Assembly: GCA_027488135.1 (NCBI GenBank) | Contig: JAIYCH010000125.1 | Span: 1 to 57,839 of the forward strand | Origin: Saprospiraceae bacterium | GTDB taxonomy: Bacteria; Bacteroidota; Bacteroidia; Chitinophagales; Saprospiraceae | Reading direction: 5' to 3' | Length of the DNA stretch: 57,839 nucleotides | Part shown: positions 1-57,839 of the stretch, piece after piece | Layout of the letters: every line of letters starts with the position of its first letter | Position numbering within the stretch: the stretch's first letter is position 1 | Translations under genes and position numbers: made by a program | The notes under the pieces: generated by a model | Databases searched by the model: none | Told to the model about the DNA's origin: nothing | What the model saw: only the letters and a program-made list of their open reading frames with translations

Positions 1-342
1 ATTGAATGGAAGAGATTCATTTACTTTGATTAGCCATTCGATTATTTTATTTTGTTTTAAAGACTCAGGATAGTGGGTATTTTTATACTTTGTATAAAAA
101 TACTGGATAATAGTTCTGTAGTCAACGGTATTTATCAACGCAGTTGATTTGAACGACCTCAAATCTGCTTCCTCTTTTGGAAGAATTTGTTGATTGTTTG
201 TCGTTAAAATGTGTAATTCACTAAAAATTTTATTAAATAGTTGAGCTAAATGAAAATTTCGTATAACCCCAACGGATTGTATGGGTGGAAAGTAATAAGA
301 AATAAAAATACAGGTTGAATTTTTAATTTCAGACTCGGCCAC
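1..342 (-). CDS. Glycosyltransferase family 4-like protein, N-terminal part (cut by window edge)
   Basis: This is an open frame of 114 codons that runs off the left edge of the window, so only the N-terminus is visible. The translation carries a typical GT4-type opening, SYYFPPIQSVGVIRNFHLA, in which a hydrophobic beta strand leads into a Pro-Pro loop; many Bacteroidota sugar transferases of cell-surface polysaccharide clusters begin this way. No ATG is available. The GTG at 342, preceded by AGGAAAA, is my choice of start, but the frame is open for about 35 codons further upstream, so a TTG start is possible. It is last in a co-directional group with a second glycosyltransferase and an O-antigen polymerase-like protein, which supports a role in surface polysaccharide assembly. 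The sugar and acceptor cannot be told. Confidence 0.7.
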   Translation of the reverse strand, partial: MAESEIKNSTCIFISYYFPPIQSVGVIRNFHLAQLFNKIFSELHILTTNNQQILPKEEADLRSFKSTALINTVDYRTIIQYFYTKYKNTHYPESLKQNKIIEWLIKVNESLPFN

Positions 343-526
343 TATTTTTCCTATAAATGTAAATAAATTACTAAAGTATTGGAGCAAATTATCATACCAT
401 TTTGTAAGGATATTTAATGCCGGCAAAATGAATTTAAACCATTTTTTTCAAGTATTTTTCTCATTTTCTATCCGTTTGACCTAATCCCTAAAGAGCTGTG
501 TATTATTAACTTTCTTCTTTTCATCA

Positions 527-931
527 TTACCCAAATAATTTTATTTCACTTTTACTTGCCCACCATGCCCAAAGGATTAGAATAGGTTGTCCAATCAACA
601 AGCGTATCCATGAATTCAAAGGGGTCATTTGAATAGAACCGATGATAAATTCCCCTTTTTGAATAAAATAAATATGGCTTGGTATAAATGCTACCAACAT
701 GATGATTATACATTTAGCGGCAAATAATCGCGTTCTATTAGGTATAAGTAGTAAAGCGAGGGAAATTTCAGCGACCCCTGCCATTATATTTATCTCTTTA
801 GCCCATAAAGACAGATAAGGTGGAATAACGGGTAAATAAAATGCAGGCGATGCAAAATGATTATAACCTGCGAACAGATAAAAACCTATTAATAGAAAGA
901 ATAATGTGTGTTGGAGGATATTTGTTTTCAT
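527..931 (-). CDS. DoxX-like small integral membrane protein
   Basis: A 134-residue protein with four hydrophobic segments, at roughly residues 8-25, 45-63, 70-90 and 108-127. The order and spacing, with an early F-x-F/Y-x-G-x-x-H/K pattern in the first helix (LFAGYNHF) and an AGVAEISLALLL second helix, match the DoxX/DoxD-like family. Members sit in the inner membrane; a few are linked to thiosulfate or quinone oxidation or oxidative stress, but most have no assigned reaction, so none is assigned here. It lies between the O-antigen polymerase-like gene and a partial glycosyltransferase on the same strand, with gaps of 133 and 184 bases, so it may have its own promoter. It shows no link to polysaccharide synthesis other than position. 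Confidence 0.75.
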   Translation of the reverse strand: MKTNILQHTLFFLLIGFYLFAGYNHFASPAFYLPVIPPYLSLWAKEINIMAGVAEISLALLLIPNRTRLFAAKCIIIMLVAFIPSHIYFIQKGEFIIGSIQMTPLNSWIRLLIGQPILILWAWWASKSEIKLFG

Positions 932-1064
932 CTCTAAATATATTGAATTTTTCGATGTTAATTTATAAGGGTGGGTTATCTTTTCATTAAAGAGGAATAA
1001 TAAATCAAAAATCTATCGTATCAATAATTCTTATGGTCAATGATCCGTTATAAGCGCGATTATA

Positions 1065-2381
1065 TTATGAATTTCCAGGGTATTGCTGGCTTCGCACAGT
1101 TACCCCAAAAAATCCAAGTAGGATCCATAAATGTCTAAAATTTTGAATATCCGTTGAAATAGCTTCCAGCATGAAATAGGAAAAGGAACAAATGAAAATC
1201 CATTTTAAGCCATTTGAATCAGGTAATCGGACTACTTCTTTATAAATGGTGAACATAAGGAAAAGTAAGGTTAGAAATCCTGAAATTCCATATTCTGCTA
1301 AGATTCCTGTGTAAGTAGAAAGGGGGTCGTAGGCGGGTCTTGAAATAGTTTCTTCCATTTTTTTGTATTTTAAATTAATGACATTCAATAAGTTACCTCC
1401 ACCGCATCCAAAATATGGATGTTCAATAAATTCCTTTAATGCATTGTCCTTTTGCACAAAATACCAGGATTTATATAAATAATAATTATCTATTTTTAAA
1501 AATGGAATGGCCAGACCATAAACCTCTTTTTCCCTGAATGGTTTTTGGGTTACCATAATATGGGTTAACAATATTGAACTTATAATAAGAAAAGAAGCGA
1601 AAAGGCTGACGAATATTATTTTTTTATTTTTTACCAATGTATTAAAATATAAAATGAGTATAGCTAAAATAAATGGTAGAGATTTTCCATACGTGCCAAG
1701 CAACATTAGTCCTATAATTATGATTAAAAGAATCAAGGCTCTTTTATTTATAGAATTAGTTTTAATTTTCCCATTTATAATCGCTGTAATGATCCAAAAA
1801 GGAATACTTAAAATACTTACCAACATTACAGGTTCATTGGTTAACACTTTTAAGCGATATAAATCACCAAAATAAGGATAAGAATAAAAGATTTGAAATA
1901 CACCTATATTTATATCTTGTGTTAATAATGTTAAACCTATAAAAAGGGTAATTATAATTAAAGCTAGTTGTGTAATAAATGCTTTAGCTAGGAATAATTC
2001 TATTTCTTTGGCCTGAGAATTAAAAAATATAAATTGGATTAAAAAATATAAACAAAACAAATAAAATTGACCGGAAAGTTCAAGGAAAGTTGTTACATTA
2101 AAATGTATAATTAAATTTATAATTCCTATTAAAAACCATAGAATTATGGCTTTATCCAAGGCTGTCATTTTAATAATTTTCCAGTTAGCCCATGTAAGTT
2201 TGGGAATAAACAGGAGTATCAGAATTACAAATATAATTTCGGGAATTTGGATTTTACTGTTAACAATTGGGAGCCAAATAATTTTTTGAAATGGGATGGT
2301 TATAATATAAAGGCAAAGTAATAGTAAGTAGGTTTTTCTGGTTTTAAGATGATAACAACTAAATTCTACCATTTTCAACAT
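1065..2381 (-). CDS. O-antigen ligase/polymerase-like polytopic membrane protein
   Basis: The 438-residue protein is almost entirely hydrophobic, with about ten to twelve predicted membrane helices. A larger polar loop near residues 270-350 contains EHPYFGCGGGN, the counterpart of the HP-x-x-G-x-G-x-x-N signature in the periplasmic loop of WaaL/Wzy-type O-antigen ligases and polymerases. Such proteins join or polymerise undecaprenyl-linked glycan units on the periplasmic face of the inner membrane. The start lies 4 bases after the stop of the upstream glycosyltransferase, so the two are almost certainly cotranscribed. Whether it is a ligase or a polymerase cannot be decided, because these families share the fold and diverge strongly in sequence. 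Confidence 0.75.
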   Translation of the reverse strand: MLKMVEFSCYHLKTRKTYLLLLCLYIITIPFQKIIWLPIVNSKIQIPEIIFVILILLFIPKLTWANWKIIKMTALDKAIILWFLIGIINLIIHFNVTTFLELSGQFYLFCLYFLIQFIFFNSQAKEIELFLAKAFITQLALIIITLFIGLTLLTQDINIGVFQIFYSYPYFGDLYRLKVLTNEPVMLVSILSIPFWIITAIINGKIKTNSINKRALILLIIIIGLMLLGTYGKSLPFILAILILYFNTLVKNKKIIFVSLFASFLIISSILLTHIMVTQKPFREKEVYGLAIPFLKIDNYYLYKSWYFVQKDNALKEFIEHPYFGCGGGNLLNVINLKYKKMEETISRPAYDPLSTYTGILAEYGISGFLTLLFLMFTIYKEVVRLPDSNGLKWIFICSFSYFMLEAISTDIQNFRHLWILLGFFGVTVRSQQYPGNS

Positions 2382-2385
2382 CTGT

Positions 2386-3549
2386 TTATTTTAATGTTTC
2401 ATATACAATATCATTAATTTGGTCTGCTATAATAGCATCATCAAATTCATTACACGCTTTCATTCTACCTATTTCTCCCATTAATTTCTTTTCTTCCGGA
2501 AGGAGAGACATGAATTTTAAAAAAGTATCTGCCAGAGCCTTTGAATTTTTAATTTCCACTAAATAACCATTTTCTCCATCTTGTACTGCTTCTCTACAAC
2601 CTGCCGTTTGAGAAGTAATGATTGGTTTTCCCATAGCCATGCCTTCTGTGATGGTTCTGGCAATCGCCTCACGGTAGGAAGGTAACACAATACAATCTGA
2701 TGAGGCAATCACTTCTCTTATATCTTTGACAAAGCCAAGATATTGGATTATTTCATCTTCAATCCATTGGATTAATTCTTTTTTATCAATGGTTGCGGGA
2801 TTATTTTCATCTATTTCTCCAACTATTAAAAATTCAACATCATTTCTGTTTTCTCCCACTATTTTGGCTGCTTCTACAAATTCCCTTATCCCCTTATCGT
2901 ATAACAATCTGCCTATGAAGGTGAATACTGTTTTTTTTCTTTTTTTAATATTTTCCAATGGTTTGTACCATTGGGTATTTACGCCACATCCTTTTATAGA
3001 AATAGATTTTTGTTTAGTTACAATAGTCAAAGATTCAAATAATTCCCTATCCTCAATGTTCTCGAAGATAAATTTTTCATTGAATCTACCAGAAATTTTA
3101 TATAATGAGGTGACAATACTTTTCAGGAGGCCACCGTGTATAAAAGGGTAGCCTAATCCAGTAATTATGGCAATAGATTTTAATTGCAAACTTTTGGCAG
3201 CAAGGCTTCCATAAATATTTGGTTTGTTTGTAAAATGAAGTATTACATCGGGATTGATTTCCTTATAAATACGCCTCAGCTCTAAAAATAATCTAATATC
3301 ATTCAATGGATTGACACCATCTCTCACTAAACGTTGCAGATTATAGTGTAAAACGGAAGGATATTTATCTTTATAAATTAGGTATTCATCAACGGGTGCG
3401 ACTACAATTACTTTAAACCCCTCACTTAAAAACTTTTCAATCAGATTTAATCTAAAATTATAAATATTCCATGTGGTATTAGCTACCAAAGCAATGATTC
3501 TCCCCTTCTTATTCTCTTTCATATATCGTTCTTTCAAACCTATATTCAT
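2386..3549 (-). CDS. Glycosyltransferase family 4 (PglA/WfbT-like)
   Basis: The 387-residue protein has the two-domain GT-B plan of retaining GT4 enzymes. The N-terminal Rossmann domain opens with IALVANTTWNIYNFR, characteristic of transferases that add N-acetylgalactosamine or related sugars to lipid-linked glycans. The C-terminal domain begins near residue 205 (TFIGRLLYDKGI) and carries the E-x7-E nucleotide-sugar motif in REAIARTITEGMA, followed by GKPIITSQTAGCREA. Expected location is the cytoplasmic face of the inner membrane. It is first of a tight pair with the O-antigen polymerase-like gene (4-base gap). A start at 3522 (MKENKKG) is equally plausible and gives a more usual N-terminus. 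The exact sugar donor is not determinable. Confidence 0.85.
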   Translation of the reverse strand: MNIGLKERYMKENKKGRIIALVANTTWNIYNFRLNLIEKFLSEGFKVIVVAPVDEYLIYKDKYPSVLHYNLQRLVRDGVNPLNDIRLFLELRRIYKEINPDVILHFTNKPNIYGSLAAKSLQLKSIAIITGLGYPFIHGGLLKSIVTSLYKISGRFNEKFIFENIEDRELFESLTIVTKQKSISIKGCGVNTQWYKPLENIKKRKKTVFTFIGRLLYDKGIREFVEAAKIVGENRNDVEFLIVGEIDENNPATIDKKELIQWIEDEIIQYLGFVKDIREVIASSDCIVLPSYREAIARTITEGMAMGKPIITSQTAGCREAVQDGENGYLVEIKNSKALADTFLKFMSLLPEEKKLMGEIGRMKACNEFDDAIIADQINDIVYETLK

Positions 3550-3863
3550 TAAAAAGGTTAAATATAATGGTTAAATTGGATTAAGGGGTGGTACTTTTAT
3601 AAAATTAGTACCTGTTTTACTATTTATATATTATAAATAAGGATTTACAAAAACCTTGGTGGCTTAATATTTTCAAACTAATAAAAATGACCCTTTTTTT
3701 ATTTAAGTTTCATGTTGTATTTCCTTTTCATGTTTATGGTTAATAGAATTATTGGTTTTGTAGATTTCCAGCTTTTTTAATTAGATTAATCTACTTTGTT
3801 CATTATTCAAAAAGGGATTATTCTAGTTTTATTTTGGAAAGATAATTATTTATTGATAACAAG

Positions 3864-4170
3864 GAGGATGTCTAAAAAGCCTAAATGCATTAAAATTATT
3901 ATCACTAAGATGGCGGTGCTATGCCGTGTGAGTTGATACGAAATTATACATCTACGAATAAACATTATGGTTAAAACGAAGACGTTCTCTGTAATCGTCA
4001 AAATCCTGATTCATAACCGAGGGTTAGTGTTAAATTTTGTATATAAAACCTATTATCCATTGGTTATAAACTTAGGAAATCATCCATTTTTTTTCCTTGG
4101 TCATCACAAAGGCTTATTAGTCCAATTTATAAAGAGCATAAAAAAAGAGGTTATCTTTTTAGATAGCCTC
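3864..4170. repeat. Possible decayed small mobile element (MITE-like) in the 650-base non-coding gap
   Basis: The stretch 3550-4199 has no convincing gene. Within it, GAGGATGTCTAAAAAG at 3864-3879 and the reverse complement of 4155-4170, GAGGCTATCTAAAAAG, agree at 14 of 16 positions, giving terminal inverted repeats around a 307-base AT-rich core. The ends resemble those seen on several insertion sequences (GAGG-x-TGTCTAAAAAG type). I see no target-site duplication and no transposase. The right end also forms the thrC terminator hairpin by itself, so part of the match could be coincidence in AT-rich DNA. Confidence 0.3.
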
Positions 4171-4176
4171 TTTTTT
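4141..4176 (-). terminator. Rho-independent terminator after thrC
   Basis: A 9-base-pair stem, GAGGTTATC against GATAGCCTC with one G-U pair, closes a six-base loop and is flanked by A6 on the left and T6 on the right. It lies 24 bases past the thrC stop codon and would end the thrABC transcript; the A-tract on the other side lets it work in both directions. Confidence 0.75.
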
Positions 4177-4199
4177 GTATTCAATTACGACAACCAGTT

Positions 4200-5537
4200 T
4201 CACTTTTTTATATTAAATGTAGATAATAATTGATTTTTAAAGCCATCATATTTTATATCCATTTCTATGGAAACTTTTTCCTTATTTGCCAATATAGATA
4301 GTCTTTCGGGTACATCTATGGGACGTCCTAAGATTCTTTCCACGTCAGGTTTGAATTTTGACGAATGTGCTGTTTCCAATATGATTCCATAAGTATCTGC
4401 ATGCGTTTTCATGTACTCTTTTAACGCATAATACCCCACAGCACCGTGAGGATCTATAATATAGTTATAATTTTGATATACTTCTTTAAGGGCACTTTCC
4501 GTTTGGGTATCATCTACGGCTATTCCCGTAATTTCATTTTTCACATTGTTCCACGTGGAACATTCTTTTGAATTACTTTCATAAAGATCTAAAATTCTAG
4601 GGAAATTTGATGGATTTCCAACATCCATTGCATTTGATAGGGTTCTGATGGCGGGTTTTGCTATATATTCTCCGGTAGATAAATAATCGGGAACTATTTT
4701 ATTTACATTCGTTGCGGCTATAAAGTGATGAATAGGCAGGCCCAATTGTTTGGCGATTAAACCTGCTGTAATATTGCCAAAATTACCACTTGGCACAACG
4801 TAGGTAATGTTTTTGGTCTTTCTTGTATTTTCTGATATTTGCCTATAGCTTTCAAAGTAATAAAAGGATTGAGGAATCAAACGAGCAATATTAATTGAAT
4901 TGGCAGATGACAAGCGTAGTTGAGCATTTAAATCCTTGTCCAGAAAAGCTTCTTTAACCAGCGCCTGACAGTCGTCAAAAGTACCATCTATTTCTAATGC
5001 ATGTACATTGCCACCCAAGGTGGTTAGTTGCTTTTCCTGTAATTCACTTACTTTTCCTTTTGGATATAGAATAACAACGCTGATGCCAGGTACGTGATGA
5101 AATCCAAAAGCAACGGCTCCACCCGTATCTCCGGAGGTGGCTACAAGTATGATCAATTCTTGTTTATTTCCACCATTGTAATATTGCATTATTCTGGACA
5201 TAAATCGCGCGCCAAAGTCTTTAAAAGCTAACGATGGTCCATGAAATAATTCTAAAGTAGCAATATCATTATTTAAGAGATAATTTGGCGCAGGAAAATT
5301 AATAGCGTCATAGGTTATTTCTGCTAATTTTTCGTCGGGAATAGATCCTTCAAAAAGATGTTTTGCTATTTGGAAGGAGTTTTCCTGAAAGGAATTTTCC
5401 TCAAATTTTTCCCAGAATGTATGAGGTAAAGGTTTAATCTTAGACATGTATAAACCATTATCAGGAGGCAAGCCTTCCATTATGGCTTTTTCTAAGTTGA
5501 CAACAAACGCTTTGTTTTTCGTGCTGTAAAGTTTCAT
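4200..5537 (-). CDS. thrC: Threonine synthase
   Basis: Converts O-phosphohomoserine to threonine in the cytoplasm, using pyridoxal phosphate; last step of the pathway. The 445 residues match the family length. The PLP lysine is K106 in LAFKDFGARF, preceded by FHGPS, and the phosphate-binding region includes ATSGDTGGA near residue 130. The C-terminal ETAHSSKF motif binds the substrate phosphate. The start MKLYSTKN is typical. It lies 13 bases after thrB and ends the thrABC operon, with a terminator 24 bases downstream. A perfect 16-base parS-like palindrome is embedded in the coding sequence around residues 326-331 (CSTWN). Function is not in doubt. Confidence 0.97.
   Translation of the reverse strand: MKLYSTKNKAFVVNLEKAIMEGLPPDNGLYMSKIKPLPHTFWEKFEENSFQENSFQIAKHLFEGSIPDEKLAEITYDAINFPAPNYLLNNDIATLELFHGPSLAFKDFGARFMSRIMQYYNGGNKQELIILVATSGDTGGAVAFGFHHVPGISVVILYPKGKVSELQEKQLTTLGGNVHALEIDGTFDDCQALVKEAFLDKDLNAQLRLSSANSINIARLIPQSFYYFESYRQISENTRKTKNITYVVPSGNFGNITAGLIAKQLGLPIHHFIAATNVNKIVPDYLSTGEYIAKPAIRTLSNAMDVGNPSNFPRILDLYESNSKECSTWNNVKNEITGIAVDDTQTESALKEVYQNYNYIIDPHGAVGYYALKEYMKTHADTYGIILETAHSSKFKPDVERILGRPIDVPERLSILANKEKVSIEMDIKYDGFKNQLLSTFNIKK
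4547..4562. other. parS: parS-like centromere site (ParB-binding palindrome) inside thrC
   Basis: The 16 bases TGTTCCACGTGGAACA form a perfect palindrome and fit the general bacterial parS consensus (TGTTnCACGTGnAACA). Sites of this sequence are bound by chromosomal ParB/Spo0J proteins, which load there and spread to organise the origin region. The bases encode Cys-Ser-Thr-Trp-Asn and part of the next codon of thrC on the minus strand; parS sites often lie within genes. I found no second copy in the window; other CACGTG hexamers, such as the one near 10057, lack the flanking half-sites. ParB binding is inferred from sequence only. Confidence 0.8.
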
Positions 5538-5550
5538 GAATATATCTTTA

Positions 5551-6477
5551 TTAGGAAAGAACTACGGCTCCTCCCGGATTTATTTTCCCCGTGTACGAAG
5601 TCGCAGGAATGCCGTGATATTCAAAAATATTTCTCATGGCCATCCCTCCTTTTTGGGCAGCTGTTTCACCTTTAAAAAGGGCGAAAATAGAAGGTCCAGC
5701 ACCAGAGATACTGCAACCCAAGGCATCCATTTTTAAAGCCATATTTTTTATCTCATAAAAATGAGGTATTAATATAGCTCGTTGAGGTTCAATGATATGA
5801 TCTGTCAAAGATCTTCCAATCAGTTCATAATCAGAACGATAGAGTCCAGCAATGAAAGATGCCAGATTTCCTGTTTGTGCAATACATTTTTGAAGAGAAA
5901 TATCAGGTTTGAGTATATTACGGGAATCTCTTGTTAAAACTTCCACTTCAGGGTAAATCACCGCGGCCACCAGGTCGTCGGGAATTGGCAGAGAAGTTAT
6001 GTCAAGGGTTGCATTTTCACGAATTAAAATAATGCCTCCAAGTAAGGATGGCGCAACATTATCTGCATGATAGGAACCGTCGGCAAGTTGCTCCCCCAGT
6101 ACGGCAAAATGGAGTAACTCCTTTTTAGTCAGTGGATTTCCTAACAAAGTATTTACGGCGAAAACGCCAGCCACCGCACTGGCAGCACTGGAACCTAGCC
6201 CGCTTCCAAAGGGCATTTTTTTGTGGATATCCAGTTCAATGCCTGTCTCGCTTTTTCCAAGGAAATTCAAAAGTGCCTGCGCCGAAAAAGTGGCCGTATT
6301 TTTTTCTGGCGAAAAAGGTAAGCGGTTCGTTCCGGTAATCTGGCCAATACTCATCCCCTTCCCATCAGAAAATCGCGCAACCACCTCATCTCCGGGGCTT
6401 TCCAAGGCAAAGCCTAATATGTCATAGCCTACCCCAATATTAGCCACCGAGGCAGGCGCAAAAACACGAATTTCCAT
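5551..6477 (-). CDS. thrB: Homoserine kinase (GHMP family)
   Basis: Phosphorylates L-homoserine with ATP to O-phosphohomoserine, the substrate of ThrC. From the start at 6477 (MEIRVFAPASVANIG) the protein has 308 residues, normal for the family. The GHMP ATP-binding motif is PFGSGLGSSAAS near residue 90, and the C-terminal SISGAGPSIFAL motif is also present. A longer frame runs to 6552, but its first 25 residues overlap the end of thrA and lack family character, so I reject it. The gaps are 4 bases to thrA and 13 to thrC, so the three genes form one transcript. Confidence 0.96.
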   Translation of the reverse strand: MEIRVFAPASVANIGVGYDILGFALESPGDEVVARFSDGKGMSIGQITGTNRLPFSPEKNTATFSAQALLNFLGKSETGIELDIHKKMPFGSGLGSSAASAVAGVFAVNTLLGNPLTKKELLHFAVLGEQLADGSYHADNVAPSLLGGIILIRENATLDITSLPIPDDLVAAVIYPEVEVLTRDSRNILKPDISLQKCIAQTGNLASFIAGLYRSDYELIGRSLTDHIIEPQRAILIPHFYEIKNMALKMDALGCSISGAGPSIFALFKGETAAQKGGMAMRNIFEYHGIPATSYTGKINPGGAVVLS

Positions 6478-6481
6478 AAAA

Positions 6482-8941
6482 TTAATTGAGTTGATTGGCA
6501 ATTTTAATAATTTCAGAGAAAATACCTGCAGCGGTAACCTCCGCTCCTGCACCTGGACCTCTAATCACCAATGGCCTTTCCTTATAACGCGAGGTAGTGA
6601 AAACAATCATATTATCGCTTCCACTCAACTGGGAAAATGGATGAGAATCAGACATTTTTTCCAGTGAAATACTGGCTTTTCCATCTTCTAGTTTAGCCAC
6701 CATACGAAGCACCTTGTTTTCAGCTTTAGCCTCTAAAAATAGCTGCTCAAAAGTATCATTTTCAGCGGCTAAGGCTTTGATAAAGGCAGGAACATCGGGT
6801 GCATTTTGACAATTATCAGAAAGAACAGAGGTGATAATTACCTCGTCACTTTCAATCCTCGCACCCGCTTCTCGGGCGAGAATGATGAGTTTTCTTCTTA
6901 AATCAATACCATTTAAGTCAATTCTTGGGTCTGGTTCGGTATAGCCTAAAGCCATCGCCTCTTCAACCATTTGACTGAATGTCTGGCCATTATTTCCAAA
7001 AGTATTAAAAATATAAGACAGAGAACCCGATAAAACAGCTTCCATTTTAATGATTCTGTCCCCACTATTTATCAAATCGTTCAAAGTGGAAATAACAGGT
7101 AAACCTGCGCCGACATTTGTTTCGTACTGAAACATAACGCCTCTCTTTCTGCTTAACGATTTTAAGGCGGCGTATTTGTCATAGCCGGAAGAATTGGCTA
7201 TTTTATTTGGCGTAGAAATTGAAATGCTGGCATTCAGGATCGTTTCGTAAAAATGTGTGATTTCTTCGTTCGCCGTATTATCAATAAAAATGGAATTAGG
7301 CAAGTTTATACGCTCCATTTCTTCCACAAAGGTTGAAAGGTGACTGGTCTCCCCCATTTCATTTAACGTCTCCCTCCATTGGTCTAAAGAAATACCTTCT
7401 CGGCGGATAATCATTTTTTTACTATTAGCTAAACCTACAAGCTTTAGGTCCAGGGAAAGTTCTTTCTTTAGAAATTCCTCCTGGGCTAATATCTGGTTTA
7501 AAAGGGTACCACCTATCAAACCGCAACCAACCATAAAAAGATGAATGGTTTTTGTATGAGAAAGGAAAAATGCCTCATGCATTACGTTTAATGCTTTAGA
7601 CTCATCTAACCGACTGATAACTACAGAGATATTTAACTCAGAGGAGCCCTGTGCAATAGCTGCCACATTGATGCCATTTTTACCTAAGGATTGAAATAAA
7701 CGTCCAGCTACACCAGGGAAATATCGCATTCTTTCTCCAATGACAGCTACCACGGCCAAATCCGTTTCTACTTTTAAGGTATCAATGAGCCCATTCTGGA
7801 TTTCTGTTTCAAATAATGCCTCCACTATTTCTTTTGCCAGGAACGCCTGATCAGGTTGTATGGCAAACGAGATGGAATGCTCAGAAGATCCCTGGGTGAT
7901 AAGAATGATATTGATAGATTTTTGGGCTAAGCCTGAAAATAATCTACCAGAAATACCTGGAACCCCAATCAAGCCACTGCCTTGCAAGGTAAGTAATGCA
8001 ATATGTTGAATAGAGGAAATACCTTTTACAGGATTATCACTCATTTCTGAATGATTTGAAACGAGGGTACCTTCGAAAGATGGATTAAAAGTATTTTTAA
8101 TGTAAAGAGGTATCTTTTTTGTTAAGGCAGGTTGAATAGTTGGTGGATAAATGACTTTTGCCCCAAAATGAGACATTTCCATAGCTTCAGCATAAGTCAT
8201 TTTGTGAATGGTAAACGCCTGAGGTACTTTCCTTGGATCTGCCGTTAGAACACCATCTACATCGGTCCATATTTCTATAGCCTCAGCGTCTAAGCCTGCA
8301 CCGAGGAGTGCTGCCGTATAATCGGATCCTCCCCTACCCAATGTGGTGGTTAATCCCCCTTTTCCAGCACCAATAAAACCTGTAACTACTTGAATTTCAT
8401 TTTTTTGAGAATAAAATTCTTTGATTTTTAAATAAGTATTGCTTAAATCAACTTTTGCATTTCCAAAATTCTTATCGGTCTTTATTATTTTTCTCGCATC
8501 TAAATAAGCTGCCGGAATGCCCGCTTGTTTTAATACATGCGATATTATAAAGGAAGAACTTCTTTCACCAAAACTCAATACATAGTCCATGGTCCTTAAT
8601 GAAGCTTCTCTTACCAGAAAAACGCCATGGAGTAAATTTTTTAAGACTTCCTGATTATTTTCTAATTCAGCAATAACTATGCTTCGAGTAGGCTCAATAA
8701 GTAAGGATTCGGCAGCTTCAAAATGACGTAAACGGAACTGTTCGTGTAAATTAAGATAACTGTTATCACCATTCGCAGCACGTTGACTCATTTCAATGAG
8801 CTGATCTGTCACTCCGCCAAATGCTGAAAAAACAACGGTAAACGGCTGTCCACTTAAGTAATAATCTTTAAGAATGGAGACAATTCCTCTGATTCTTTCA
8901 GGTTTTCCAACAGAAGACCCACCAAATTTTAGCACTTTCAT
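6482..8941 (-). CDS. thrA: Bifunctional aspartokinase / homoserine dehydrogenase
   Basis: Catalyses the first and third steps of the aspartate pathway: aspartate to aspartyl phosphate, and aspartate semialdehyde to homoserine. The 819-residue length matches fused ThrA. The kinase opens with KFGGSSVG at residues 5-12 and has TLGRGGSDYTA near 200. Two ACT-type regulatory regions occupy about 315-465, with GVPGISGRLFSGLAQKSINI and FPGVAGRLFQSLGKNGINV as paired repeats. The dehydrogenase starts near 470 with the NAD(P) loop GCGLIGG, and VGAGLPVISTLNDL is its substrate region. It is first in the thr operon. Feedback control by threonine is expected from the ACT regions; I saw no leader-peptide attenuator. 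A consensus -7 element lies 93 bases upstream. Confidence 0.97.
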   Translation of the reverse strand: MKVLKFGGSSVGKPERIRGIVSILKDYYLSGQPFTVVFSAFGGVTDQLIEMSQRAANGDNSYLNLHEQFRLRHFEAAESLLIEPTRSIVIAELENNQEVLKNLLHGVFLVREASLRTMDYVLSFGERSSSFIISHVLKQAGIPAAYLDARKIIKTDKNFGNAKVDLSNTYLKIKEFYSQKNEIQVVTGFIGAGKGGLTTTLGRGGSDYTAALLGAGLDAEAIEIWTDVDGVLTADPRKVPQAFTIHKMTYAEAMEMSHFGAKVIYPPTIQPALTKKIPLYIKNTFNPSFEGTLVSNHSEMSDNPVKGISSIQHIALLTLQGSGLIGVPGISGRLFSGLAQKSINIILITQGSSEHSISFAIQPDQAFLAKEIVEALFETEIQNGLIDTLKVETDLAVVAVIGERMRYFPGVAGRLFQSLGKNGINVAAIAQGSSELNISVVISRLDESKALNVMHEAFFLSHTKTIHLFMVGCGLIGGTLLNQILAQEEFLKKELSLDLKLVGLANSKKMIIRREGISLDQWRETLNEMGETSHLSTFVEEMERINLPNSIFIDNTANEEITHFYETILNASISISTPNKIANSSGYDKYAALKSLSRKRGVMFQYETNVGAGLPVISTLNDLINSGDRIIKMEAVLSGSLSYIFNTFGNNGQTFSQMVEEAMALGYTEPDPRIDLNGIDLRRKLIILAREAGARIESDEVIITSVLSDNCQNAPDVPAFIKALAAENDTFEQLFLEAKAENKVLRMVAKLEDGKASISLEKMSDSHPFSQLSGSDNMIVFTTSRYKERPLVIRGPGAGAEVTAAGIFSEIIKIANQLN

Positions 8942-9033
8942 TTCCTGAAATTTTATAAATAAAGTATAATGACCAATGAATTGGCGTTCAAAATGAAATA
9001 TAACAATTATTTGGTTTTTCAGGCTAAGTTTTA

Positions 9034-9041
9034 CAAATGTA
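9034..9041 (-). promoter_or_regulatory. Candidate -7 element for thrABC
   Basis: On the minus strand TACATTTG matches the Bacteroidota -7 consensus TAnnTTTG exactly, 93 bases upstream of the thrA ATG. The sequence 20 bases further upstream is TTAG, only a partial match to the -33 TTTG. This leaves a leader of roughly 85 bases, in which I see no clear riboswitch or attenuator. Confidence 0.45.
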
Positions 9042-9488
9042 GGGAAATTGACAGGATACGGCTAATTTGAACATAATAATTTTATATAAAGCAAATAAAA
9101 CGAAGATTTTTACTTAATTAATGTCCGAATTAGATGCGGACTGGGAAATAATTCCAGATAAACAGATAAAGACGGAAATGAATCAGGTAAAGTTGGTATA
9201 GATTTAATTTACATTATAGACAAAAACGAACGAAAATATCTTACGATTTTTTTTACCTAATAATTTTTTATGGAGGTTTTTATTAAAATGTTTGAGGGTT
9301 ATGAATATTCACCAGTTTTCTTATATATAATAATTATTTTATTTGGACTGATTTGAAAATTTGCTTTTAAGGTACCTTAATCATTCGAGTTATGCTTAAA
9401 AATGTAATATCCATAATTAGGCAAATCAGACCAAAGCCGCATATTAAAATTTGGAAATAATCTTCTTAAGAAATTATAAATCAGAAGA
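9042..9488. other. Non-coding gap between thrA and the exported methyltransferase, with possible gene debris
   Basis: No intact gene is visible. On the plus strand, bases 9121-9198 give a 26-codon open frame from ATG. A second frame at 9162-9260 reads GIDLIYIIDKNERKYLTIFF and stops at TAA, which resembles the C-terminal strands of RelE/HigB-type toxins. The two frames overlap out of register, as expected of a small frameshifted gene. The rest is AT-rich, with no hairpin of note. The toxin resemblance rests on about 20 residues and is weak. Confidence 0.2.
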
Positions 9489-10199
9489 TTAGTTTGTTGG
9501 TTTAATAAATATCATACAGTGTTGCCACGGAAGATTTTTAATGTTTTTTTCGAAGGCGAATCCTGCCGCCTGTAGTTCTTTAACAGACTGTTCTTCACTC
9601 ATTTTATGGATTTCTTTGATGGGCACTTCGGCATCCTCTGACCTAAATTCCACAAGCACTAATTTGCCTCCAGGCTTTAATGCTTTCAGCATTGACACAG
9701 CCATTTCATAAGGGTAAGAAAATTCATGATAACCGTCTACTAACAGAACGAGATCTACCGTGTTTTCTGGCAAAGTGACACTTGTTTCTTTACTAAGAAC
9801 GGGCACAATACCCGACAGTTTTTCCTGTTTAATCCTTTTGTTCAGGTAGGCAATCATTTCCGGTTCCACATCTACGGCATATACTTTACCATTTCCTACT
9901 TTTTTTGACAGCAAGGCGCTGTGGTAACCACTTCCTGCACCAATATCAGCAATAATCATCCCAGGCTTTACTGCAAGGTTCTTCAGTAATTGTGATGTAT
10001 TTTCCTCCATTTCCCTCTCCTGTCTCTCAAGCCAGTCTATACCAAAATGGCTCATCACGTGGGCAATTTGACGGCCCATATACCATTTATTAATGCCATT
10101 TGGGTCGCCACCTTTAATCGTATATCGCCCTTGAGCAGAAGCACCGAACGTGAGGAGGAAAGCAACAAAAAACAGTAAAATAGATGTTGATTTTTGCAT
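9489..10199 (-). CDS. Exported class I SAM-dependent methyltransferase-like protein
   Basis: The 236-residue protein starts with a clear Sec signal peptide (hydrophobic core at residues 6-19, ASA cleavage motif at 20-22 before Q23). A Rossmann methyltransferase domain follows: DIGAGSGYH at 85-93 is motif I, VYAVDVEPEM near 107-116 supplies the acidic residue for the SAM ribose, and DLVLLVDGYHE near 145-155 is motif IV. Family knowledge says such proteins bind S-adenosylmethionine, but SAM is not expected in the periplasm; related exported proteins with no known substrate occur in Bacteroidota and Planctomycetes. It stands alone: porQ ends 290 bases upstream. Methyl acceptor and activity outside the cytoplasm are unknown. 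Confidence 0.85.
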   Translation of the reverse strand: MQKSTSILLFFVAFLLTFGASAQGRYTIKGGDPNGINKWYMGRQIAHVMSHFGIDWLERQEREMEENTSQLLKNLAVKPGMIIADIGAGSGYHSALLSKKVGNGKVYAVDVEPEMIAYLNKRIKQEKLSGIVPVLSKETSVTLPENTVDLVLLVDGYHEFSYPYEMAVSMLKALKPGGKLVLVEFRSEDAEVPIKEIHKMSEEQSVKELQAAGFAFEKNIKNLPWQHCMIFIKPTN

Positions 10200-10489
10200 G
10201 GTTTACCAATTGGTTTATTTTTTAGCATTGGAGTAATGCGCTTCATTCATCCCTTTTTCTGATGATTATCAAAACAAATGGCGCCAAAGTAAGACGCAAA
10301 AAGGCGGCCATTGGTTCTCAATTATCCCTCATTTTTTAGCAACAAAGTCCGTTTCCCTGATAACGGATTTGGATTGGTGTGTTAAACTTTTTAAAGTTTA
10401 GGAGTAATTTTTCTATTCATTTAAACTAAGATAGATACTTTGCTTCAGTACTATTTTTATTAATTACAGAGATGGCCGGAACATCTGGA

Positions 10490-11554
10490 TCAAAAAATAT
10501 TTTTCTTGAGTTGAGTAGTAATACCTATGTGGGTTAAACCACCGCCCAGATGGTAGATAGATCGGCCGAAATCAAAAGAAAAGCGTTTTATTTTAAGGCC
10601 AAATCCAAAGGAAAAGCCATTTAAACCACCAACGCCAACGGTTCCAAATTCCATTCTGCTTCTATGATTGTAAGCCATTCTTAATTTGAAATTTTCATTT
10701 GCGCCGACAATTAGTTCTCCATTGAGAATAATATGCCTGAATAAATTATCAACAAAGATGGCAAGTTGTGCCGGTTCAGCTAATTCCTCTCCGATAATAA
10801 GCCTTGCTGATTCATTATCTGGATTGTAGTATCTTACGTTCCAACGATTCAGATGGTTATAAAGAAGAGTAAATCGGAAGGGTAAATAGCGTAATTTTTT
10901 TGAAATAGCTATTTGTATATCATCTGGTAAGGGTTCCTTGCTATTACCTGAAAAATATGGATTAAGTTGTAGTCCAGCATTTCTATATACTATACCAATG
11001 GTAGTCAGCTTTGAAGAATCAGTGTAAAATAAGCCGGCATCTAAAACCAGCGCAGAAGAAACAAATTCACCTAAGGAAGATTGAGCGAAAGACAGGGTAG
11101 AACCAATTTGCAGTCTGTCATCAATGGAATGAGCGACTCCGACGGACATTCTGTTTTCATTTGCCTTGAATGTTCCGTTTGTCTGAAAATACTCGTCGGT
11201 TCGGGGCATTTCACCGTATTGAATAAAATGAAGACCTAGATTTAGCCACGTTTTGTTATCAGCTATAGTAAAAGCATATGCAGCGTTGCCACTTTGTATA
11301 TTTCCAGGTAAAAAAAAATGATTTAGTCCAAGTTTACCTGTCATATTCTGATTTAAAACAGCTGGATTACTTCCAACTAAATTGATATCACTATCAGATA
11401 CAGAAATTTGGGTACCACCGAGTCCGGTTAATCTTGCAGAGGACGGGGAGCTTAAAAAATTACAAGTGGCTCTTCCTCCTGGGAATTGTCCATAAACAGC
11501 AGACGCCGCAAAAAGAAAGAAGAGGAACAGTGGTATAAACTGTTTATTACGCAT
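10490..11554 (-). CDS. porQ: Type IX secretion system protein PorQ
   Basis: An outer-membrane beta-barrel protein of the PorV/PorQ family. In Porphyromonas gingivalis PorQ works with PorU, PorV and PorZ in the attachment complex that anchors type IX cargo at the cell surface. The signal peptide (MRNKQFIPLFLFFLFAAS, ending AVYGQ) is followed by the family opening GGRATCNFLSSPSSARLTGLGG and an NPAVLN motif near residue 60, then alternating amphipathic strands to the end. The longest frame starts at 11659, but that would place 35 unrelated residues before the signal peptide, and a consensus promoter at 11635-11642 lies inside that extension, so I place the start at 11554. It fits the type-IX-sorted protein at 55378. 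Length is 354 residues. Confidence 0.88.
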   Translation of the reverse strand: MRNKQFIPLFLFFLFAASAVYGQFPGGRATCNFLSSPSSARLTGLGGTQISVSDSDINLVGSNPAVLNQNMTGKLGLNHFFLPGNIQSGNAAYAFTIADNKTWLNLGLHFIQYGEMPRTDEYFQTNGTFKANENRMSVGVAHSIDDRLQIGSTLSFAQSSLGEFVSSALVLDAGLFYTDSSKLTTIGIVYRNAGLQLNPYFSGNSKEPLPDDIQIAISKKLRYLPFRFTLLYNHLNRWNVRYYNPDNESARLIIGEELAEPAQLAIFVDNLFRHIILNGELIVGANENFKLRMAYNHRSRMEFGTVGVGGLNGFSFGFGLKIKRFSFDFGRSIYHLGGGLTHIGITTQLKKNIF

Positions 11555-11634
11555 ATTTTTATAAATCAATAAGTTAAAACTTTCATTTTTCATAATGTCT
11601 TGTTTTTGTCTTAGAAATTTATTGATTTTATTTT

Positions 11635-11642
11635 CAAAGATA
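11635..11642 (-). promoter_or_regulatory. Candidate -7 element for porQ
   Basis: On the minus strand TATCTTTG matches the Bacteroidota -7 consensus TAnnTTTG. A GTTG tetramer, a 3-of-4 match to the -33 TTTG, lies 21 bases upstream. Transcription would begin about 75 bases before the porQ ATG at 11554, downstream of the longest possible start, which supports the shorter protein. Confidence 0.5.
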
Positions 11643-12248
11643 GATAATCTCCCTCTCAAAACTCAACCCATATTTTTTTAAAAATTTATACAGCTGTAGT
11701 AAAGCAAAACCATAAATAAATCCAACTTAATTAGAGTTTAATTGGTGTTGCACCATAGCAACCCGTTTTTTCCTAATATAAAAAAACAAAGAGTCACTTG
11801 TGCGAATAGAAGGTCCAATTTTCAGGAATTTATACTTACTGAAATTGATTGAAAAATACCAATAAATCTGCCATTTAGACCGGATTTTTGACATGTTTGA
11901 ATGTACCATAACTACCACCTTTTGTGAGAAAAAGCAAGAAGTACTTTGTTTCCTTAAATTTTCTAAAAATAAGGAACAGTTAATCCATGGAAATGGTGAA
12001 AAAATTCATGTCCGGTAATATCCAATGGTAGATTTCCTTTTTAAAGATAATTTCCGTGGTATCCACCATCTTCCATGCCTCCTTATGCTCAACAAAGGAC
12101 ACCAAAAGGTTTCTCATCTGTTTACGCTAACCTCCAAAAAGTTATGGCTAATGAAAGTAAGAATTCATAAGCCTGGTGCACAAATTTTTTCGAAAAGGTA
12201 AAAAGGAAAATATACCATTAATATCTTAGAACTCTCATCCGTAATGCT
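11643..12248. other. Gap between porQ and hicA; no convincing gene, one short open frame
   Basis: The stretch is AT-rich. On the minus strand, 11980-12117 encodes a 45-residue frame beginning MRNLLVSFVEHKEAWKMVDT with a protein-like composition, preceded by an in-frame stop. I recognise no family; it could be the tail of a lost transposase or toxin-associated gene. Another minus-strand frame at 11727-11918 (63 residues) has an implausible composition and is probably chance. Together with the HicAB pair and the broken DUF3024 gene, this looks like a pocket of accumulated foreign or decaying DNA. Confidence 0.25.
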
Positions 12249-12256
12249 TATTTTTG
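12249..12256 (+). promoter_or_regulatory. Candidate -7 element for hicAB
   Basis: TATTTTTG matches the TAnnTTTG consensus and lies about 80 bases before the hicA start. The expected -33 position reads TTAG, a partial match. This leaves room for HicB autoregulatory binding, but no clear palindromic operator is visible. Confidence 0.3.
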
Positions 12257-12337
12257 ATAAAGGAGACATAGGATTCAAGGTTTTTAAGGATTAGAGACCA
12301 ATTAATAAACTTTGACAATGCTAAAATAGGTTATGGT

Positions 12338-12598
12338 TTGAGTAAATTTGACAAAATAATTCAAAAAATTCTGAATGGTCTTTCTGATCAGAACATCGAC
12401 TTTCAGGAATTTTTGAACATGATAATAAATCTTGGTTTTGAGTTGAGACAAAAGGGAAGTCATCATATTTTGACTAAAGATGGGATTGAAGAGATAATTA
12501 ACATACAACCTAAAAACGGTAAAGCAAAGTCTTATCAAGTTAAGCAAGTTAGGGAAATCATTATTAAATACAGGTTAAATTCAACCATAGATGGATAA
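12338..12598 (+). CDS. hicA: HicA family mRNA interferase toxin
   Basis: HicA toxins cleave mRNA on or off the ribosome and are held inactive by HicB. The 86-residue protein has the double-stranded-RNA-binding-like fold signature: LGFELRQKGSHHIL contains the catalytic histidine in G-S-H-H, followed by EEIINIQP and the C-terminal KSYQVKQVREIIIKY helix. It starts at a TTG codon; no ATG lies upstream in frame before a stop, and family members begin at this point. A TTG start would keep toxin translation low. Its stop overlaps the hicB start by 8 bases, so the two are translationally coupled in the usual toxin-first order. Confidence 0.92.
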   Translation: MSKFDKIIQKILNGLSDQNIDFQEFLNMIINLGFELRQKGSHHILTKDGIEEIINIQPKNGKAKSYQVKQVREIIIKYRLNSTIDG

Positions 12599-12806
12599 TA
12601 TTAAGTATGAATTAATTATTTTTTGGAGCGAATCGGATGATTCATTTATAGTCGAGGTTCCTGAACTTGCAGGATGCAAAGCAGATGGTGAAACTTATGA
12701 AGAAGCCATTGCAAATGCAAAGATGGTTATTAATGATTGGATCGAAACAGCTATAAAATTGGGAAGGGAAGTCCCTAAACCTAAAGGAAAACTAATGTAC
12801 GCTTAA
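12591..12806 (+). CDS. hicB: HicB family antitoxin
   Basis: The 71-residue protein has the HicB partial RNase H-like fold: a first strand (YELIIFWSESDDSFIVEVPEL), the A-G-C-x-A-D-G-x-T motif (AGCKADGETYEEAIANA) and the following helix ending in I-x-D-W-I-E. It binds and neutralises HicA. It is a short version without a C-terminal helix-turn-helix or ribbon-helix-helix DNA-binding domain, so autoregulation through its own domain is not obvious. It overlaps hicA by 8 bases. The closest relatives are the HicB proteins of about 70 residues common in cyanobacteria and Bacteroidota. Confidence 0.92.
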   Translation: MDNIKYELIIFWSESDDSFIVEVPELAGCKADGETYEEAIANAKMVINDWIETAIKLGREVPKPKGKLMYA

Positions 12807-12869
12807 ATGTTCATGAGGCCGTAACAAAGGCCACCAAGTGAATGACTCCTATCGTCGTCACGTCGGGTA

Positions 12870-13027
12870 GCCAAATCAACCTATTTACACAACAAAACAT
12901 TTGGAAAATATATTGGAGGCGTGGGAATCTAAAATGGAGCTCTTATGAACCAAAACCAACAGTAAATTTGCTGAACGACTTCTTTAAAATAGTAGATCAA
13001 GTCGAATATGTTTGCTTCAAAGGCTGA
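12870..13027 (+). pseudogene. Remnant of a DUF3024 gene (5'-truncated and frameshifted)
   Basis: The open frame ending at 13027 reads WKIYWRRGNLKWSSYEPKP and ends in EYVCFKG. This is the C-terminal half of DUF3024 proteins, whose family pattern is W-K-x-[FY]-W-x-R-x-[DN]-L-K-W-x-x-Y-E-P and a final C-F-x-G. The residues that should precede it, VAKSTYLHNK, are present at 12867-12896 but in a different frame, so a frameshift lies near 12890. The N-terminal half of about 60 residues is missing. The function of the family is unknown. It lies between HicB and an attC-like hairpin, so cassette origin is possible. An alternative ATG at 12842 gives a 61-residue chimeric frame that I do not believe is a gene. 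Confidence 0.7.
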
Positions 13028-13040
13028 CTAAAATAACGCC

Positions 13041-13092
13041 AGCACCTAACACATCATACGCCATATTTTCTATTTTAATGTTAAGGTGCGCT
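13041..13092. repeat. Hairpin with attC-like arms
   Basis: AGCACCTAACA at 13041-13051 pairs with TGTTAAGGTGC(GC)T at 13079-13092, with one bulged base in the stem and a 27-base spacer. The left arm contains ACCTAAC, which fits the RYYYAAC core of integron attC sites, and the right arm begins with GTT. However, the right core reads GTTAAGG instead of GTTRRRY, and the bulge falls inside the core. It sits 13 bases after the DUF3024 stop, where a cassette attC would be. A T-run typical of a terminator is absent. Confidence 0.35.
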
Positions 13093-13202
13093 ATTCGCTA
13101 ATTAAAGCGCAAAAGCAGGATAAATTTTATTAAGATATTTATAAAATGTTGAAAATTATAATTCAAAAAAGCATATAATCAAGAAGAAGAAAAGTATTTT
13201 GA

Positions 13203-13790
13203 TCATTTTGTGGACTGGTTATCTTTCCATTGTGTACGGCAAATACCACCGGAACAAATCATTCTTTTTACTAATTTACCCTTTTCATTGTAAAATAATA
13301 AAGGACCGTCTTCTGTATTTCCATTTTTATAATTTCCGGAAACACTGAGCTGACCAGAGGGAAAAAACTCTTTGAAAGGGCCATTTTCTTTATTTTTTGA
13401 AAAGGTTACCTCCTCCATTAAAAATCCCCGCTCATCATATTTATACCAGAGTCCATTCATTTCATCATTGATGTATTGACCTTTTAATTTGAGCTTATTT
13501 TTCAAAAAAAAGCTTCGATAAGTACCATTAAACCTTCCATTTTCATGCGTTTCTAAGACAGCAGTATCTTTTGAACCAGGAAAAAATAAAATTCTTTCCC
13601 CGTGAAGTACAGAATCTTTTAAAGTGTAAATCTCTTGAGTCAATCCATTTTTATCTTTGATAACCACATGTTTTACATCAGCCTTGTTACCATCCATTTT
13701 ATGGCAGCCTGTTTGGAAGAATACTAAAATAAAAAGTACCCTATAAAAGTTTGTGACTAATGTTTTCAAAGATAAGGTATGCAGAAACAT
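13203..13790 (-). CDS. MORN-repeat (YwqK-like) lipoprotein
   Basis: The 195-residue protein has a lipoprotein signal peptide ending in the lipobox FQTGC, with the lipidated cysteine at residue 29. The rest consists of MORN-type repeats with the Y/F-x-x-G-x-x-x-G pattern: HENGRFNGTYRSFF, GQYINDEMNGLWYKY, SKNKENGPFKEFF and GNYKNGNTEDGPLLFY. Proteins of this kind are often labelled YwqK antitoxins, but there is no toxin partner here, and membrane-tethered MORN proteins are common in Bacteroidota with no settled function. It is last in a run of seven co-directional genes, 17 bases after ugd. It is probably periplasmic, anchored to the inner or outer membrane. Confidence 0.8.
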   Translation of the reverse strand: MFLHTLSLKTLVTNFYRVLFILVFFQTGCHKMDGNKADVKHVVIKDKNGLTQEIYTLKDSVLHGERILFFPGSKDTAVLETHENGRFNGTYRSFFLKNKLKLKGQYINDEMNGLWYKYDERGFLMEEVTFSKNKENGPFKEFFPSGQLSVSGNYKNGNTEDGPLLFYNEKGKLVKRMICSGGICRTQWKDNQSTK

Positions 13791-13807
13791 AGGAAAAATC
13801 TAATGAT

Positions 13808-15121
13808 TTAGGAAATAACCGATCTTCCCATACTTTCATAGTAGAATCCTTCCTCAGTCATCTGGTCTAAATCGTATAAATTTCGACCATCAAATATGTG
13901 AGGTTGCCTCATTAATTGTTTCATTATTTTAAATCCGGGCGCTCTAAACTGACTCCATTCTGTAACAATAGCGAGAGCGTCAGCATCAATCAGAGCTTCG
14001 TAAGGTTCATTAACATAAATAATACGATCTCCCAGTGTTTTTTGAACATTAGGCATAGCCTCAGGGTCAAAAGCTTTTACCGTTGCACCAGCTGCCAGCA
14101 ATTTCTCTATGATAAACAAAGCGGGAGCCTCCCTAATATCATCGGTATTAGGTTTGAAGGCCAGGCCCCAAACGGCAATATTGAGTCCTTTGAGATTACC
14201 ATTAAAACGGTTGATTATTTTATTTGCAAGTATTATTCTCTGGTTATCATTTACTTGCATTACAGAAGAAAGGATGTGGAAGGGATAATTATTATCATTT
14301 GCTGTTTTTGCCAACGCCTGAACATCTTTAGGGAAGCAACTACCACCATAACCGACCCCTGGAAAAAGAAAACGTTTTCCAATTCTTGAATCTGAACCCA
14401 TGCCCTTCCTTACCATGTCAACATCGGCGCCTAAGATTTCACAAAGGTTAGATATTTCATTCATAAAAGAGATCCGCGTTGCTAAATAAGCATTAGCAGC
14501 ATATTTGGTCATCTCAGCAGACCTTACATCCATAAAGAAAATGGGGTTTCCCTGACGAACAAAAGGTTCGTAAAGCTGTCGCATCAATTTTTGAGCTCTT
14601 GCAGAACTTGTTCCAATGACTACCCTGTCAGGTTTTAAAAAATCATCGACAGCAACACCTTCCCTTAAAAATTCCGGATTTGAAACAACATCATACAAAT
14701 CTATGGATAGTTTTTGCTCAAGAATGGCAGAAACTTTTTCAGCAGTTCCAACGGGGACGGTACTTTTGTCAACAATGACTTTATAGTCATCAATAATTTC
14801 AGATAAATCTTTAGCTACCTTTAGAATGTAAGATAAATCGGCAGAACCATCCGCGCCAGGAGGTGTTGGCAAGGCTAAAAAAATAATAGCCGCATCTTTT
14901 ATAGCCTCCTTCAGGTTGGTGGTAAATAATAGTCTGCCTTGTTTAGTATTCCTTTCAAAAATTATATCCAGGCCGGGTTCATAAATAGGTACTTCACCCT
15001 TTTTTAATCTATCTACTTTATTTGCATCAATATCGACACAGATAACATGGTTGCCAGTTTCGGCAAAACAAGCACCGGTTACTAAACCTACATAACCAGT
15101 ACCAATAACGGCTATTTGCAT
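13808..15121 (-). CDS. ugd: UDP-glucose 6-dehydrogenase
   Basis: Oxidises UDP-glucose to UDP-glucuronate with two NAD+ in the cytoplasm, supplying uronic acids for surface polysaccharide. The 437 residues match the family. The NAD loop GTGYVGLVTG is at residues 7-16, VDIDANKV binds the adenine ribose, and the catalytic cysteine is in GVGYGGSCFPKD near residue 258. The C-terminal domain has WGLAFKPNTDDIREAPA. It lies 9 bases after the PQQ-type dehydrogenase gene and 17 before the MORN lipoprotein. UDP-GlcA/GlcNAc dehydrogenases share the fold, but the sequence looks like the UDP-glucose type. Confidence 0.95.
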   Translation of the reverse strand: MQIAVIGTGYVGLVTGACFAETGNHVICVDIDANKVDRLKKGEVPIYEPGLDIIFERNTKQGRLLFTTNLKEAIKDAAIIFLALPTPPGADGSADLSYILKVAKDLSEIIDDYKVIVDKSTVPVGTAEKVSAILEQKLSIDLYDVVSNPEFLREGVAVDDFLKPDRVVIGTSSARAQKLMRQLYEPFVRQGNPIFFMDVRSAEMTKYAANAYLATRISFMNEISNLCEILGADVDMVRKGMGSDSRIGKRFLFPGVGYGGSCFPKDVQALAKTANDNNYPFHILSSVMQVNDNQRIILANKIINRFNGNLKGLNIAVWGLAFKPNTDDIREAPALFIIEKLLAAGATVKAFDPEAMPNVQKTLGDRIIYVNEPYEALIDADALAIVTEWSQFRAPGFKIMKQLMRQPHIFDGRNLYDLDQMTEEGFYYESMGRSVIS

Positions 15122-15130
15122 AAAAATGGG

Positions 15131-16276
15131 TTAATTTGAGTAATATATTCTATAGATAACATCGGCATAATCGTCAGAAACAAGCACGGAGCCATCGGGC
15201 AATAATTCCAGATCAACGGGACGGCCTGTAACGTCGTCATTTTTAGGATTTAACCAACCGGTAGCGAACGGTTTATAGCTTATAGCTTTTTGATTTTCGT
15301 CAAGCGTCACGACAGATAGCTGGTAGCCCGATTTTTTGGTTCTATTCCAGGAGCCGTGTTCAGCAATGAGGATTTGATTTTTATAACTGGCAGGAAAATT
15401 ATTTCCTGTATAGAATTCGATGCCAAGAGGAGCTACGTGAGCGCCTAGTTTTTGAGCTGGTTTCACAAAATTATCACAGGGAAATTTTTTACCAAACTCA
15501 GGGTCAGGTATATCTCCTTGGTGGCAATAAGGATAGCCGAAATGTAAATTATCTTTTTCAGCTCTGTTCAGCTCACAAGCAGGGACATCGTCCCCCAACA
15601 TATCTCTGCCATTATCAGTGAACCAAAGTTCTTTAGAAGTAGGATGCCAATTGAACCCCACCGTATTTCTAATACCGGAATGAACTATTTCAAGATTGGT
15701 TCCATCAGGATTCATTCTCGTAATAGAATTAAAAATTTTATCTTCTGATTCACAGATATTACAAGGAGCGCCAACGGGAACATACAATTTTCCGTCAGGA
15801 CCGAAAGCGATATATTTCCAACCATGATGTTTTTCTGTGGGGAATTTATCGTAAATGACTTCAGGTTCCCCCGGGTTGTCCAGGTTATTTTCAATATTTT
15901 TAAATCGTAAAATCCTGTTTACCTCTGCTACATATAAATCGCCATTTCTGATAGCCACACCATTAGGCATATTCAGTTTAGAAGCAATCAAGTACTGTTT
16001 TTCTGCCTTATAATCGCCATTTTTGTCAACCAATGCATATACATTCCCTTTATCTCTTGTACCGACAAATAAAACACCGGAGGGAGAAAGTGCCATAGAT
16101 CGGGCATTTACTACATTTTCGGCATAAATTTCAATGTTAAAGCCATCGGGAAGTTTGATGGTAGAAACATCTATTTTCCCGCTGAATATTTTTGGCATGG
16201 GAGGATTTATTTTCCCACAATAGAGGAAAAGTAACATGGGGAGCACCATCAATGAATTAAAAAGTGGCTTTTTCAT
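15131..16276 (-). CDS. PQQ-dependent sugar dehydrogenase-like lipoprotein (soluble GDH/sorbosone dehydrogenase fold)
   Basis: The 381-residue protein has a lipoprotein signal peptide (LLFLYC, cysteine at residue 20) and a six-bladed beta-propeller of the GDH-B/L-sorbosone dehydrogenase type. Typical elements are LPDGFNIEIYAENV, NARSMALSPSGVLFVGTRDKG, HHGWKYIAFGPDGKLYVPVGAPCN, GIRNTVGFNWHPTSKELWFTDNGRD and the closing GRPVDLELLPDGSVLVSDD. The family uses PQQ with calcium to oxidise sugars in the periplasm. The cofactor must come from elsewhere, because no pqq genes are in the window. Its neighbours ugd (9 bases) and the TPR/PD40 gene (15 bases) suggest one transcript. The true substrate is unknown. 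Confidence 0.85.
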   Translation of the reverse strand: MKKPLFNSLMVLPMLLFLYCGKINPPMPKIFSGKIDVSTIKLPDGFNIEIYAENVVNARSMALSPSGVLFVGTRDKGNVYALVDKNGDYKAEKQYLIASKLNMPNGVAIRNGDLYVAEVNRILRFKNIENNLDNPGEPEVIYDKFPTEKHHGWKYIAFGPDGKLYVPVGAPCNICESEDKIFNSITRMNPDGTNLEIVHSGIRNTVGFNWHPTSKELWFTDNGRDMLGDDVPACELNRAEKDNLHFGYPYCHQGDIPDPEFGKKFPCDNFVKPAQKLGAHVAPLGIEFYTGNNFPASYKNQILIAEHGSWNRTKKSGYQLSVVTLDENQKAISYKPFATGWLNPKNDDVTGRPVDLELLPDGSVLVSDDYADVIYRIYYSN

Positions 16277-16291
16277 TTTCGAATTTTTTAA

Positions 16292-18274
16292 CTACTTTAT
16301 ATATTCTGATAAAACAGGATAGGTTGAAATGAGTTTAGCGGCTTGCTCTTTTGATAATTTTTCACCATCCAAAAAGGCAACAATTTCGTAATTCTTATTA
16401 TTAGACCATTGAGCCAGGTCAAATGAATTAAATAAGCCACTATAAATCGATAGTTTATTCTTGTCAGGTAAAATCTCGAACAGCAGGTTTTCATGCCCCT
16501 TAATATCTTCGATATTTATATTTTGAAGATCGGTATAGGGAATTTCTTTTAAAAGCCACTTAAAGCAAAGGGCGTCTTGAGCTATATTTCCATTTTCTCC
16601 ATCAAAAAGTAAATTTGTATTCAATGCCATATTCATGGGCTTGGCGCCGGAGAAACGAAAAGAAATACCCTGATTTCCTTTGTCAAATAAGGGAGAACAA
16701 ACTACGCGATAACTTATGTTAGGATGTTTGAGGGAACTTTGTGTAAAAAATCGATGAATATCAACCAAAGTGAATAAGCTGTTTTTTACCCCGATATTAA
16801 AATCAACCTGTTTATGAGGATAGGCAGAAATAAATAACTTTAACCCATCATTTTCATTTAAAACAGGTATTAAGGCATTAAAATAAGGCTTATTAGCACT
16901 TTCCAAAGGATGTTCAGCGCCATTTAACACCATGGCATTGAATTCAAAATAATCTACCTTCTGATCTTCTTTAAAAGCTATACCAGCGGTAAAAGTTTGG
17001 GGTTTCATTTCGCTCAACGGTGCAAAAAAGTAGGCTGTATATACATCTCTTGCGCCAAATCCACTTTTTCTGTTAGAAGCAAAATAAGCGGTTACGCCGT
17101 CTCTGGCGGCAGAAAAATGGGTATCATCTGCTGTAGAGTTAATGGGCGTTCCAATATTTTCAGGATTATGGGCAGCATTCAGGTGAAGTTTAAAAATATC
17201 AAATCCACCAAGACTTATTTCCGGATTATTAGAGGAAAAATATAAGGTAAATCCATCAGGTGCGAGGAAAGGATAATTTTCGTCATATACCGAATTTACT
17301 GCAGATCCCATATTTTCGGGCTTTGACCACAATCCATTCCGTTTGCTTATTTTAAATAAATCGTACCCCCCTTTACCGCCCAAGGTATTTGATGCAAAAA
17401 TAATGAGGGTATCAGAAATAAAATGAGGTGGTGTATGGGCAGAAACCCGATCAAAAGTCGGGTAGAACGGATTAATCTTAAACTTTCCTGTTTTCCTGAT
17501 GGTATCTGTAAAAATAGCTCCCTGTAGAAGATTATTTCCTCTAAAATAGTACAAAACCTGTCCGGAAGGGTTAAATCCGATACTTACCTCATGATTGGGT
17601 GAATTTAAAATGGGGCTATAAGATTTTGGTTTTTCCCAAACACCATCATTCTTAGAACAATAAAAAATATCAGTTTGCGGTAATTCTTCTTTTTCTGCAA
17701 AGGGATTTGCAACGGTAAAATATATTCGGTTTTGGTAGAGAGGGTTCAATACAGGGGCGAATTCGTCGCCCTGGGTATTCACCTGCCCCCCTAAATTTTC
17801 TACCACAGCCAAAGGATTACGATACTGAATGGCCAGGCCTGTCGCACAGTGTCTAATAATATTTCTAACTTCATTTCTATTGGGATGCGAAGGCGAAATA
17901 GCTTTTAGATAACTTTTTAAATAGGACGAAGCGGTGGTAAAATCTTGATTGTGAAAGCGTATTTGGCCTAAAAAAAGAAGTGCTTCAACCTGAAGGTTAT
18001 TTTTATTTTTTAGTAAAGAAAGAAATTCTATTTCGGCCTCATCCAATTTATTTTTATAATAATAACTGGCGGCACTTAGGAATGTAATTTCAGGTGATTC
18101 TGTTTTGAAAAACTTTTTTCCTGCCTGGAGGTAACTTAAGACTTCGTCATATCTCTTTTGTTGAAACAGTTGATTCGCTTCATTAAATCTTTTGGCATTA
18201 CCCTGCGCTAACGAGGAAGGAAGGTAAAGCAAAAGAAATAACACAACAATAGCGAAAGACCGTAAAAGACTCAT
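16292..18274 (-). CDS. Exported TPR/WD40-like (PD40) repeat protein
   Basis: The 660-residue protein has a signal peptide (hydrophobic residues 5-22, ending SLAQG). Tetratricopeptide-like helices fill about 25-140 (FNEANQLFQQKRYDEVLSYL, AEIEFLSLLKNKNNLQVEALLFLGQI). PD40 propeller blades follow from about 160 to 420, with PDG-x-T-LYF, NPSGQVLYYF and GGYDLFK repeats. This order resembles PorE-like periplasmic proteins of the type IX system, but the usual C-terminal OmpA-like peptidoglycan-binding domain is absent: the last 240 residues contain no recognisable OmpA motif. Location is probably the periplasm. It lies between the E2 gene (21 bases) and the PQQ-type dehydrogenase (15 bases). Confidence 0.75.
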   Translation of the reverse strand: MSLLRSFAIVVLFLLLYLPSSLAQGNAKRFNEANQLFQQKRYDEVLSYLQAGKKFFKTESPEITFLSAASYYYKNKLDEAEIEFLSLLKNKNNLQVEALLFLGQIRFHNQDFTTASSYLKSYLKAISPSHPNRNEVRNIIRHCATGLAIQYRNPLAVVENLGGQVNTQGDEFAPVLNPLYQNRIYFTVANPFAEKEELPQTDIFYCSKNDGVWEKPKSYSPILNSPNHEVSIGFNPSGQVLYYFRGNNLLQGAIFTDTIRKTGKFKINPFYPTFDRVSAHTPPHFISDTLIIFASNTLGGKGGYDLFKISKRNGLWSKPENMGSAVNSVYDENYPFLAPDGFTLYFSSNNPEISLGGFDIFKLHLNAAHNPENIGTPINSTADDTHFSAARDGVTAYFASNRKSGFGARDVYTAYFFAPLSEMKPQTFTAGIAFKEDQKVDYFEFNAMVLNGAEHPLESANKPYFNALIPVLNENDGLKLFISAYPHKQVDFNIGVKNSLFTLVDIHRFFTQSSLKHPNISYRVVCSPLFDKGNQGISFRFSGAKPMNMALNTNLLFDGENGNIAQDALCFKWLLKEIPYTDLQNINIEDIKGHENLLFEILPDKNKLSIYSGLFNSFDLAQWSNNKNYEIVAFLDGEKLSKEQAAKLISTYPVLSEYIK

Positions 18275-18295
18275 GCGGTTATATAAATAAATGGT

Positions 18296-19576
18296 TTAAA
18301 AGCTTTGATTTCCGTCAAAACTTTCAATATAATCTGCGATTCGACGTAAAAAAGAACTTCCGAGGGCACCGTCAACAACTCTATGGTCATAAGATAAAGA
18401 TAAAAACATAAGGTGTCGCACGGCAATGAGGTCTCCATAAGGCGTTTCAACTACAGCTGGTTTCTTTTTTATGGCACCAATAGCTAAAATAGCTACCTGT
18501 GGCTGATTTATAATGGGCGTACCCATGATGCTACCAAAAGTACCTACATTGGTGGTTGTAAAAGTTCCACCTTGTACTTCGTCAGGTTTCAATTGGTTAT
18601 TTCTGGCTCGGTCTGCAAAATTATTTACCTTAGTAGTCAGTTCGAGCAAGCTTAGTGTGTCTGCATTTTTAATGACGGGAACAATAAGATTTCCGGAGGG
18701 TAAGGCGGTGGCCATACCAATATTTATGTCTTTTTTAATAATAATCTTGTCACCTTCAACTGAAATATTAATCATAGGGAAGTCTGACAAAGCCTTTGCC
18801 ACGGCTTGAATAAAAATGGGAGTAAAGGTTATTTTTTGTTGATATTTTGCTTCAAAAGGTTTTTTAATTTTTTCTCTCCATAGAACTATTTCTGTAACAT
18901 CGGCCTCGGCAAAAGAAGTTACGTGGGCAGAAGTTCGTTTGGACATAATCATGTGATCAGAAATAAGCTTTCTCATTCTGTCCATCTCAATAATCTCATT
19001 TTCGCCTGAAGTTCGGGAAACTATTTTTTCAGGGGACTTGCTATTGCTCGAACCTATATTTTTTCTTGATTCCAAGTAGTCTAGCAGATCATTTTTTGTA
19101 ACTCTGCCTTGCATACCTGTGCCAATGATAGCGTCTAATTGCTCATAAGAGATATTTTCCTTTAGCGCCATATTTTTCACCAGGGGAGAATAAAATCGAT
19201 TAGATTTAGCTGTTGGAACCGGTGATATGACGGAAGGTGGAGTCTGAATATCAGGAGAATGTGACTCGGTATGATTTACAGAAGAGTCATTGGTAACAAT
19301 ATCCTGAGGAATATATGTTTTTTCGTCAGCATCAGATTCGGTGGCAATGATAGCTATCGTTTGACCTACTGGTACCACATCATTTTCGTTAAAAAGGATG
19401 TCGATTAACTTTCCTTTTACAGGAGAAGGAACATCGGTATCAACCTTATCGGTAGCAATTTCGACTAGCGTATCGTCGATGTCAACTACATCTCCAATAT
19501 TTTTGGTCCATCTAAGGATGGTTGCTTCAATTATACTCTCGCCCATTTTAGGCATGACAAGTTCAAAATGCGTCAT
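18296..19576 (-). CDS. 2-oxo acid dehydrogenase E2 component (dihydrolipoyl acyltransferase)
   Basis: Transfers the acyl group from lipoamide to coenzyme A in a 2-oxo acid dehydrogenase complex. The 426 residues contain one N-terminal lipoyl domain with the modified lysine K44 in EIATDKVDTDVPSP, a Pro/Ser-rich linker, an E3/E1-binding domain at about 130-168 (SPLVKNMALKENISYEQLDAI, ending GRVTKNDLLDYL) and a C-terminal catalytic domain with YDHRVVDG near residues 396-402. A single lipoyl domain and overall length fit a branched-chain (bkd) or mixed-specificity E2. No E1 or E3 gene is in the window, so it is an orphan, as often in Bacteroidota. It lies 65 bases downstream of cinA. Confidence 0.9.
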   Translation of the reverse strand: MTHFELVMPKMGESIIEATILRWTKNIGDVVDIDDTLVEIATDKVDTDVPSPVKGKLIDILFNENDVVPVGQTIAIIATESDADEKTYIPQDIVTNDSSVNHTESHSPDIQTPPSVISPVPTAKSNRFYSPLVKNMALKENISYEQLDAIIGTGMQGRVTKNDLLDYLESRKNIGSSNSKSPEKIVSRTSGENEIIEMDRMRKLISDHMIMSKRTSAHVTSFAEADVTEIVLWREKIKKPFEAKYQQKITFTPIFIQAVAKALSDFPMINISVEGDKIIIKKDINIGMATALPSGNLIVPVIKNADTLSLLELTTKVNNFADRARNNQLKPDEVQGGTFTTTNVGTFGSIMGTPIINQPQVAILAIGAIKKKPAVVETPYGDLIAVRHLMFLSLSYDHRVVDGALGSSFLRRIADYIESFDGNQSF

Positions 19577-19641
19577 AAGGATATTTTATCCGTGTTAATT
19601 ACTGCAAAAATACAAGGTATTTCATTAAAATGATTCTTAAT

Positions 19642-20886
19642 TCAATTTAACAAAAAAAGACGTAAATAATTTAAGGAAACGTAGGCCGCGTATTGAATAT
19701 TTTTCTCTCTGTTTTTACCTGCTTTCACAAGGAAGGTCTGGTGTTTTTCTTTGCTACCCAAGGCTACCCAAATGGTGCCAACCGGTTTCTCCACTGTTCC
19801 ACCGTCTGGGCCAGCGATACCTGAAATGGCGACACCAATATCGGCTTCTGTGTGCGAAAGTAAACCATGGAGCATTTCAATAACGGTTTCTTCGCTTACT
19901 GCACCATATTTTTCCAATGTGACTGGATTAACACCCAATGATTTTTCTTTCATTTCATTGGCATAGGAAATGATAGCTCCTTTAAAGTACTGAGATGAAC
20001 CTGGCACAAGAGTTATAAGATGACTTAAATAACCGCCGGTACAACTTTCGGCACAGGCGAGCTGGTAATTATTTTTCTTTAATATTCGTCCAACAACTAC
20101 AGGCAGTGTGTCTTCATCTTCACCGGCAACGAACTGCCCCAATAGGTTACGTAACTGGTTTGTTTTTTCAATAATTAACCCTTCCAAAAGTTGTTTATTA
20201 TCGCCTGAGCAAGAAAGTCTTAGCCTTATTTGACTCAAAGCGGGCAAATAAGCGAGCTTAATAAAATGGGGAAGTTCATTTTCAAATGTTTCTAAACGCT
20301 GGGAGAGTGTTGTTTCAGGAATACCAGCTATCAGCAGTGTTTTATGAATTATTATTTCGGCAGGGAAAGTATTCTGGAGTTTTGGAATAACCTCATTTTC
20401 CATGAGATATTCCATTTCATAAGGTACACCTGGGAGCGAAATAATAACTTTTCCCGAGCCAGTATTTAGCCACATTCCTGGCGCTGTTCCCATTTTATTT
20501 GGCAAAACAACCGTGTTTTCAGGTACTTGTGCTTGTTGCACCAGATGCATGGTATTGGGGTCACGACCAATTTTAGTAAAAAATCGAATGAGGAATTGGT
20601 GTGTCTCTTCGTGCAAAACTAAGGGTACATGTAGAAATTCTGCTAATGCTTTTTTGGTAATATCATCCTTAGTTGGACCTAGTCCGCCGGTGATGATAAC
20701 TACATCTACCTCATTAAGTGAAAGTTGGAGATGTGATTTGATATCCATTAATTCATCGGAAATGGACTTCATCTGACTGACTTTCATACCAATGAGATTC
20801 AGCCTTTGTGCTATCCACGAAGAATTTGTATCTATGATTTGCCCAATCAAAATTTCATCACCAATAGTAAGAACGTGAACTTTCAT
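19642..20886 (-). CDS. cinA: CinA: NMN deamidase / ADP-ribose pyrophosphatase-like protein
   Basis: The 414-residue protein is a full-length CinA. The N-terminal MoCF/COG1058 domain starts LTIGDEILIGQIIDTNSSWIA and has the GGLGPTKDD motif near residue 70. The C-terminal amidase domain, from about 260, has LACAESCTGGYLSHLIT with the catalytic serine and AISGIAGPDGGT. The amidase recycles nicotinamide mononucleotide to nicotinate mononucleotide. Despite the name there is no competence context here. It lies 31 bases after birA and 65 before the E2 gene. Confidence 0.95.
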   Translation of the reverse strand: MKVHVLTIGDEILIGQIIDTNSSWIAQRLNLIGMKVSQMKSISDELMDIKSHLQLSLNEVDVVIITGGLGPTKDDITKKALAEFLHVPLVLHEETHQFLIRFFTKIGRDPNTMHLVQQAQVPENTVVLPNKMGTAPGMWLNTGSGKVIISLPGVPYEMEYLMENEVIPKLQNTFPAEIIIHKTLLIAGIPETTLSQRLETFENELPHFIKLAYLPALSQIRLRLSCSGDNKQLLEGLIIEKTNQLRNLLGQFVAGEDEDTLPVVVGRILKKNNYQLACAESCTGGYLSHLITLVPGSSQYFKGAIISYANEMKEKSLGVNPVTLEKYGAVSEETVIEMLHGLLSHTEADIGVAISGIAGPDGGTVEKPVGTIWVALGSKEKHQTFLVKAGKNREKNIQYAAYVSLNYLRLFLLN

Positions 20887-20917
20887 GCCTCGATTTTGCT
20901 AATAAGAGAGTTAAATG

Positions 20918-21688
20918 CTAAAGATAAATTAAATCTCCATGTTGAAAGTACAATGACTGGTCATCAGAAGAAGATTTTACTATTAATTCGCCCTTGTCAG
21001 AAACGCCAATGATAGTTCCTTTCAAGGTTTCATTACTTTTTTTAATAAGAAAAGTATGTACTTTGTTCATTCCTAACAAGCAGGAATGGTACTGAAGTTT
21101 CAGCAAATCGGGTTGTTCGTTAACATAAGTTAAATATTCTTCCAGTGCGGTAAAAAGATTTTTTTCCATTTCTTTTCGGTTGGTTTCTATGGACGTATTT
21201 AAAAACAGGGAGGTCGCCGATGGAAGAAAATCTGGAAAAGAAGGCTGATTAACATTTAATCCGACGCTAATAATAGTACTTTGAACTTTATGAAAGTTAA
21301 GACTGTTTTTTATCAAAATGCCAGCGATTTTTTTATTGAATATATAAACATCGTTTGGCCACTTTAAATAAATATTTTCAGGCAAGGGATAGACATTGAG
21401 TATCGATTTTCTTACCGCTAAGCTAACAGCCATATTCATGAGATAAAGTTTTGATGGAGGCAGATTATCGGGAAACAGGATGATGGAAAGTAAAATATTT
21501 TTCCCTTTATCACTAAACCAGGATTTTTCTTGCTGACCTTTCCCCGCTTCTTGGAAATCGGCTGAAATAACGGTTCCATGCTGTGGGAAACCGTGGGAAA
21601 GTAATTCTATTGCGTAAGAGTGAGTAGAGGGTATGCTATTAAAAAAAAGATAGGCATCACCGATATTTTGATTCTTATTAAAATGCAA
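20918..21688 (-). CDS. birA: Biotin-[acetyl-CoA-carboxylase] ligase, monofunctional
   Basis: Activates biotin as biotinyl-AMP and attaches it to the carrier domain of acetyl-CoA carboxylase. The 256 residues lack the N-terminal winged-helix repressor domain of E. coli BirA, so this is the class I ligase without transcriptional function. Motifs are the substrate loop AGKGQQEKSW at 48-57 (a divergent form of G-R-G-R-x-x-R-x-W), KWPNDVY at 109-115 with the key lysine K109, and GVSDKGELIV in the C-terminal SH3-like domain. It is divergent from rsfS, an arrangement seen in many Bacteroidota, and heads a seven-gene run. Confidence 0.92.
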   Translation of the reverse strand: MHFNKNQNIGDAYLFFNSIPSTHSYAIELLSHGFPQHGTVISADFQEAGKGQQEKSWFSDKGKNILLSIILFPDNLPPSKLYLMNMAVSLAVRKSILNVYPLPENIYLKWPNDVYIFNKKIAGILIKNSLNFHKVQSTIISVGLNVNQPSFPDFLPSATSLFLNTSIETNRKEMEKNLFTALEEYLTYVNEQPDLLKLQYHSCLLGMNKVHTFLIKKSNETLKGTIIGVSDKGELIVKSSSDDQSLYFQHGDLIYL

Positions 21689-21720
21689 GTTTTATTATTT
21701 TAAAAGTTCTTAACTTGCCT

Positions 21721-21728
21721 CAAAATTA
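21721..21728 (-). promoter_or_regulatory. Candidate -7 element for the birA-led gene run
   Basis: The minus-strand sequence TAATTTTG fits TAnnTTTG, 32 bases upstream of the birA ATG. No good -33 TTTG is seen at the usual 19-21 base distance. It falls in the 70-base divergent region shared with rsfS. Confidence 0.4.
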
Positions 21729-21758
21729 CCAATTTAATTTTTTAAAACATTAATCATT

Positions 21759-22151
21759 TTGAGTACAACCATTGCAAAGTCTCCAAAGAAATTTCATAAA
21801 GAGGTGGAAAACCTCAATAATGAGATTATTGAGAGCATCAAAAATCTTAAAGGAATAGACATAGTAAAAATGGATTTGAGGCATCTACATGATGCACCCA
21901 CTGATTTTTTTATTATTTGTGAGGGCACTTCCAACACGCAGGTAAAAGCCATAGCAGGCAATATTAATCGCCATATAAAGGAAACTTTAGATATTAAGCC
22001 CAATCATGTTGAGGGGGAAAAATCAAGCTTGTGGATTTGCGTCGATTATTTCAACACTGTTGTGCATGTTTTTCATCCTGACATGAGAAAATATTATGCG
22101 TTGGAAGACTTGTGGAGTGACGCAAAAACAGTGGTTTACGAAAATTTGTAG
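21759..22151 (+). CDS. rsfS: Ribosomal silencing factor RsfS
   Basis: Binds ribosomal protein L14 on the large subunit and blocks subunit joining when nutrients are scarce. The 130-residue protein has the family core: a helix with NEIIESIKNLKGIDIVKMDL, TDFFIICEGTSNTQVKAIA, then EGEKSSLWICVDYFNTVVHVF and the terminal YYALEDLWSDA. It begins at a TTG codon; no in-frame ATG or GTG lies nearby and the next ATG is inside the conserved core. It precedes ftsH by 99 bases, a conserved pairing in the phylum. Confidence 0.94.
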   Translation: MSTTIAKSPKKFHKEVENLNNEIIESIKNLKGIDIVKMDLRHLHDAPTDFFIICEGTSNTQVKAIAGNINRHIKETLDIKPNHVEGEKSSLWICVDYFNTVVHVFHPDMRKYYALEDLWSDAKTVVYENL

Positions 22152-22250
22152 TAAATTTTTTACAATTAAAGCTATGGTTTGCAACGATTATAGTAATTGA
22201 TTGTTTGAACCCGTGTATATTTTAATTTCAGAATAAAATAGCCTCCTGGC

Positions 22251-24245
22251 ATGGACAGTAACAAAAAGCCGGCAAGCCCGGAAAATGGCGGTAACCGCTT
22301 TAATGGTTTTTGGATTTATGGAGTACTCATCCTTACTTTCTTAGCCATTAATATGTTCACAATGATTGGTGCTGACAAAAAACAGCTGACCCAAAATCGT
22401 TTAGAACAAATGATACGTGATTCTGATATTGAAAAAATTGAAGTGGTCAATAATCAGAAAGCACTTATTTATATCAAAAAAGGTAGTTTGTCCAAATATA
22501 GTGATATAGAAAAGTCCAATCTTTCTGCAGACAGACACCATTATTTTATAGATATTGGAAACGTAGAGGTCTTTAGTTCATCTTTGAAAGAGGTTCAAGA
22601 AAAGGCTGAGATTCCAAGAGAAAATTGGGTTCACCCTGCTTATGTTACCAAGACAAATTGGATAGGACCTATTTTAAATTGGGTTTTACCTGTTTTTATC
22701 CTTATCGCTATTTGGCTTTTCATTATGAAAAGAGTTGGTGGTGGCGGTGGCGGCCCAGGGGGACAGATTTTCAATATTGGAAAATCAAAGGCGACGCTTT
22801 TCGACCAAAATAGTAAGGTTAATGTTACTTTCGCTGATGTCGCTGGTTTAGATGAAGCTAAGGTTGAAGTAATGGAGGTGGTAGATTTCTTGAAAACGCC
22901 TAAAAAATATACCGCACTGGGTGGAAAAATTCCAAAGGGAGTTCTTTTGGTGGGTCCTCCAGGTACAGGAAAAACTTTGTTAGCTAAAGCAGTAGCCGGA
23001 GAAGCGAGTGTGCCTTTCTTTTCAATTTCAGGATCCGATTTTGTAGAAATGTTTGTTGGTGTTGGAGCATCAAGGGTCAGAGATTTGTTTAAACAAGCCA
23101 GGGAAAAAGCACCATGTATCGTTTTTATAGACGAAATAGATGCCATTGGCAGGGCTCGAGGAAAAAATAATATGCAGGGTGGAAATGATGAGCGCGAAAA
23201 TACGTTAAATCAGCTTTTGGTAGAAATGGACGGTTTCTCCACAGATAAAGGGGTCATCTTGATGGCGGCTACAAATAGACCTGATATATTAGATAGTGCC
23301 TTACTTAGACCAGGTCGTTTTGATAGACAAATTGGCATAGATCGTCCTGATTTAAAAGGAAGAGAAGCCATTTTTAAGGTTCATTTGAAGACAATTATCA
23401 AATCAGATGATGTTAAGCCTTTTATACTGGCCGAGATGACGCCAGGTTTTGCGGGTGCCGACATAGCGAATGTTTGTAATGAGGCAGCACTTATAGCTGC
23501 AAGAAGAAATAAAGCGGCCGTCGATTTAGATGATTTTAATTATGCATTGGATCGTGTAATTGGTGGATTAGAGAAAAAGAATAAATTAATCTCTCCCGAA
23601 GAAAAGAAAATTATTGCTTACCATGAAGCGGGTCATGCTATCTGTGGCTGGTACCTTGAGCATGCAGCTCCTTTGGTAAAAGTGACTATTGTTCCCCGCG
23701 GAATTGGCACGTTGGGATTTGCTCAATATTTGCCAAAAGAAGAAAATATAACCAGAACAGAGCAATTGCTCGATAGAATATGTATGACTTTTGGAGGCCG
23801 TGCAGCAGAGAAGTTGATTTTCAGTAAAATTTCAACGGGCGCCCAGAATGACCTCGATCAGGTTACCAAAATGGCTTACAGTATGATCTCTATTTTTGGA
23901 ATGAATGAGAAAGTGGGCCAGGTTTCATTTTACGGAATGCAAAATGATTCTTTTAATAAACCTTATTCTGACGAAACAGCCTCTTTGATTGACGACGAAG
24001 TAAGACAATTGTTGCAACTGCAATATGAAAGGGCTCAAAATTTATTGACGGAGAAAAAAACGGAATTGGAAATGTTAGCTCAGGAGCTGCTGGCTAAAGA
24101 AGTTTTACATAAATCTGATGTCGAAAAATTAATTGGACCCCGCCCATATCAAGAGGAAGAGAAGTACTATCATCCTGAAGAAGTAAAGGAAGAAGTAAAA
24201 GAGGAGACAAAAGAAGAAGTGGCTCCGACGGAAGAAAGTAAGTAA
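22251..24245 (+). CDS. ftsH: ATP-dependent zinc metalloprotease FtsH
   Basis: A membrane-bound hexameric AAA protease that degrades misfolded and regulatory membrane proteins. The 664 residues comprise an N-terminal membrane helix (about 23-43), a periplasmic domain, a second helix (about 138-160), the AAA module with Walker A GPPGTGKT near 234, Walker [11 protein letters not shown] and the SRH region, and the peptidase with HEAGH near 456. The glycine-rich stretch GGGGGGPGG links the second helix and the AAA module. The C-terminal tail from about 640 is dominated by Glu, Lys and Val repeats (EEVKEE), as in other Bacteroidota FtsH. It converges with the EamA gene with a 3-base gap and no visible terminator. 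Confidence 0.97.
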
Positions 24246-24248
24246 GCG

Positions 24249-25139
24249 CTATTTTAGTTTGTTGAAATAGAATTTATAAATAGGATATATTATAACAGAA
24301 AGGACAATTAGCAAACTTCCCCAATAAAAGGAGTTTGTTAATTGTTCGTTCTCTTTAAGCAGGAACCAAGCAAAGGCAATGCCGTAAATCGGCTCAAGTG
24401 TCATACTAAGGCTAACGGTAAAGGCACTCAGTTGCTTCATCGCATGAAGGGTTAAAGAGTAGGCCAGACTGGTACATACAAAAGCTAAAAGCGCTACATA
24501 CATCCAATCGTAAGTTCCTTGAGGTATAAATGCTTCTTTTGGATTGAAAGCGAGCCAAAAGGGAAGTGCGAAGGTCAGCAATATGAGCGCGCTGCCGAGT
24601 TCGAGAAAAGTTATGGTAACCGCGTCCGATAGCAAGGTCAATTTTTGATTTAACGAACTAAAAAGGGAAGCCAGGAAAGCGGAAAAAAGGCCTATCAAAA
24701 ATCCATCTAAAAATTTTGTTGGTAAGGTGCGTACAATTAGAATCATTCCTGGTATGATAAGAATAGAGAGCATGATTTCAATGATATTTACCTTTCTTTT
24801 CTGAACTAAAGGTTCAAGAAAAGCGGTAAATAAGGGCGTTGCAGCTAAAGCTAAAACGCCAACAGACGCATTGGACGCTTTAATAGAACCATAAAAGGTT
24901 AACCAATGAAGACCGACAATACAGCCTGTTCCACAGATAAAGAGGATATTTTTTGTAGAGACTTGTTTAAAAAGAGGTGTTAATTTTGCAAAAAATCCAA
25001 GACTGATTACGGTTAAGAGTATTCGCCACCATACGAGAGGCAGCGCTGAAAGAGATATGACGGCACCTAAAATGGCTGTAAAGCCAAACAGAATAATTGA
25101 AAAATGCAATGCCAGATAGGAACGTAAAGGCTCTTTCAT
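24249..25139 (-). CDS. EamA/DMT family transporter
   Basis: The protein has ten hydrophobic helices in two EamA repeats of five, as in drug/metabolite transporters (RhaT/YdcZ type). The first repeat begins SYLALHFSIILFGFTAILGA; the second is centred on FLIGLFSAFLASLFSSLNQKL and SLAYSLTLHAMKQLSAFTVS, where the last contains the conserved L-x-P-x-x-x-helix equivalent TLEPIYGIAFAW. It is an inner-membrane protein; the substrate is not predictable, since the family exports amino acids, nucleotides, drugs and others. I choose ATG 25139 (MKEPLRS); an ATG at 25163 adds eight residues (MTLILKLF). It is divergent from a peroxiredoxin gene. Confidence 0.88.
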   Translation of the reverse strand: MKEPLRSYLALHFSIILFGFTAILGAVISLSALPLVWWRILLTVISLGFFAKLTPLFKQVSTKNILFICGTGCIVGLHWLTFYGSIKASNASVGVLALAATPLFTAFLEPLVQKRKVNIIEIMLSILIIPGMILIVRTLPTKFLDGFLIGLFSAFLASLFSSLNQKLTLLSDAVTITFLELGSALILLTFALPFWLAFNPKEAFIPQGTYDWMYVALLAFVCTSLAYSLTLHAMKQLSAFTVSLSMTLEPIYGIAFAWFLLKENEQLTNSFYWGSLLIVLSVIIYPIYKFYFNKLK

Positions 25140-25192
25140 GAACAATTTTAGTATTAATGTCATTATAGTATTTTAAACCAAAATAACCTGCT

Positions 25193-25657
25193 ATGTTAAA
25201 AATCGGTGATACAGCTCCCTCGTTTACTTTGTTCTCCAGTGAGAAGAATGAAGTATCTCTCACAGACTTCCAAGGTCAATCGGTAGTCATCTTATTTTTC
25301 CCCCTTGCATTTACTGGTGTTTGTACCACTGAATTGTGTAATACCAGAGATGATATCCAGTCTTACAAAAATTTGAATTCCCAAGTTATTGCTATTTCGG
25401 TAGATTCTCTTTTTACGCTGGAAAAATTTAAAGCAGAACAAAATTTGAATTTTCCATTATTGGCTGATTTTAATCGCACGGTTTCTGCAGATTATGGTTG
25501 TCTGTATGAAAATTTTGTTTTGGGAATGAAAAATGTAGCCAAAAGGTCTGCATTTGTCGTAGATAAAAATGGAATTATCCAATATGCAGAGGTATTGGAA
25601 AGTGCGGGAGATTTACCGAACTTTGACGCCGTTAAAAGTACCTTGCAAAATTTGTAA
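25193..25657 (+). CDS. Peroxiredoxin (AhpC/TSA, AhpE/PrxQ-like)
   Basis: Reduces hydrogen peroxide and organic peroxides in the cytoplasm with thiol electrons. The 154-residue thioredoxin-fold protein has the peroxidatic cysteine C44 in PLAFTGVCTTELC (P-x3-T-x2-C motif) and a second cysteine, C49, five residues later, the resolving position in PrxQ/BCP proteins. A conserved arginine follows in NVAKRSAFVVD. It lies 10 bases before clpS and is probably cotranscribed with it. There is no signal peptide. Confidence 0.93.
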   Translation: MLKIGDTAPSFTLFSSEKNEVSLTDFQGQSVVILFFPLAFTGVCTTELCNTRDDIQSYKNLNSQVIAISVDSLFTLEKFKAEQNLNFPLLADFNRTVSADYGCLYENFVLGMKNVAKRSAFVVDKNGIIQYAEVLESAGDLPNFDAVKSTLQNL

Positions 25658-25667
25658 TTAGATAGCT

Positions 25668-25982
25668 ATGACGTTTTCTCACGCAGATACGGATGAACTG
25701 ATCTTAACCGAAGTGATTGAGGAATTAGACAGCGATAATACAGGTAATATAGCCAGATTAATTGTGTTTAATGATGAACACAATACGTTTAATTGGGTCA
25801 TAGATTGTTTTATACAAGTTCTGAATCATTCAGAGGCACAGGCAGAGCAGTTAGCCCTTCTGATTCACCTGAAGGGTAAGGCAACCGTTAAAACGGCACC
25901 CAAAAGAGTGTTAAAGCCTTTTAAAGACTCTTTAACTGATAAAGGTTTATCGGTAATCATTGAGGAAGACAGTGGCAAATAA
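25668..25982 (+). CDS. clpS: ClpS: adaptor of the ClpAP/ClpCP protease for N-degrons
   Basis: Delivers proteins with N-terminal destabilising residues to the Clp protease. The 104-residue protein has the ClpS core: IVFNDEHNTFNWVIDCFIQVL (the N-D-x-x-N/T-T/P motif), HSEAQAEQLALLIHLKGKATV and the final strand. The N-terminal 25 residues are acidic and probably disordered, needed for the ClpA/ClpC interaction. A strong terminator follows 18 bases after the stop. The next gene is 230 bases away. Confidence 0.92.
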   Translation: MTFSHADTDELILTEVIEELDSDNTGNIARLIVFNDEHNTFNWVIDCFIQVLNHSEAQAEQLALLIHLKGKATVKTAPKRVLKPFKDSLTDKGLSVIIEEDSGK

Positions 25983-26000
25983 ATCAAAGAGTATAAATAA

Positions 26001-26030
26001 AGCCCCAGAGTAAATCCCTGGGGCTTTTTA
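26001..26030 (+). terminator. Rho-independent terminator after clpS
   Basis: AGCCCCAG at 26001-26008 pairs with CTGGGGCT at 26018-26025 around a nine-base loop, followed by five T. The GC-rich stem and U-tract are classic. It ends the peroxiredoxin-clpS transcript. Confidence 0.9.
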
Positions 26031-26104
26031 ATTGGCTGAAAACTAATTCTTGAATTTATATTCTATCTTGAGTTCCAATATAAATTTCAAATTTTACAAT
26101 TCCA

Positions 26105-26143
26105 AAAAATAATAGGGGAAATAGGCGTTCCCCTATTATTTTT
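26105..26143. terminator. Second perfect hairpin between clpS and the propeller-winged-helix gene
   Basis: AAAAATAATAGGGGAA (26105-26120) pairs perfectly over 16 bases with 26128-26143 around the loop ATAGGCG. The A- and T-rich ends make it usable in either direction. It lies 75 bases after the clpS terminator and 66 before the next gene, so it may be a back-up terminator or an insulator for the downstream gene. Confidence 0.7.
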
Positions 26144-26209
26144 AAAAATCAGTGAATTTTTTTTGTCCAATTTTCGTTCTATATTCGTGAATACGAAAAA
26201 TCTCGATGT

Positions 26210-27649
26210 ATGCTCAGAAATGTTTTTATTTGTTTTATATCGCTCTCATTTTTCATTTCTGAAATTACATGTCAATCAAGAAATCCATCATTAATCCTTT
26301 CTTCTGAGCAGTTTAATATAGCGGTTAATCCTCAAAATGGAGATTATATTGTACTGGCAAAAGATAGTTTTTATTTATTTAATTTGTCAGTATCAGGAGA
26401 TTGGAGACCTTGTAAGTACAAAAAGAACGACCTGGATACAGTATTGAATCAACCTGTAGAATTGAACTTCATTCACGATGCAAAACAAGTTCTTTTCTTT
26501 GCCGGCGGCGGAGGTCAGGTATATCTTTTTAAGGATTCCTCTATTCTTCGGCAGGATAAATCATTTCTGCAAAAAAATCAATTTGGTGCGGCAAGCTTTG
26601 AGTTTAAAGATAAAATCATTCTTTATGGCGGGTATGGTTTTTATTCGTATAAACCATATATGACTGAATTTTCAGATAAAACCAATGAATGGTTCTTAAG
26701 GCCTTATGCTTCTAATCAATATCTACCTGAAGGTAGGCAGGCAGTCGTTTATCAGATAGATAAAAAACGGGGTTATTTTTATATGTCTTCGGGATATACT
26801 TTAAACAAGCCTTATTTTGAAGATGTGGAAAATTTGGATTTAAATGATGTCTGGAGGTTTGACCTGAACACTAACAAATGGAAACAACTTGGTTACATAG
26901 ACGACGACAAGAGAATTAGAAATCTTCGGTTTCCTTTCTTTGCCGGGGGAAATTTCTACGCGATTGAAAAAGGACCGAATAATGCTGTCGTAAAAATTAA
27001 TATAGCTAAGAATTCATTTGAAAAATTTAAAACAGAACATCTGGTTGATCAATCTTTAGTAGAATATGGGGCGGTCTATAATACTAAAGATGGAAACGTT
27101 TTATTGGTAACAAAAGGTAAGGATCAAAGGGATAAACCTGGTTTTATAGTAAGTATAGTACCGCTCAAGGAATTAGAAAAGAACTTAATTATTGCTAAAA
27201 AGTATTATTTCACTGTATTTGATAAACTATGGCCCTTTTTCTTGATGATTGCAGGGCTTGGGAGTTTAGTCTTTTTCAATAGGGCGTTTAAGAAAAGAAA
27301 AAATATTCAACGAAATGAAAAACCAGTCATTCATTTTAATCTAACTGAAAACGAAGTTACTTTTAGTGGTAGCAGAATTCCTTTTGAGGAAGAACAAATT
27401 CAGTTTCTACATTATCTGGTGGAAAACGGGGGAGAAATTTCAAACAATGATTTATTAGACTTTATAAAAAAGGGGCAGGAATCATTAGATACATTAAAAA
27501 AAAGGAAGCTAAAGTTAATAATGGATATAAATCAAATTTTCAAAATTTCAACCGGATTGAGTAATCCGTTTTTGCTTGAACTAAAAGATGATAACGACAG
27601 GAGGTATAAAGACTATCTTATAAACCCAATATATGAAGTGAGGGTGTAA
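26210..27649 (+). CDS. Membrane protein: exported beta-propeller sensor, one TM helix, cytoplasmic winged-helix-like tail
   Basis: I do not recognise a named family. The 479 residues begin with a Sec signal peptide (MLRNVFICFISLSFFISEITC). Residues about 25-325 look like a kelch-type beta-propeller: repeated FYLFNLSV, GAASFEFKDKIILYGGYGFY, DVWRFDLNTNKW and FPFFAGGNFYAIEKG segments. A single helix (LWPFFLMIAGLGSLVFF, about 339-355) is followed by basic residues, placing the C-terminus in the cytoplasm. Residues about 372-479 resemble an OmpR/ToxR-type winged helix: strands IHFNLTENEVTFSGSRIPF, helix EEEQIQFLHYLVENGGEIS, NNDLLDFIK, and a candidate recognition helix DTLKKRKLKLIMDIN. That would make it a one-component regulator with sensor and DNA-binding ends swapped relative to CadC. 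It is flanked by terminators on both sides, so it is a single-gene unit. DNA binding is inference. Confidence 0.65.
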   Translation: MLRNVFICFISLSFFISEITCQSRNPSLILSSEQFNIAVNPQNGDYIVLAKDSFYLFNLSVSGDWRPCKYKKNDLDTVLNQPVELNFIHDAKQVLFFAGGGGQVYLFKDSSILRQDKSFLQKNQFGAASFEFKDKIILYGGYGFYSYKPYMTEFSDKTNEWFLRPYASNQYLPEGRQAVVYQIDKKRGYFYMSSGYTLNKPYFEDVENLDLNDVWRFDLNTNKWKQLGYIDDDKRIRNLRFPFFAGGNFYAIEKGPNNAVVKINIAKNSFEKFKTEHLVDQSLVEYGAVYNTKDGNVLLVTKGKDQRDKPGFIVSIVPLKELEKNLIIAKKYYFTVFDKLWPFFLMIAGLGSLVFFNRAFKKRKNIQRNEKPVIHFNLTENEVTFSGSRIPFEEEQIQFLHYLVENGGEISNNDLLDFIKKGQESLDTLKKRKLKLIMDINQIFKISTGLSNPFLLELKDDNDRRYKDYLINPIYEVRV

Positions 27650-27654
27650 AATAC

Positions 27655-27684
27655 AAAAAGCCAACCCTTTCAGGTTGACTTTTT
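27655..27684. terminator. Bidirectional terminator between the propeller-winged-helix gene and tRNA-Asn
   Basis: AAAAAGCCAACC (27655-27666) pairs with GGTTGACTTTTT (27673-27684) with one mismatch and a six-base loop. Located just past the stop codon of the plus-strand gene and one base past the 3' end of the minus-strand tRNA, it can terminate both. Confidence 0.75.
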
Positions 27685-27685
27685 G

Positions 27686-27759
27686 CGCCTCAGGTAGGGC
27701 TCGAACCTACGACCTACGGATTAACAGTCCGCCGCTCTAACCGGCTGAGCTACTGAGGC
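27686..27759 (-). tRNA. tRNA-Asn (GTT anticodon)
   Basis: The minus strand folds into a complete cloverleaf: acceptor GCCTCAG/CTGAGGC, D-arm GCTC/GAGC, anticodon stem GCGGA/TCCGT with loop CTGTTAA (anticodon GTT), five-base variable region, T-arm GTAGG-TTCGAGC-CCTAC, and discriminator G73, an identity element of tRNA-Asn. The 74-nt gene has no encoded CCA (the next bases are CA), so it needs CCA-adding enzyme. A terminator follows immediately and a good promoter lies 40 bases upstream. Confidence 0.97.
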
Positions 27760-27798
27760 AGGTTAGATGCACCTTCAGATATTTTCAAAAGGCGACTG

Positions 27799-27830
27799 CA
27801 AAAATAGTAGGATTATTAAATAAATTGCAA
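27799..27830 (-). promoter_or_regulatory. Promoter of tRNA-Asn
   Basis: On the minus strand TTGC (27827-27830), a 20-base spacer and TATTTTTG (27799-27806) fit the Bacteroidota promoter (TTTG, 19-21 bases, TAnnTTTG) except for the -33 element, which is shifted by one base. The distance to the tRNA 5' end is 39 bases. Confidence 0.65.
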
Positions 27831-27862
27831 TATTTACACAATAAATTTTAAAAAAAATCACA

Positions 27863-28786
27863 ATGAAATTATTAACCGTTGGTACTGTGGCATTTGACGA
27901 TATTGAAACGCCATTTGGCAGAGCTGAAAAGGCTATTGGTGGCGCTGCAACTTACATATCATTAGCCGCTTCATACTTTGCTGAGCAGGTTAGAATCGTT
28001 TCTGTAGTGGGTGACGATTTTCCTGAAAGCGTTTTACAAGACTTAACAAGTCGCAATATCGATTTGGCAGGGTTGGAAGTAAAAAAAGGTGAAAAGTCGT
28101 TTTTCTGGGCGGGACGATACCACAATGATATGAATTCCAGGGACACCCTTGAAACGCAGCTTAACGTTTTGGCCGATTTTAATCCTATTCTTCCGGAAGA
28201 ATATAAAAGTTCAGATTTTTTAATGTTAGGAAACTTAACACCAGACATTCAATTATCGGTTATTGAACAAATGGTGGGTAAGCCGAAATTAATTGCGTTG
28301 GATACCATGAACTTTTGGATGGATATTGCGATGGAAAGTCTCAAAAAAGTCTTAAAAAGGATTGACATGCTTATTATCAATGATGAAGAAGCCCGGCAAC
28401 TAGCTGGTACCTATTCCTTGGTGACAGCGGCGGCAATGATCCATGAAATGGGACCTAAATTTGTTGTGATTAAAAAAGGAGAACACGGTGCCCTTTTATT
28501 TGAGGGTGAAAATATATTTTATGCTCCTGCATTACCATTGGCGGAGGTTTTTGACCCAACGGGTGCCGGCGATACATTTGCCGGCGGATTGATGGGGTAT
28601 TTAGCTATGACTGGAGAGGTTTCTTTCGAAAATTTAAAAAGAGCCATTATTTACGGTTCAGCAATGGCTTCATTTTGCGTTGAAAAGTTTAGTACGGAAA
28701 GACTGCTGAACCTTTCTAAAGTTGACATTGACGCGCGGATAGAAAAATTTGTTAAACTGGTTAATTTTGATTCTATTCCGGTGTAA
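27863..28786 (+). CDS. PfkB family sugar kinase
   Basis: An ATP-dependent kinase of the ribokinase/PfkB superfamily. The 307-residue protein starts KLLTVGTVAFDDIETPFG and has the GGAATYISLAASYF substrate motif near residue 25. The second PfkB signature, DPTGAGDTFAGG, contains the catalytic aspartate near residue 236. Family substrates include ribose, fructose, adenosine and 2-keto-3-deoxy sugars; the lack of signature residues for any one of these makes a closer call unsafe. The gene is transcribed towards rlmN; their ends are 1 base apart. Confidence 0.88.
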   Translation: MKLLTVGTVAFDDIETPFGRAEKAIGGAATYISLAASYFAEQVRIVSVVGDDFPESVLQDLTSRNIDLAGLEVKKGEKSFFWAGRYHNDMNSRDTLETQLNVLADFNPILPEEYKSSDFLMLGNLTPDIQLSVIEQMVGKPKLIALDTMNFWMDIAMESLKKVLKRIDMLIINDEEARQLAGTYSLVTAAAMIHEMGPKFVVIKKGEHGALLFEGENIFYAPALPLAEVFDPTGAGDTFAGGLMGYLAMTGEVSFENLKRAIIYGSAMASFCVEKFSTERLLNLSKVDIDARIEKFVKLVNFDSIPV

Positions 28787-28787
28787 A

Positions 28788-29828
28788 TTATTCCTGATTG
28801 GCTAACTGTCCGCATGCGGCATCAATATCTTTTCCCCTGCTACGGCGGACAGTTACCATTATTCCTTTTTCCCGGATAGTCTTTGCAAAAATATCTATTT
28901 TATTTCCGCTAGCTTTTTCAAAAGGGGCATCAGGGATAGGGTTGTATTCAATAATATTTATTCTTACTGGAAAATTCCGACATAGTTTAACCAGGTTTAA
29001 AGCATCGGCAACGGAATCATTAAATCCTTGGAAAGCAATATATTCATAACTAATTCTATTCCCAGTTTTTTCAAAATAATAGGAAATAGCTTCCATAATA
29101 GCCTTCAAGTTGTTTGATTCATTAATGGGCATTATCTGATTTCTTTTTTCGTCATCAGCTGCATGAAGAGAAAGAGCTAAATTAGTTTTTGTCCCATCAT
29201 CGGCTAATTGCCGAATCATTTTTCCAATTCCCGCTGTACTGATGGTAATTCGTCGGGCTGCCATGTTCCAGCCCGTCGGCGATGTTAGCTTTTCAATACT
29301 GTCCATAACGGGTTTGTAAGCTAAGAGTGGTTCGCCCATACCCATATAGACAACGTTTGTCAGTTTTTTATTAAAATGCTCGAGGCATAAGTTATTTATA
29401 GCATTCACCTGACTTACAATTTCACCTGCGGTCAGATTTCTTTCTCTTTTCATTTTTCCCGTTGCACAAAAACTGCAAGTTAAACTACAACCAACCTGGC
29501 TGGAAACGCAGACGGTAAATCGGTTTTCATCTAATACAGGAATAAGTACGCTCTCTATGTTAAATCCGTCATGTAATCGGAATCTGGCTTTTATTGTCCC
29601 GTCTTCACTAATTTGTTGTTTGTCCAACGTGATGTTAAGGAATATATAATATTCATTTAGTTTTTCACGAAGAAGAATGGGTAGATTAGTCATTTCCTCG
29701 AAGGACTGAGCGTTATGTTGCCAAAGCCAGGCATATATTTGTTTGGCACGAAAAGATGGCTGGCCCCAGGAGCTTAATAATTCTGATAAACCGGTAAGAG
29801 AAGCCTCTCTAATATCTTGTTGTTTCAT
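28788..29828 (-). CDS. rlmN: 23S rRNA (adenine-2503-C2)-methyltransferase RlmN
   Basis: A radical-SAM enzyme that methylates A2503 of 23S rRNA and A37 of some tRNAs. From 29828 it has 346 residues. The iron-sulfur cluster cysteines are C114, C118 and C121 in CSLTCSFC, and GMGEPLLAYKPV plus the C-terminal GKDIDAACGQL (methyl-carrying cysteine region) are diagnostic. A longer frame reaches 29927 but its first 33 residues run into the pepP end and have no family character. The gene lies 31 bases downstream of the aminopeptidase gene on the same strand. Confidence 0.95.
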   Translation of the reverse strand: MKQQDIREASLTGLSELLSSWGQPSFRAKQIYAWLWQHNAQSFEEMTNLPILLREKLNEYYIFLNITLDKQQISEDGTIKARFRLHDGFNIESVLIPVLDENRFTVCVSSQVGCSLTCSFCATGKMKRERNLTAGEIVSQVNAINNLCLEHFNKKLTNVVYMGMGEPLLAYKPVMDSIEKLTSPTGWNMAARRITISTAGIGKMIRQLADDGTKTNLALSLHAADDEKRNQIMPINESNNLKAIMEAISYYFEKTGNRISYEYIAFQGFNDSVADALNLVKLCRNFPVRINIIEYNPIPDAPFEKASGNKIDIFAKTIREKGIMVTVRRSRGKDIDAACGQLANQE

Positions 29829-29859
29829 AAAAAACGAAATATAGCAATGATAGGGGTAT

Positions 29860-31647
29860 TTAAATAGGAGAACACTGTTGTTGCAGCCATACTTTTTCAT
29901 CATCGGAAATAAATGGGGATAAACCATTCCAAACCAAACGATGGTAATTGTTTAACCATTCTTTTTCATCCTGGTTCAATAGAGATGAATCAATTAGTTG
30001 TAGAGAAATGGGAAACAGGGTTAAATCTTCAAAAGAAAGAAAGCCATTTCCAAGATCTTTACAAAGCAGGATGTTTTCAATGCGAATGCCATATTCTCCT
30101 TCCAGATAAACTCCAGGTTCATTGGTGGTAATCATGCCAGGCTCTAACGGGGTAGTTCCCCTACTAGTTGTAGGGTTTGTTGCAAATCCTTGTGGACCTT
30201 CATGGACTGAGAGAAAAAATCCTACACCATGGCCAGTACCATGAGCGTAATTCAAACCTTCCTTCCAAAGAGGTATTCTGGCTAAAGTATCGAGTTGCAT
30301 ACCCACGGTGCCGAAGGGAAATTGAGCAGAGGCCAATGCAATAAATCCCTTTAACACTAAAGTAAAATGCTTTTTTATTATTAATGGAGGATTGTTTCCA
30401 ATATATATGGTTCTGGTGATATCGGTTGTTCCGTCAAGGTATTGCCCACCGGAATCAACTAAAAGTAATCCACCTTTTTTAATGATAGATGCTTTTTTAA
30501 TAGTAGGATGGTAATGTATTATGGCACCATTACTTTTATAGCCAACAATGGCATTAAAACTTTCTCCCCTGTAATCGGCCTGTTGTGATCTATAAAAGGC
30601 ACATTTTTCTGCAAAATCAAATTCAGAGACTGTATGCTCAATTTCTATTTCACTCTCTAACCACCTAAAGGCACGAATCAGGGCTATACCATCTTTGAGC
30701 ATTGCCTTTTGAATATGCTTTATTTCATTTTTCGTTTTAACCGCCTTGAGTTCCATAATCCAATTGGGGTGAGTCAGACACCTCTCAGGAGGTATAATCT
30801 TGTAAATGGCAGCATTTATCGATTCAGGGTGTACGATAAAGGTGACATCACTCCCTAAATGAGCTATTGACTCCATTATGTTATCATAAGGTAAAATAGT
30901 GATCTTTTCCTTTGATAAGGATTCCTTTATCTGGGAAGGTATTTTCTTTTCGTCGACAAATAAAAAACAAGATTCTTTTCCCAATAATAAATAAGCATAG
31001 AATAAAGGATTAAACGGAATATCATCGCCTCTTAGATTTAATATCCAGGCAATATCATCTAAAGTGGACAGGACAAGATAATCTGCATCTAAAGAAATCA
31101 TTTTAGTTCTCAATACATTCATTTTATTTTCTCTGCTGATAGACGAAAAATGAATATCATGTTCAAAAATCAGGGAAGCAGGCAAGTTAGGTCGGTTTAC
31201 CCATAGTTTGTTAAAAGGGTCATATTGTGGAAAAAGAGTTAAATGATGTGTAGTAAAAAGGGCTGAGATATGGTCAAGCTGATGTATGGAGAAAAGGCGG
31301 GAATCCAAACCGACCTGCTTACCTGGAGTTAGTTGTTTAACTAACCAGGGTAAATGTTCGGGTGCATGAGGTACTTTTTGTTTGTGAAGGGTTATTCCTG
31401 AGCCGGATAACTCAATGTCGGCTTGTATAAAATATCTGGGGTCCGTCCAAAGTGCGGTATAATCTGCCAAAACAATTAAGGTGCCAGCGGAACCTGTAAA
31501 GCCACTTATCCATTCTCTTACGGCCCAATGATCTGCAATATATTCACTTTGATGCGGGTCACCGGAAGGTATAATCACCGCATCTATTTTGTTTTTATGC
31601 ATATCAATCCGTAGAGATTGAATTCGGTTCTTTATAACATCGCTCAT
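29860..31647 (-). CDS. Xaa-Pro aminopeptidase P (M24 family)
   Basis: Removes N-terminal residues that precede proline. The 595-residue length fits the three-domain aminopeptidase P type: two creatinase-like N-terminal domains (DAVIIPSGDPHQSEYIADHW; LNLRGDDIPFNPLFYAY) and the pita-bread catalytic domain. Metal ligands are visible in LVDSGGQYLDGTTDITRT (two Asp), HGTGHGVG (His), TNEPGVYLEG (Glu) and RIENI (Glu). No signal peptide is present, so it is cytoplasmic. A perfect 12-base inverted repeat starts 3 bases upstream of its ATG. rlmN follows after 31 bases. Confidence 0.95.
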   Translation of the reverse strand: MSDVIKNRIQSLRIDMHKNKIDAVIIPSGDPHQSEYIADHWAVREWISGFTGSAGTLIVLADYTALWTDPRYFIQADIELSGSGITLHKQKVPHAPEHLPWLVKQLTPGKQVGLDSRLFSIHQLDHISALFTTHHLTLFPQYDPFNKLWVNRPNLPASLIFEHDIHFSSISRENKMNVLRTKMISLDADYLVLSTLDDIAWILNLRGDDIPFNPLFYAYLLLGKESCFLFVDEKKIPSQIKESLSKEKITILPYDNIMESIAHLGSDVTFIVHPESINAAIYKIIPPERCLTHPNWIMELKAVKTKNEIKHIQKAMLKDGIALIRAFRWLESEIEIEHTVSEFDFAEKCAFYRSQQADYRGESFNAIVGYKSNGAIIHYHPTIKKASIIKKGGLLLVDSGGQYLDGTTDITRTIYIGNNPPLIIKKHFTLVLKGFIALASAQFPFGTVGMQLDTLARIPLWKEGLNYAHGTGHGVGFFLSVHEGPQGFATNPTTSRGTTPLEPGMITTNEPGVYLEGEYGIRIENILLCKDLGNGFLSFEDLTLFPISLQLIDSSLLNQDEKEWLNNYHRLVWNGLSPFISDDEKVWLQQQCSPI

Positions 31648-31649
31648 CC

Positions 31650-31681
31650 TTGATTAATTTTTATTACATAAAATTAATCAA
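31650..31681. repeat. Perfect inverted repeat just upstream of the aminopeptidase P start
   Basis: TTGATTAATTTT (31650-31661) and AAAATTAATCAA (31670-31681) pair over 12 bases around an eight-base spacer. It lies 3 bases from the start codon on the minus strand, where it could be an operator for a dimeric regulator or a 5' UTR hairpin masking the start. With only weak A/T pairs, a DNA-level role is more likely. Confidence 0.5.
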
Positions 31682-31755
31682 AAGAACCTAATGTAATGTT
31701 TAAAGTAGAGGTGTGTTTGTGTTCAGCTAAGAATACACATATAATAAAAAATAGT

Positions 31756-31763
31756 TATATTTG
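31756..31763 (+). promoter_or_regulatory. Candidate -7 element for rpoN
   Basis: TATATTTG matches TAnnTTTG exactly, 32 bases before the rpoN ATG. The expected -33 position, about 20 bases upstream, reads AATA and does not fit, so a regulator or weak promoter is possible. Confidence 0.45.
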
Positions 31764-31795
31764 CTTAATAAACAAATAATTCGGAACAACAAGGT

Positions 31796-33325
31796 ATGCG
31801 GACAGGGTTAAGTCAGAAGCAGATACAGATTCAAAAGCTTTCACCTCAACAGATTCAACTTATGAAGCTGCTGCAGGTTCCTACTGCCTTGTTGGAACAA
31901 AGAATTAAAGAGGAGATTGAAGAAAACCCAGCGCTTGAAGAAGGGGAAAATATAGTAGAAACGGATACACAGGATCAAGACCCTGAAGAATCTGTGGAAA
32001 GTGATATAGAATCGGAGGACGAGCCTGTCATTGACGACGAAATGGAGGTGGTTGACTATATCCAGGAATACCTTGATAATGAAGACGATACTCCGGACTA
32101 TAAGTTACAGGGAGATGGATATAATCCAGAGGAGGAAGAAAAATCTATGCCTGTAGTGCTTGAAAATTCTTTTTACGATTTTTTAGTACAACAAATAGGC
32201 TTGTCCACTTTTTCGAATGAAAAAGAAAGGATTATTGCCAGGCAGATAATCGGAAGTATTGACGAAGACGGTTATTTGAGAAGAGATACCTTTGCTTTAG
32301 TGGACGATTTAATTTTTTCGTTAAATGTCATTGTAACGGAACTGGAGATAGAAGAAGTATTAAAAAAAGTCCAGAGATTTGATCCACCGGGTATAGGCGC
32401 CCGTGATTTACAAGAATGTTTGTTGATACAATTAGCACTTCGTGTTGAACAAACAGGGAAGGAAAGCCAGACAAAAGACGCTTTGATATTGGCTTACAAA
32501 ATGGTGGATAAATATTTTGATGCATTTTCAAAAAAGCACTATGAGAAGTTATTAAAATCTCTCAATATATCAGAAAAGCAGTTAAAACAAGCTGTAGAAG
32601 AAGTGTTGAAATTAAATCCAAAACCATCAAGTGGTTATATTGGCGATGCCAAATCGAGTAATAATCAATATATTATTCCAGATTTTATCATAACAAACCG
32701 CGATGAAGAGCTTGAAGTTATTTTACATTCCAGGAATGCCCCTGAATTAAGAATTAGCGATCATTTCAGGGAAATGCTCAGGACTTACGGTGTTGATAAG
32801 TCGAAAGGTCTGAGTGTCCAGTCTGACAAGGAAGCCGTTAAGTTTATACGACAAAAAATTGAATCTGCCCGCTGGTTCATAGACGCTATTAGACAACGTC
32901 ATGAAACCATGTATAGAACGATGTATGCCATTTTGGAATATCAATATGAGTTTTTTCTAACGGGGGATCAGAAGAAGCTAAAGCCCATGATATTACAAGA
33001 TATTTCAACGGCTACTGGACTAGATGTTTCAACCATTTCCAGGGTAGCCAACAGCAAATACGTACAAACAGAATTTGGGACCAAACGATTGAAGGAATTT
33101 TTCTCTGAATCTATGCAAATGAGCGACGGAGAGGAAGTTTCTACTATTGAGGTGAAGAAGATATTAGGGGAATTAATCGTTGGAGAAGACAAGAAACTTC
33201 CTTTGTCAGATGATAAACTAACGCAGATATTAGGAGAAAAGGGTTACCCAATAGCTCGTAGAACGGTGGCAAAATATAGGGATCAATTGAATATAGCTAA
33301 GGCTTCATTAAGGAAAGAACTTTAA
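31796..33325 (+). CDS. rpoN: RNA polymerase sigma-54 factor RpoN
   Basis: Directs RNA polymerase to -24/-12 promoters that need an AAA activator. The 509 residues contain region I (LSQKQIQIQKLSPQQIQLMKLLQVP, Gln/Leu-rich, activator contact), an acidic region II at about 45-110, the core-binding domain, and the C-terminal helix-turn-helix with the RpoN box ARRTVAKYR near 486-494. The start follows a consensus -7 element. The end overlaps the converging aminotransferase gene by 4 bases, with no terminator between. I saw no sigma-54 activator gene in this window. Confidence 0.97.
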   Translation: MRTGLSQKQIQIQKLSPQQIQLMKLLQVPTALLEQRIKEEIEENPALEEGENIVETDTQDQDPEESVESDIESEDEPVIDDEMEVVDYIQEYLDNEDDTPDYKLQGDGYNPEEEEKSMPVVLENSFYDFLVQQIGLSTFSNEKERIIARQIIGSIDEDGYLRRDTFALVDDLIFSLNVIVTELEIEEVLKKVQRFDPPGIGARDLQECLLIQLALRVEQTGKESQTKDALILAYKMVDKYFDAFSKKHYEKLLKSLNISEKQLKQAVEEVLKLNPKPSSGYIGDAKSSNNQYIIPDFIITNRDEELEVILHSRNAPELRISDHFREMLRTYGVDKSKGLSVQSDKEAVKFIRQKIESARWFIDAIRQRHETMYRTMYAILEYQYEFFLTGDQKKLKPMILQDISTATGLDVSTISRVANSKYVQTEFGTKRLKEFFSESMQMSDGEEVSTIEVKKILGELIVGEDKKLPLSDDKLTQILGEKGYPIARRTVAKYRDQLNIAKASLRKEL

Positions 33326-34509
33326 GGAACTACTTCATTTAAACATTCCATCAAAATAGAGCAAGCCTCGTCAATTTCCTCAAAGGTAATGGTCAAAGGT
33401 GGCGCAATACGAAGAGAGCGATCATTAAACAGAAACCAATCGGTAATTAATCCCTTTTCAATAGCGAGGTGAATCACTTTTCGAACCAAGGCTGCATTAT
33501 CTAATTCTAAGGCCATGAGCAGGCCGGCATGTCTGATTTCTTTTATGAGAGGGTGTTTTAGGTTGGTAATAAATCTATTTGATTTTGCCTGAACCAAAGA
33601 AATCAGGTCACTTTCTATTAAAAATTGGAGCGTAGCGAATGCTGCTGCGGAACTTACCGGGTGTCCACCGAAAGTAGTAATATGGCCTAGCACTGGATTT
33701 TCAGAAAGCCCGGACATTATTTCTTTTGAGGAAATGAAAGCACCGATAGGCATTCCACCGCCTAAACCTTTGGCCAGTAGGAGAATATCAGGAATAACAT
33801 CATATTGACTGAAAGCAAAAAGACTTCCCGTTCTGCCCATACCTGTCTGAATTTCATCAAGAATGAGAAGTGTTCCCGTTGATTTGCAACGGGCTGCAAC
33901 TTGTTTTAAAAAATTTCCATGGGGAAGGCGCACCCCAAATTCAGCTTGTACCGTTTCAAGAATAACCGCCGCCGTTTTGTTGGTAATACGATCCAAACAG
34001 GAAAGACAGTTAAAATCGATATGATTAATGTGAGGAAGTAAGGGAAAAAAGGCTTCTGTAAAGGTCGTTGGAAACATAAGGGATGCCGCACCTTGAGTAC
34101 TGCCATGATAGGCAAATTTTGCTGAAATAATTTCAGAACGGCCCGTATATTTTTTTGCGAGTTTCATAGCTCCTTCAGTTGCTTCGGTGCCGCTATTAAC
34201 CAAATAAACGGAGGATAAATTTTCAGGTAATAAAGAGGCGAGCAGGGACGCCAGTTTAATCTGCGGACTTAATACAAATTCACCATAAACGAGGGTATGC
34301 ATGTATAAATCTACCTGTTTTTTAATAGCATCAACTACAGCTGGGTGTCTGTGGCCTAATACACTAACACTTATTCCAGCAATAACATCCAAATATTTTT
34401 TATCATTGGTATCATACAGATAAACACCTTCTGAACGGACAATTTCCAGGGCTAATGGCGCAGGACTGGTTTGGGCAAGGTGGTTGAGAAAAAGCTGTCG
34501 GTTATTCAT
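33322..34509 (-). CDS. Class III (acetylornithine/4-aminobutyrate-type) PLP aminotransferase
   Basis: The 395-residue protein has the class III aminotransferase pattern: FVNSGTEATEGAMKLA-type loop (LVNSGTEATEGAM), the LLILDEIQTGMGRTG aspartate motif, and the PLP lysine K247 in LLAKGLGGGMPIGA. Members include ArgD, ornithine aminotransferase and GabT; the sequence fits the ArgD/RocD neighbourhood but lacks an arginine-biosynthesis context, so no symbol is given. It is cytoplasmic. It converges on rpoN with a 4-base overlap; upstream is a divergent GH25 gene. Confidence 0.9.
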   Translation of the reverse strand: MNNRQLFLNHLAQTSPAPLALEIVRSEGVYLYDTNDKKYLDVIAGISVSVLGHRHPAVVDAIKKQVDLYMHTLVYGEFVLSPQIKLASLLASLLPENLSSVYLVNSGTEATEGAMKLAKKYTGRSEIISAKFAYHGSTQGAASLMFPTTFTEAFFPLLPHINHIDFNCLSCLDRITNKTAAVILETVQAEFGVRLPHGNFLKQVAARCKSTGTLLILDEIQTGMGRTGSLFAFSQYDVIPDILLLAKGLGGGMPIGAFISSKEIMSGLSENPVLGHITTFGGHPVSSAAAFATLQFLIESDLISLVQAKSNRFITNLKHPLIKEIRHAGLLMALELDNAALVRKVIHLAIEKGLITDWFLFNDRSLRIAPPLTITFEEIDEACSILMECLNEVVP

Positions 34510-34579
34510 ATTTTAATAAACTTAGGCAAAGTAAATAAAATTTGATTATAAATAAGGATATTTGGATAACACTAAAAAA

Positions 34580-35290
34580 ATGAAGAAGAAAGGTTTCTTA
34601 GTCATATTTATTTTACTGATTTTAGGTTGTTTGTTATTTTTTTTCCCAAGAAAGGAGATAATAAGCAGAATTTACCCTGTAAAGGGAATTGATGTTTCTC
34701 ATTATCAAGAGGTCATAGATTGGAAAAGTATTGCAGAAAATGATATTTCTTTTGTGTTTGTAAAGGCAACGGAGGGCATGTCATTGAAAGATAAATTATT
34801 TACCAGAAATTGGGAACGCATAAAACAAGAGGGTTTAAGAAGAGGTGCTTATCATTTTTTCCGTCCAACGATTTCTGCTGAAAGGCAGGCCGCTCATTTT
34901 AGCAGGAGTGTGGACCTTGAATTGGGTGATTTTCCTCCGGTACTGGATGTAGAGGTTTTGGATGGTGTGTCGAAAAGGGAACTATTAATAGGGGTTCACG
35001 CCTGGTTAGTTCATATAGAAATGGAATATGGCGTAAAACCAATTATATACACAAATCAGGATTTTTACAATAAGTATTTACGGAACACATTTAAAAATTA
35101 TCCTTTATGGATTGCCAGGTATAGTTTGAGGGAACCAAAATTAAAGGATGACTCAAAATGGTTTTTTTGGCAATATACAAGTACTGGAAAAATTAAAGGT
35201 ATTAAGGGCAGAACCGATTTTAATGTGTTTTATGGTACTTTAGAAGAGCTGGATAACTTTTGTCTGCAACCCAGAGAAATATTGAGGTAA
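34580..35290 (+). CDS. Glycoside hydrolase family 25 (lysozyme), membrane-anchored or exported
   Basis: A muramidase-type hydrolase. From ATG 34580 it has 236 residues: a hydrophobic N-terminus (GFLVIFILLILGCLLFFF) that acts as an anchor or signal, then the GH25 barrel. Family motifs are GIDVSHYQ at 36-43 (first catalytic-site Asp), FVFVKATEG, GAYHFFRP, PVLDVEVL (Asp-x-Glu catalytic pair) and FWQYTSTGKIKGI near the end. The longest frame starts at TTG 34562, but the ATG 18 bases later precedes the basic n-region and is preferred. It probably acts on peptidoglycan in the periplasm. A lipobox-like LILGC lies inside the hydrophobic stretch. Confidence 0.9.
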   Translation: MKKKGFLVIFILLILGCLLFFFPRKEIISRIYPVKGIDVSHYQEVIDWKSIAENDISFVFVKATEGMSLKDKLFTRNWERIKQEGLRRGAYHFFRPTISAERQAAHFSRSVDLELGDFPPVLDVEVLDGVSKRELLIGVHAWLVHIEMEYGVKPIIYTNQDFYNKYLRNTFKNYPLWIARYSLREPKLKDDSKWFFWQYTSTGKIKGIKGRTDFNVFYGTLEELDNFCLQPREILR

Positions 35291-35306
35291 AAAAAATGAA
35301 AATATC

Positions 35307-35338
35307 TTTGGAAAATAAAGAAGGGATTACTATATTTG
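35307..35338 (+). promoter_or_regulatory. Promoter of tRNA-Val
   Basis: TTTG (35307-35310), exactly 20 bases, then TATATTTG (35331-35338): a perfect Bacteroidota promoter. The tRNA starts 18 bases downstream of the -7 element, leaving a leader of about ten bases. Confidence 0.85.
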
Positions 35339-35355
35339 CATTCGCTAGGAGAAAC

Positions 35356-35430
35356 GGGTGATTAGCTCAGCTGGTTTAGAGCACCTGCCTTACAAGCAGG
35401 GGGTCATAGGTTCGAATCCTATATTACCCA
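35356..35430 (+). tRNA. tRNA-Val (TAC anticodon)
   Basis: Complete cloverleaf: acceptor GGGTGAT/ATTACCC (one G-U), D-arm GCTC/GAGC, anticodon stem CTGC/GCAG with loop CTTACAA (anticodon TAC), T-arm ATAGG-TTCGAAT-CCTAT, discriminator A73, an identity element for valine. CCA is encoded directly after it (35431-35433), unlike tRNA-Asn in this window. A strong terminator begins 3 bases later, so it is transcribed alone. Confidence 0.97.
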
Positions 35431-35435
35431 CCAAA

Positions 35436-35467
35436 AGCGTCAGTATTTCATACTGGCGCTTTTTTTG
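35436..35467 (+). terminator. Rho-independent terminator after tRNA-Val
   Basis: AGCGTCAGTAT (35436-35446) pairs with ATACTGGCGCT (35450-35460) over 11 bases with one G-U pair, a three-base loop and a run of T. It ends the tRNA transcript and separates it from the metal efflux genes. Confidence 0.9.
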
Positions 35468-35504
35468 TTTTGGAACATTGGTTTAAATGCCATATCTTAG
35501 CAAA

Positions 35505-35888
35505 ATGAAAAAGGTAGTATCTATTTCATTTCTTATTGTTTTTTTACTTGCCAATACTGAATTACATGAAGTATTGAAGTTTCCTTTTTTACATGAACAT
35601 TATTTACTGCACAAACAAAACGAAAGAAACCAATCTTTCGTAACCTTTCTGTATATACATTACGCATCGGGACAGGAACATGAACACCAGCAGAATGAGC
35701 ATGAAAATTTACCTTTAAAAACAAAGGACTGTATAAAATATAGTCCTGGCATTATTTCTTTTCTTTTAATACCTTATGTCCGACTTCAGGAAGCTCCATA
35801 TCAATCAAAGCAGCGTATATTTTTCAAAAAGGTATTTCTGTCCAATGTAAATCAAGGCAATATTTGGCAGCCGCCGCAGATTAGCTGA
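35505..35888 (+). CDS. Small exported His-rich protein heading the heavy-metal efflux operon
   Basis: From ATG 35505 it has 127 residues; an upstream ATG at 35487 adds six. The N-terminus is a hydrophobic signal or anchor (VVSISFLIVFLLANTELHEV). The middle is rich in histidine and glutamate: HEHYLLHK, HYASGQEHEHQQNEHENL. A second hydrophobic patch (GIISFLLIPYVRL) follows. No named domain is recognised. Small proteins of this type precede czcA-like genes in other Bacteroidota, and the histidine clusters suggest periplasmic binding of a divalent metal such as zinc, cobalt or nickel. It is 35 bases before the CzcA-TolC fusion gene. Confidence 0.65.
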   Translation: MKKVVSISFLIVFLLANTELHEVLKFPFLHEHYLLHKQNERNQSFVTFLYIHYASGQEHEHQQNEHENLPLKTKDCIKYSPGIISFLLIPYVRLQEAPYQSKQRIFFKKVFLSNVNQGNIWQPPQIS

Positions 35889-35923
35889 TAAATTTTAACG
35901 TATTGTTATTTTATCACTAATGA

Positions 35924-38900
35924 ATGTTTATGCTAAACAGAATAATTGCTTTTTCAATTAATAATAAATTAATTGTAGGTCTTTTTTTAATCGCGCTCAT
36001 CGCTTACGGTAGCCTGCAGTTTACCCTCCTTCCAATAGATGCCGTGCCTGACATAACCGATAATCAGGTTCAGGTAATCACGGTTACACCTTCTTTGGGT
36101 GCACCCGATGTTGAACGACTTATTACTTTTCCCATTGAACAGGCGAATAGTAATATTCCTGGATTAAAGGAAATAAGGAGTTTTTCACGGTTTGGGCTAT
36201 CTCTTATTACCATTGTTTTTGATGATGATATTGATGTTTATTGGGCACGTCAACAAGTGACTGAACGGTTAAAAATGGCGGAAACACAAATTCCTAAGGG
36301 GGTGGGTTCTCCAGAACTTGCTCCAGTTACATCGGGTTTAGGGGAAATATATCAGTATGTGATCAAAGCTAAACCTGGATTTGAGAAACAATTTGATCCT
36401 ATTGAATTGAGGACTATACAAGATTGGCTTGTCAGGAGGCAATTGATTGGTATAAAGGGTGTTGCAGATGTAAGTAGCTTTGGCGGACGGGTAAAGCAGT
36501 ATGAAATAGCCATTGACGTAAATAAACTGAATGCACTTCAAATATCTATTCAGGATATATTTTCCGCTTTAGAAAAAAACAATGAAAATACGGGGGGCGG
36601 TTATATTGAAAAATCTTCTACCGTCCTTTATATCAGAGCGGAAGGGCTTATTGGAAGTATAGAGGATATCAATAAAATAGTTGTTAAAAATATTGATAAC
36701 GGAAATCCTTTGTTAATTAAAGATGTAGCAGAGGTTCGCATCGGAAATGCGACGCGTTATGGCGCTATAACGTATAACGATGAAGGTGAAGTGGCCGGTG
36801 GCATTGTTATGATGTTGAAGGGTGATAACAGTAGTCAGGTCATAGAAAGTGTAAAAGAGAAAATTCTGCAGATAGAAAAAACGCTACCTGAGGGGGTCAT
36901 GATTGAGCCCTTTTTGGATCGGACGAAGATGGTTAATAGCGCCATAAGTACAGTCTCAAAAAATTTATTGGAAGGTGCCCTCATCGTCATTTTTGTCCTG
37001 GTGTTATTTCTGGGAAATTTTAGAGCAGGCATTTTGGTTGCCTCGGTGATTCCACTTTCCTTACTTTTTGCAGTCATTATGATGAACTTGTTCGGGGTAA
37101 GTGGAAATCTGATGAGTTTAGGCGCATTGGATTTCGGATTAATTGTGGATGGAGCTGTCATTATTGTTGAAGCGGTTATGCATGGATTGTTGTATAGCAG
37201 ACGATTGACAGGTATCACACGAATAAATCAGGCAGAAATGGATAAGGAAGTTCAACATTCTGCAAGTAAAATGATGAATAGTGCCATTTTTGGTCAAATT
37301 ATCATATTGATTGTTTACTTGCCCATTTTCACACTGCAAGGGATTGAAGGAAAAATGTTTAAGCCAATGGCCCAAACCGTTGCATTTGCTCTTTTGGGCG
37401 CCTTTATTTTGTCATTGACATATATACCCATGATGAGCACTATCTTTTTGAGTAAAAAAGTATCTCATAAGGAGAATTTTTCAGACAAAATGATGGATTT
37501 TTTCATTAACCTACACCAAAAAACCTTGAAAAAATTGATTAATTATCCCAGGATGATTTTATCAGCTACCATCATACTTTTCCTTTTTGCCGTTTTCATT
37601 TTGTCAAGATTAGGAGGAGAATTTATTCCAGATCTACCTGAGGGGGATTTCGCAGTGGATACCAGAGTTTTAACGGGAAGTAATTTAAACACCTCAACGG
37701 AAGCTTGTTTGGCATCGGCACATATTTTATTGTCAAAGTTTCCTGAAGTGGAGAAAGTGGTCAGTAAAACAGGTAGTGGTGAAATTCCAACCGATCCAAT
37801 GCCTATGGAAGCTTCGGATATGATGGTTATTTTAAAAGATAAGAAGGAGTGGACTTCAGCAAAAACCTGGGACGAGCTGGCCGAAAAAATGAGTGCTGCT
37901 TTACAGGATATTCCTGGTGTAACCTATAGTTTTCAATATCCGGTTGCCATGAGGTTTAATGAATTGATGACGGGTGCCAAACAGGATGTTGTTTGTAAAA
38001 TATTTGGTGAAAATTTAGATTCTCTCTCTAAATATGCAAAAATTTTAGGGGGTGTAGCTAAAAAAATTGAAGGAGCCAAAGATATTTATGTAGAACCTAT
38101 CGATGGGCTTCCCCAACTTATCATAAGGTATAAAAGAGAAGCTATTGCTCAGTTTGGTTTAAATATTCAGGACATAAATAAAGCAATTAATACCGCTTTT
38201 GCGGGCCAAAGCAGTGGGTTGATTTATGAAGATGAAAAAAGATTTGACCTTATTGTCAGGCTTGCGGGTGAACAGAGACAAAATCTGGAGGATGTTCAGC
38301 AATTACTCATTTCTACCCCCAATGGAAGTCAAATACCACTGCAACAGGTGGCGAGTGTAACGATTGAAGAAAGTTTGAACCAAATACAAAGGGAAGATGC
38401 AAAACGAAGAATAATTGTTGGATTCAATGTGCAAGGCAAAGATGTTCAAACTATTGTTCAGGATTTGCAAGATCAGGTAGATAAAAAAATTAATCTTCCA
38501 CCAGGATATTACATTACTTATGGTGGTTCCTTTGAAAACCTGATCGCAGCAAAACAAAGACTTTCCCTGGCTGTGCCCATAGCTTTAGCCCTTATTTTTC
38601 TTTTTCTATATTTTGCTTTTGGCTCTCTTAAACAAGGTTTGTTGATTTACTCTGCCATTCCGCTATCAGCCATTGGTGGTATTTTATTTCTTGCGTTAAG
38701 AGGTATGTCTTTTAGTATTAGTGCGGGGGTTGGTTTTATTGCTTTATTTGGTGTGGCCGTTTTAAATGGTATTGTACTGATTGCTGAATTTAACAGGATT
38801 AGAAAAAATGGAGAAGAAGACCTTAAGGTAATTGTTTTATTGGGAACGAAAACAAGGTTAAGGCCTGTATTAATGACTGCGTTTGTAGCTTCTCTTGGTT

Positions 38901-40279
38901 TTTTACCTATGGCTTTAAGCCATGGGGCGGGTGCTGAGGTTCAACGCCCGCTAGCGACGGTAGTTATTGGAGGCCTGCTTATGGCCACGTTTCTTACGCT
39001 CATTGTGTTACCTATTCTTTTCATTTTATTTGAAAAAAATCAAAACATGATTAAAAAATCTAAAATGCCTGTTTCTGTTATTTTAATTTTTTTATTCTTT
39101 GGATTTAATGCGGTGGCTCAAGATACTTTGGATGTAAAAAGTGCGGTGCAAATAGCTATTAAAAATAATCTTAGCTTAAAAAGTGAAAGATTAAGAGGGG
39201 AATACTTAGAAAAAATGATTGCCAGCTCGAAAGAGATTCCTCCTACAGAGATATTGGGCGAATTTGGACAAATAAATAGTGCTTATCAGGATTCCAAATT
39301 TACCATTTCTCAAACCATTCATTTTCCAACCATCTATAAAAGACAAAAGGAATTAAATACTGAAATTTTTAAGGAGAACGCTTTCCAGGTGGCTTTTAAA
39401 GAAAATGATTTGATCAAACAAGTTAAAGAACGGTTTTTTCAACTGGTCTATTTAAAGGAAAAGGAAAAATTATTAGAACAGGCTGAAGCGGTTTACCGGG
39501 CTTTTTTAGAAAAAGCTACCTTTCGATATACTAAAGGAGAATCGACCATATTGGAAAAGATCTTTGCAGAAACCGCTCTTGGTAAATGTCAAATGCAGTT
39601 GAATATGCTCCGAAAGGATTATATGATTGAAAAGTTAAAATGGCAGGTGCTTTTAAATCAGGAATCAGACATCGTCCCCGATAATCAGGTGGTAAAATTA
39701 CCGATGGAAGAGGTGCCCATTCAGTTTATCCCAGGTTCAAACCCTCAGGTAAAAATACTTCAACAACAGAGTGAAATAGCTAAAGCGACCACTCAGTTAG
39801 AGATAAACAAAAAACTTCCCGACCTGACCATTGCTTATAGCAATGTCAGTATTCAGGGAATTGGTGCTGACGAAGTATTTTACAAAAAATCAAATCGATT
39901 TAATTCATTACAGTTGGGTGTGGCCGTTCCGTTGTTCCCCGGGGCACAAAAGGCAAAAATTAATGGCTCAAAATCGCTCGAGTTAATGAGTGAAAATAAT
40001 TTGCAAGTCGCTATTCAGCAACTTTCGAGTGAGTTCAATATTCAGTTTCAGGCGTATGAAAAAATGCTGGAAACATTAACTTATTACGAAAAAGTGGCCT
40101 TGCCAAATATCGAAGTAATGAAAAAAACAGCGAATCTTCAATTTTCAACAGGTGAAATCAATTACCTGACCTGGGCTAATTTAATTCAAAATGCGATAGC
40201 TACTGAAAGCGAATATTTAGACCTCGTACACGAATGGAATCGCGTAATTATTCAACTTCAATTTTTATCAGCCAATTAA
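35924..40279 (+). CDS. CzcA-type heavy-metal RND efflux pump fused to a TolC/CzcC outer-membrane factor
   Basis: The 1451-residue protein joins two normally separate proteins. Residues 1 to about 1040 are an HME-family RND transporter with twelve membrane helices and two periplasmic loops. The fourth helix has D-F-G-x3-D-G-A (LDFGLIVDGAVIIVE, near 401-415), the signature of divalent-cation exporters (Co, Zn, Cd, Ni) rather than Cu/Ag pumps. From about 1042 a new signal-peptide-like stretch appears (MIKKSKMPVSVILIFLFFGF, ending AVAQ), followed by a 385-residue outer-membrane efflux domain with repeated amphipathic helices. It exports metal across both membranes with the adaptor gene 10 bases downstream. 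The fusion occurs in other Bacteroidota. An alternative ATG is at 35930. Confidence 0.93.
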   Translation: MFMLNRIIAFSINNKLIVGLFLIALIAYGSLQFTLLPIDAVPDITDNQVQVITVTPSLGAPDVERLITFPIEQANSNIPGLKEIRSFSRFGLSLITIVFDDDIDVYWARQQVTERLKMAETQIPKGVGSPELAPVTSGLGEIYQYVIKAKPGFEKQFDPIELRTIQDWLVRRQLIGIKGVADVSSFGGRVKQYEIAIDVNKLNALQISIQDIFSALEKNNENTGGGYIEKSSTVLYIRAEGLIGSIEDINKIVVKNIDNGNPLLIKDVAEVRIGNATRYGAITYNDEGEVAGGIVMMLKGDNSSQVIESVKEKILQIEKTLPEGVMIEPFLDRTKMVNSAISTVSKNLLEGALIVIFVLVLFLGNFRAGILVASVIPLSLLFAVIMMNLFGVSGNLMSLGALDFGLIVDGAVIIVEAVMHGLLYSRRLTGITRINQAEMDKEVQHSASKMMNSAIFGQIIILIVYLPIFTLQGIEGKMFKPMAQTVAFALLGAFILSLTYIPMMSTIFLSKKVSHKENFSDKMMDFFINLHQKTLKKLINYPRMILSATIILFLFAVFILSRLGGEFIPDLPEGDFAVDTRVLTGSNLNTSTEACLASAHILLSKFPEVEKVVSKTGSGEIPTDPMPMEASDMMVILKDKKEWTSAKTWDELAEKMSAALQDIPGVTYSFQYPVAMRFNELMTGAKQDVVCKIFGENLDSLSKYAKILGGVAKKIEGAKDIYVEPIDGLPQLIIRYKREAIAQFGLNIQDINKAINTAFAGQSSGLIYEDEKRFDLIVRLAGEQRQNLEDVQQLLISTPNGSQIPLQQVASVTIEESLNQIQREDAKRRIIVGFNVQGKDVQTIVQDLQDQVDKKINLPPGYYITYGGSFENLIAAKQRLSLAVPIALALIFLFLYFAFGSLKQGLLIYSAIPLSAIGGILFLALRGMSFSISAGVGFIALFGVAVLNGIVLIAEFNRIRKNGEEDLKVIVLLGTKTRLRPVLMTAFVASLGFLPMALSHGAGAEVQRPLATVVIGGLLMATFLTLIVLPILFILFEKNQNMIKKSKMPVSVILIFLFFGFNAVAQDTLDVKSAVQIAIKNNLSLKSERLRGEYLEKMIASSKEIPPTEILGEFGQINSAYQDSKFTISQTIHFPTIYKRQKELNTEIFKENAFQVAFKENDLIKQVKERFFQLVYLKEKEKLLEQAEAVYRAFLEKATFRYTKGESTILEKIFAETALGKCQMQLNMLRKDYMIEKLKWQVLLNQESDIVPDNQVVKLPMEEVPIQFIPGSNPQVKILQQQSEIAKATTQLEINKKLPDLTIAYSNVSIQGIGADEVFYKKSNRFNSLQLGVAVPLFPGAQKAKINGSKSLELMSENNLQVAIQQLSSEFNIQFQAYEKMLETLTYYEKVALPNIEVMKKTANLQFSTGEINYLTWANLIQNAIATESEYLDLVHEWNRVIIQLQFLSAN

Positions 40280-40288
40280 AATTTCATC

Positions 40289-41431
40289 ATGAAAAAATAT
40301 CATTCTTTATATCTTCTTCCTCTTCTTGTCTTTTCTTTTGCGTGTAATCCCGATAAAAAAGTGGAGACCGAACAGAGCTCAGTATTACCCGAAAACAGGG
40401 TGCAACTTTCTGCTGAACAATTAAAAAACACGAAAATAGAAACGGGGGTTCTATCTCAAAAAGAGGTGTCAACCTTGCTAAAAATCAATGGGATCATTGA
40501 AGTCCCACCTCAAAACTTGATTTCAATAAGCGTACCACTAGGAGGTTACATTCAATCTACTCATTTATTGGAGGGAATGCAAGTCAGGAAAAGTGAGGTT
40601 ATCGCTACCATCGAAGATCAGCAATATATCCAAATCCAACAAGATTACCTGACAGCTAAAATACGATTGAATGCCTTTGAAAGAGAATTTGTACGTCAAA
40701 AGGAATTGAATGAAAACAAAGCGGGTAGTGACAAAGTGTTTGAAAATGCACAATCGGACTATTTATCCCAAAAGGTTTTGGTCAAATCATTGGCGGAAAA
40801 GTTAAAATTAATAGGCATTAATCCAGAAAAACTAAATGAAAATGGTCTTTCACGAAGAATTAGTGTTTTGTCACCTATCAATGGCTATGTTTCGCGTGTT
40901 AATACAAATATTGGCAAGTACGTTACTCCCGCAGACGTGTTATTTGATTTGGTAGATCCAGCAGATATTCACTTAGCTTTAAGCGTATTTGAAAAAGATA
41001 TACACCAGCTTTCTATCGGTCAAAAACTGGTTTCTTTTACAAATAGCGAGCCTGACAAAAAATATCCTGCTAAAATCATATTGATTGGGAAAGATGTTTC
41101 TAAAGAAAGAGCGGTTACTATTCATTGTCATTTCGACAAATACGAACCCTATTTAATTCCTGGTATGTATATGAATGCAGCAGTGGAGACGAAGGCTAAA
41201 ACAGGCTATGTGATTCCAGATGATGGTCTCGTCCGATTTGAAGGCAAACATTATATTTATGAGGTGATAGGAGATAAAGGTTATGAAATGAGGGAAGTTC
41301 TCACTCATGGTATTGAAGATGGGAGCACTTTAATTACCTTTCAAGACAATTCCAGCCCTGTTGGAAGAACCTTTGTGACTAACGGTGCTTATACACTACT
41401 CATGAAAATGAAAAATATGGAGGAGGAATGA
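40289..41431 (+). CDS. RND efflux periplasmic adaptor (CzcB-like lipoprotein)
   Basis: The membrane-fusion protein that links the RND pump and the outer-membrane channel. The 380 residues include a lipoprotein signal (LLVFSFAC, cysteine 19), a beta-barrel/lipoyl half at about 55-100 (PPQNLISISVPLGGYIQS, EGMQVRKSEVIATIED), a helical hairpin at about 110-180, the second lipoyl half (SRRISVLSPINGYVSRVNTNIGKYV) and a C-terminal beta-barrel. It overlaps the fusion pump gene in function and lies 10 bases after it. A strong shared terminator follows. Confidence 0.92.
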   Translation: MKKYHSLYLLPLLVFSFACNPDKKVETEQSSVLPENRVQLSAEQLKNTKIETGVLSQKEVSTLLKINGIIEVPPQNLISISVPLGGYIQSTHLLEGMQVRKSEVIATIEDQQYIQIQQDYLTAKIRLNAFEREFVRQKELNENKAGSDKVFENAQSDYLSQKVLVKSLAEKLKLIGINPEKLNENGLSRRISVLSPINGYVSRVNTNIGKYVTPADVLFDLVDPADIHLALSVFEKDIHQLSIGQKLVSFTNSEPDKKYPAKIILIGKDVSKERAVTIHCHFDKYEPYLIPGMYMNAAVETKAKTGYVIPDDGLVRFEGKHYIYEVIGDKGYEMREVLTHGIEDGSTLITFQDNSSPVGRTFVTNGAYTLLMKMKNMEEE

Positions 41432-41519
41432 CCCAGGCGTCGGTGAACTAATAAACTTAAGCTAACTTCAATATTAAAGCCTGGTTTCCTGGTAAGCAGT
41501 ATTACTCTCTTTTCAAATT

Positions 41520-41559
41520 AAAATATAGAGGCAGGCTGTATGTCCTGCCTCTATATTTT
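41520..41559. terminator. Bidirectional terminator between the efflux operon and the TonB receptor
   Basis: AAAATATAGAGGCAGG (41520-41535) pairs perfectly with CCTGCCTCTATATTTT (41544-41559) over 16 bases with an eight-base loop. The A-rich and T-rich ends serve both converging transcripts. Confidence 0.9.
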
Positions 41560-41563
41560 AAGC

Positions 41564-43942
41564 TTACTTTTTTAGTCTATAACTTAAGGTCAGGTTAATT
41601 TGTCTTCTGACCTGTTGAAAATCACCAACCGTGTAAAAGTTAAACCCTTCTGTAATGTATCTGTTTCTTCTGGCATTTAGAATATCCAACACATTGAAAA
41701 TTAGCGTGCCACGATCCTTGAATAGTCTTTTGCTCACAGAAAAGTCTATAAAATAGATGCTTTTTCTGATTCCCTGTGCGGTGCGTTGTCTGCCCTCGTA
41801 ATTCCCCCTCAACTGGATATCCAAGCCCCCTTTTGGTGAAAATCTTGAAGTATGCCTGGCAAGGAATGAGCTAGTCTGAGCAGTGTAATCAGCTTGAATA
41901 TTACTTCCATCAATGTCTGCATGGAAAAAATTGAGATTAAAATCTATTTTCCACCAGGGTTTAAATCTGTAATCTGCTGTAAACTCCAGTCCAAAAGATT
42001 GCTCACCTAACAAATTAAAAGGACGGGTAACAGAAAAGCCATCTTCATTAACGGATCGAAGCCGATCTATTTTATCTACAGTTTTTCTAAAATAGAAGGT
42101 AGAGAAAAAGGTGCCTTTATCGTAATACTTGATATGCCCCAATTCAAAGGCATCTGTAAATTCAGGATCTAAATCGGGATTACCGCTGAAGAAGTTTCGT
42201 TGGTCTGAAAAAGTAACGTAGGGACTAAGGTCATTATATACAGGTCGTCTTACTCTTCTGGAGTAACTTAACTGGAAGGCATTTTCCAAAGAAATATTAT
42301 AAGTGAGGTGAGCACTTGGAAAAAGATTGGCATAATTTCTGGGATTTACCTCTTTTGTTTCTAAAAGAGTCGTTTTAACATCCGTATATTCTGCTCTCAA
42401 ACCTGCCTGATAGCTCCATTTTTTTGATTTATTTCCCAGAATAGAATAAGCAGCCAGGATATTTTCATTGTAAATGAAAATATTGTCTAGGCCGGGCAAT
42501 GCAAAAAACTGGCCATCAGCATTTTTTTCCTTTACGATATAATCATTTTCCATATTCCGAAAACTAGTGCGGAATCCAGCTTCTATTTTACCCTCTTTGG
42601 CAAATGGTTTTGTGTAGTCTAGTTGGAACAAATACTGCTTTTCGAATTCATCATTTAAAGAAGTCTGAACTAAGTCTTTTGATTTTATGGTTGAACCAGT
42701 GGGTAAATAGCTGCTCTGGGTAAATAATTGATCTGAGTTTTCCCAATAATCCAGATAAGTAAAGGAAGTATTCAGCTCATGGCCTTTTTGTGGAAAACTC
42801 TTTTTATAGCTTAGTATAACTTCAGAATTTGGTTCCTGCTCCGTTTCATCCTGTCTTCTCAGAGAATAACCTAAATAATTATTGAGACTATTCTTATAAT
42901 CCTCATACCGAATATCTGTAATTCTATGGGCATCACTTCTACGCCAGATATAGGAAAGGGTTAAAAAACTTTTTTCGTTAAAAAAATAATCCAGTCCGGC
43001 ACGTATATTATTGTTCAAACCGTAAACGGTACCCGCATTTGATTGCGACAAAATAGAGGTGAGCGTATCAGAATAAACCTCCTGATATAAGGTACCCTCT
43101 GAAGGACTAATTCTTCTACTTAGGCCATAATTAACAAACCAGTTAATATTTTTCTTCCTATAATTCAGATTGGTAGTAAATCCTAAATTGGTAGGTGTTC
43201 CGCCAATCAATTCAAAAGAACCATTAAACCCTTGGTTATTATCTTTTTTCAAAATTATGTTGATAACCCCGGCCATGCCCTCAGCTTCATACCTTGCGGA
43301 AGGATTTGTAATGACTTCTACTCTTTCCACCATGTTTGCGGGTAATTGCCTTAAGCCGCTACTTCCTTTGAAACTGACCAAGCCGGAAGGTTTGCCGTCA
43401 ATTAATATTCTCACATTGGCAGAACCTCTTAATCTCACATTTCCTTCAGGATCTACCGCTATGGAAGGTAAGTTTAATAAAATATCAGAAGCACTTCCAC
43501 CCGCATTTGCGAGATCTTTTCCGACATTGAATATTCTTTTATCCAGGGACAATTGCATCACTGTTTTTTCACCCTGGACAACAATCTCATCCAGGTTATT
43601 AGCTTGTATGGACATGGAAATCTTACCGAGATCCTTGGTCAGATTATCTTTTGAAATGAGAAACAGGTCACTTTTATAATTACCATAACCCATGAATTCA
43701 ACCAAGGCATAATAACTTCCGAAAGGTAATTGAATATTGAACTTACCATTTTCTTCAGAAAGGCTTCCTTCTACCAAGCTATCTTTTGGCGTATAAATGG
43801 AAATAGTGGCAAAAGGCATGGGCTCATCGTTGCCAGAGGTAACCAAAATACCTGTCAGCTTTCCTTTTCCCGAGACTTGCTGACCAAAAAGGGGATGAAT
43901 AAAAAAGAATAGAGCGATAATACTAAAAAAACGAAAAGGCAT
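41564..43942 (-). CDS. TonB-dependent receptor family outer-membrane protein (OMP_b-brl_3 type)
   Basis: The 792-residue protein has a signal peptide (FFSIIALFFFIHPLFGQQ), a carboxypeptidase-D-like domain at about 28-110 (GKLTGILVTSGNDEPMPFAT), a plug-like region at about 115-225 (DKRIFNVGKDLANAGGSASDIL; RVEVITNPSARYEAEGMAGVINI), and a 22-strand-type barrel to the C-terminal ...YRLKK. This is the Bacteroidota family of TonB-like receptors that transports unknown ligands and often sits without SusD. It is alone on its strand; the upstream gene, GH20-like, is 135 bases away. The ligand cannot be predicted. Confidence 0.85.
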   Translation of the reverse strand: MPFRFFSIIALFFFIHPLFGQQVSGKGKLTGILVTSGNDEPMPFATISIYTPKDSLVEGSLSEENGKFNIQLPFGSYYALVEFMGYGNYKSDLFLISKDNLTKDLGKISMSIQANNLDEIVVQGEKTVMQLSLDKRIFNVGKDLANAGGSASDILLNLPSIAVDPEGNVRLRGSANVRILIDGKPSGLVSFKGSSGLRQLPANMVERVEVITNPSARYEAEGMAGVINIILKKDNNQGFNGSFELIGGTPTNLGFTTNLNYRKKNINWFVNYGLSRRISPSEGTLYQEVYSDTLTSILSQSNAGTVYGLNNNIRAGLDYFFNEKSFLTLSYIWRRSDAHRITDIRYEDYKNSLNNYLGYSLRRQDETEQEPNSEVILSYKKSFPQKGHELNTSFTYLDYWENSDQLFTQSSYLPTGSTIKSKDLVQTSLNDEFEKQYLFQLDYTKPFAKEGKIEAGFRTSFRNMENDYIVKEKNADGQFFALPGLDNIFIYNENILAAYSILGNKSKKWSYQAGLRAEYTDVKTTLLETKEVNPRNYANLFPSAHLTYNISLENAFQLSYSRRVRRPVYNDLSPYVTFSDQRNFFSGNPDLDPEFTDAFELGHIKYYDKGTFFSTFYFRKTVDKIDRLRSVNEDGFSVTRPFNLLGEQSFGLEFTADYRFKPWWKIDFNLNFFHADIDGSNIQADYTAQTSSFLARHTSRFSPKGGLDIQLRGNYEGRQRTAQGIRKSIYFIDFSVSKRLFKDRGTLIFNVLDILNARRNRYITEGFNFYTVGDFQQVRRQINLTLSYRLKK

Positions 43943-44077
43943 GCGGTGTAGGCTTGAAAGGTGTTGTTAGAAAATTTGAAAACCAAAGAAATGCTTTTCG
44001 GTTATCAAACTACTAATTTTTCAATAAAAAAGTAGATTAAATCAATGAAAATCTTAGAATATAGTGGAAAGAGTCTT

Positions 44078-45187
44078 TTATTTGGAAACTTTCTTCATTT
44101 CATCAAACAGCGTAATAAAACATTCCGCAGACGACTTCACTTTGGAGGAATTATCGGTGGAAGGGGAACCTTTGAAAGTATCTATTTCTTTCTGAAAGGA
44201 TTCAAAACTGGTCCAAACCGTTTGAATCATCCCTGCATATCTTGGTTTCATAACAGGTGTTGCACCTGCCCTATAATCCAACAATTGATGTAGTTGAGAA
44301 ACGGCTACTTCGGGCGTTCGCCAGGGACAGGTCAGGACATTAAAACCCTTCATAGCAAAATAAACAGCGGTTGGGTCTGGTCTTTCATAATGCCAGTCAC
44401 AAATAACTACGTCTTTGTCAATGAGGTCAACAGCGCGAAAAGTCTGATTATAACTTCCCTCCCATTCACCGATGCCCGTCGTTTTTCCATCAATTAATCT
44501 ATCTCCCCAAATCCATAGTTTTCTATTGGAAAGGGCCAGGTGATTCCTGATTTTATTTACCTCTCCGGCAAATAATTCAGCTTTATCCCTTCCTTGACAT
44601 CTTGGGCATTTATCGTCGCCAATATAAAACACCTCGTCCATGCCTGCGTGAAAATCTTTGGCTTCGAAGGCGTTACAGATTTCATCTACCAGGCTGAAAA
44701 CGATACTATGAACATCGGGATGCAAGGGGCAATAACTTTTACAATACAGGCCATCAGGATTTGGCCATACAAATTTTTCCGGCATTTTGACATGAGGCGT
44801 TTCGTCAAAATGAGGATATTGGACGAGAAGATTATAGGTTTTAGTGGCCCAACTCTGGTGACCCAACAGATTAATTTGTGGAATCAGATTTATTTCGTGT
44901 TTACGACAAACAGCCACTAACTTTTTAACATCTGCATCAGACAAAGCGATACTATCTCTAAGATTCGGATATTTTTTAAACTGGTAGTTAAAATCCACCC
45001 TTAAAATCAGCGTATTTACTTTTCTGGAAGCTAATTCCTCCTCTATAAAGCGAACAAACTTATCTACCTGATTCGTTTTTGGAGCAGCGATACAAAAACC
45101 TCTAACGGGGATTAAACTATCCAAGGTAGTCTGACTATAGAGAATATTTGTCAGGAAGAAAAGGAAAGTTAGGGACAGGTATTTCAT
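44078..45187 (-). CDS. Exported glycoside hydrolase family 20-like protein
   Basis: From ATG 45187 the protein has 369 residues with a signal peptide (YLSLTFLFFLTNILYSQ). It contains the TIM-barrel core of GH20 without the N-terminal accessory domain: TLILRVDFNYQF, HEINLIPQINLLGHQSWA and HAGMDEVFYIG near residue 180, the H-x-G-x-D-E motif with the catalytic Asp-Glu pair. GH20 enzymes remove terminal N-acetylhexosamines by substrate-assisted catalysis. It is shorter than classical hexosaminidases, and the sequence beyond the barrel is unusual, so the substrate may differ. A frame from 45220 adds eleven residues before the signal. Confidence 0.78.
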   Translation of the reverse strand: MKYLSLTFLFFLTNILYSQTTLDSLIPVRGFCIAAPKTNQVDKFVRFIEEELASRKVNTLILRVDFNYQFKKYPNLRDSIALSDADVKKLVAVCRKHEINLIPQINLLGHQSWATKTYNLLVQYPHFDETPHVKMPEKFVWPNPDGLYCKSYCPLHPDVHSIVFSLVDEICNAFEAKDFHAGMDEVFYIGDDKCPRCQGRDKAELFAGEVNKIRNHLALSNRKLWIWGDRLIDGKTTGIGEWEGSYNQTFRAVDLIDKDVVICDWHYERPDPTAVYFAMKGFNVLTCPWRTPEVAVSQLHQLLDYRAGATPVMKPRYAGMIQTVWTSFESFQKEIDTFKGSPSTDNSSKVKSSAECFITLFDEMKKVSK

Positions 45188-45258
45188 GAGAATGGGTTCG
45201 GAATGGTAAAAAACAATCAAAAGATAAGGAAACTCAAATAAAAAATGGGTTTATTTAT

Positions 45259-45333
45259 ATTAAATCGGAATAAAGCTGGTTAAGCTTTAAAAGCTTTAGA
45301 ATAGCTTATATTTATAGATTACAATTTTTTTAG
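45259..45333. repeat. Copy A of a 75-base direct repeat, upstream of the small membrane protein gene
   Basis: This AT-rich stretch aligns without gaps to 47320-47394 at about three quarters of positions by hand count. The best shared block is AATAGCTTAT-x-TTTATAG, containing TATATTTA here, one base from the -7 consensus TAnnTTTG. It ends 18 bases before the ATG of the 82-residue gene, so it is probably its promoter. Confidence 0.5.
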
Positions 45334-45350
45334 CTTAAAAATAATTTTCT

Positions 45351-45599
45351 ATGTTTAAAATCTATCTCATCGGCACGATTATTTTATTTACAGCTATCAT
45401 TTTAAACGTTGTCATTCAACGTTTTGGCATTATGGGTTGGTATGAATTCCTGAATAAATTACAAGGTATTGGTAAAATTACCTTCACTACTATGGTTTTA
45501 GCTGATTATTTATGGCTCTTTGTTGGATATCCACTGTGTTTGGGATTTTCCAGCTATCTGGGAGAAAAATTATGTGATATATTGCTTAACTTCAAGTAA
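45351..45599 (+). CDS. Small membrane protein with two hydrophobic helices
   Basis: An 82-residue protein with hydrophobic helices at about residues 3-22 (IYLIGTIILFTAIILNVVI) and about 46-70 (TFTTMVLADYLWLFVGYPLCL), and a short amphipathic segment between. Family unknown to me, but similar tiny two-helix proteins are frequent in Bacteroidota. The next gene starts 31 bases downstream, so the two are likely cotranscribed. A repeat that looks like a promoter precedes it. Function unknown. Confidence 0.6.
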   Translation: MFKIYLIGTIILFTAIILNVVIQRFGIMGWYEFLNKLQGIGKITFTTMVLADYLWLFVGYPLCLGFSSYLGEKLCDILLNFK

Positions 45600-45630
45600 T
45601 ATATTATTTCTTAACGCAGATACCACTACA

Positions 45631-47118
45631 GTGAAATCATTACCACTCTTGTTTATTTTTCTCTTTTTAGGAAAATACTCTTTATCAAGTCAAGGTATTT
45701 TTAACCAGTCAAATGATGTTGGTGATGTAAAAATAACTGGAAAAACAAGTTATAACGAGCTAAGTCAAAGTTATACTTTAGTTGGTTCAGGCTCAAATAT
45801 TTGGTTTGATAAAGACGAATTTCATTATTCATGGAAATATTTAACGGGTGATTTTATCTTACAAGCCAGAGGAGTTTTTATAGATACAGGAGGGGATCCT
45901 CATCGAAAATTTGGATGGATGGTAAGGACAGAAATGACCTCTTCCGCTGCGATGATTAACGCCAGCGTTCATGGTGATGGCTTAAGTTCTTTTCAGTTCA
46001 GGAGATTTAACGGTGATTCCATTCAAGAAGTAAGAACTCCCATTCTTCATCCTGATGTAATTCAATTAGAGAGAAAGGGTGGTCGTTGGTTTTTATCCGT
46101 TGCTCGCTCAGGTGACTTATTTTGGACGGTAGAAGTACCAGACATCTATTTTCCAGAAACGTTGATGGCAGGACTGTTTGTATGTAGTCATCAGTCAGAC
46201 AGAGAAGAAAAAGTGCTGTTTGATAACGTTCGAATAGTCATTCCACCAAATCCACGGTTTGTTCCTTACAAGGATTATCTGGGCAGTCATATTGAAACGG
46301 TAGAGATTAAGACAGGTAACAGGTCAATTGTCTATTCTGAAAATGCCAGTTTACAAGCGCCTAACTGGTTATTAAATAATTCAGGATTAATATATAACAA
46401 GAAAGGATATATCTATAAATATGATTTTAAAACATCGACAAACGCTGTTTTATCCACCGATACGGTAATAAAAAATAACAATGATCATGTCATTTCTTTC
46501 GACGGTAAAATGCTTGGGTTAAGCAGTTCCAGTGGCGAAGCAAAATATGGTTCGCTCATCTATACCGTGCCTATCGAAGGAGGAAAACCGGTTCGAATTA
46601 CAGAAACGGGACCATCATACCTACATGGTTGGTCACCTAACGGGAAATGGTTAACTTTTACCGGACAAAGGAATAAAGTATATGATATTTACGTAATTCC
46701 TTCAAAAGGAGGTAAGGAGAAACGATTAACAGATGCTGAAGGTTTGGATGATGGTTCAGAATATAGTCCTGACGGTAAGTTTATCTATTTTAATTCGTCA
46801 AGAACCGGAAAAATGCAGTTATGGAGAATGACAGCAAAAGGTAAAAATCAAACCCAGTTAACATTTGACGCTTATAATAATTGGTTTCCCCATATTTCTC
46901 CCGACGGGAAATGGATTTTATTTTTGACTTACCCTCCGGATATAAGAGCTGACGACCATCCATTTTATAAACATGTTTATTTAAGAATAATGCCTGTTGA
47001 CGGTAGTCAGCCCCCGCGGGTTTTGACCTATTTATTTGGTGGACAAGGAACCATTAATACCCCTTCCTGGTCTCCTGATGGTACAAAGGTTGCCTTTGTT
47101 AGTAACACAGGGATGTAA
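45631..47118 (+). CDS. TolB-like PD40 beta-propeller protein with concanavalin-type domain, exported
   Basis: From GTG 45631 the protein has 495 residues with a signal peptide (SLPLLFIFLFLGKYSLSSQ). Residues about 25-220 form a beta-sandwich resembling DUF1349/LamG-type domains (FHYSWKYLTGDFILQARGVF; MAGLFVCSHQSDREEKVLFDNVRI). Residues about 230-495 hold PD40 repeats with the S-P-D-G-K motif (LTFTGQRNKVYDIYVIPSKGG; SEYSPDGKFIYFNSSRTG; SWSPDGTKVAFVSN). It is probably periplasmic and binds or senses a ligand. The longest frame overlaps the small membrane gene and would need 37 extra residues, so GTG is preferred. Not the true TolB of the Tol-Pal system. Confidence 0.75.
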   Translation: MKSLPLLFIFLFLGKYSLSSQGIFNQSNDVGDVKITGKTSYNELSQSYTLVGSGSNIWFDKDEFHYSWKYLTGDFILQARGVFIDTGGDPHRKFGWMVRTEMTSSAAMINASVHGDGLSSFQFRRFNGDSIQEVRTPILHPDVIQLERKGGRWFLSVARSGDLFWTVEVPDIYFPETLMAGLFVCSHQSDREEKVLFDNVRIVIPPNPRFVPYKDYLGSHIETVEIKTGNRSIVYSENASLQAPNWLLNNSGLIYNKKGYIYKYDFKTSTNAVLSTDTVIKNNNDHVISFDGKMLGLSSSSGEAKYGSLIYTVPIEGGKPVRITETGPSYLHGWSPNGKWLTFTGQRNKVYDIYVIPSKGGKEKRLTDAEGLDDGSEYSPDGKFIYFNSSRTGKMQLWRMTAKGKNQTQLTFDAYNNWFPHISPDGKWILFLTYPPDIRADDHPFYKHVYLRIMPVDGSQPPRVLTYLFGGQGTINTPSWSPDGTKVAFVSNTGM

Positions 47119-47319
47119 TGATATAAGGGTAATTTTTTTAAAGCAAAGTAACATCGAATGGGCTCGTTCGCTTATTTGCTGCCCTGTTTTTTTAGTTCGA
47201 CTATTTACAATTTTAGGTATACTGTACTAACCGAATGTTCATTTGAATAAGTAAATCCTATTCTTATTTCATTTTTCCATAATGAGGGCATATACATAAC
47301 CTGCACCGAAATTTTTGTA

Positions 47320-47394
47320 ATTAAATCAGATTAAAGCTTAATAAGTTCTAAAAAAATAATAATAGCTTATGTTTATAGCATATAATTTTTCTCA
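47320..47394. repeat. Copy B of the 75-base direct repeat, beside the 3' end of the AAA ATPase gene
   Basis: It aligns to 45259-45333 at about three quarters of positions, including the TATGTTTA motif and the flanking AATAGCTTAT and TTTATAG. No gene is left downstream on the plus strand: it runs straight into the convergent ATPase gene, whose stop codon begins 3 bases later. A promoter copy that lost its gene fits this picture. The rest of the 278-base gap (47119-47319) shows nothing. Confidence 0.45.
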
Positions 47395-47396
47395 TC

Positions 47397-48719
47397 TCAC
47401 ATATCCTCCAGGGAAAGGCATAAAGTCTTAATTTGGTAATTTGGTAACACTTTATTTTTCAGGTGTTTCACTTTAGCCAGAAATATCTCTTCTTTGAAGT
47501 TTTTTTTGTTACGCTTAACTTCTACTGCAATTGCCTCGTTTTTTTCTAGGCTTAGGGCTACAATATCAATTTCATTCTGAGCCCCTTTGGGTTCCCACCA
47601 GGAACCAATGGCTCGATATTGCATACTTTCCGCAAATTTTTGTTTAAAATATGTCTCGAGTATTTTTCCTGAATAAGTAGAATAATCATTTTTAATGATT
47701 GATTTTAATCCGTCGAAGTTTTTTATTTCAATAAGGGAGCGATGCCTGTCAAAATAATTAAACCAAAAACGGATGAAGTTATCCTGTATTTCGTATCGGA
47801 CCGTTTGTGAACCTTCTTTTGCCAGGAGAGGACGTTGCCTGACAATAATATTATAATCACCAATAAGTCGTTTGATATGGCCGCCAATATTTTTATCGCC
47901 AAGAGCTGCCTCAATGGTTGGTTGTGTATTAATGCCACCAGAGATTGCACTTAAAATAGAGAAGTAGGTCGCAAAATTTTTACCAAACTCTTCAATAAGT
48001 AAATGTTTTCCTTCCTCAGTAAAGGAGGAATTTTGTCGAACCATGAAATGAATCATTTCATCAACAGACAATATTGCATTTTCACAAAACAGCTCCACAT
48101 ATTTGGGTACTCCCCCAGTAAAGGCATATAAAGCTAATAGGTCGTCATTTGTATATTGAGGGTGAAAGTCTTTTATTATTTCCTTAAGCGTAGTCAAATC
48201 AAATGCTGAAAGTTTAATAATGTTGTCTGCTCTGCCAAATAATGGTTCTTTTGAATACTGAAATATTCTTTGCATTAAAGAATAGACAGAACCACAAACA
48301 ACCAGATTCATTTTTGTTTTATGCCTATATTGATCCCAGATATTTTGCATATCACTATAAATGGAAGCATTTATATTATAGAATTCCTGAAACTCGTCAA
48401 TAATCAAATTAAAAGGTCTGTTTTCAGCTTTTTCCATTAGAAAATGGAATAAGGAACGAAAAGATTTTATTTCTACTGGCACATAACAATTTAAGGACTT
48501 AGAGATGATTGAAGTAAATTCTGCACAAATGGAAGCTTCGTTTTTTCGGCCTACAAAAAGATAAACCCATGGTGTTCCTTCCATTGCATTCATGACAAGG
48601 CTGGTTTTTCCAATGCGTCTTCTGCCAGTAATTACTGTCAGTCGGGAATGATTTTCAAATGATAATTTTTGAATCCTTCGAAGTTCAGCTAATTCACTTG
48701 TCCTATTGTAAAATTTCAC
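47397..48719 (-). CDS. AAA ATPase of the archaeal/DUF234 type with a nuclease-like C-terminus
   Basis: A 440-residue P-loop ATPase: Walker A GRRRIGKTSL at about 31-40, Walker B LIIDEFQEF near 125, a helical winged-helix-like region at about 255-300 (FSILSAISGGINTQPTIEAA) and a C-terminal DUF234 domain. The last part contains EIDIVAL, then AVEVKRN, an Asp and Glu-x-Lys arrangement typical of PD-(D/E)XK nucleases. Members of this widespread family are found in archaea and Bacteroidota, often in many copies and next to mobile DNA; no settled cellular role is known. A striking palindromic array covers its predicted transcription start. Confidence 0.88.
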   Translation of the reverse strand: MKFYNRTSELAELRRIQKLSFENHSRLTVITGRRRIGKTSLVMNAMEGTPWVYLFVGRKNEASICAEFTSIISKSLNCYVPVEIKSFRSLFHFLMEKAENRPFNLIIDEFQEFYNINASIYSDMQNIWDQYRHKTKMNLVVCGSVYSLMQRIFQYSKEPLFGRADNIIKLSAFDLTTLKEIIKDFHPQYTNDDLLALYAFTGGVPKYVELFCENAILSVDEMIHFMVRQNSSFTEEGKHLLIEEFGKNFATYFSILSAISGGINTQPTIEAALGDKNIGGHIKRLIGDYNIIVRQRPLLAKEGSQTVRYEIQDNFIRFWFNYFDRHRSLIEIKNFDGLKSIIKNDYSTYSGKILETYFKQKFAESMQYRAIGSWWEPKGAQNEIDIVALSLEKNEAIAVEVKRNKKNFKEEIFLAKVKHLKNKVLPNYQIKTLCLSLEDM

Positions 48720-48733
48720 CTTACATTCATTTA

Positions 48734-48762
48734 GTAACGGCTGTTACGGTAACCGTGGTTAC
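48734..48762. promoter_or_regulatory. Tandem palindromic operator array (GTAAC/GTTAC) at the AAA ATPase promoter
   Basis: Four half-sites alternate with regular spacing: GTAAC (48734-48738), four bases, GTTAC (48743-48747), one base, GTAAC (48749-48753), four bases, GTTAC (48758-48762). Thus two identical 14-base inverted repeats, 15 bases apart. The last base overlaps the first base of the predicted -7 element of the ATPase promoter, and the expected start site lies inside the array. A dimeric repressor that binds two adjacent sites is the simplest reading; the ATPase itself has a winged-helix-like region. Nothing similar occurs elsewhere in the window. Confidence 0.75.
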
Positions 48763-48794
48763 AAAAGTAAGCTTTCTTTGTTTAAACGGACAAA
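48762..48794 (-). promoter_or_regulatory. Promoter of the AAA ATPase gene
   Basis: On the minus strand TTTG (48791-48794), 21 bases, then TACTTTTG (48762-48769): both elements match the Bacteroidota consensus. Transcription is expected near 48755, 36 bases before the ATG at 48719 and inside the operator array. Confidence 0.7.
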
Positions 48795-48907
48795 ATACCA
48801 GGAATTAATTCCGGAGAATCTTATTTAGGGTTAAAAAAATAGATAAGTATCTTTCTTTTTATTAAATCAACATAATATTTGCTTATCTTAACCTTATTAA
48901 CACCTAA

Positions 48908-50284
48908 ATGCTGAAAAATATGAAAGAAACAACAGAAAAATCAAGAAGAGATTTTATTAAAACGGCCTCAAAGGGAATGCTGATTGCCGCCGTTGCTCCT
49001 ACTGCTTTAAATGCCGCAAACGAAATGCCAGCGGTCATTCCACAAAGAGCTTTTGGAGCGAATGAAAGAATAAGAATAGCTGTTTTAGGACTAAATAGCA
49101 GAGGACAAAATCACGTAGATGAGCTAATGGCCCTTGCTACGAAATCGAATGTGGAAATAGTCATGTTTTGTGATCCTGACATGGAGGTTCTTCAAAGACG
49201 TGCCAATGAATTTAAAACGAAACATGGTAAAACGGTTCTCATCGAACAGGATTTCAGAAAAGCGTATGACGATAAAACGATTGATGCAGTAACCATTGCA
49301 TCACCCAATCACTGGCACGCCTTACAAGCTATCTGGGCATGTCAGGCGGGAAAAGATGTGTATGTTGAAAAACCGGCAACGCATAATTTATTTGAAGGCA
49401 GGAAAATGATTGAAGCTGCCTATAAGTACAACAGGATTGTACAACATGGCGTTCAATTGAGGAGTTCTATTGCTATCAGAGAAGCCGTCAAGCATTTGGA
49501 GGACGGGTTGATTGGCAATGTTTATATGGCCAGAGGCTTGGTATTCAGACAAAGGGCTGATATTGGGAACAAAGGTATTTCTCAGACTCCTTCTAACTTG
49601 AATTACGATTTATGGTGCGGTCCAGCTCCGATGCGCCCGTTTTCTAAAAATTATGTCCATTATAACTGGCACTGGCATTGGGATTATGGTAACGGGGATG
49701 TTGGTAATCAAGGCGTACATGAAACCGATTTATGTATGTGGGGATTAGGTGTTGATAAATTACCAGAAAGAATAACGTCCATGGGAGGTAAATTTTTATG
49801 GGATGATTGTAAGGAAGTTCCCGAAGTTTTAACCTCTATTTATCACTATCCAAAGGAGAAAAAAATCATTCAATTCGAGGTTAGACACTGGCATACTAAT
49901 CTGGAAGGTGGTGCCGGCGTTGGTAATATCTTTTATGGCGATAAGGGGTACATGGTTATAAAAGGTTATGGAACTTACGAGACTTTTCTGGGAAAAGATA
50001 ATGAAAAGGGGCCAAGCAGATCGGAAAAAGGAGAACTTGGGTTACATTTTGAAAATTGGATTGAAGCGATTAGAGCGCGGGACATGAGCATCCAAAATGG
50101 ACCGGTTCAGTCAGGACATCTGGCTTCAGGTCTTGCACATTTAGGAAATATTTCCTACAGACTGGGACGGCAGCTTGAATTTGACCCTATTGCTGAAAGA
50201 TTTATCGGCGAAGGGGAAAATGAGGCAAATGCCATGACAACAAGAAATTACAGGGCGCCGTATATTGTGCCAGAAATCATATAA
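48908..50284 (+). CDS. Gfo/Idh/MocA family oxidoreductase with twin-arginine signal
   Basis: A 458-residue NAD(P)-dependent dehydrogenase fold protein. The N-terminus has a twin-arginine motif SRRDFIKTA near 12-20 and a hydrophobic segment ending AALNAANE-like, typical of Bacteroidota members that are exported folded. The Rossmann fold starts RIRIAVLGLNSRGQNHV at about 52, and the EKPATHN motif near 150 holds the lysine of the catalytic site. A C-terminal alpha/beta domain follows with HWHWDYGNGDVGNQGVHETD. These enzymes oxidise or epimerise sugars; the substrate is not known. A start at 48920 (MKETTEKS) is also possible. It is followed 2 bases later by the DinB gene. Confidence 0.88.
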   Translation: MLKNMKETTEKSRRDFIKTASKGMLIAAVAPTALNAANEMPAVIPQRAFGANERIRIAVLGLNSRGQNHVDELMALATKSNVEIVMFCDPDMEVLQRRANEFKTKHGKTVLIEQDFRKAYDDKTIDAVTIASPNHWHALQAIWACQAGKDVYVEKPATHNLFEGRKMIEAAYKYNRIVQHGVQLRSSIAIREAVKHLEDGLIGNVYMARGLVFRQRADIGNKGISQTPSNLNYDLWCGPAPMRPFSKNYVHYNWHWHWDYGNGDVGNQGVHETDLCMWGLGVDKLPERITSMGGKFLWDDCKEVPEVLTSIYHYPKEKKIIQFEVRHWHTNLEGGAGVGNIFYGDKGYMVIKGYGTYETFLGKDNEKGPSRSEKGELGLHFENWIEAIRARDMSIQNGPVQSGHLASGLAHLGNISYRLGRQLEFDPIAERFIGEGENEANAMTTRNYRAPYIVPEII

Positions 50285-50286
50285 AA

Positions 50287-50832
50287 GTGGACGAAAATTT
50301 AACAAAAGCAGAATTAAAGGCTCATTTATTGAAATCAATGACTGATTTCAATACGCTTGTTGAATCATTGGATAAACAGGAATTTGAAAGACAACCGGGA
50401 GGTAAATGGTCGGCCGGGCAGGATTTAAAACACCTGGTGAAATCGAACCGTATTTTTGGTTTGGTATTTAGCTTACCTCTGTTTTTATTGAATTTCATGT
50501 ATGGAAAAGCGAACAGACCGAGCAGGAGCTTGTCGGCATTAAAAATGAAGTATGCTGAAAAGGCAAATAATTCAGGTCTGCAAGCGCCCGGTTATTTAAA
50601 ACCAGGCAACATATATTTTGAGGAAAAGGAGGTTTGGATTCGCAAACATAATGCTTCCGTTGCCTATTTGTTACAATGCCTGGATCGGTATTCTGAGTCA
50701 GATTTAGACGAAAATACGATGGGACATCCTTTATTTGGTAAAGTTACCGCGCGTGAAATGTTCATGAGTATTTTCATGCATATATTCCATCATCAGGCAA
50801 TACTTCTCAAAAAATTAGGAAAGTCAGCGTAA
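50287..50832 (+). CDS. DinB superfamily protein (four-helix metal-binding fold)
   Basis: The 181-residue protein begins at a GTG two bases after the oxidoreductase stop and is probably cotranscribed. The family metal triad is visible as H49 in KWSAGQDLKHL and H165 with H169 in MHIFHHQ (H-x-x-x-H). Two extra hydrophobic residues stretches (LVFSLPLFLLNFM) lie between helices 1 and 2. DinB-fold enzymes include mycothiol- and bacillithiol-dependent isomerases and transferases. The substrate and thiol are unknown; Bacteroidota that use bacillithiol have several of these. Confidence 0.82.
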   Translation: MDENLTKAELKAHLLKSMTDFNTLVESLDKQEFERQPGGKWSAGQDLKHLVKSNRIFGLVFSLPLFLLNFMYGKANRPSRSLSALKMKYAEKANNSGLQAPGYLKPGNIYFEEKEVWIRKHNASVAYLLQCLDRYSESDLDENTMGHPLFGKVTAREMFMSIFMHIFHHQAILLKKLGKSA

Positions 50833-50834
50833 GG

Positions 50835-52277
50835 TTATTCCAGCAAAGCTCTAAAATAAGCGTTTATGTCATACTTTAAATAGGGTGATATAGGCGCTTG
50901 TTTTAGAGGAATATGTTTAGCCAGGTTTTTTGCTTTGGCATTATTTTCCTTTTTAAAAACCAGATTATTCCATTCATTAGGGTCTTTAACCAGGTCATAC
51001 AATTCCTGGGATTTATCTTCATATTGAATTAACTGGTGGTTATCTTTTACCACCGATACATTGTTAGGTCCATAAAAGGTTAGTGCGGGGTACGGCCATT
51101 TTTTGGATTGTGGATGTTGAATAAGAGGAAGGAGAGAATGTCCGTCATTTTCTTTGTTTTTTGGAATGCCAGCCAAATCAAGAATTGTCGGATAAATATC
51201 GACAAGTTGAACAGGAGCATCACATTTTTTTCCTGCTGAGGTATTAGCAGCTGTTTTAATAATTAACACAGACTGGATGGCTTTTTTCCACAGCGCCTGT
51301 TTTGCAAATCTATCTTTTTCACCCAAATGATACCCATGATCGGACAGTAAAATGATGTGGGTATTGCCAGCATATTTACTGTTATTTAACGCATCCAGTA
51401 TTTTTCCTATTTGGGCATCAGCAAAATGCACACAAGCTAAATAGGCTTGAATCACTTCATTCCACCTGCCTTGTTCTAGCAGTTCTTTCGTTGTAGGCAT
51501 CATAGGAGCGGAAGAAATTTGTATGCCCAAAGGAGGAATATCATCCATATCATTTGGCAAATAGGGAGGAAAGGATAAGTTATTTTTTGGAAAAATATCA
51601 TACCATTTTTGAGGAACATGCCAGGGAACATGAGGGCGAACGAGCCCAACGGCTAAAAAAAATGGCTTATCCTGGGTTTTATTTAGTTGATTAATAGCCC
51701 ATTCAGCAGAAAAAACATCGGGCATTTCCTCATCCTTTTGAGGGAAAGCGCCCCAATCGGTAGAAGTACCGGTGGGTTTGCCATACCAAAGCGGATCATA
51801 ATTAATACGGTCCTTCGGACTGGGACCATATTTACCAGACCAACCACCAAATAAATCAAATACTTTGGCATCGTCCCCGTTATGGAAAAGTTTTCCAACA
51901 CCCAGGGTTTGATATCCAAAACTTTCTAAATAATCGGGCAGCATAACAGAGGCCGCAGAAACGGCATTGCTTTTCTTTAGATCCTTATCGGGTAATTGAA
52001 GATAATTTCCTGTTTTTGATGGATACATACCAGAAAAAAGAGCGGCTCTGGACGGGGCGCAAATGGGAGCCTGACAATATGCCTGGGAAAATACGATACC
52101 CTGACTGGCCAGTTTATTCAGATTAGGAGTAAGGGTTTGAGGGTGACCTTTTAGAGGTTCAATCCAATCGTTCAGGTCGTCCACAATAATGACTAAAAAA
52201 TTTGGCTTTTCCTGTGCCATTAAAAAGGTTAGATTAACCGAAAGAATCAAAGAAAAGAATAAAAGAAGGCCTTTCAT
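50835..52277 (-). CDS. Sulfatase (family S1, iduronate-2-sulfatase-like)
   Basis: A calcium-dependent arylsulfatase-type hydrolase that removes sulfate esters from polysaccharides. The 480-residue protein has a signal peptide (LLLFFSLILSVNLTFLMAQ). D33 and D34 in VIIVDDLNDW are metal ligands, and CAPSRAALFSG at 73-83 is the C-x-P-S-R formylglycine motif, with C73 the residue converted to formylglycine by an anaerobic or aerobic sulfatase-maturing enzyme (no such gene in the window). ILLSDHGYHLGEK near residue 310 is the second metal motif. It is convergent with the DinB gene (2-base gap) and divergent from the polysaccharide TonB receptor, so it probably acts in the same polysaccharide pathway. 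Confidence 0.95.
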   Translation of the reverse strand: MKGLLLFFSLILSVNLTFLMAQEKPNFLVIIVDDLNDWIEPLKGHPQTLTPNLNKLASQGIVFSQAYCQAPICAPSRAALFSGMYPSKTGNYLQLPDKDLKKSNAVSAASVMLPDYLESFGYQTLGVGKLFHNGDDAKVFDLFGGWSGKYGPSPKDRINYDPLWYGKPTGTSTDWGAFPQKDEEMPDVFSAEWAINQLNKTQDKPFFLAVGLVRPHVPWHVPQKWYDIFPKNNLSFPPYLPNDMDDIPPLGIQISSAPMMPTTKELLEQGRWNEVIQAYLACVHFADAQIGKILDALNNSKYAGNTHIILLSDHGYHLGEKDRFAKQALWKKAIQSVLIIKTAANTSAGKKCDAPVQLVDIYPTILDLAGIPKNKENDGHSLLPLIQHPQSKKWPYPALTFYGPNNVSVVKDNHQLIQYEDKSQELYDLVKDPNEWNNLVFKKENNAKAKNLAKHIPLKQAPISPYLKYDINAYFRALLE

Positions 52278-52461
52278 AAATGCTGTATATTTTAATGGTG
52301 TTTATTTCTTAAATGTAGTATTTACCCGATGAAAATACCCAAATAAAACACCATTAACATTTTTCACCCCCTAAAAGTAGATTTTTATAACACCGACAAA
52401 TCCTTTATTTGCAATAGATAAAGTGGAAAAGTAAATTTTTTTTAAAATTAAAGTTTAGTCT

Positions 52462-55347
52462 ATGTGGTTTAAAGTTGGCGTTCTTTTTGTTTTGTCCTAT
52501 TTAGTTATTGGAAATATTTCAGGCTATAGTCAAAACAATCTGGTAAAGGGAAAGGTACTCGATGCGGAAATGAATTCACCATTGCCAGGTGCAAATGTAT
52601 TTTTAAAGGGTAATTCCACCATCGGTGCAACGACTGATCTGGATGGGAATTTCCTGATTAAAATTCCAGCGGGAGATCAAATTTTAGTCTTTTCGTATTT
52701 AGGATTTAAAGATCTGGAAAAGGAGATTAAAGGTGGAAAGGATGAAAACATCTCATTGGTGATAAAAATGGAGTCTGATGCCGTGATGGGACAGGAAGTT
52801 GTGATTACAGGTCAATTATTAGGTCAGGCAAAGGCTATTAATCAGCAATTAAGTGCAGAATCCATTGCAAACATCGTTTCCTCTGATAGAATTCAGGAAT
52901 TACCCGATGTAAATGCAGCCGAGGCTATCGCCAGGCTTCCTGGTGTAGCCATAAACAGAAGTGGAGGTGAAGGAACTAAGATTGTTATCAGGGGGTTGGA
53001 GCCCAAATTTAATGCCATAACGGTAAATGGGGTGAGAATGCCTGCCAATTCGGCCAATGACCGGTCTGTTGACTTGTCATTGATTTCACCTGAGATGTTA
53101 GACGGTATTGAAGTTTTTAAATCTCCGCTACCCGATATGGACGGCGAAGCGATAGGTGGAACGGTCAATTTAAAACTTAGAAAAGCACCAGCGGGACTCA
53201 AGATGCTGGGAAAATTATTAGGCGGCTATAATAACTTAAATAATGACCTTAAAGATTATAAAGGGGTTTTTCAGATAAGTGACCGTGTTTTCAATAAAAA
53301 TCTGGGCATCGTTGCACAGGGAAGTGCGGAAAGATTTAATAGAGGTGGAGATGTTGTCAGTTATTCATGGAGACAGGGTAGAACAGATCCAGCTACGGGT
53401 AATACCGCCATTGACGGAAATACTTTGGCTTTTGAAGACGGCCGCGAGATTAGAGAGAGATTAAACGGTAGTGTAAATCTTGATTATACTTTAAAAAAGC
53501 ATACTTTTTCACTTTTCGGCATATATAGTCAAACAGACAGGAATCAATTTAGCCTTCGAAATTCTTATAATCCAGTTACTTCAAGTATCAATTATGAGAG
53601 TTCTGCTACGGATAATTCATTGAAAATGAATTCTGTGGCATTGAGTGCCACCCATCCAGTGGGTAAATTATTGATTGACTGGAGTTTGTCAAATGCGGTT
53701 ACGTTAGGAAAAACACCTTATGATTTTTCCATGAGATTTGTGGATGAGGCCAATCAATTTGATGCATCATTAAACCGGATGGGACACCCTCGAACCTTTT
53801 TTGATGCTGCGAATCCAGATTTGAATTCTTCCTTTTTAAGGAGCAACGATTATGTGAATAGTCAAACCAAAGAAAATTCTAAAACAGCTTTTGTCAATTT
53901 TAAATTACCTATTTCTATTGGTAAATGGTTGGGTGGTTATCTAAAAGCCGGAGGAAAATATTACTCAAGCGACCGTGATAGAAATTACGATTTACTTTCT
54001 GAGGGATTTTATTATTTAGGGTCTGCGGAAGCCAGACGAGCTGCAAACCAGTATAAAGAACCTTTGATTTATTCTTCTTTAAATGGCAACCTCATTAGTA
54101 TAAAAAACTTTTTGGAAGCAGATAACAATCAAGAGAATTTCTATGGTGAAAATGGAGAGCCTATCAATTTTGATGCGAAGATTTCTCCTGAAATAATGCG
54201 TAAATGGTTTGATGCTCAATTACCTGTATTGAATAAAGACCGTAGTGGTATAGTTAACAATTACAAGTTAAAAGAAACGGTATCAGCTGCTTACGCTATG
54301 ATTAAGCTGGAAATTGGTAAAAAGTTAACCATTATTCCTGGTTTCCGCTACGAATATTCCAATAACACCTACAGCGCAGGGTTTACCAATATAAGCGGAA
54401 GATATGGTGTGAATGGTGAGTATAAAGACACTACCACTTATAGGAAGTACGGCGAATTTTTACCTCACTTACATTTAAAGCTTCAGCCTTTAAACTGGTT
54501 AGACATCAGAGGGTCAATGGCTGCAACTTTGGCAAGACCTGACTATAATTTCATCACGCCAAGAGCCTTAATTGACGATAATGACACAAACATCAATGCG
54601 GGTAATCCAAATTTACAACATGCAAAAGCGATGAATTACGATTTAAACGTTTCAGCATATAAAGGCGGATTAGGATTAATAACTTTTGGGGTATTTTATA
54701 AAGATGTTAAAAATATCTTTGTACCGTGGAACATTCAACTGACAGATAAAGCGATGGCTGCAGCAAATGGCTGGACAGGATATTCTGGGTATGAATTAAA
54801 CTCATACACTAATTTGCCAAAATCAAGTGTCTGGGGTTACGAAGCAGATATTCAAACAAATTTAAGTTTTTTACCAAAACCATTTAATGGAGTAGTATTT
54901 AACTTAAATTATTCCAGATTATATTCTGAGACGGAAGTATTCTTTTTGACTTCGGAAACGGTTCTTATCAGACCATTCCCTCCTATTTTCCAAACAACCT
55001 ATACCAGCCAGGTTAGAAAGGTAAATATGCCTAGTCAGGCTCCACATATTTTCAATATGAGTGTTGGTTACGACTTAAAATCTTTTTCAGCGAGAGTTTC
55101 AGCTATATTTCAGGGAACGAAACCAAATAGTTACTCTTTAAATAAAGATTTTGATAGGTTCAATCTACAATTTTGGCGCTGGGATGCATCTATCAGACAG
55201 GGTTTTGGAAGGAATTGGAGTGTATTTCTAAATCTAAACAATGTTAGTAATCAACAAGATATTTCTTTTACTAGAAGTATTGCATATATCAACACGATAC
55301 AAACTTATGGTTTTACTGGAACCATTGGACTTCAGTACAAATTGTAA
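52462..55347 (+). CDS. Polysaccharide-type TonB-dependent receptor
   Basis: The 961-residue protein is an outer-membrane importer of large ligands. It has a signal peptide (VLFVLSYLVIGNISGYSQ), a carboxypeptidase-D-like domain at about 27-110 (VKGKVLDAEMNSPLPGANV), and a plug with DRIQELPDVNAAEAIARLPGVAI and RGLEPKFNAITVNGVRMP, then NDRSVDLSLISPEMLDGIEVF and DGEAIGGTVNLK. This plug resembles the TonB-Xanth-Caul receptors of polysaccharide loci in Proteobacteria. The barrel closes with GFTGTIGLQYKL. No SusD gene follows; instead a type-IX-sorted beta-helix protein starts 30 bases downstream. Confidence 0.93.
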   Translation: MWFKVGVLFVLSYLVIGNISGYSQNNLVKGKVLDAEMNSPLPGANVFLKGNSTIGATTDLDGNFLIKIPAGDQILVFSYLGFKDLEKEIKGGKDENISLVIKMESDAVMGQEVVITGQLLGQAKAINQQLSAESIANIVSSDRIQELPDVNAAEAIARLPGVAINRSGGEGTKIVIRGLEPKFNAITVNGVRMPANSANDRSVDLSLISPEMLDGIEVFKSPLPDMDGEAIGGTVNLKLRKAPAGLKMLGKLLGGYNNLNNDLKDYKGVFQISDRVFNKNLGIVAQGSAERFNRGGDVVSYSWRQGRTDPATGNTAIDGNTLAFEDGREIRERLNGSVNLDYTLKKHTFSLFGIYSQTDRNQFSLRNSYNPVTSSINYESSATDNSLKMNSVALSATHPVGKLLIDWSLSNAVTLGKTPYDFSMRFVDEANQFDASLNRMGHPRTFFDAANPDLNSSFLRSNDYVNSQTKENSKTAFVNFKLPISIGKWLGGYLKAGGKYYSSDRDRNYDLLSEGFYYLGSAEARRAANQYKEPLIYSSLNGNLISIKNFLEADNNQENFYGENGEPINFDAKISPEIMRKWFDAQLPVLNKDRSGIVNNYKLKETVSAAYAMIKLEIGKKLTIIPGFRYEYSNNTYSAGFTNISGRYGVNGEYKDTTTYRKYGEFLPHLHLKLQPLNWLDIRGSMAATLARPDYNFITPRALIDDNDTNINAGNPNLQHAKAMNYDLNVSAYKGGLGLITFGVFYKDVKNIFVPWNIQLTDKAMAAANGWTGYSGYELNSYTNLPKSSVWGYEADIQTNLSFLPKPFNGVVFNLNYSRLYSETEVFFLTSETVLIRPFPPIFQTTYTSQVRKVNMPSQAPHIFNMSVGYDLKSFSARVSAIFQGTKPNSYSLNKDFDRFNLQFWRWDASIRQGFGRNWSVFLNLNNVSNQQDISFTRSIAYINTIQTYGFTGTIGLQYKL

Positions 55348-55377
55348 AAATTAATTATTTACACAAAACGGAATCTT

Positions 55378-56970
55378 ATGAAAAAAACATTACCCATTTT
55401 ATTTTTGTTAGCTCTCTTCATGAACACGACAAATTTGCTTGCCCAGAGAATTGTGGTGATTGATCCAAGCACTGATTTAGCAAAACCTAAAGATATTTAT
55501 CCAGTTATTATGGGTGATACGCTTGCAGGTGGAGTAAGAAAAGATGTTAACACCATATACAAATTAAAAAATGGATCTGTCTATGTATTGTCGGCGCCAT
55601 TAGTTAACAAATCGACATGGACTTTACATATTGAAGCAACAGATCTTGCGAATGTAAAAGTTAAACCCTATTTAACCCGTATTCCCAATGCCTCTGGTGC
55701 CTACCCAAATTATATTCTTTCAGAGGGAAATTTAATTTTGAAGAATCTATGGATGGTTACCGCGGAAAAAGGACCTGCAGAAGAACATGAGAGTGCAAAG
55801 TTCATTATTTCAGGAGCCAATACCCGGGTAATTATTGATAATTGTATTATTGAAAAAGACAGAGGCGGATTGGTTCGTTTAGGCGCTAATAATGCAAAAG
55901 TATATGTAACAAATTGTCAGCTTAGAAACGGAGGAAACAGAAAAATTTTCCAGGGAAATGGCAGAGCTGTTGATGCCAGAACCTTTAATTTTGATACGCT
56001 TATTGTAAGGAATACCCTTATGCACAATTTGGTAGACAGAGTGTTCAGATCAATGGGTGCTGCGGTAAGACATAATTACATTGAATTTGACCAGAATACT
56101 GTTTTTAATATTGGTGGACGTCATGGTTCTTTTCAATTTGGAAAAGTGAAGGAAGTTAAATTCACTAATAACTTACTGATAAACCCTCTGATGATGGGTA
56201 CGGTTAAATCTCAATTAGATGAACAGACCCAACCAGATAAAGAGGCAAAGAAAATCTTTACCGTAGATACTCTTTACACAGATAGTAAGTTTACTTTTGC
56301 AAGTAATAATATCTTCTTTACAGAAGACATATTAAATATTTTTAATGCAAATGATACAGTTGACAGACCAGCCGTTTATTCTAAGTTGTTACTTGACAAA
56401 CTGGGTAGCTCTGCAGCTTCTACTTATTTTGAGGAGCCATTAAAATTGAATAATGTTCCGATGAATATCACACAGTTTATTGTTGATATTTACAAGGATA
56501 TTACCTCAAAAAATATGTTTGATTTTATAGTTGAAGATATAGCCTATAAAGGTACTCCTTGGGATTTTGGTAATCTTTTCGACTTTTCAAAATTAGATCC
56601 ATGCGTACCTTCCACAACCAAGTCAGCAAAAGCAAGTACGACGGGAGGACCTATTGGGGTTTTAAACTTTTGTGCCGTTGCTACATCCAATGAAGAATTG
56701 GCTTGGAATAATTGGTTGAAGTTATCCATAAATCCTAATCCAATGTCTGGAAATGGATTCATTGAATATGAATTACCAGCGGCAACACAGGTCGATTTAT
56801 CTATTTATAACCTAATGGGACAGAGAATGTTGAATATTGTGAATCAAAGACAAGATGCAGGTTTACATAAGATTAATTTTTCTTTACCAACACAATTTAG
56901 CGCCGGTATGTATATTGGTAGATTAGTAACTGAAAAAGGAACTATGTCTTCACAAATTATAGTTCGTTGA
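55378..56970 (+). CDS. Secreted right-handed beta-helix protein with type IX sorting domain
   Basis: The 530-residue protein has a signal peptide (LPILFLLALFMNTTNLLAQ). Residues about 90-330 form repeated beta-coils: VIIDNCIIEKDRGGLVRLGANNAKVYV, IVRNTLMHNLVDRVF, YIEFDQNTVFNIGGRHG, VKFTNNLLINPL, the style of DUF4957/DUF5123 and polysaccharide lyase-6-like proteins. No lyase catalytic residues can be named. Residues about 450-530 are a type A C-terminal sorting domain (SINPNPMSGNGFIEYEL, ending GTMSSQIIVR), so PorQ-type secretion should place it at the surface. It may bind or cleave the imported glycan and take the place of SusD. A small hairpin lies just after the stop. Confidence 0.82.
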   Translation: MKKTLPILFLLALFMNTTNLLAQRIVVIDPSTDLAKPKDIYPVIMGDTLAGGVRKDVNTIYKLKNGSVYVLSAPLVNKSTWTLHIEATDLANVKVKPYLTRIPNASGAYPNYILSEGNLILKNLWMVTAEKGPAEEHESAKFIISGANTRVIIDNCIIEKDRGGLVRLGANNAKVYVTNCQLRNGGNRKIFQGNGRAVDARTFNFDTLIVRNTLMHNLVDRVFRSMGAAVRHNYIEFDQNTVFNIGGRHGSFQFGKVKEVKFTNNLLINPLMMGTVKSQLDEQTQPDKEAKKIFTVDTLYTDSKFTFASNNIFFTEDILNIFNANDTVDRPAVYSKLLLDKLGSSAASTYFEEPLKLNNVPMNITQFIVDIYKDITSKNMFDFIVEDIAYKGTPWDFGNLFDFSKLDPCVPSTTKSAKASTTGGPIGVLNFCAVATSNEELAWNNWLKLSINPNPMSGNGFIEYELPAATQVDLSIYNLMGQRMLNIVNQRQDAGLHKINFSLPTQFSAGMYIGRLVTEKGTMSSQIIVR

Positions 56971-56987
56971 TATTTTGAATAATATGG

Positions 56988-57016
56988 AAGAGAATGTATT
57001 TTTGTTGCATTCTCTT
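56988..57016. repeat. Short inverted repeat between the beta-helix and GH88 genes
   Basis: AAGAGAATG (56988-56996) pairs with CATTCTCTT (57008-57016) around an eleven-base loop that contains a T-run. No U-tract follows the second arm, so it is at most a weak terminator or an RNA-processing hairpin that changes the ratio of the two products. Confidence 0.4.
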
Positions 57017-57036
57017 TCATAAACATCCTTTACCAC

Positions 57037-57839
57037 ATGTTTTTAAAATTTAGTTCGCCTGTATTTTATGGGCTAGGCACTTTTTTTGCCTTAATATTAG
57101 GCTTTTTATGGATTCAACCAGTAAAAAGTAATTGGGTAGAAAAGGAATTAAACCGCATTTATGACAAAGCGGTGAGGGAATTACCCAACCATAAACCAGA
57201 TTCATTAAACTTTCCGAGAACGCTTAACGTAGATGGAAGTCTAATGAATACCCATTCAGGTAGTTGGACGAGTGGATTTTATCCAGGTGTGTTATGGCAG
57301 TTGCACGACTATAAGAATAACGATAAATTGAAAGAAGCTGCTGAAGGTTGGGGAAAATATTTAGAAAAGGAAAAGCTGGATAAAAAGACCCATGACTTAG
57401 GTTTCAAAGTATATTGTAGTTTTGGAAATGGGTACGAAGCCACGAAAAATGAAAATTATAAGGCTATTATTCTTCAGGCTGCCAAAACATTGAGCTCCCG
57501 ATATAATCCTAAAGTTGGTCTCATCCGTTCGTGGGATCATCACAAGGATGTCTGGGATTTTCCAGTGATTATTGATAATCTGATGAATTTGGAAATGCTT
57601 TTTAGAGCAACGACCTGGACAGGAGATTCAAGTTATTACAAAATAGCTTATTCTCATGCTTTTCTCACCATGAAAAATCATTACAGGCCAGATATAAGTT
57701 GTTTTCATGTGGTTGATTACAATCCAAATACAGGAGCCATTCAAAAAAAAGTGACCCATCAGGGTGCATCTGATGCCTCTGCCTGGGCAAGAGGACAGGC
57801 CTGGGGATTATATGGTTACACTATGATATATCGGGAAAC
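57037..57839 (+). CDS. Glycoside hydrolase family 88/105 unsaturated uronyl hydrolase, N-terminal part (cut by window edge)
   Basis: The open frame of 267 codons continues past the right edge. It starts with a hydrophobic anchor (GLGTFFALILGFLWIQPV). The (alpha/alpha)6 GH88 barrel is clear: SGSWTSGFYPGVLWQL at about 70-84, DVWDFPVIIDNLMNLE (active-site Asp region), and the diagnostic ASDASAWARGQAWGLYGY near residues 246-263. GH88 enzymes hydrate the double bond of unsaturated uronides made by polysaccharide lyases, releasing keto-sugars. It lies 66 bases after the beta-helix gene, so a glycan such as a glycosaminoglycan, ulvan or pectin-like polymer is likely. The sulfatase in the same cluster favours a sulfated one. 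Confidence 0.92.
   Translation, partial: MFLKFSSPVFYGLGTFFALILGFLWIQPVKSNWVEKELNRIYDKAVRELPNHKPDSLNFPRTLNVDGSLMNTHSGSWTSGFYPGVLWQLHDYKNNDKLKEAAEGWGKYLEKEKLDKKTHDLGFKVYCSFGNGYEATKNENYKAIILQAAKTLSSRYNPKVGLIRSWDHHKDVWDFPVIIDNLMNLEMLFRATTWTGDSSYYKIAYSHAFLTMKNHYRPDISCFHVVDYNPNTGAIQKKVTHQGASDASAWARGQAWGLYGYTMIYRE

Follow-up and report, generated by a model that had tools for sequence, protein, structure and literature searches.

The 16-base perfect palindrome TGTTCCACGTGGAACA at positions 4547..4562 (unstranded) of the window, i.e., the whole 57,839-nucleotide stretch of Saprospiraceae DNA analyzed here, is very probably a functional chromosomal parS that lies within the coding sequence of thrC, putatively close to the replication origin, and no other parS was detected in its genome. 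A pattern scan of the window verified the palindrome, and its minus-strand reading, TGT TCC ACG TGG AAC A, yields Cys326-Ser-Thr-Trp-Asn330 of ThrC from codons 326-330, its last base opening codon 331; the palindrome, its place in thrC, and the five encoded residues agree with the preliminary description of this DNA. The host gene (4200..5537, minus strand) encodes a threonine synthase of 445 aa (285 bits against NCBIfam model TIGR00260, with a cut-off of 167), and the named matches nearest to it in identity come from Saprospiraceae and unassigned Bacteroidota, the nearest (94%) being a Bacteroidota MAG. The next gene upstream is thrB, encoding homoserine kinase (5551..6552, minus strand), and beyond it lies thrA, encoding the bifunctional aspartate kinase/homoserine dehydrogenase I (6482..8941, minus strand), such that thrA, thrB, and thrC follow one another in this order on one strand. 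The proposed fit to the parS consensus, given as TGTTTCACGTGAAACA in the accessible part of a gut-bacteria study (PMC10197239), was borne out as well, with the 16-mer being identical to parS2 and parS3 of Pseudomonas aeruginosa as listed in the portion of the respective report that was available (PMC4368675).

Within the source assembly (4,207,763 bases in 156 contigs), TGTTCCACGTGGAACA is the sole match with up to 2 mismatches, with a reversed control sequence yielding 0 matches; because the canonical TGTTTCACGTGAAACA differs from TGTTCCACGTGGAACA by 2 bases, the same search covers the canonical form, which is absent too. Exactly one copy of the 16-mer is present in each of the 7 genomes of the genus, and in all 7 it occupies the same thrC position. 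Across the family, the exact 16-mer was found in 220 of 398 genomes, the reversed control scoring 0 among the matches listed, and across the order, other families included, the pattern GTTYCACGTGGAACR was matched in 204 of 298 genomes, a count that takes coding and noncoding positions alike. Each of the six closed or near-closed relatives has all of its GTTYCACGTGRAAC cores, 2 to 4 in number, in one cluster. The preliminary description had named a lack of other copies near the origin as an argument against the site; the genome-wide search recovered the exact site in single copy only, which we do not consider fatal, given that one origin-proximal parS is sufficient for segregation in P. aeruginosa, according to the accessible text (PMC4368675), and that most genera with a coding site carry cores outside thrC.

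The same description made the presence of parAB a prerequisite, and the source genome indeed contains a single ParB_N match, a ParB of 299 residues (L008:1000-1899), the gene of which is directly preceded by that of a ParA-like ATPase of 264 residues. ParB scores 170 bits against TIGR00180 (ParB/RepB/Spo0J; cut-off 58), its best-scoring NCBIfam model being Noc (219 bits, below the cut-off of 315), and its sequence matches to solved structures are headed by ParB and Spo0J, with Noc represented too; for the ParA-like protein, no ParA-type NCBIfam model surpassed its cut-off among the best 25 listed. In the available part of a study of ParB and Noc specificity (PMC7383237), R173 and G201 (Caulobacter numbering) separate the two proteins, and the source ParB, as read by eye, has R and G at the equivalents of positions 173 and 201, with K, not R, at 204. 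The palindrome is accordingly not assigned to the Noc-binding sites (NBS), its sequence being that of parS, the contact residues of the protein ParB-type, and the Noc model below cut-off. The helix-turn-helix of the source ParB carries a 2-residue insertion (GKTKSRST) that is missing from the 10 relatives compared, in which GK or NK at this place is followed by one residue and then R. In the relatives G067, G130, and G251, parB is found 0.9 to 3.4 Mb from parS.

The origin proximity of the window, also proposed at the outset, was assessed through relatives. Skew was sampled in G067, G251, and G130, and DnaA-box pairs were searched for in the six closed or near-closed relatives. In G067 and G251, the sampled skew reaches its lowest values in the region of parS; the curve of G130 is noisy. 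At a finer scale, the minimum of G067 (2,349,196) coincides with 7 DnaA boxes (up to 1 mismatch) in 600 bases, 15-16 kb from parS, and that of G251 (6,094,494) with 9 perfect DnaA boxes, 31-32 kb from parS. As for tandem DnaA-box pairs, their distance to parS amounts to 6-11 kb in G130 and to 7-13 kb in G062. With the contigs taken as circular, the pair is ~0.59 Mb away in G132 and, going by a rounded contig size, 0.4-0.5 Mb away in G178; a second pair is far off in G067 and on another contig in G062. Thus, parS is origin-proximal in four of the six relatives, and this placement suggests that the window is origin-proximal too, although the window itself contains 0 perfect DnaA boxes and no DnaA-box cluster, and the 156 contigs of the source genome contain no tandem DnaA-box pair. 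In G130, G067, and G251, the putative origin is found beyond the 3' end of the thr genes, a direction that leads here to the contig start, 4,546 bases from the palindrome. The local cumulative skew of the window has a minimum at ~16 kb and is mainly positive beyond it, consistent with an origin to the left of the window, as the gene order in the relatives suggests.

An origin inside the window, at the ~16-kb skew minimum, was considered and rejected as unproven, there being no DnaA-box cluster in the window and the putative origin of G130, G067, and G251 lying on the opposite side. Between 15000 and 22000, the window shows a change of GC skew near 16 kb and a change of gene strand at 21.7 kb, without a DnaA-box cluster; the latter change is flanked by what we take to be a biotin-ligase-like gene and a pair resembling rsfS-ftsH. 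Judging origin proximity by dnaA was abandoned. This gene is located at the start of the record (around position 500) in G067, G130, and G251, away from the putative origin, and because its distance from the skew minimum amounts to 1.5 Mb in G251 and 2.3 Mb in G067, it is unusable as an origin marker; measured to the putative origin (the skew minimum in G067 and G251, the box pair in G130), the distances span 1.5 to 3.8 Mb. Origins located apart from dnaA have also been described in gut bacteria, in the accessible part of the corresponding study (PMC10197239).

The clustering of sites near the origin bears on the possibility that the palindrome is an operator for another DNA-binding protein, such as a regulator of the thr operon, rather than a centromere, an explanation that we regard as very unlikely. 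The location of the site in or beside the thr genes of many relatives is what a thr regulator would give: among 19 relatives' loci around a parS, hand-chosen from the listed places, 10 contain thrC. However, 3 of the 19 have only a thrB-like (homoserine-kinase-like) gene and 6 have neither, such that parS is often, though not always, linked to thr. Moreover, the motif fits the established parS consensus, each closed or near-closed genome has a single cluster of sites, near the origin in four of six, and the site is found late in thrC or, in relatives, past the thrC stop, but not at the front of the operon. In L032, L033, and L035 (from G251, G132, and G027), parS lies beside a homoserine-kinase-like gene with 34-41% identity, and no thrA or thrC match was found within 20 kb around parS. 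An extension of the link between parS and thr beyond Saprospiraceae was also rejected, with the core GTTNCACGTGNAAC occurring in 1 of 61 wider loci (L101-L161, reaching up to 10 kb to either side of thrC, with titles mostly of other families and some without family). Seven Dyadobacter loci, in which 2-mismatch sites ~8.2 kb downstream had looked suggestive, were dropped, the core GTTNCACGTGNAAC being found in none.

To place the site in its evolutionary context, we collected thrC genes from 80 genomes and kept the closest one per genus, for a count of 67 genera. A ThrC match was present in 86 of 100 searched genera, of which the nearer 66 were sampled for thrC, and the 67th genus, g20 (G025), entered through its parS site; in g17, the choice of one genome per genus dropped the carrier G128 and kept the noncarrier G201. 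The core GTTNCACGTGNAAC occupies the homologous place of thrC in 43 of these 67 genera and is missing there from 24, a proportion that may overstate the family-wide share because the sample leans toward ThrC proteins nearer to that of the source. The coding copy is present in G130 and absent from L085, L087, and L090, three loci named as Lewinella/Neolewinella. In 37 of the 43 carrier genera, an additional core is present outside thrC, in the downstream flank (scanned over 145 to 3000 bases after thrC, depending on the genome), and the remaining 6, the source genus among them, have just the coding copy; 9 genera have the core outside thrC only, and 15 have no exact core in either place. In the window, the stretch downstream of thrC (3600..4199, unstranded), where many relatives with a coding site carry further parS cores, contains no additional core with up to 3 mismatches. 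Directly after thrC of L041 (G173), positions 9772-10387 hold an array of seven parS-like sites spaced by 89-108 bp. In a ThrC protein tree built with the loop removed, in which 34 of 64 inner branches are unsupported, the site label changes 14 times, against a mean of 19.8 upon shuffling, and carriers occur in many parts of the tree.

The lack of outside cores in the source genus, together with the decayed coding copies seen in some genera (in G043, G096, G151, and G201), would be compatible with a relic, that is, a parS that once functioned and is now decaying unused in this genus. We consider this very improbable, because all 7 genomes of the genus have the 16-mer without a mismatch and because, in the source genome, it is the sole site found, alongside an intact ParA-like/ParB pair. 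Conservation within the genus was otherwise set aside as evidence, there being too little divergence to learn from: of 370 same-residue codons, 218 do not vary among the 7 genomes, and the 19-nt identical run of the site ties for the fourth longest.

At the depth of the family, the codons are far more telling. Selected by protein alone, 41 genera have Ser-Thr-Trp-Asn at this place, and 39 of them spell it TCC-ACG-TGG-AAC, against 0.59 genera expected to share these codons given the codon usage of each gene (tail probability ~2e-81, with kinship ignored); the two that spell it otherwise are those represented by G151 and G201. Codon identity in the 178 well-conserved degenerate columns is highest at N330, with T328 second (tied with F146) and S327 fourth. 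Pairwise sharing of codons provides a control for kinship within the gene itself: genus pairs with the same residue share the codon in 2,342 of 2,460 cases (95.2%) at the three site codons versus 81,582 of 211,362 (38.6%) in the rest of thrC. The random divergence at synonymous positions that the preliminary description had named as an argument against a parS is therefore not what the alignment of relatives reveals. The preceding residue is equally revealing. It is Gly in 18 genera, Cys in 11, Ser in 8, and Arg in 4, four unlike residues, and its codon is NGT in 41 of 41 genera, compared with 13 expected from usage; what these residues have in common is only the GT, as would result from a DNA site whose first base is free to vary. 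DNA-level selection keeps the core GTTCCACGTGGAAC and hence fixes Ser-Thr-Trp-Asn while limiting the residue in front of it to the NGT-encoded Gly, Cys, Ser, and Arg. It is DNA selection, not protein selection, that keeps the site and writes the peptide, and the site is conserved beyond coding need, as befits a parS.

The converse explanation, namely, that ThrC requires Ser-Thr-Trp-Asn and the palindrome is a by-product, appears extremely unlikely. In its favor, Trp is frequent at this column in the genera without Ser-Thr-Trp-Asn (15 of 26, four of those 15 carrying a shifted site), and the segment opens a predicted helix; Trp alone may be favored by the protein or may be ancestral. A protein constraint does not, however, pick codons, let alone the same set in 39 of 41 genera, nor does it make Gly, Cys, Ser, and Arg, which are alike only in NGT, interchangeable in 41 of 41. 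Codons 321-334 (4536..4577, minus strand) cover a loop and the start of a helix, a stretch that varies or is gapped across the wider loci; the predicted ThrC model has a helix at 312-320, a segment labeled other at 321-327, and a helix at 328-335, with a mean pLDDT of 91 overall and 65 for residues 321-330. The stretch is ~7 residues longer than in Escherichia coli ThrC (1vb3). Also against a protein requirement, the peptide at this place differs in sequence and length among the genera that lack the site, and in the wider loci the stretch is mostly gapped or unrelated, which implies that the place tolerates an imposed sequence. A chance match, deemed unlikely already in the preliminary description, can be practically discounted, given that 43 of 67 genera have the core at the corresponding thrC position and that the window was expected to contain 0.18 matches with up to 3 mismatches against 2 found (at least 2 in 1 of 100 shuffles), the other one, at 39933, having 3 mismatches and a broken CACGTG center.

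The reading frame in turn limits which parS can be accommodated. In this frame, the canonical TGTTTCACGTGAAACA would read TGT TTC ACG TGA, with an in-frame stop, and the canonical half-site is thereby barred: A at position 12 is seen in 0 of 43 coding cores, whereas 13 of the 66 outside cores have it (Fisher p 0.0014, with kinship ignored). Three genera have the coding form GTTTCACGTGGAAC, which replaces Ser with Phe in the enzyme, and one has GTTACACGTGGAAC, which replaces Ser with Tyr. In these genera, with T or A for C in the coding copy, the cores outside thrC carry the same letter in 4 of 4 cases, and in those with C in the coding copy, the outside cores also have mainly C in 31 of 33 (Fisher p 0.0002 for covariation), a pattern for which the tree provides at most 4 independent comparisons, 2 of them with support; this is too few for significance, and none goes against the pattern. 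The C/G form itself was not created by this frame, because other families of the order have it too, as does Pseudomonas. Shifted parS alphabets were also observed outside thrC, with TGTTTCACGTGAAACA in L065 (G172) and TGTTACACGTGTAACA in L068 (G168).

Collectively, the site combines a consensus palindrome that is rare and clustered with a ParA-like protein and a ParB encoded in the same genome, the latter with specificity residues of the parS-reading type, and this pair and the codon conservation support its proposed role as a functional parS. ParB, the gene of which adjoins that of the ParA-like ATPase at another place in the chromosome, would occupy both half-sites, become loaded as a CTP clamp, and slide or spread into the neighboring DNA, and ParA would then move the ParB-parS complex and with it the newly copied origins apart; binding, clamp loading, and a role in segregation are thus predictions for this organism. 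Beyond the identity of the site, we think it likely that a centromere has been locked in one codon window of thrC since early Saprospiraceae, where it writes the peptide encoded by NGT-TCC-ACG-TGG-AAC, drags Ser to Phe or Tyr when the parS alphabet shifts, and is itself barred by the frame from the canonical half-site, and that the coding copy of the source genus is the last parS left. If so, chromosome segregation and the thrC sequence could not be changed separately in this genus. A DNA segregation signal would then override protein evolution in an enzyme, at a depth where other same-residue codons agree in 39% of the cases. The site may also serve to mark the origin on many Saprospiraceae contigs, dnaA being off the putative origin in the records examined, and the source organism would represent a natural single-site ParABS system, with a centromere removable by recoding without a change in the protein.

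The canonical chromosomal parS consensus, reportedly TGTTTCACGTGAAACA in the work of Livny et al. from 2007, is the same palindrome as TGTTCCACGTGGAACA save for C/G in place of T/A at positions 5 and 12, and the canonical systems resemble the one described here in the clustering of sites, near the origin in four of the six relatives, and in the presence of ParA and ParB. In Bacillus subtilis, a parS lies inside the spo0J/parB gene and hence also in coding sequence, but the host there is a partition gene and not a biosynthetic enzyme. Among the matches listed in a search of open-licence PMC articles, we found no report of a parS in thrC, a weak absence, and, in the same scope, no paper on ParB and parS in Saprospiraceae. 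As described in the available parts of the respective reports, ParB is a CTP clamp that slides on DNA (PMC8367383), and NBS are likewise 16-bp palindromes read by a ParB-like protein, Noc, which has Q and R at the contact positions where the source ParB has R and G (PMC7383237). The closest counterpart is P. aeruginosa, in which, according to the accessible text, ParB binds all ten parS sites, nine of them most likely in coding sequences (PMC4368675), indicating that an intragenic parS is ordinary. That text does not describe one site kept at one codon position of one enzyme across many genera (PMC4368675). Thus, the intragenic location as such was already known, and what appears to be new is that 43 sampled genera keep a parS at the same codon position of the same enzyme, where it shapes the protein.
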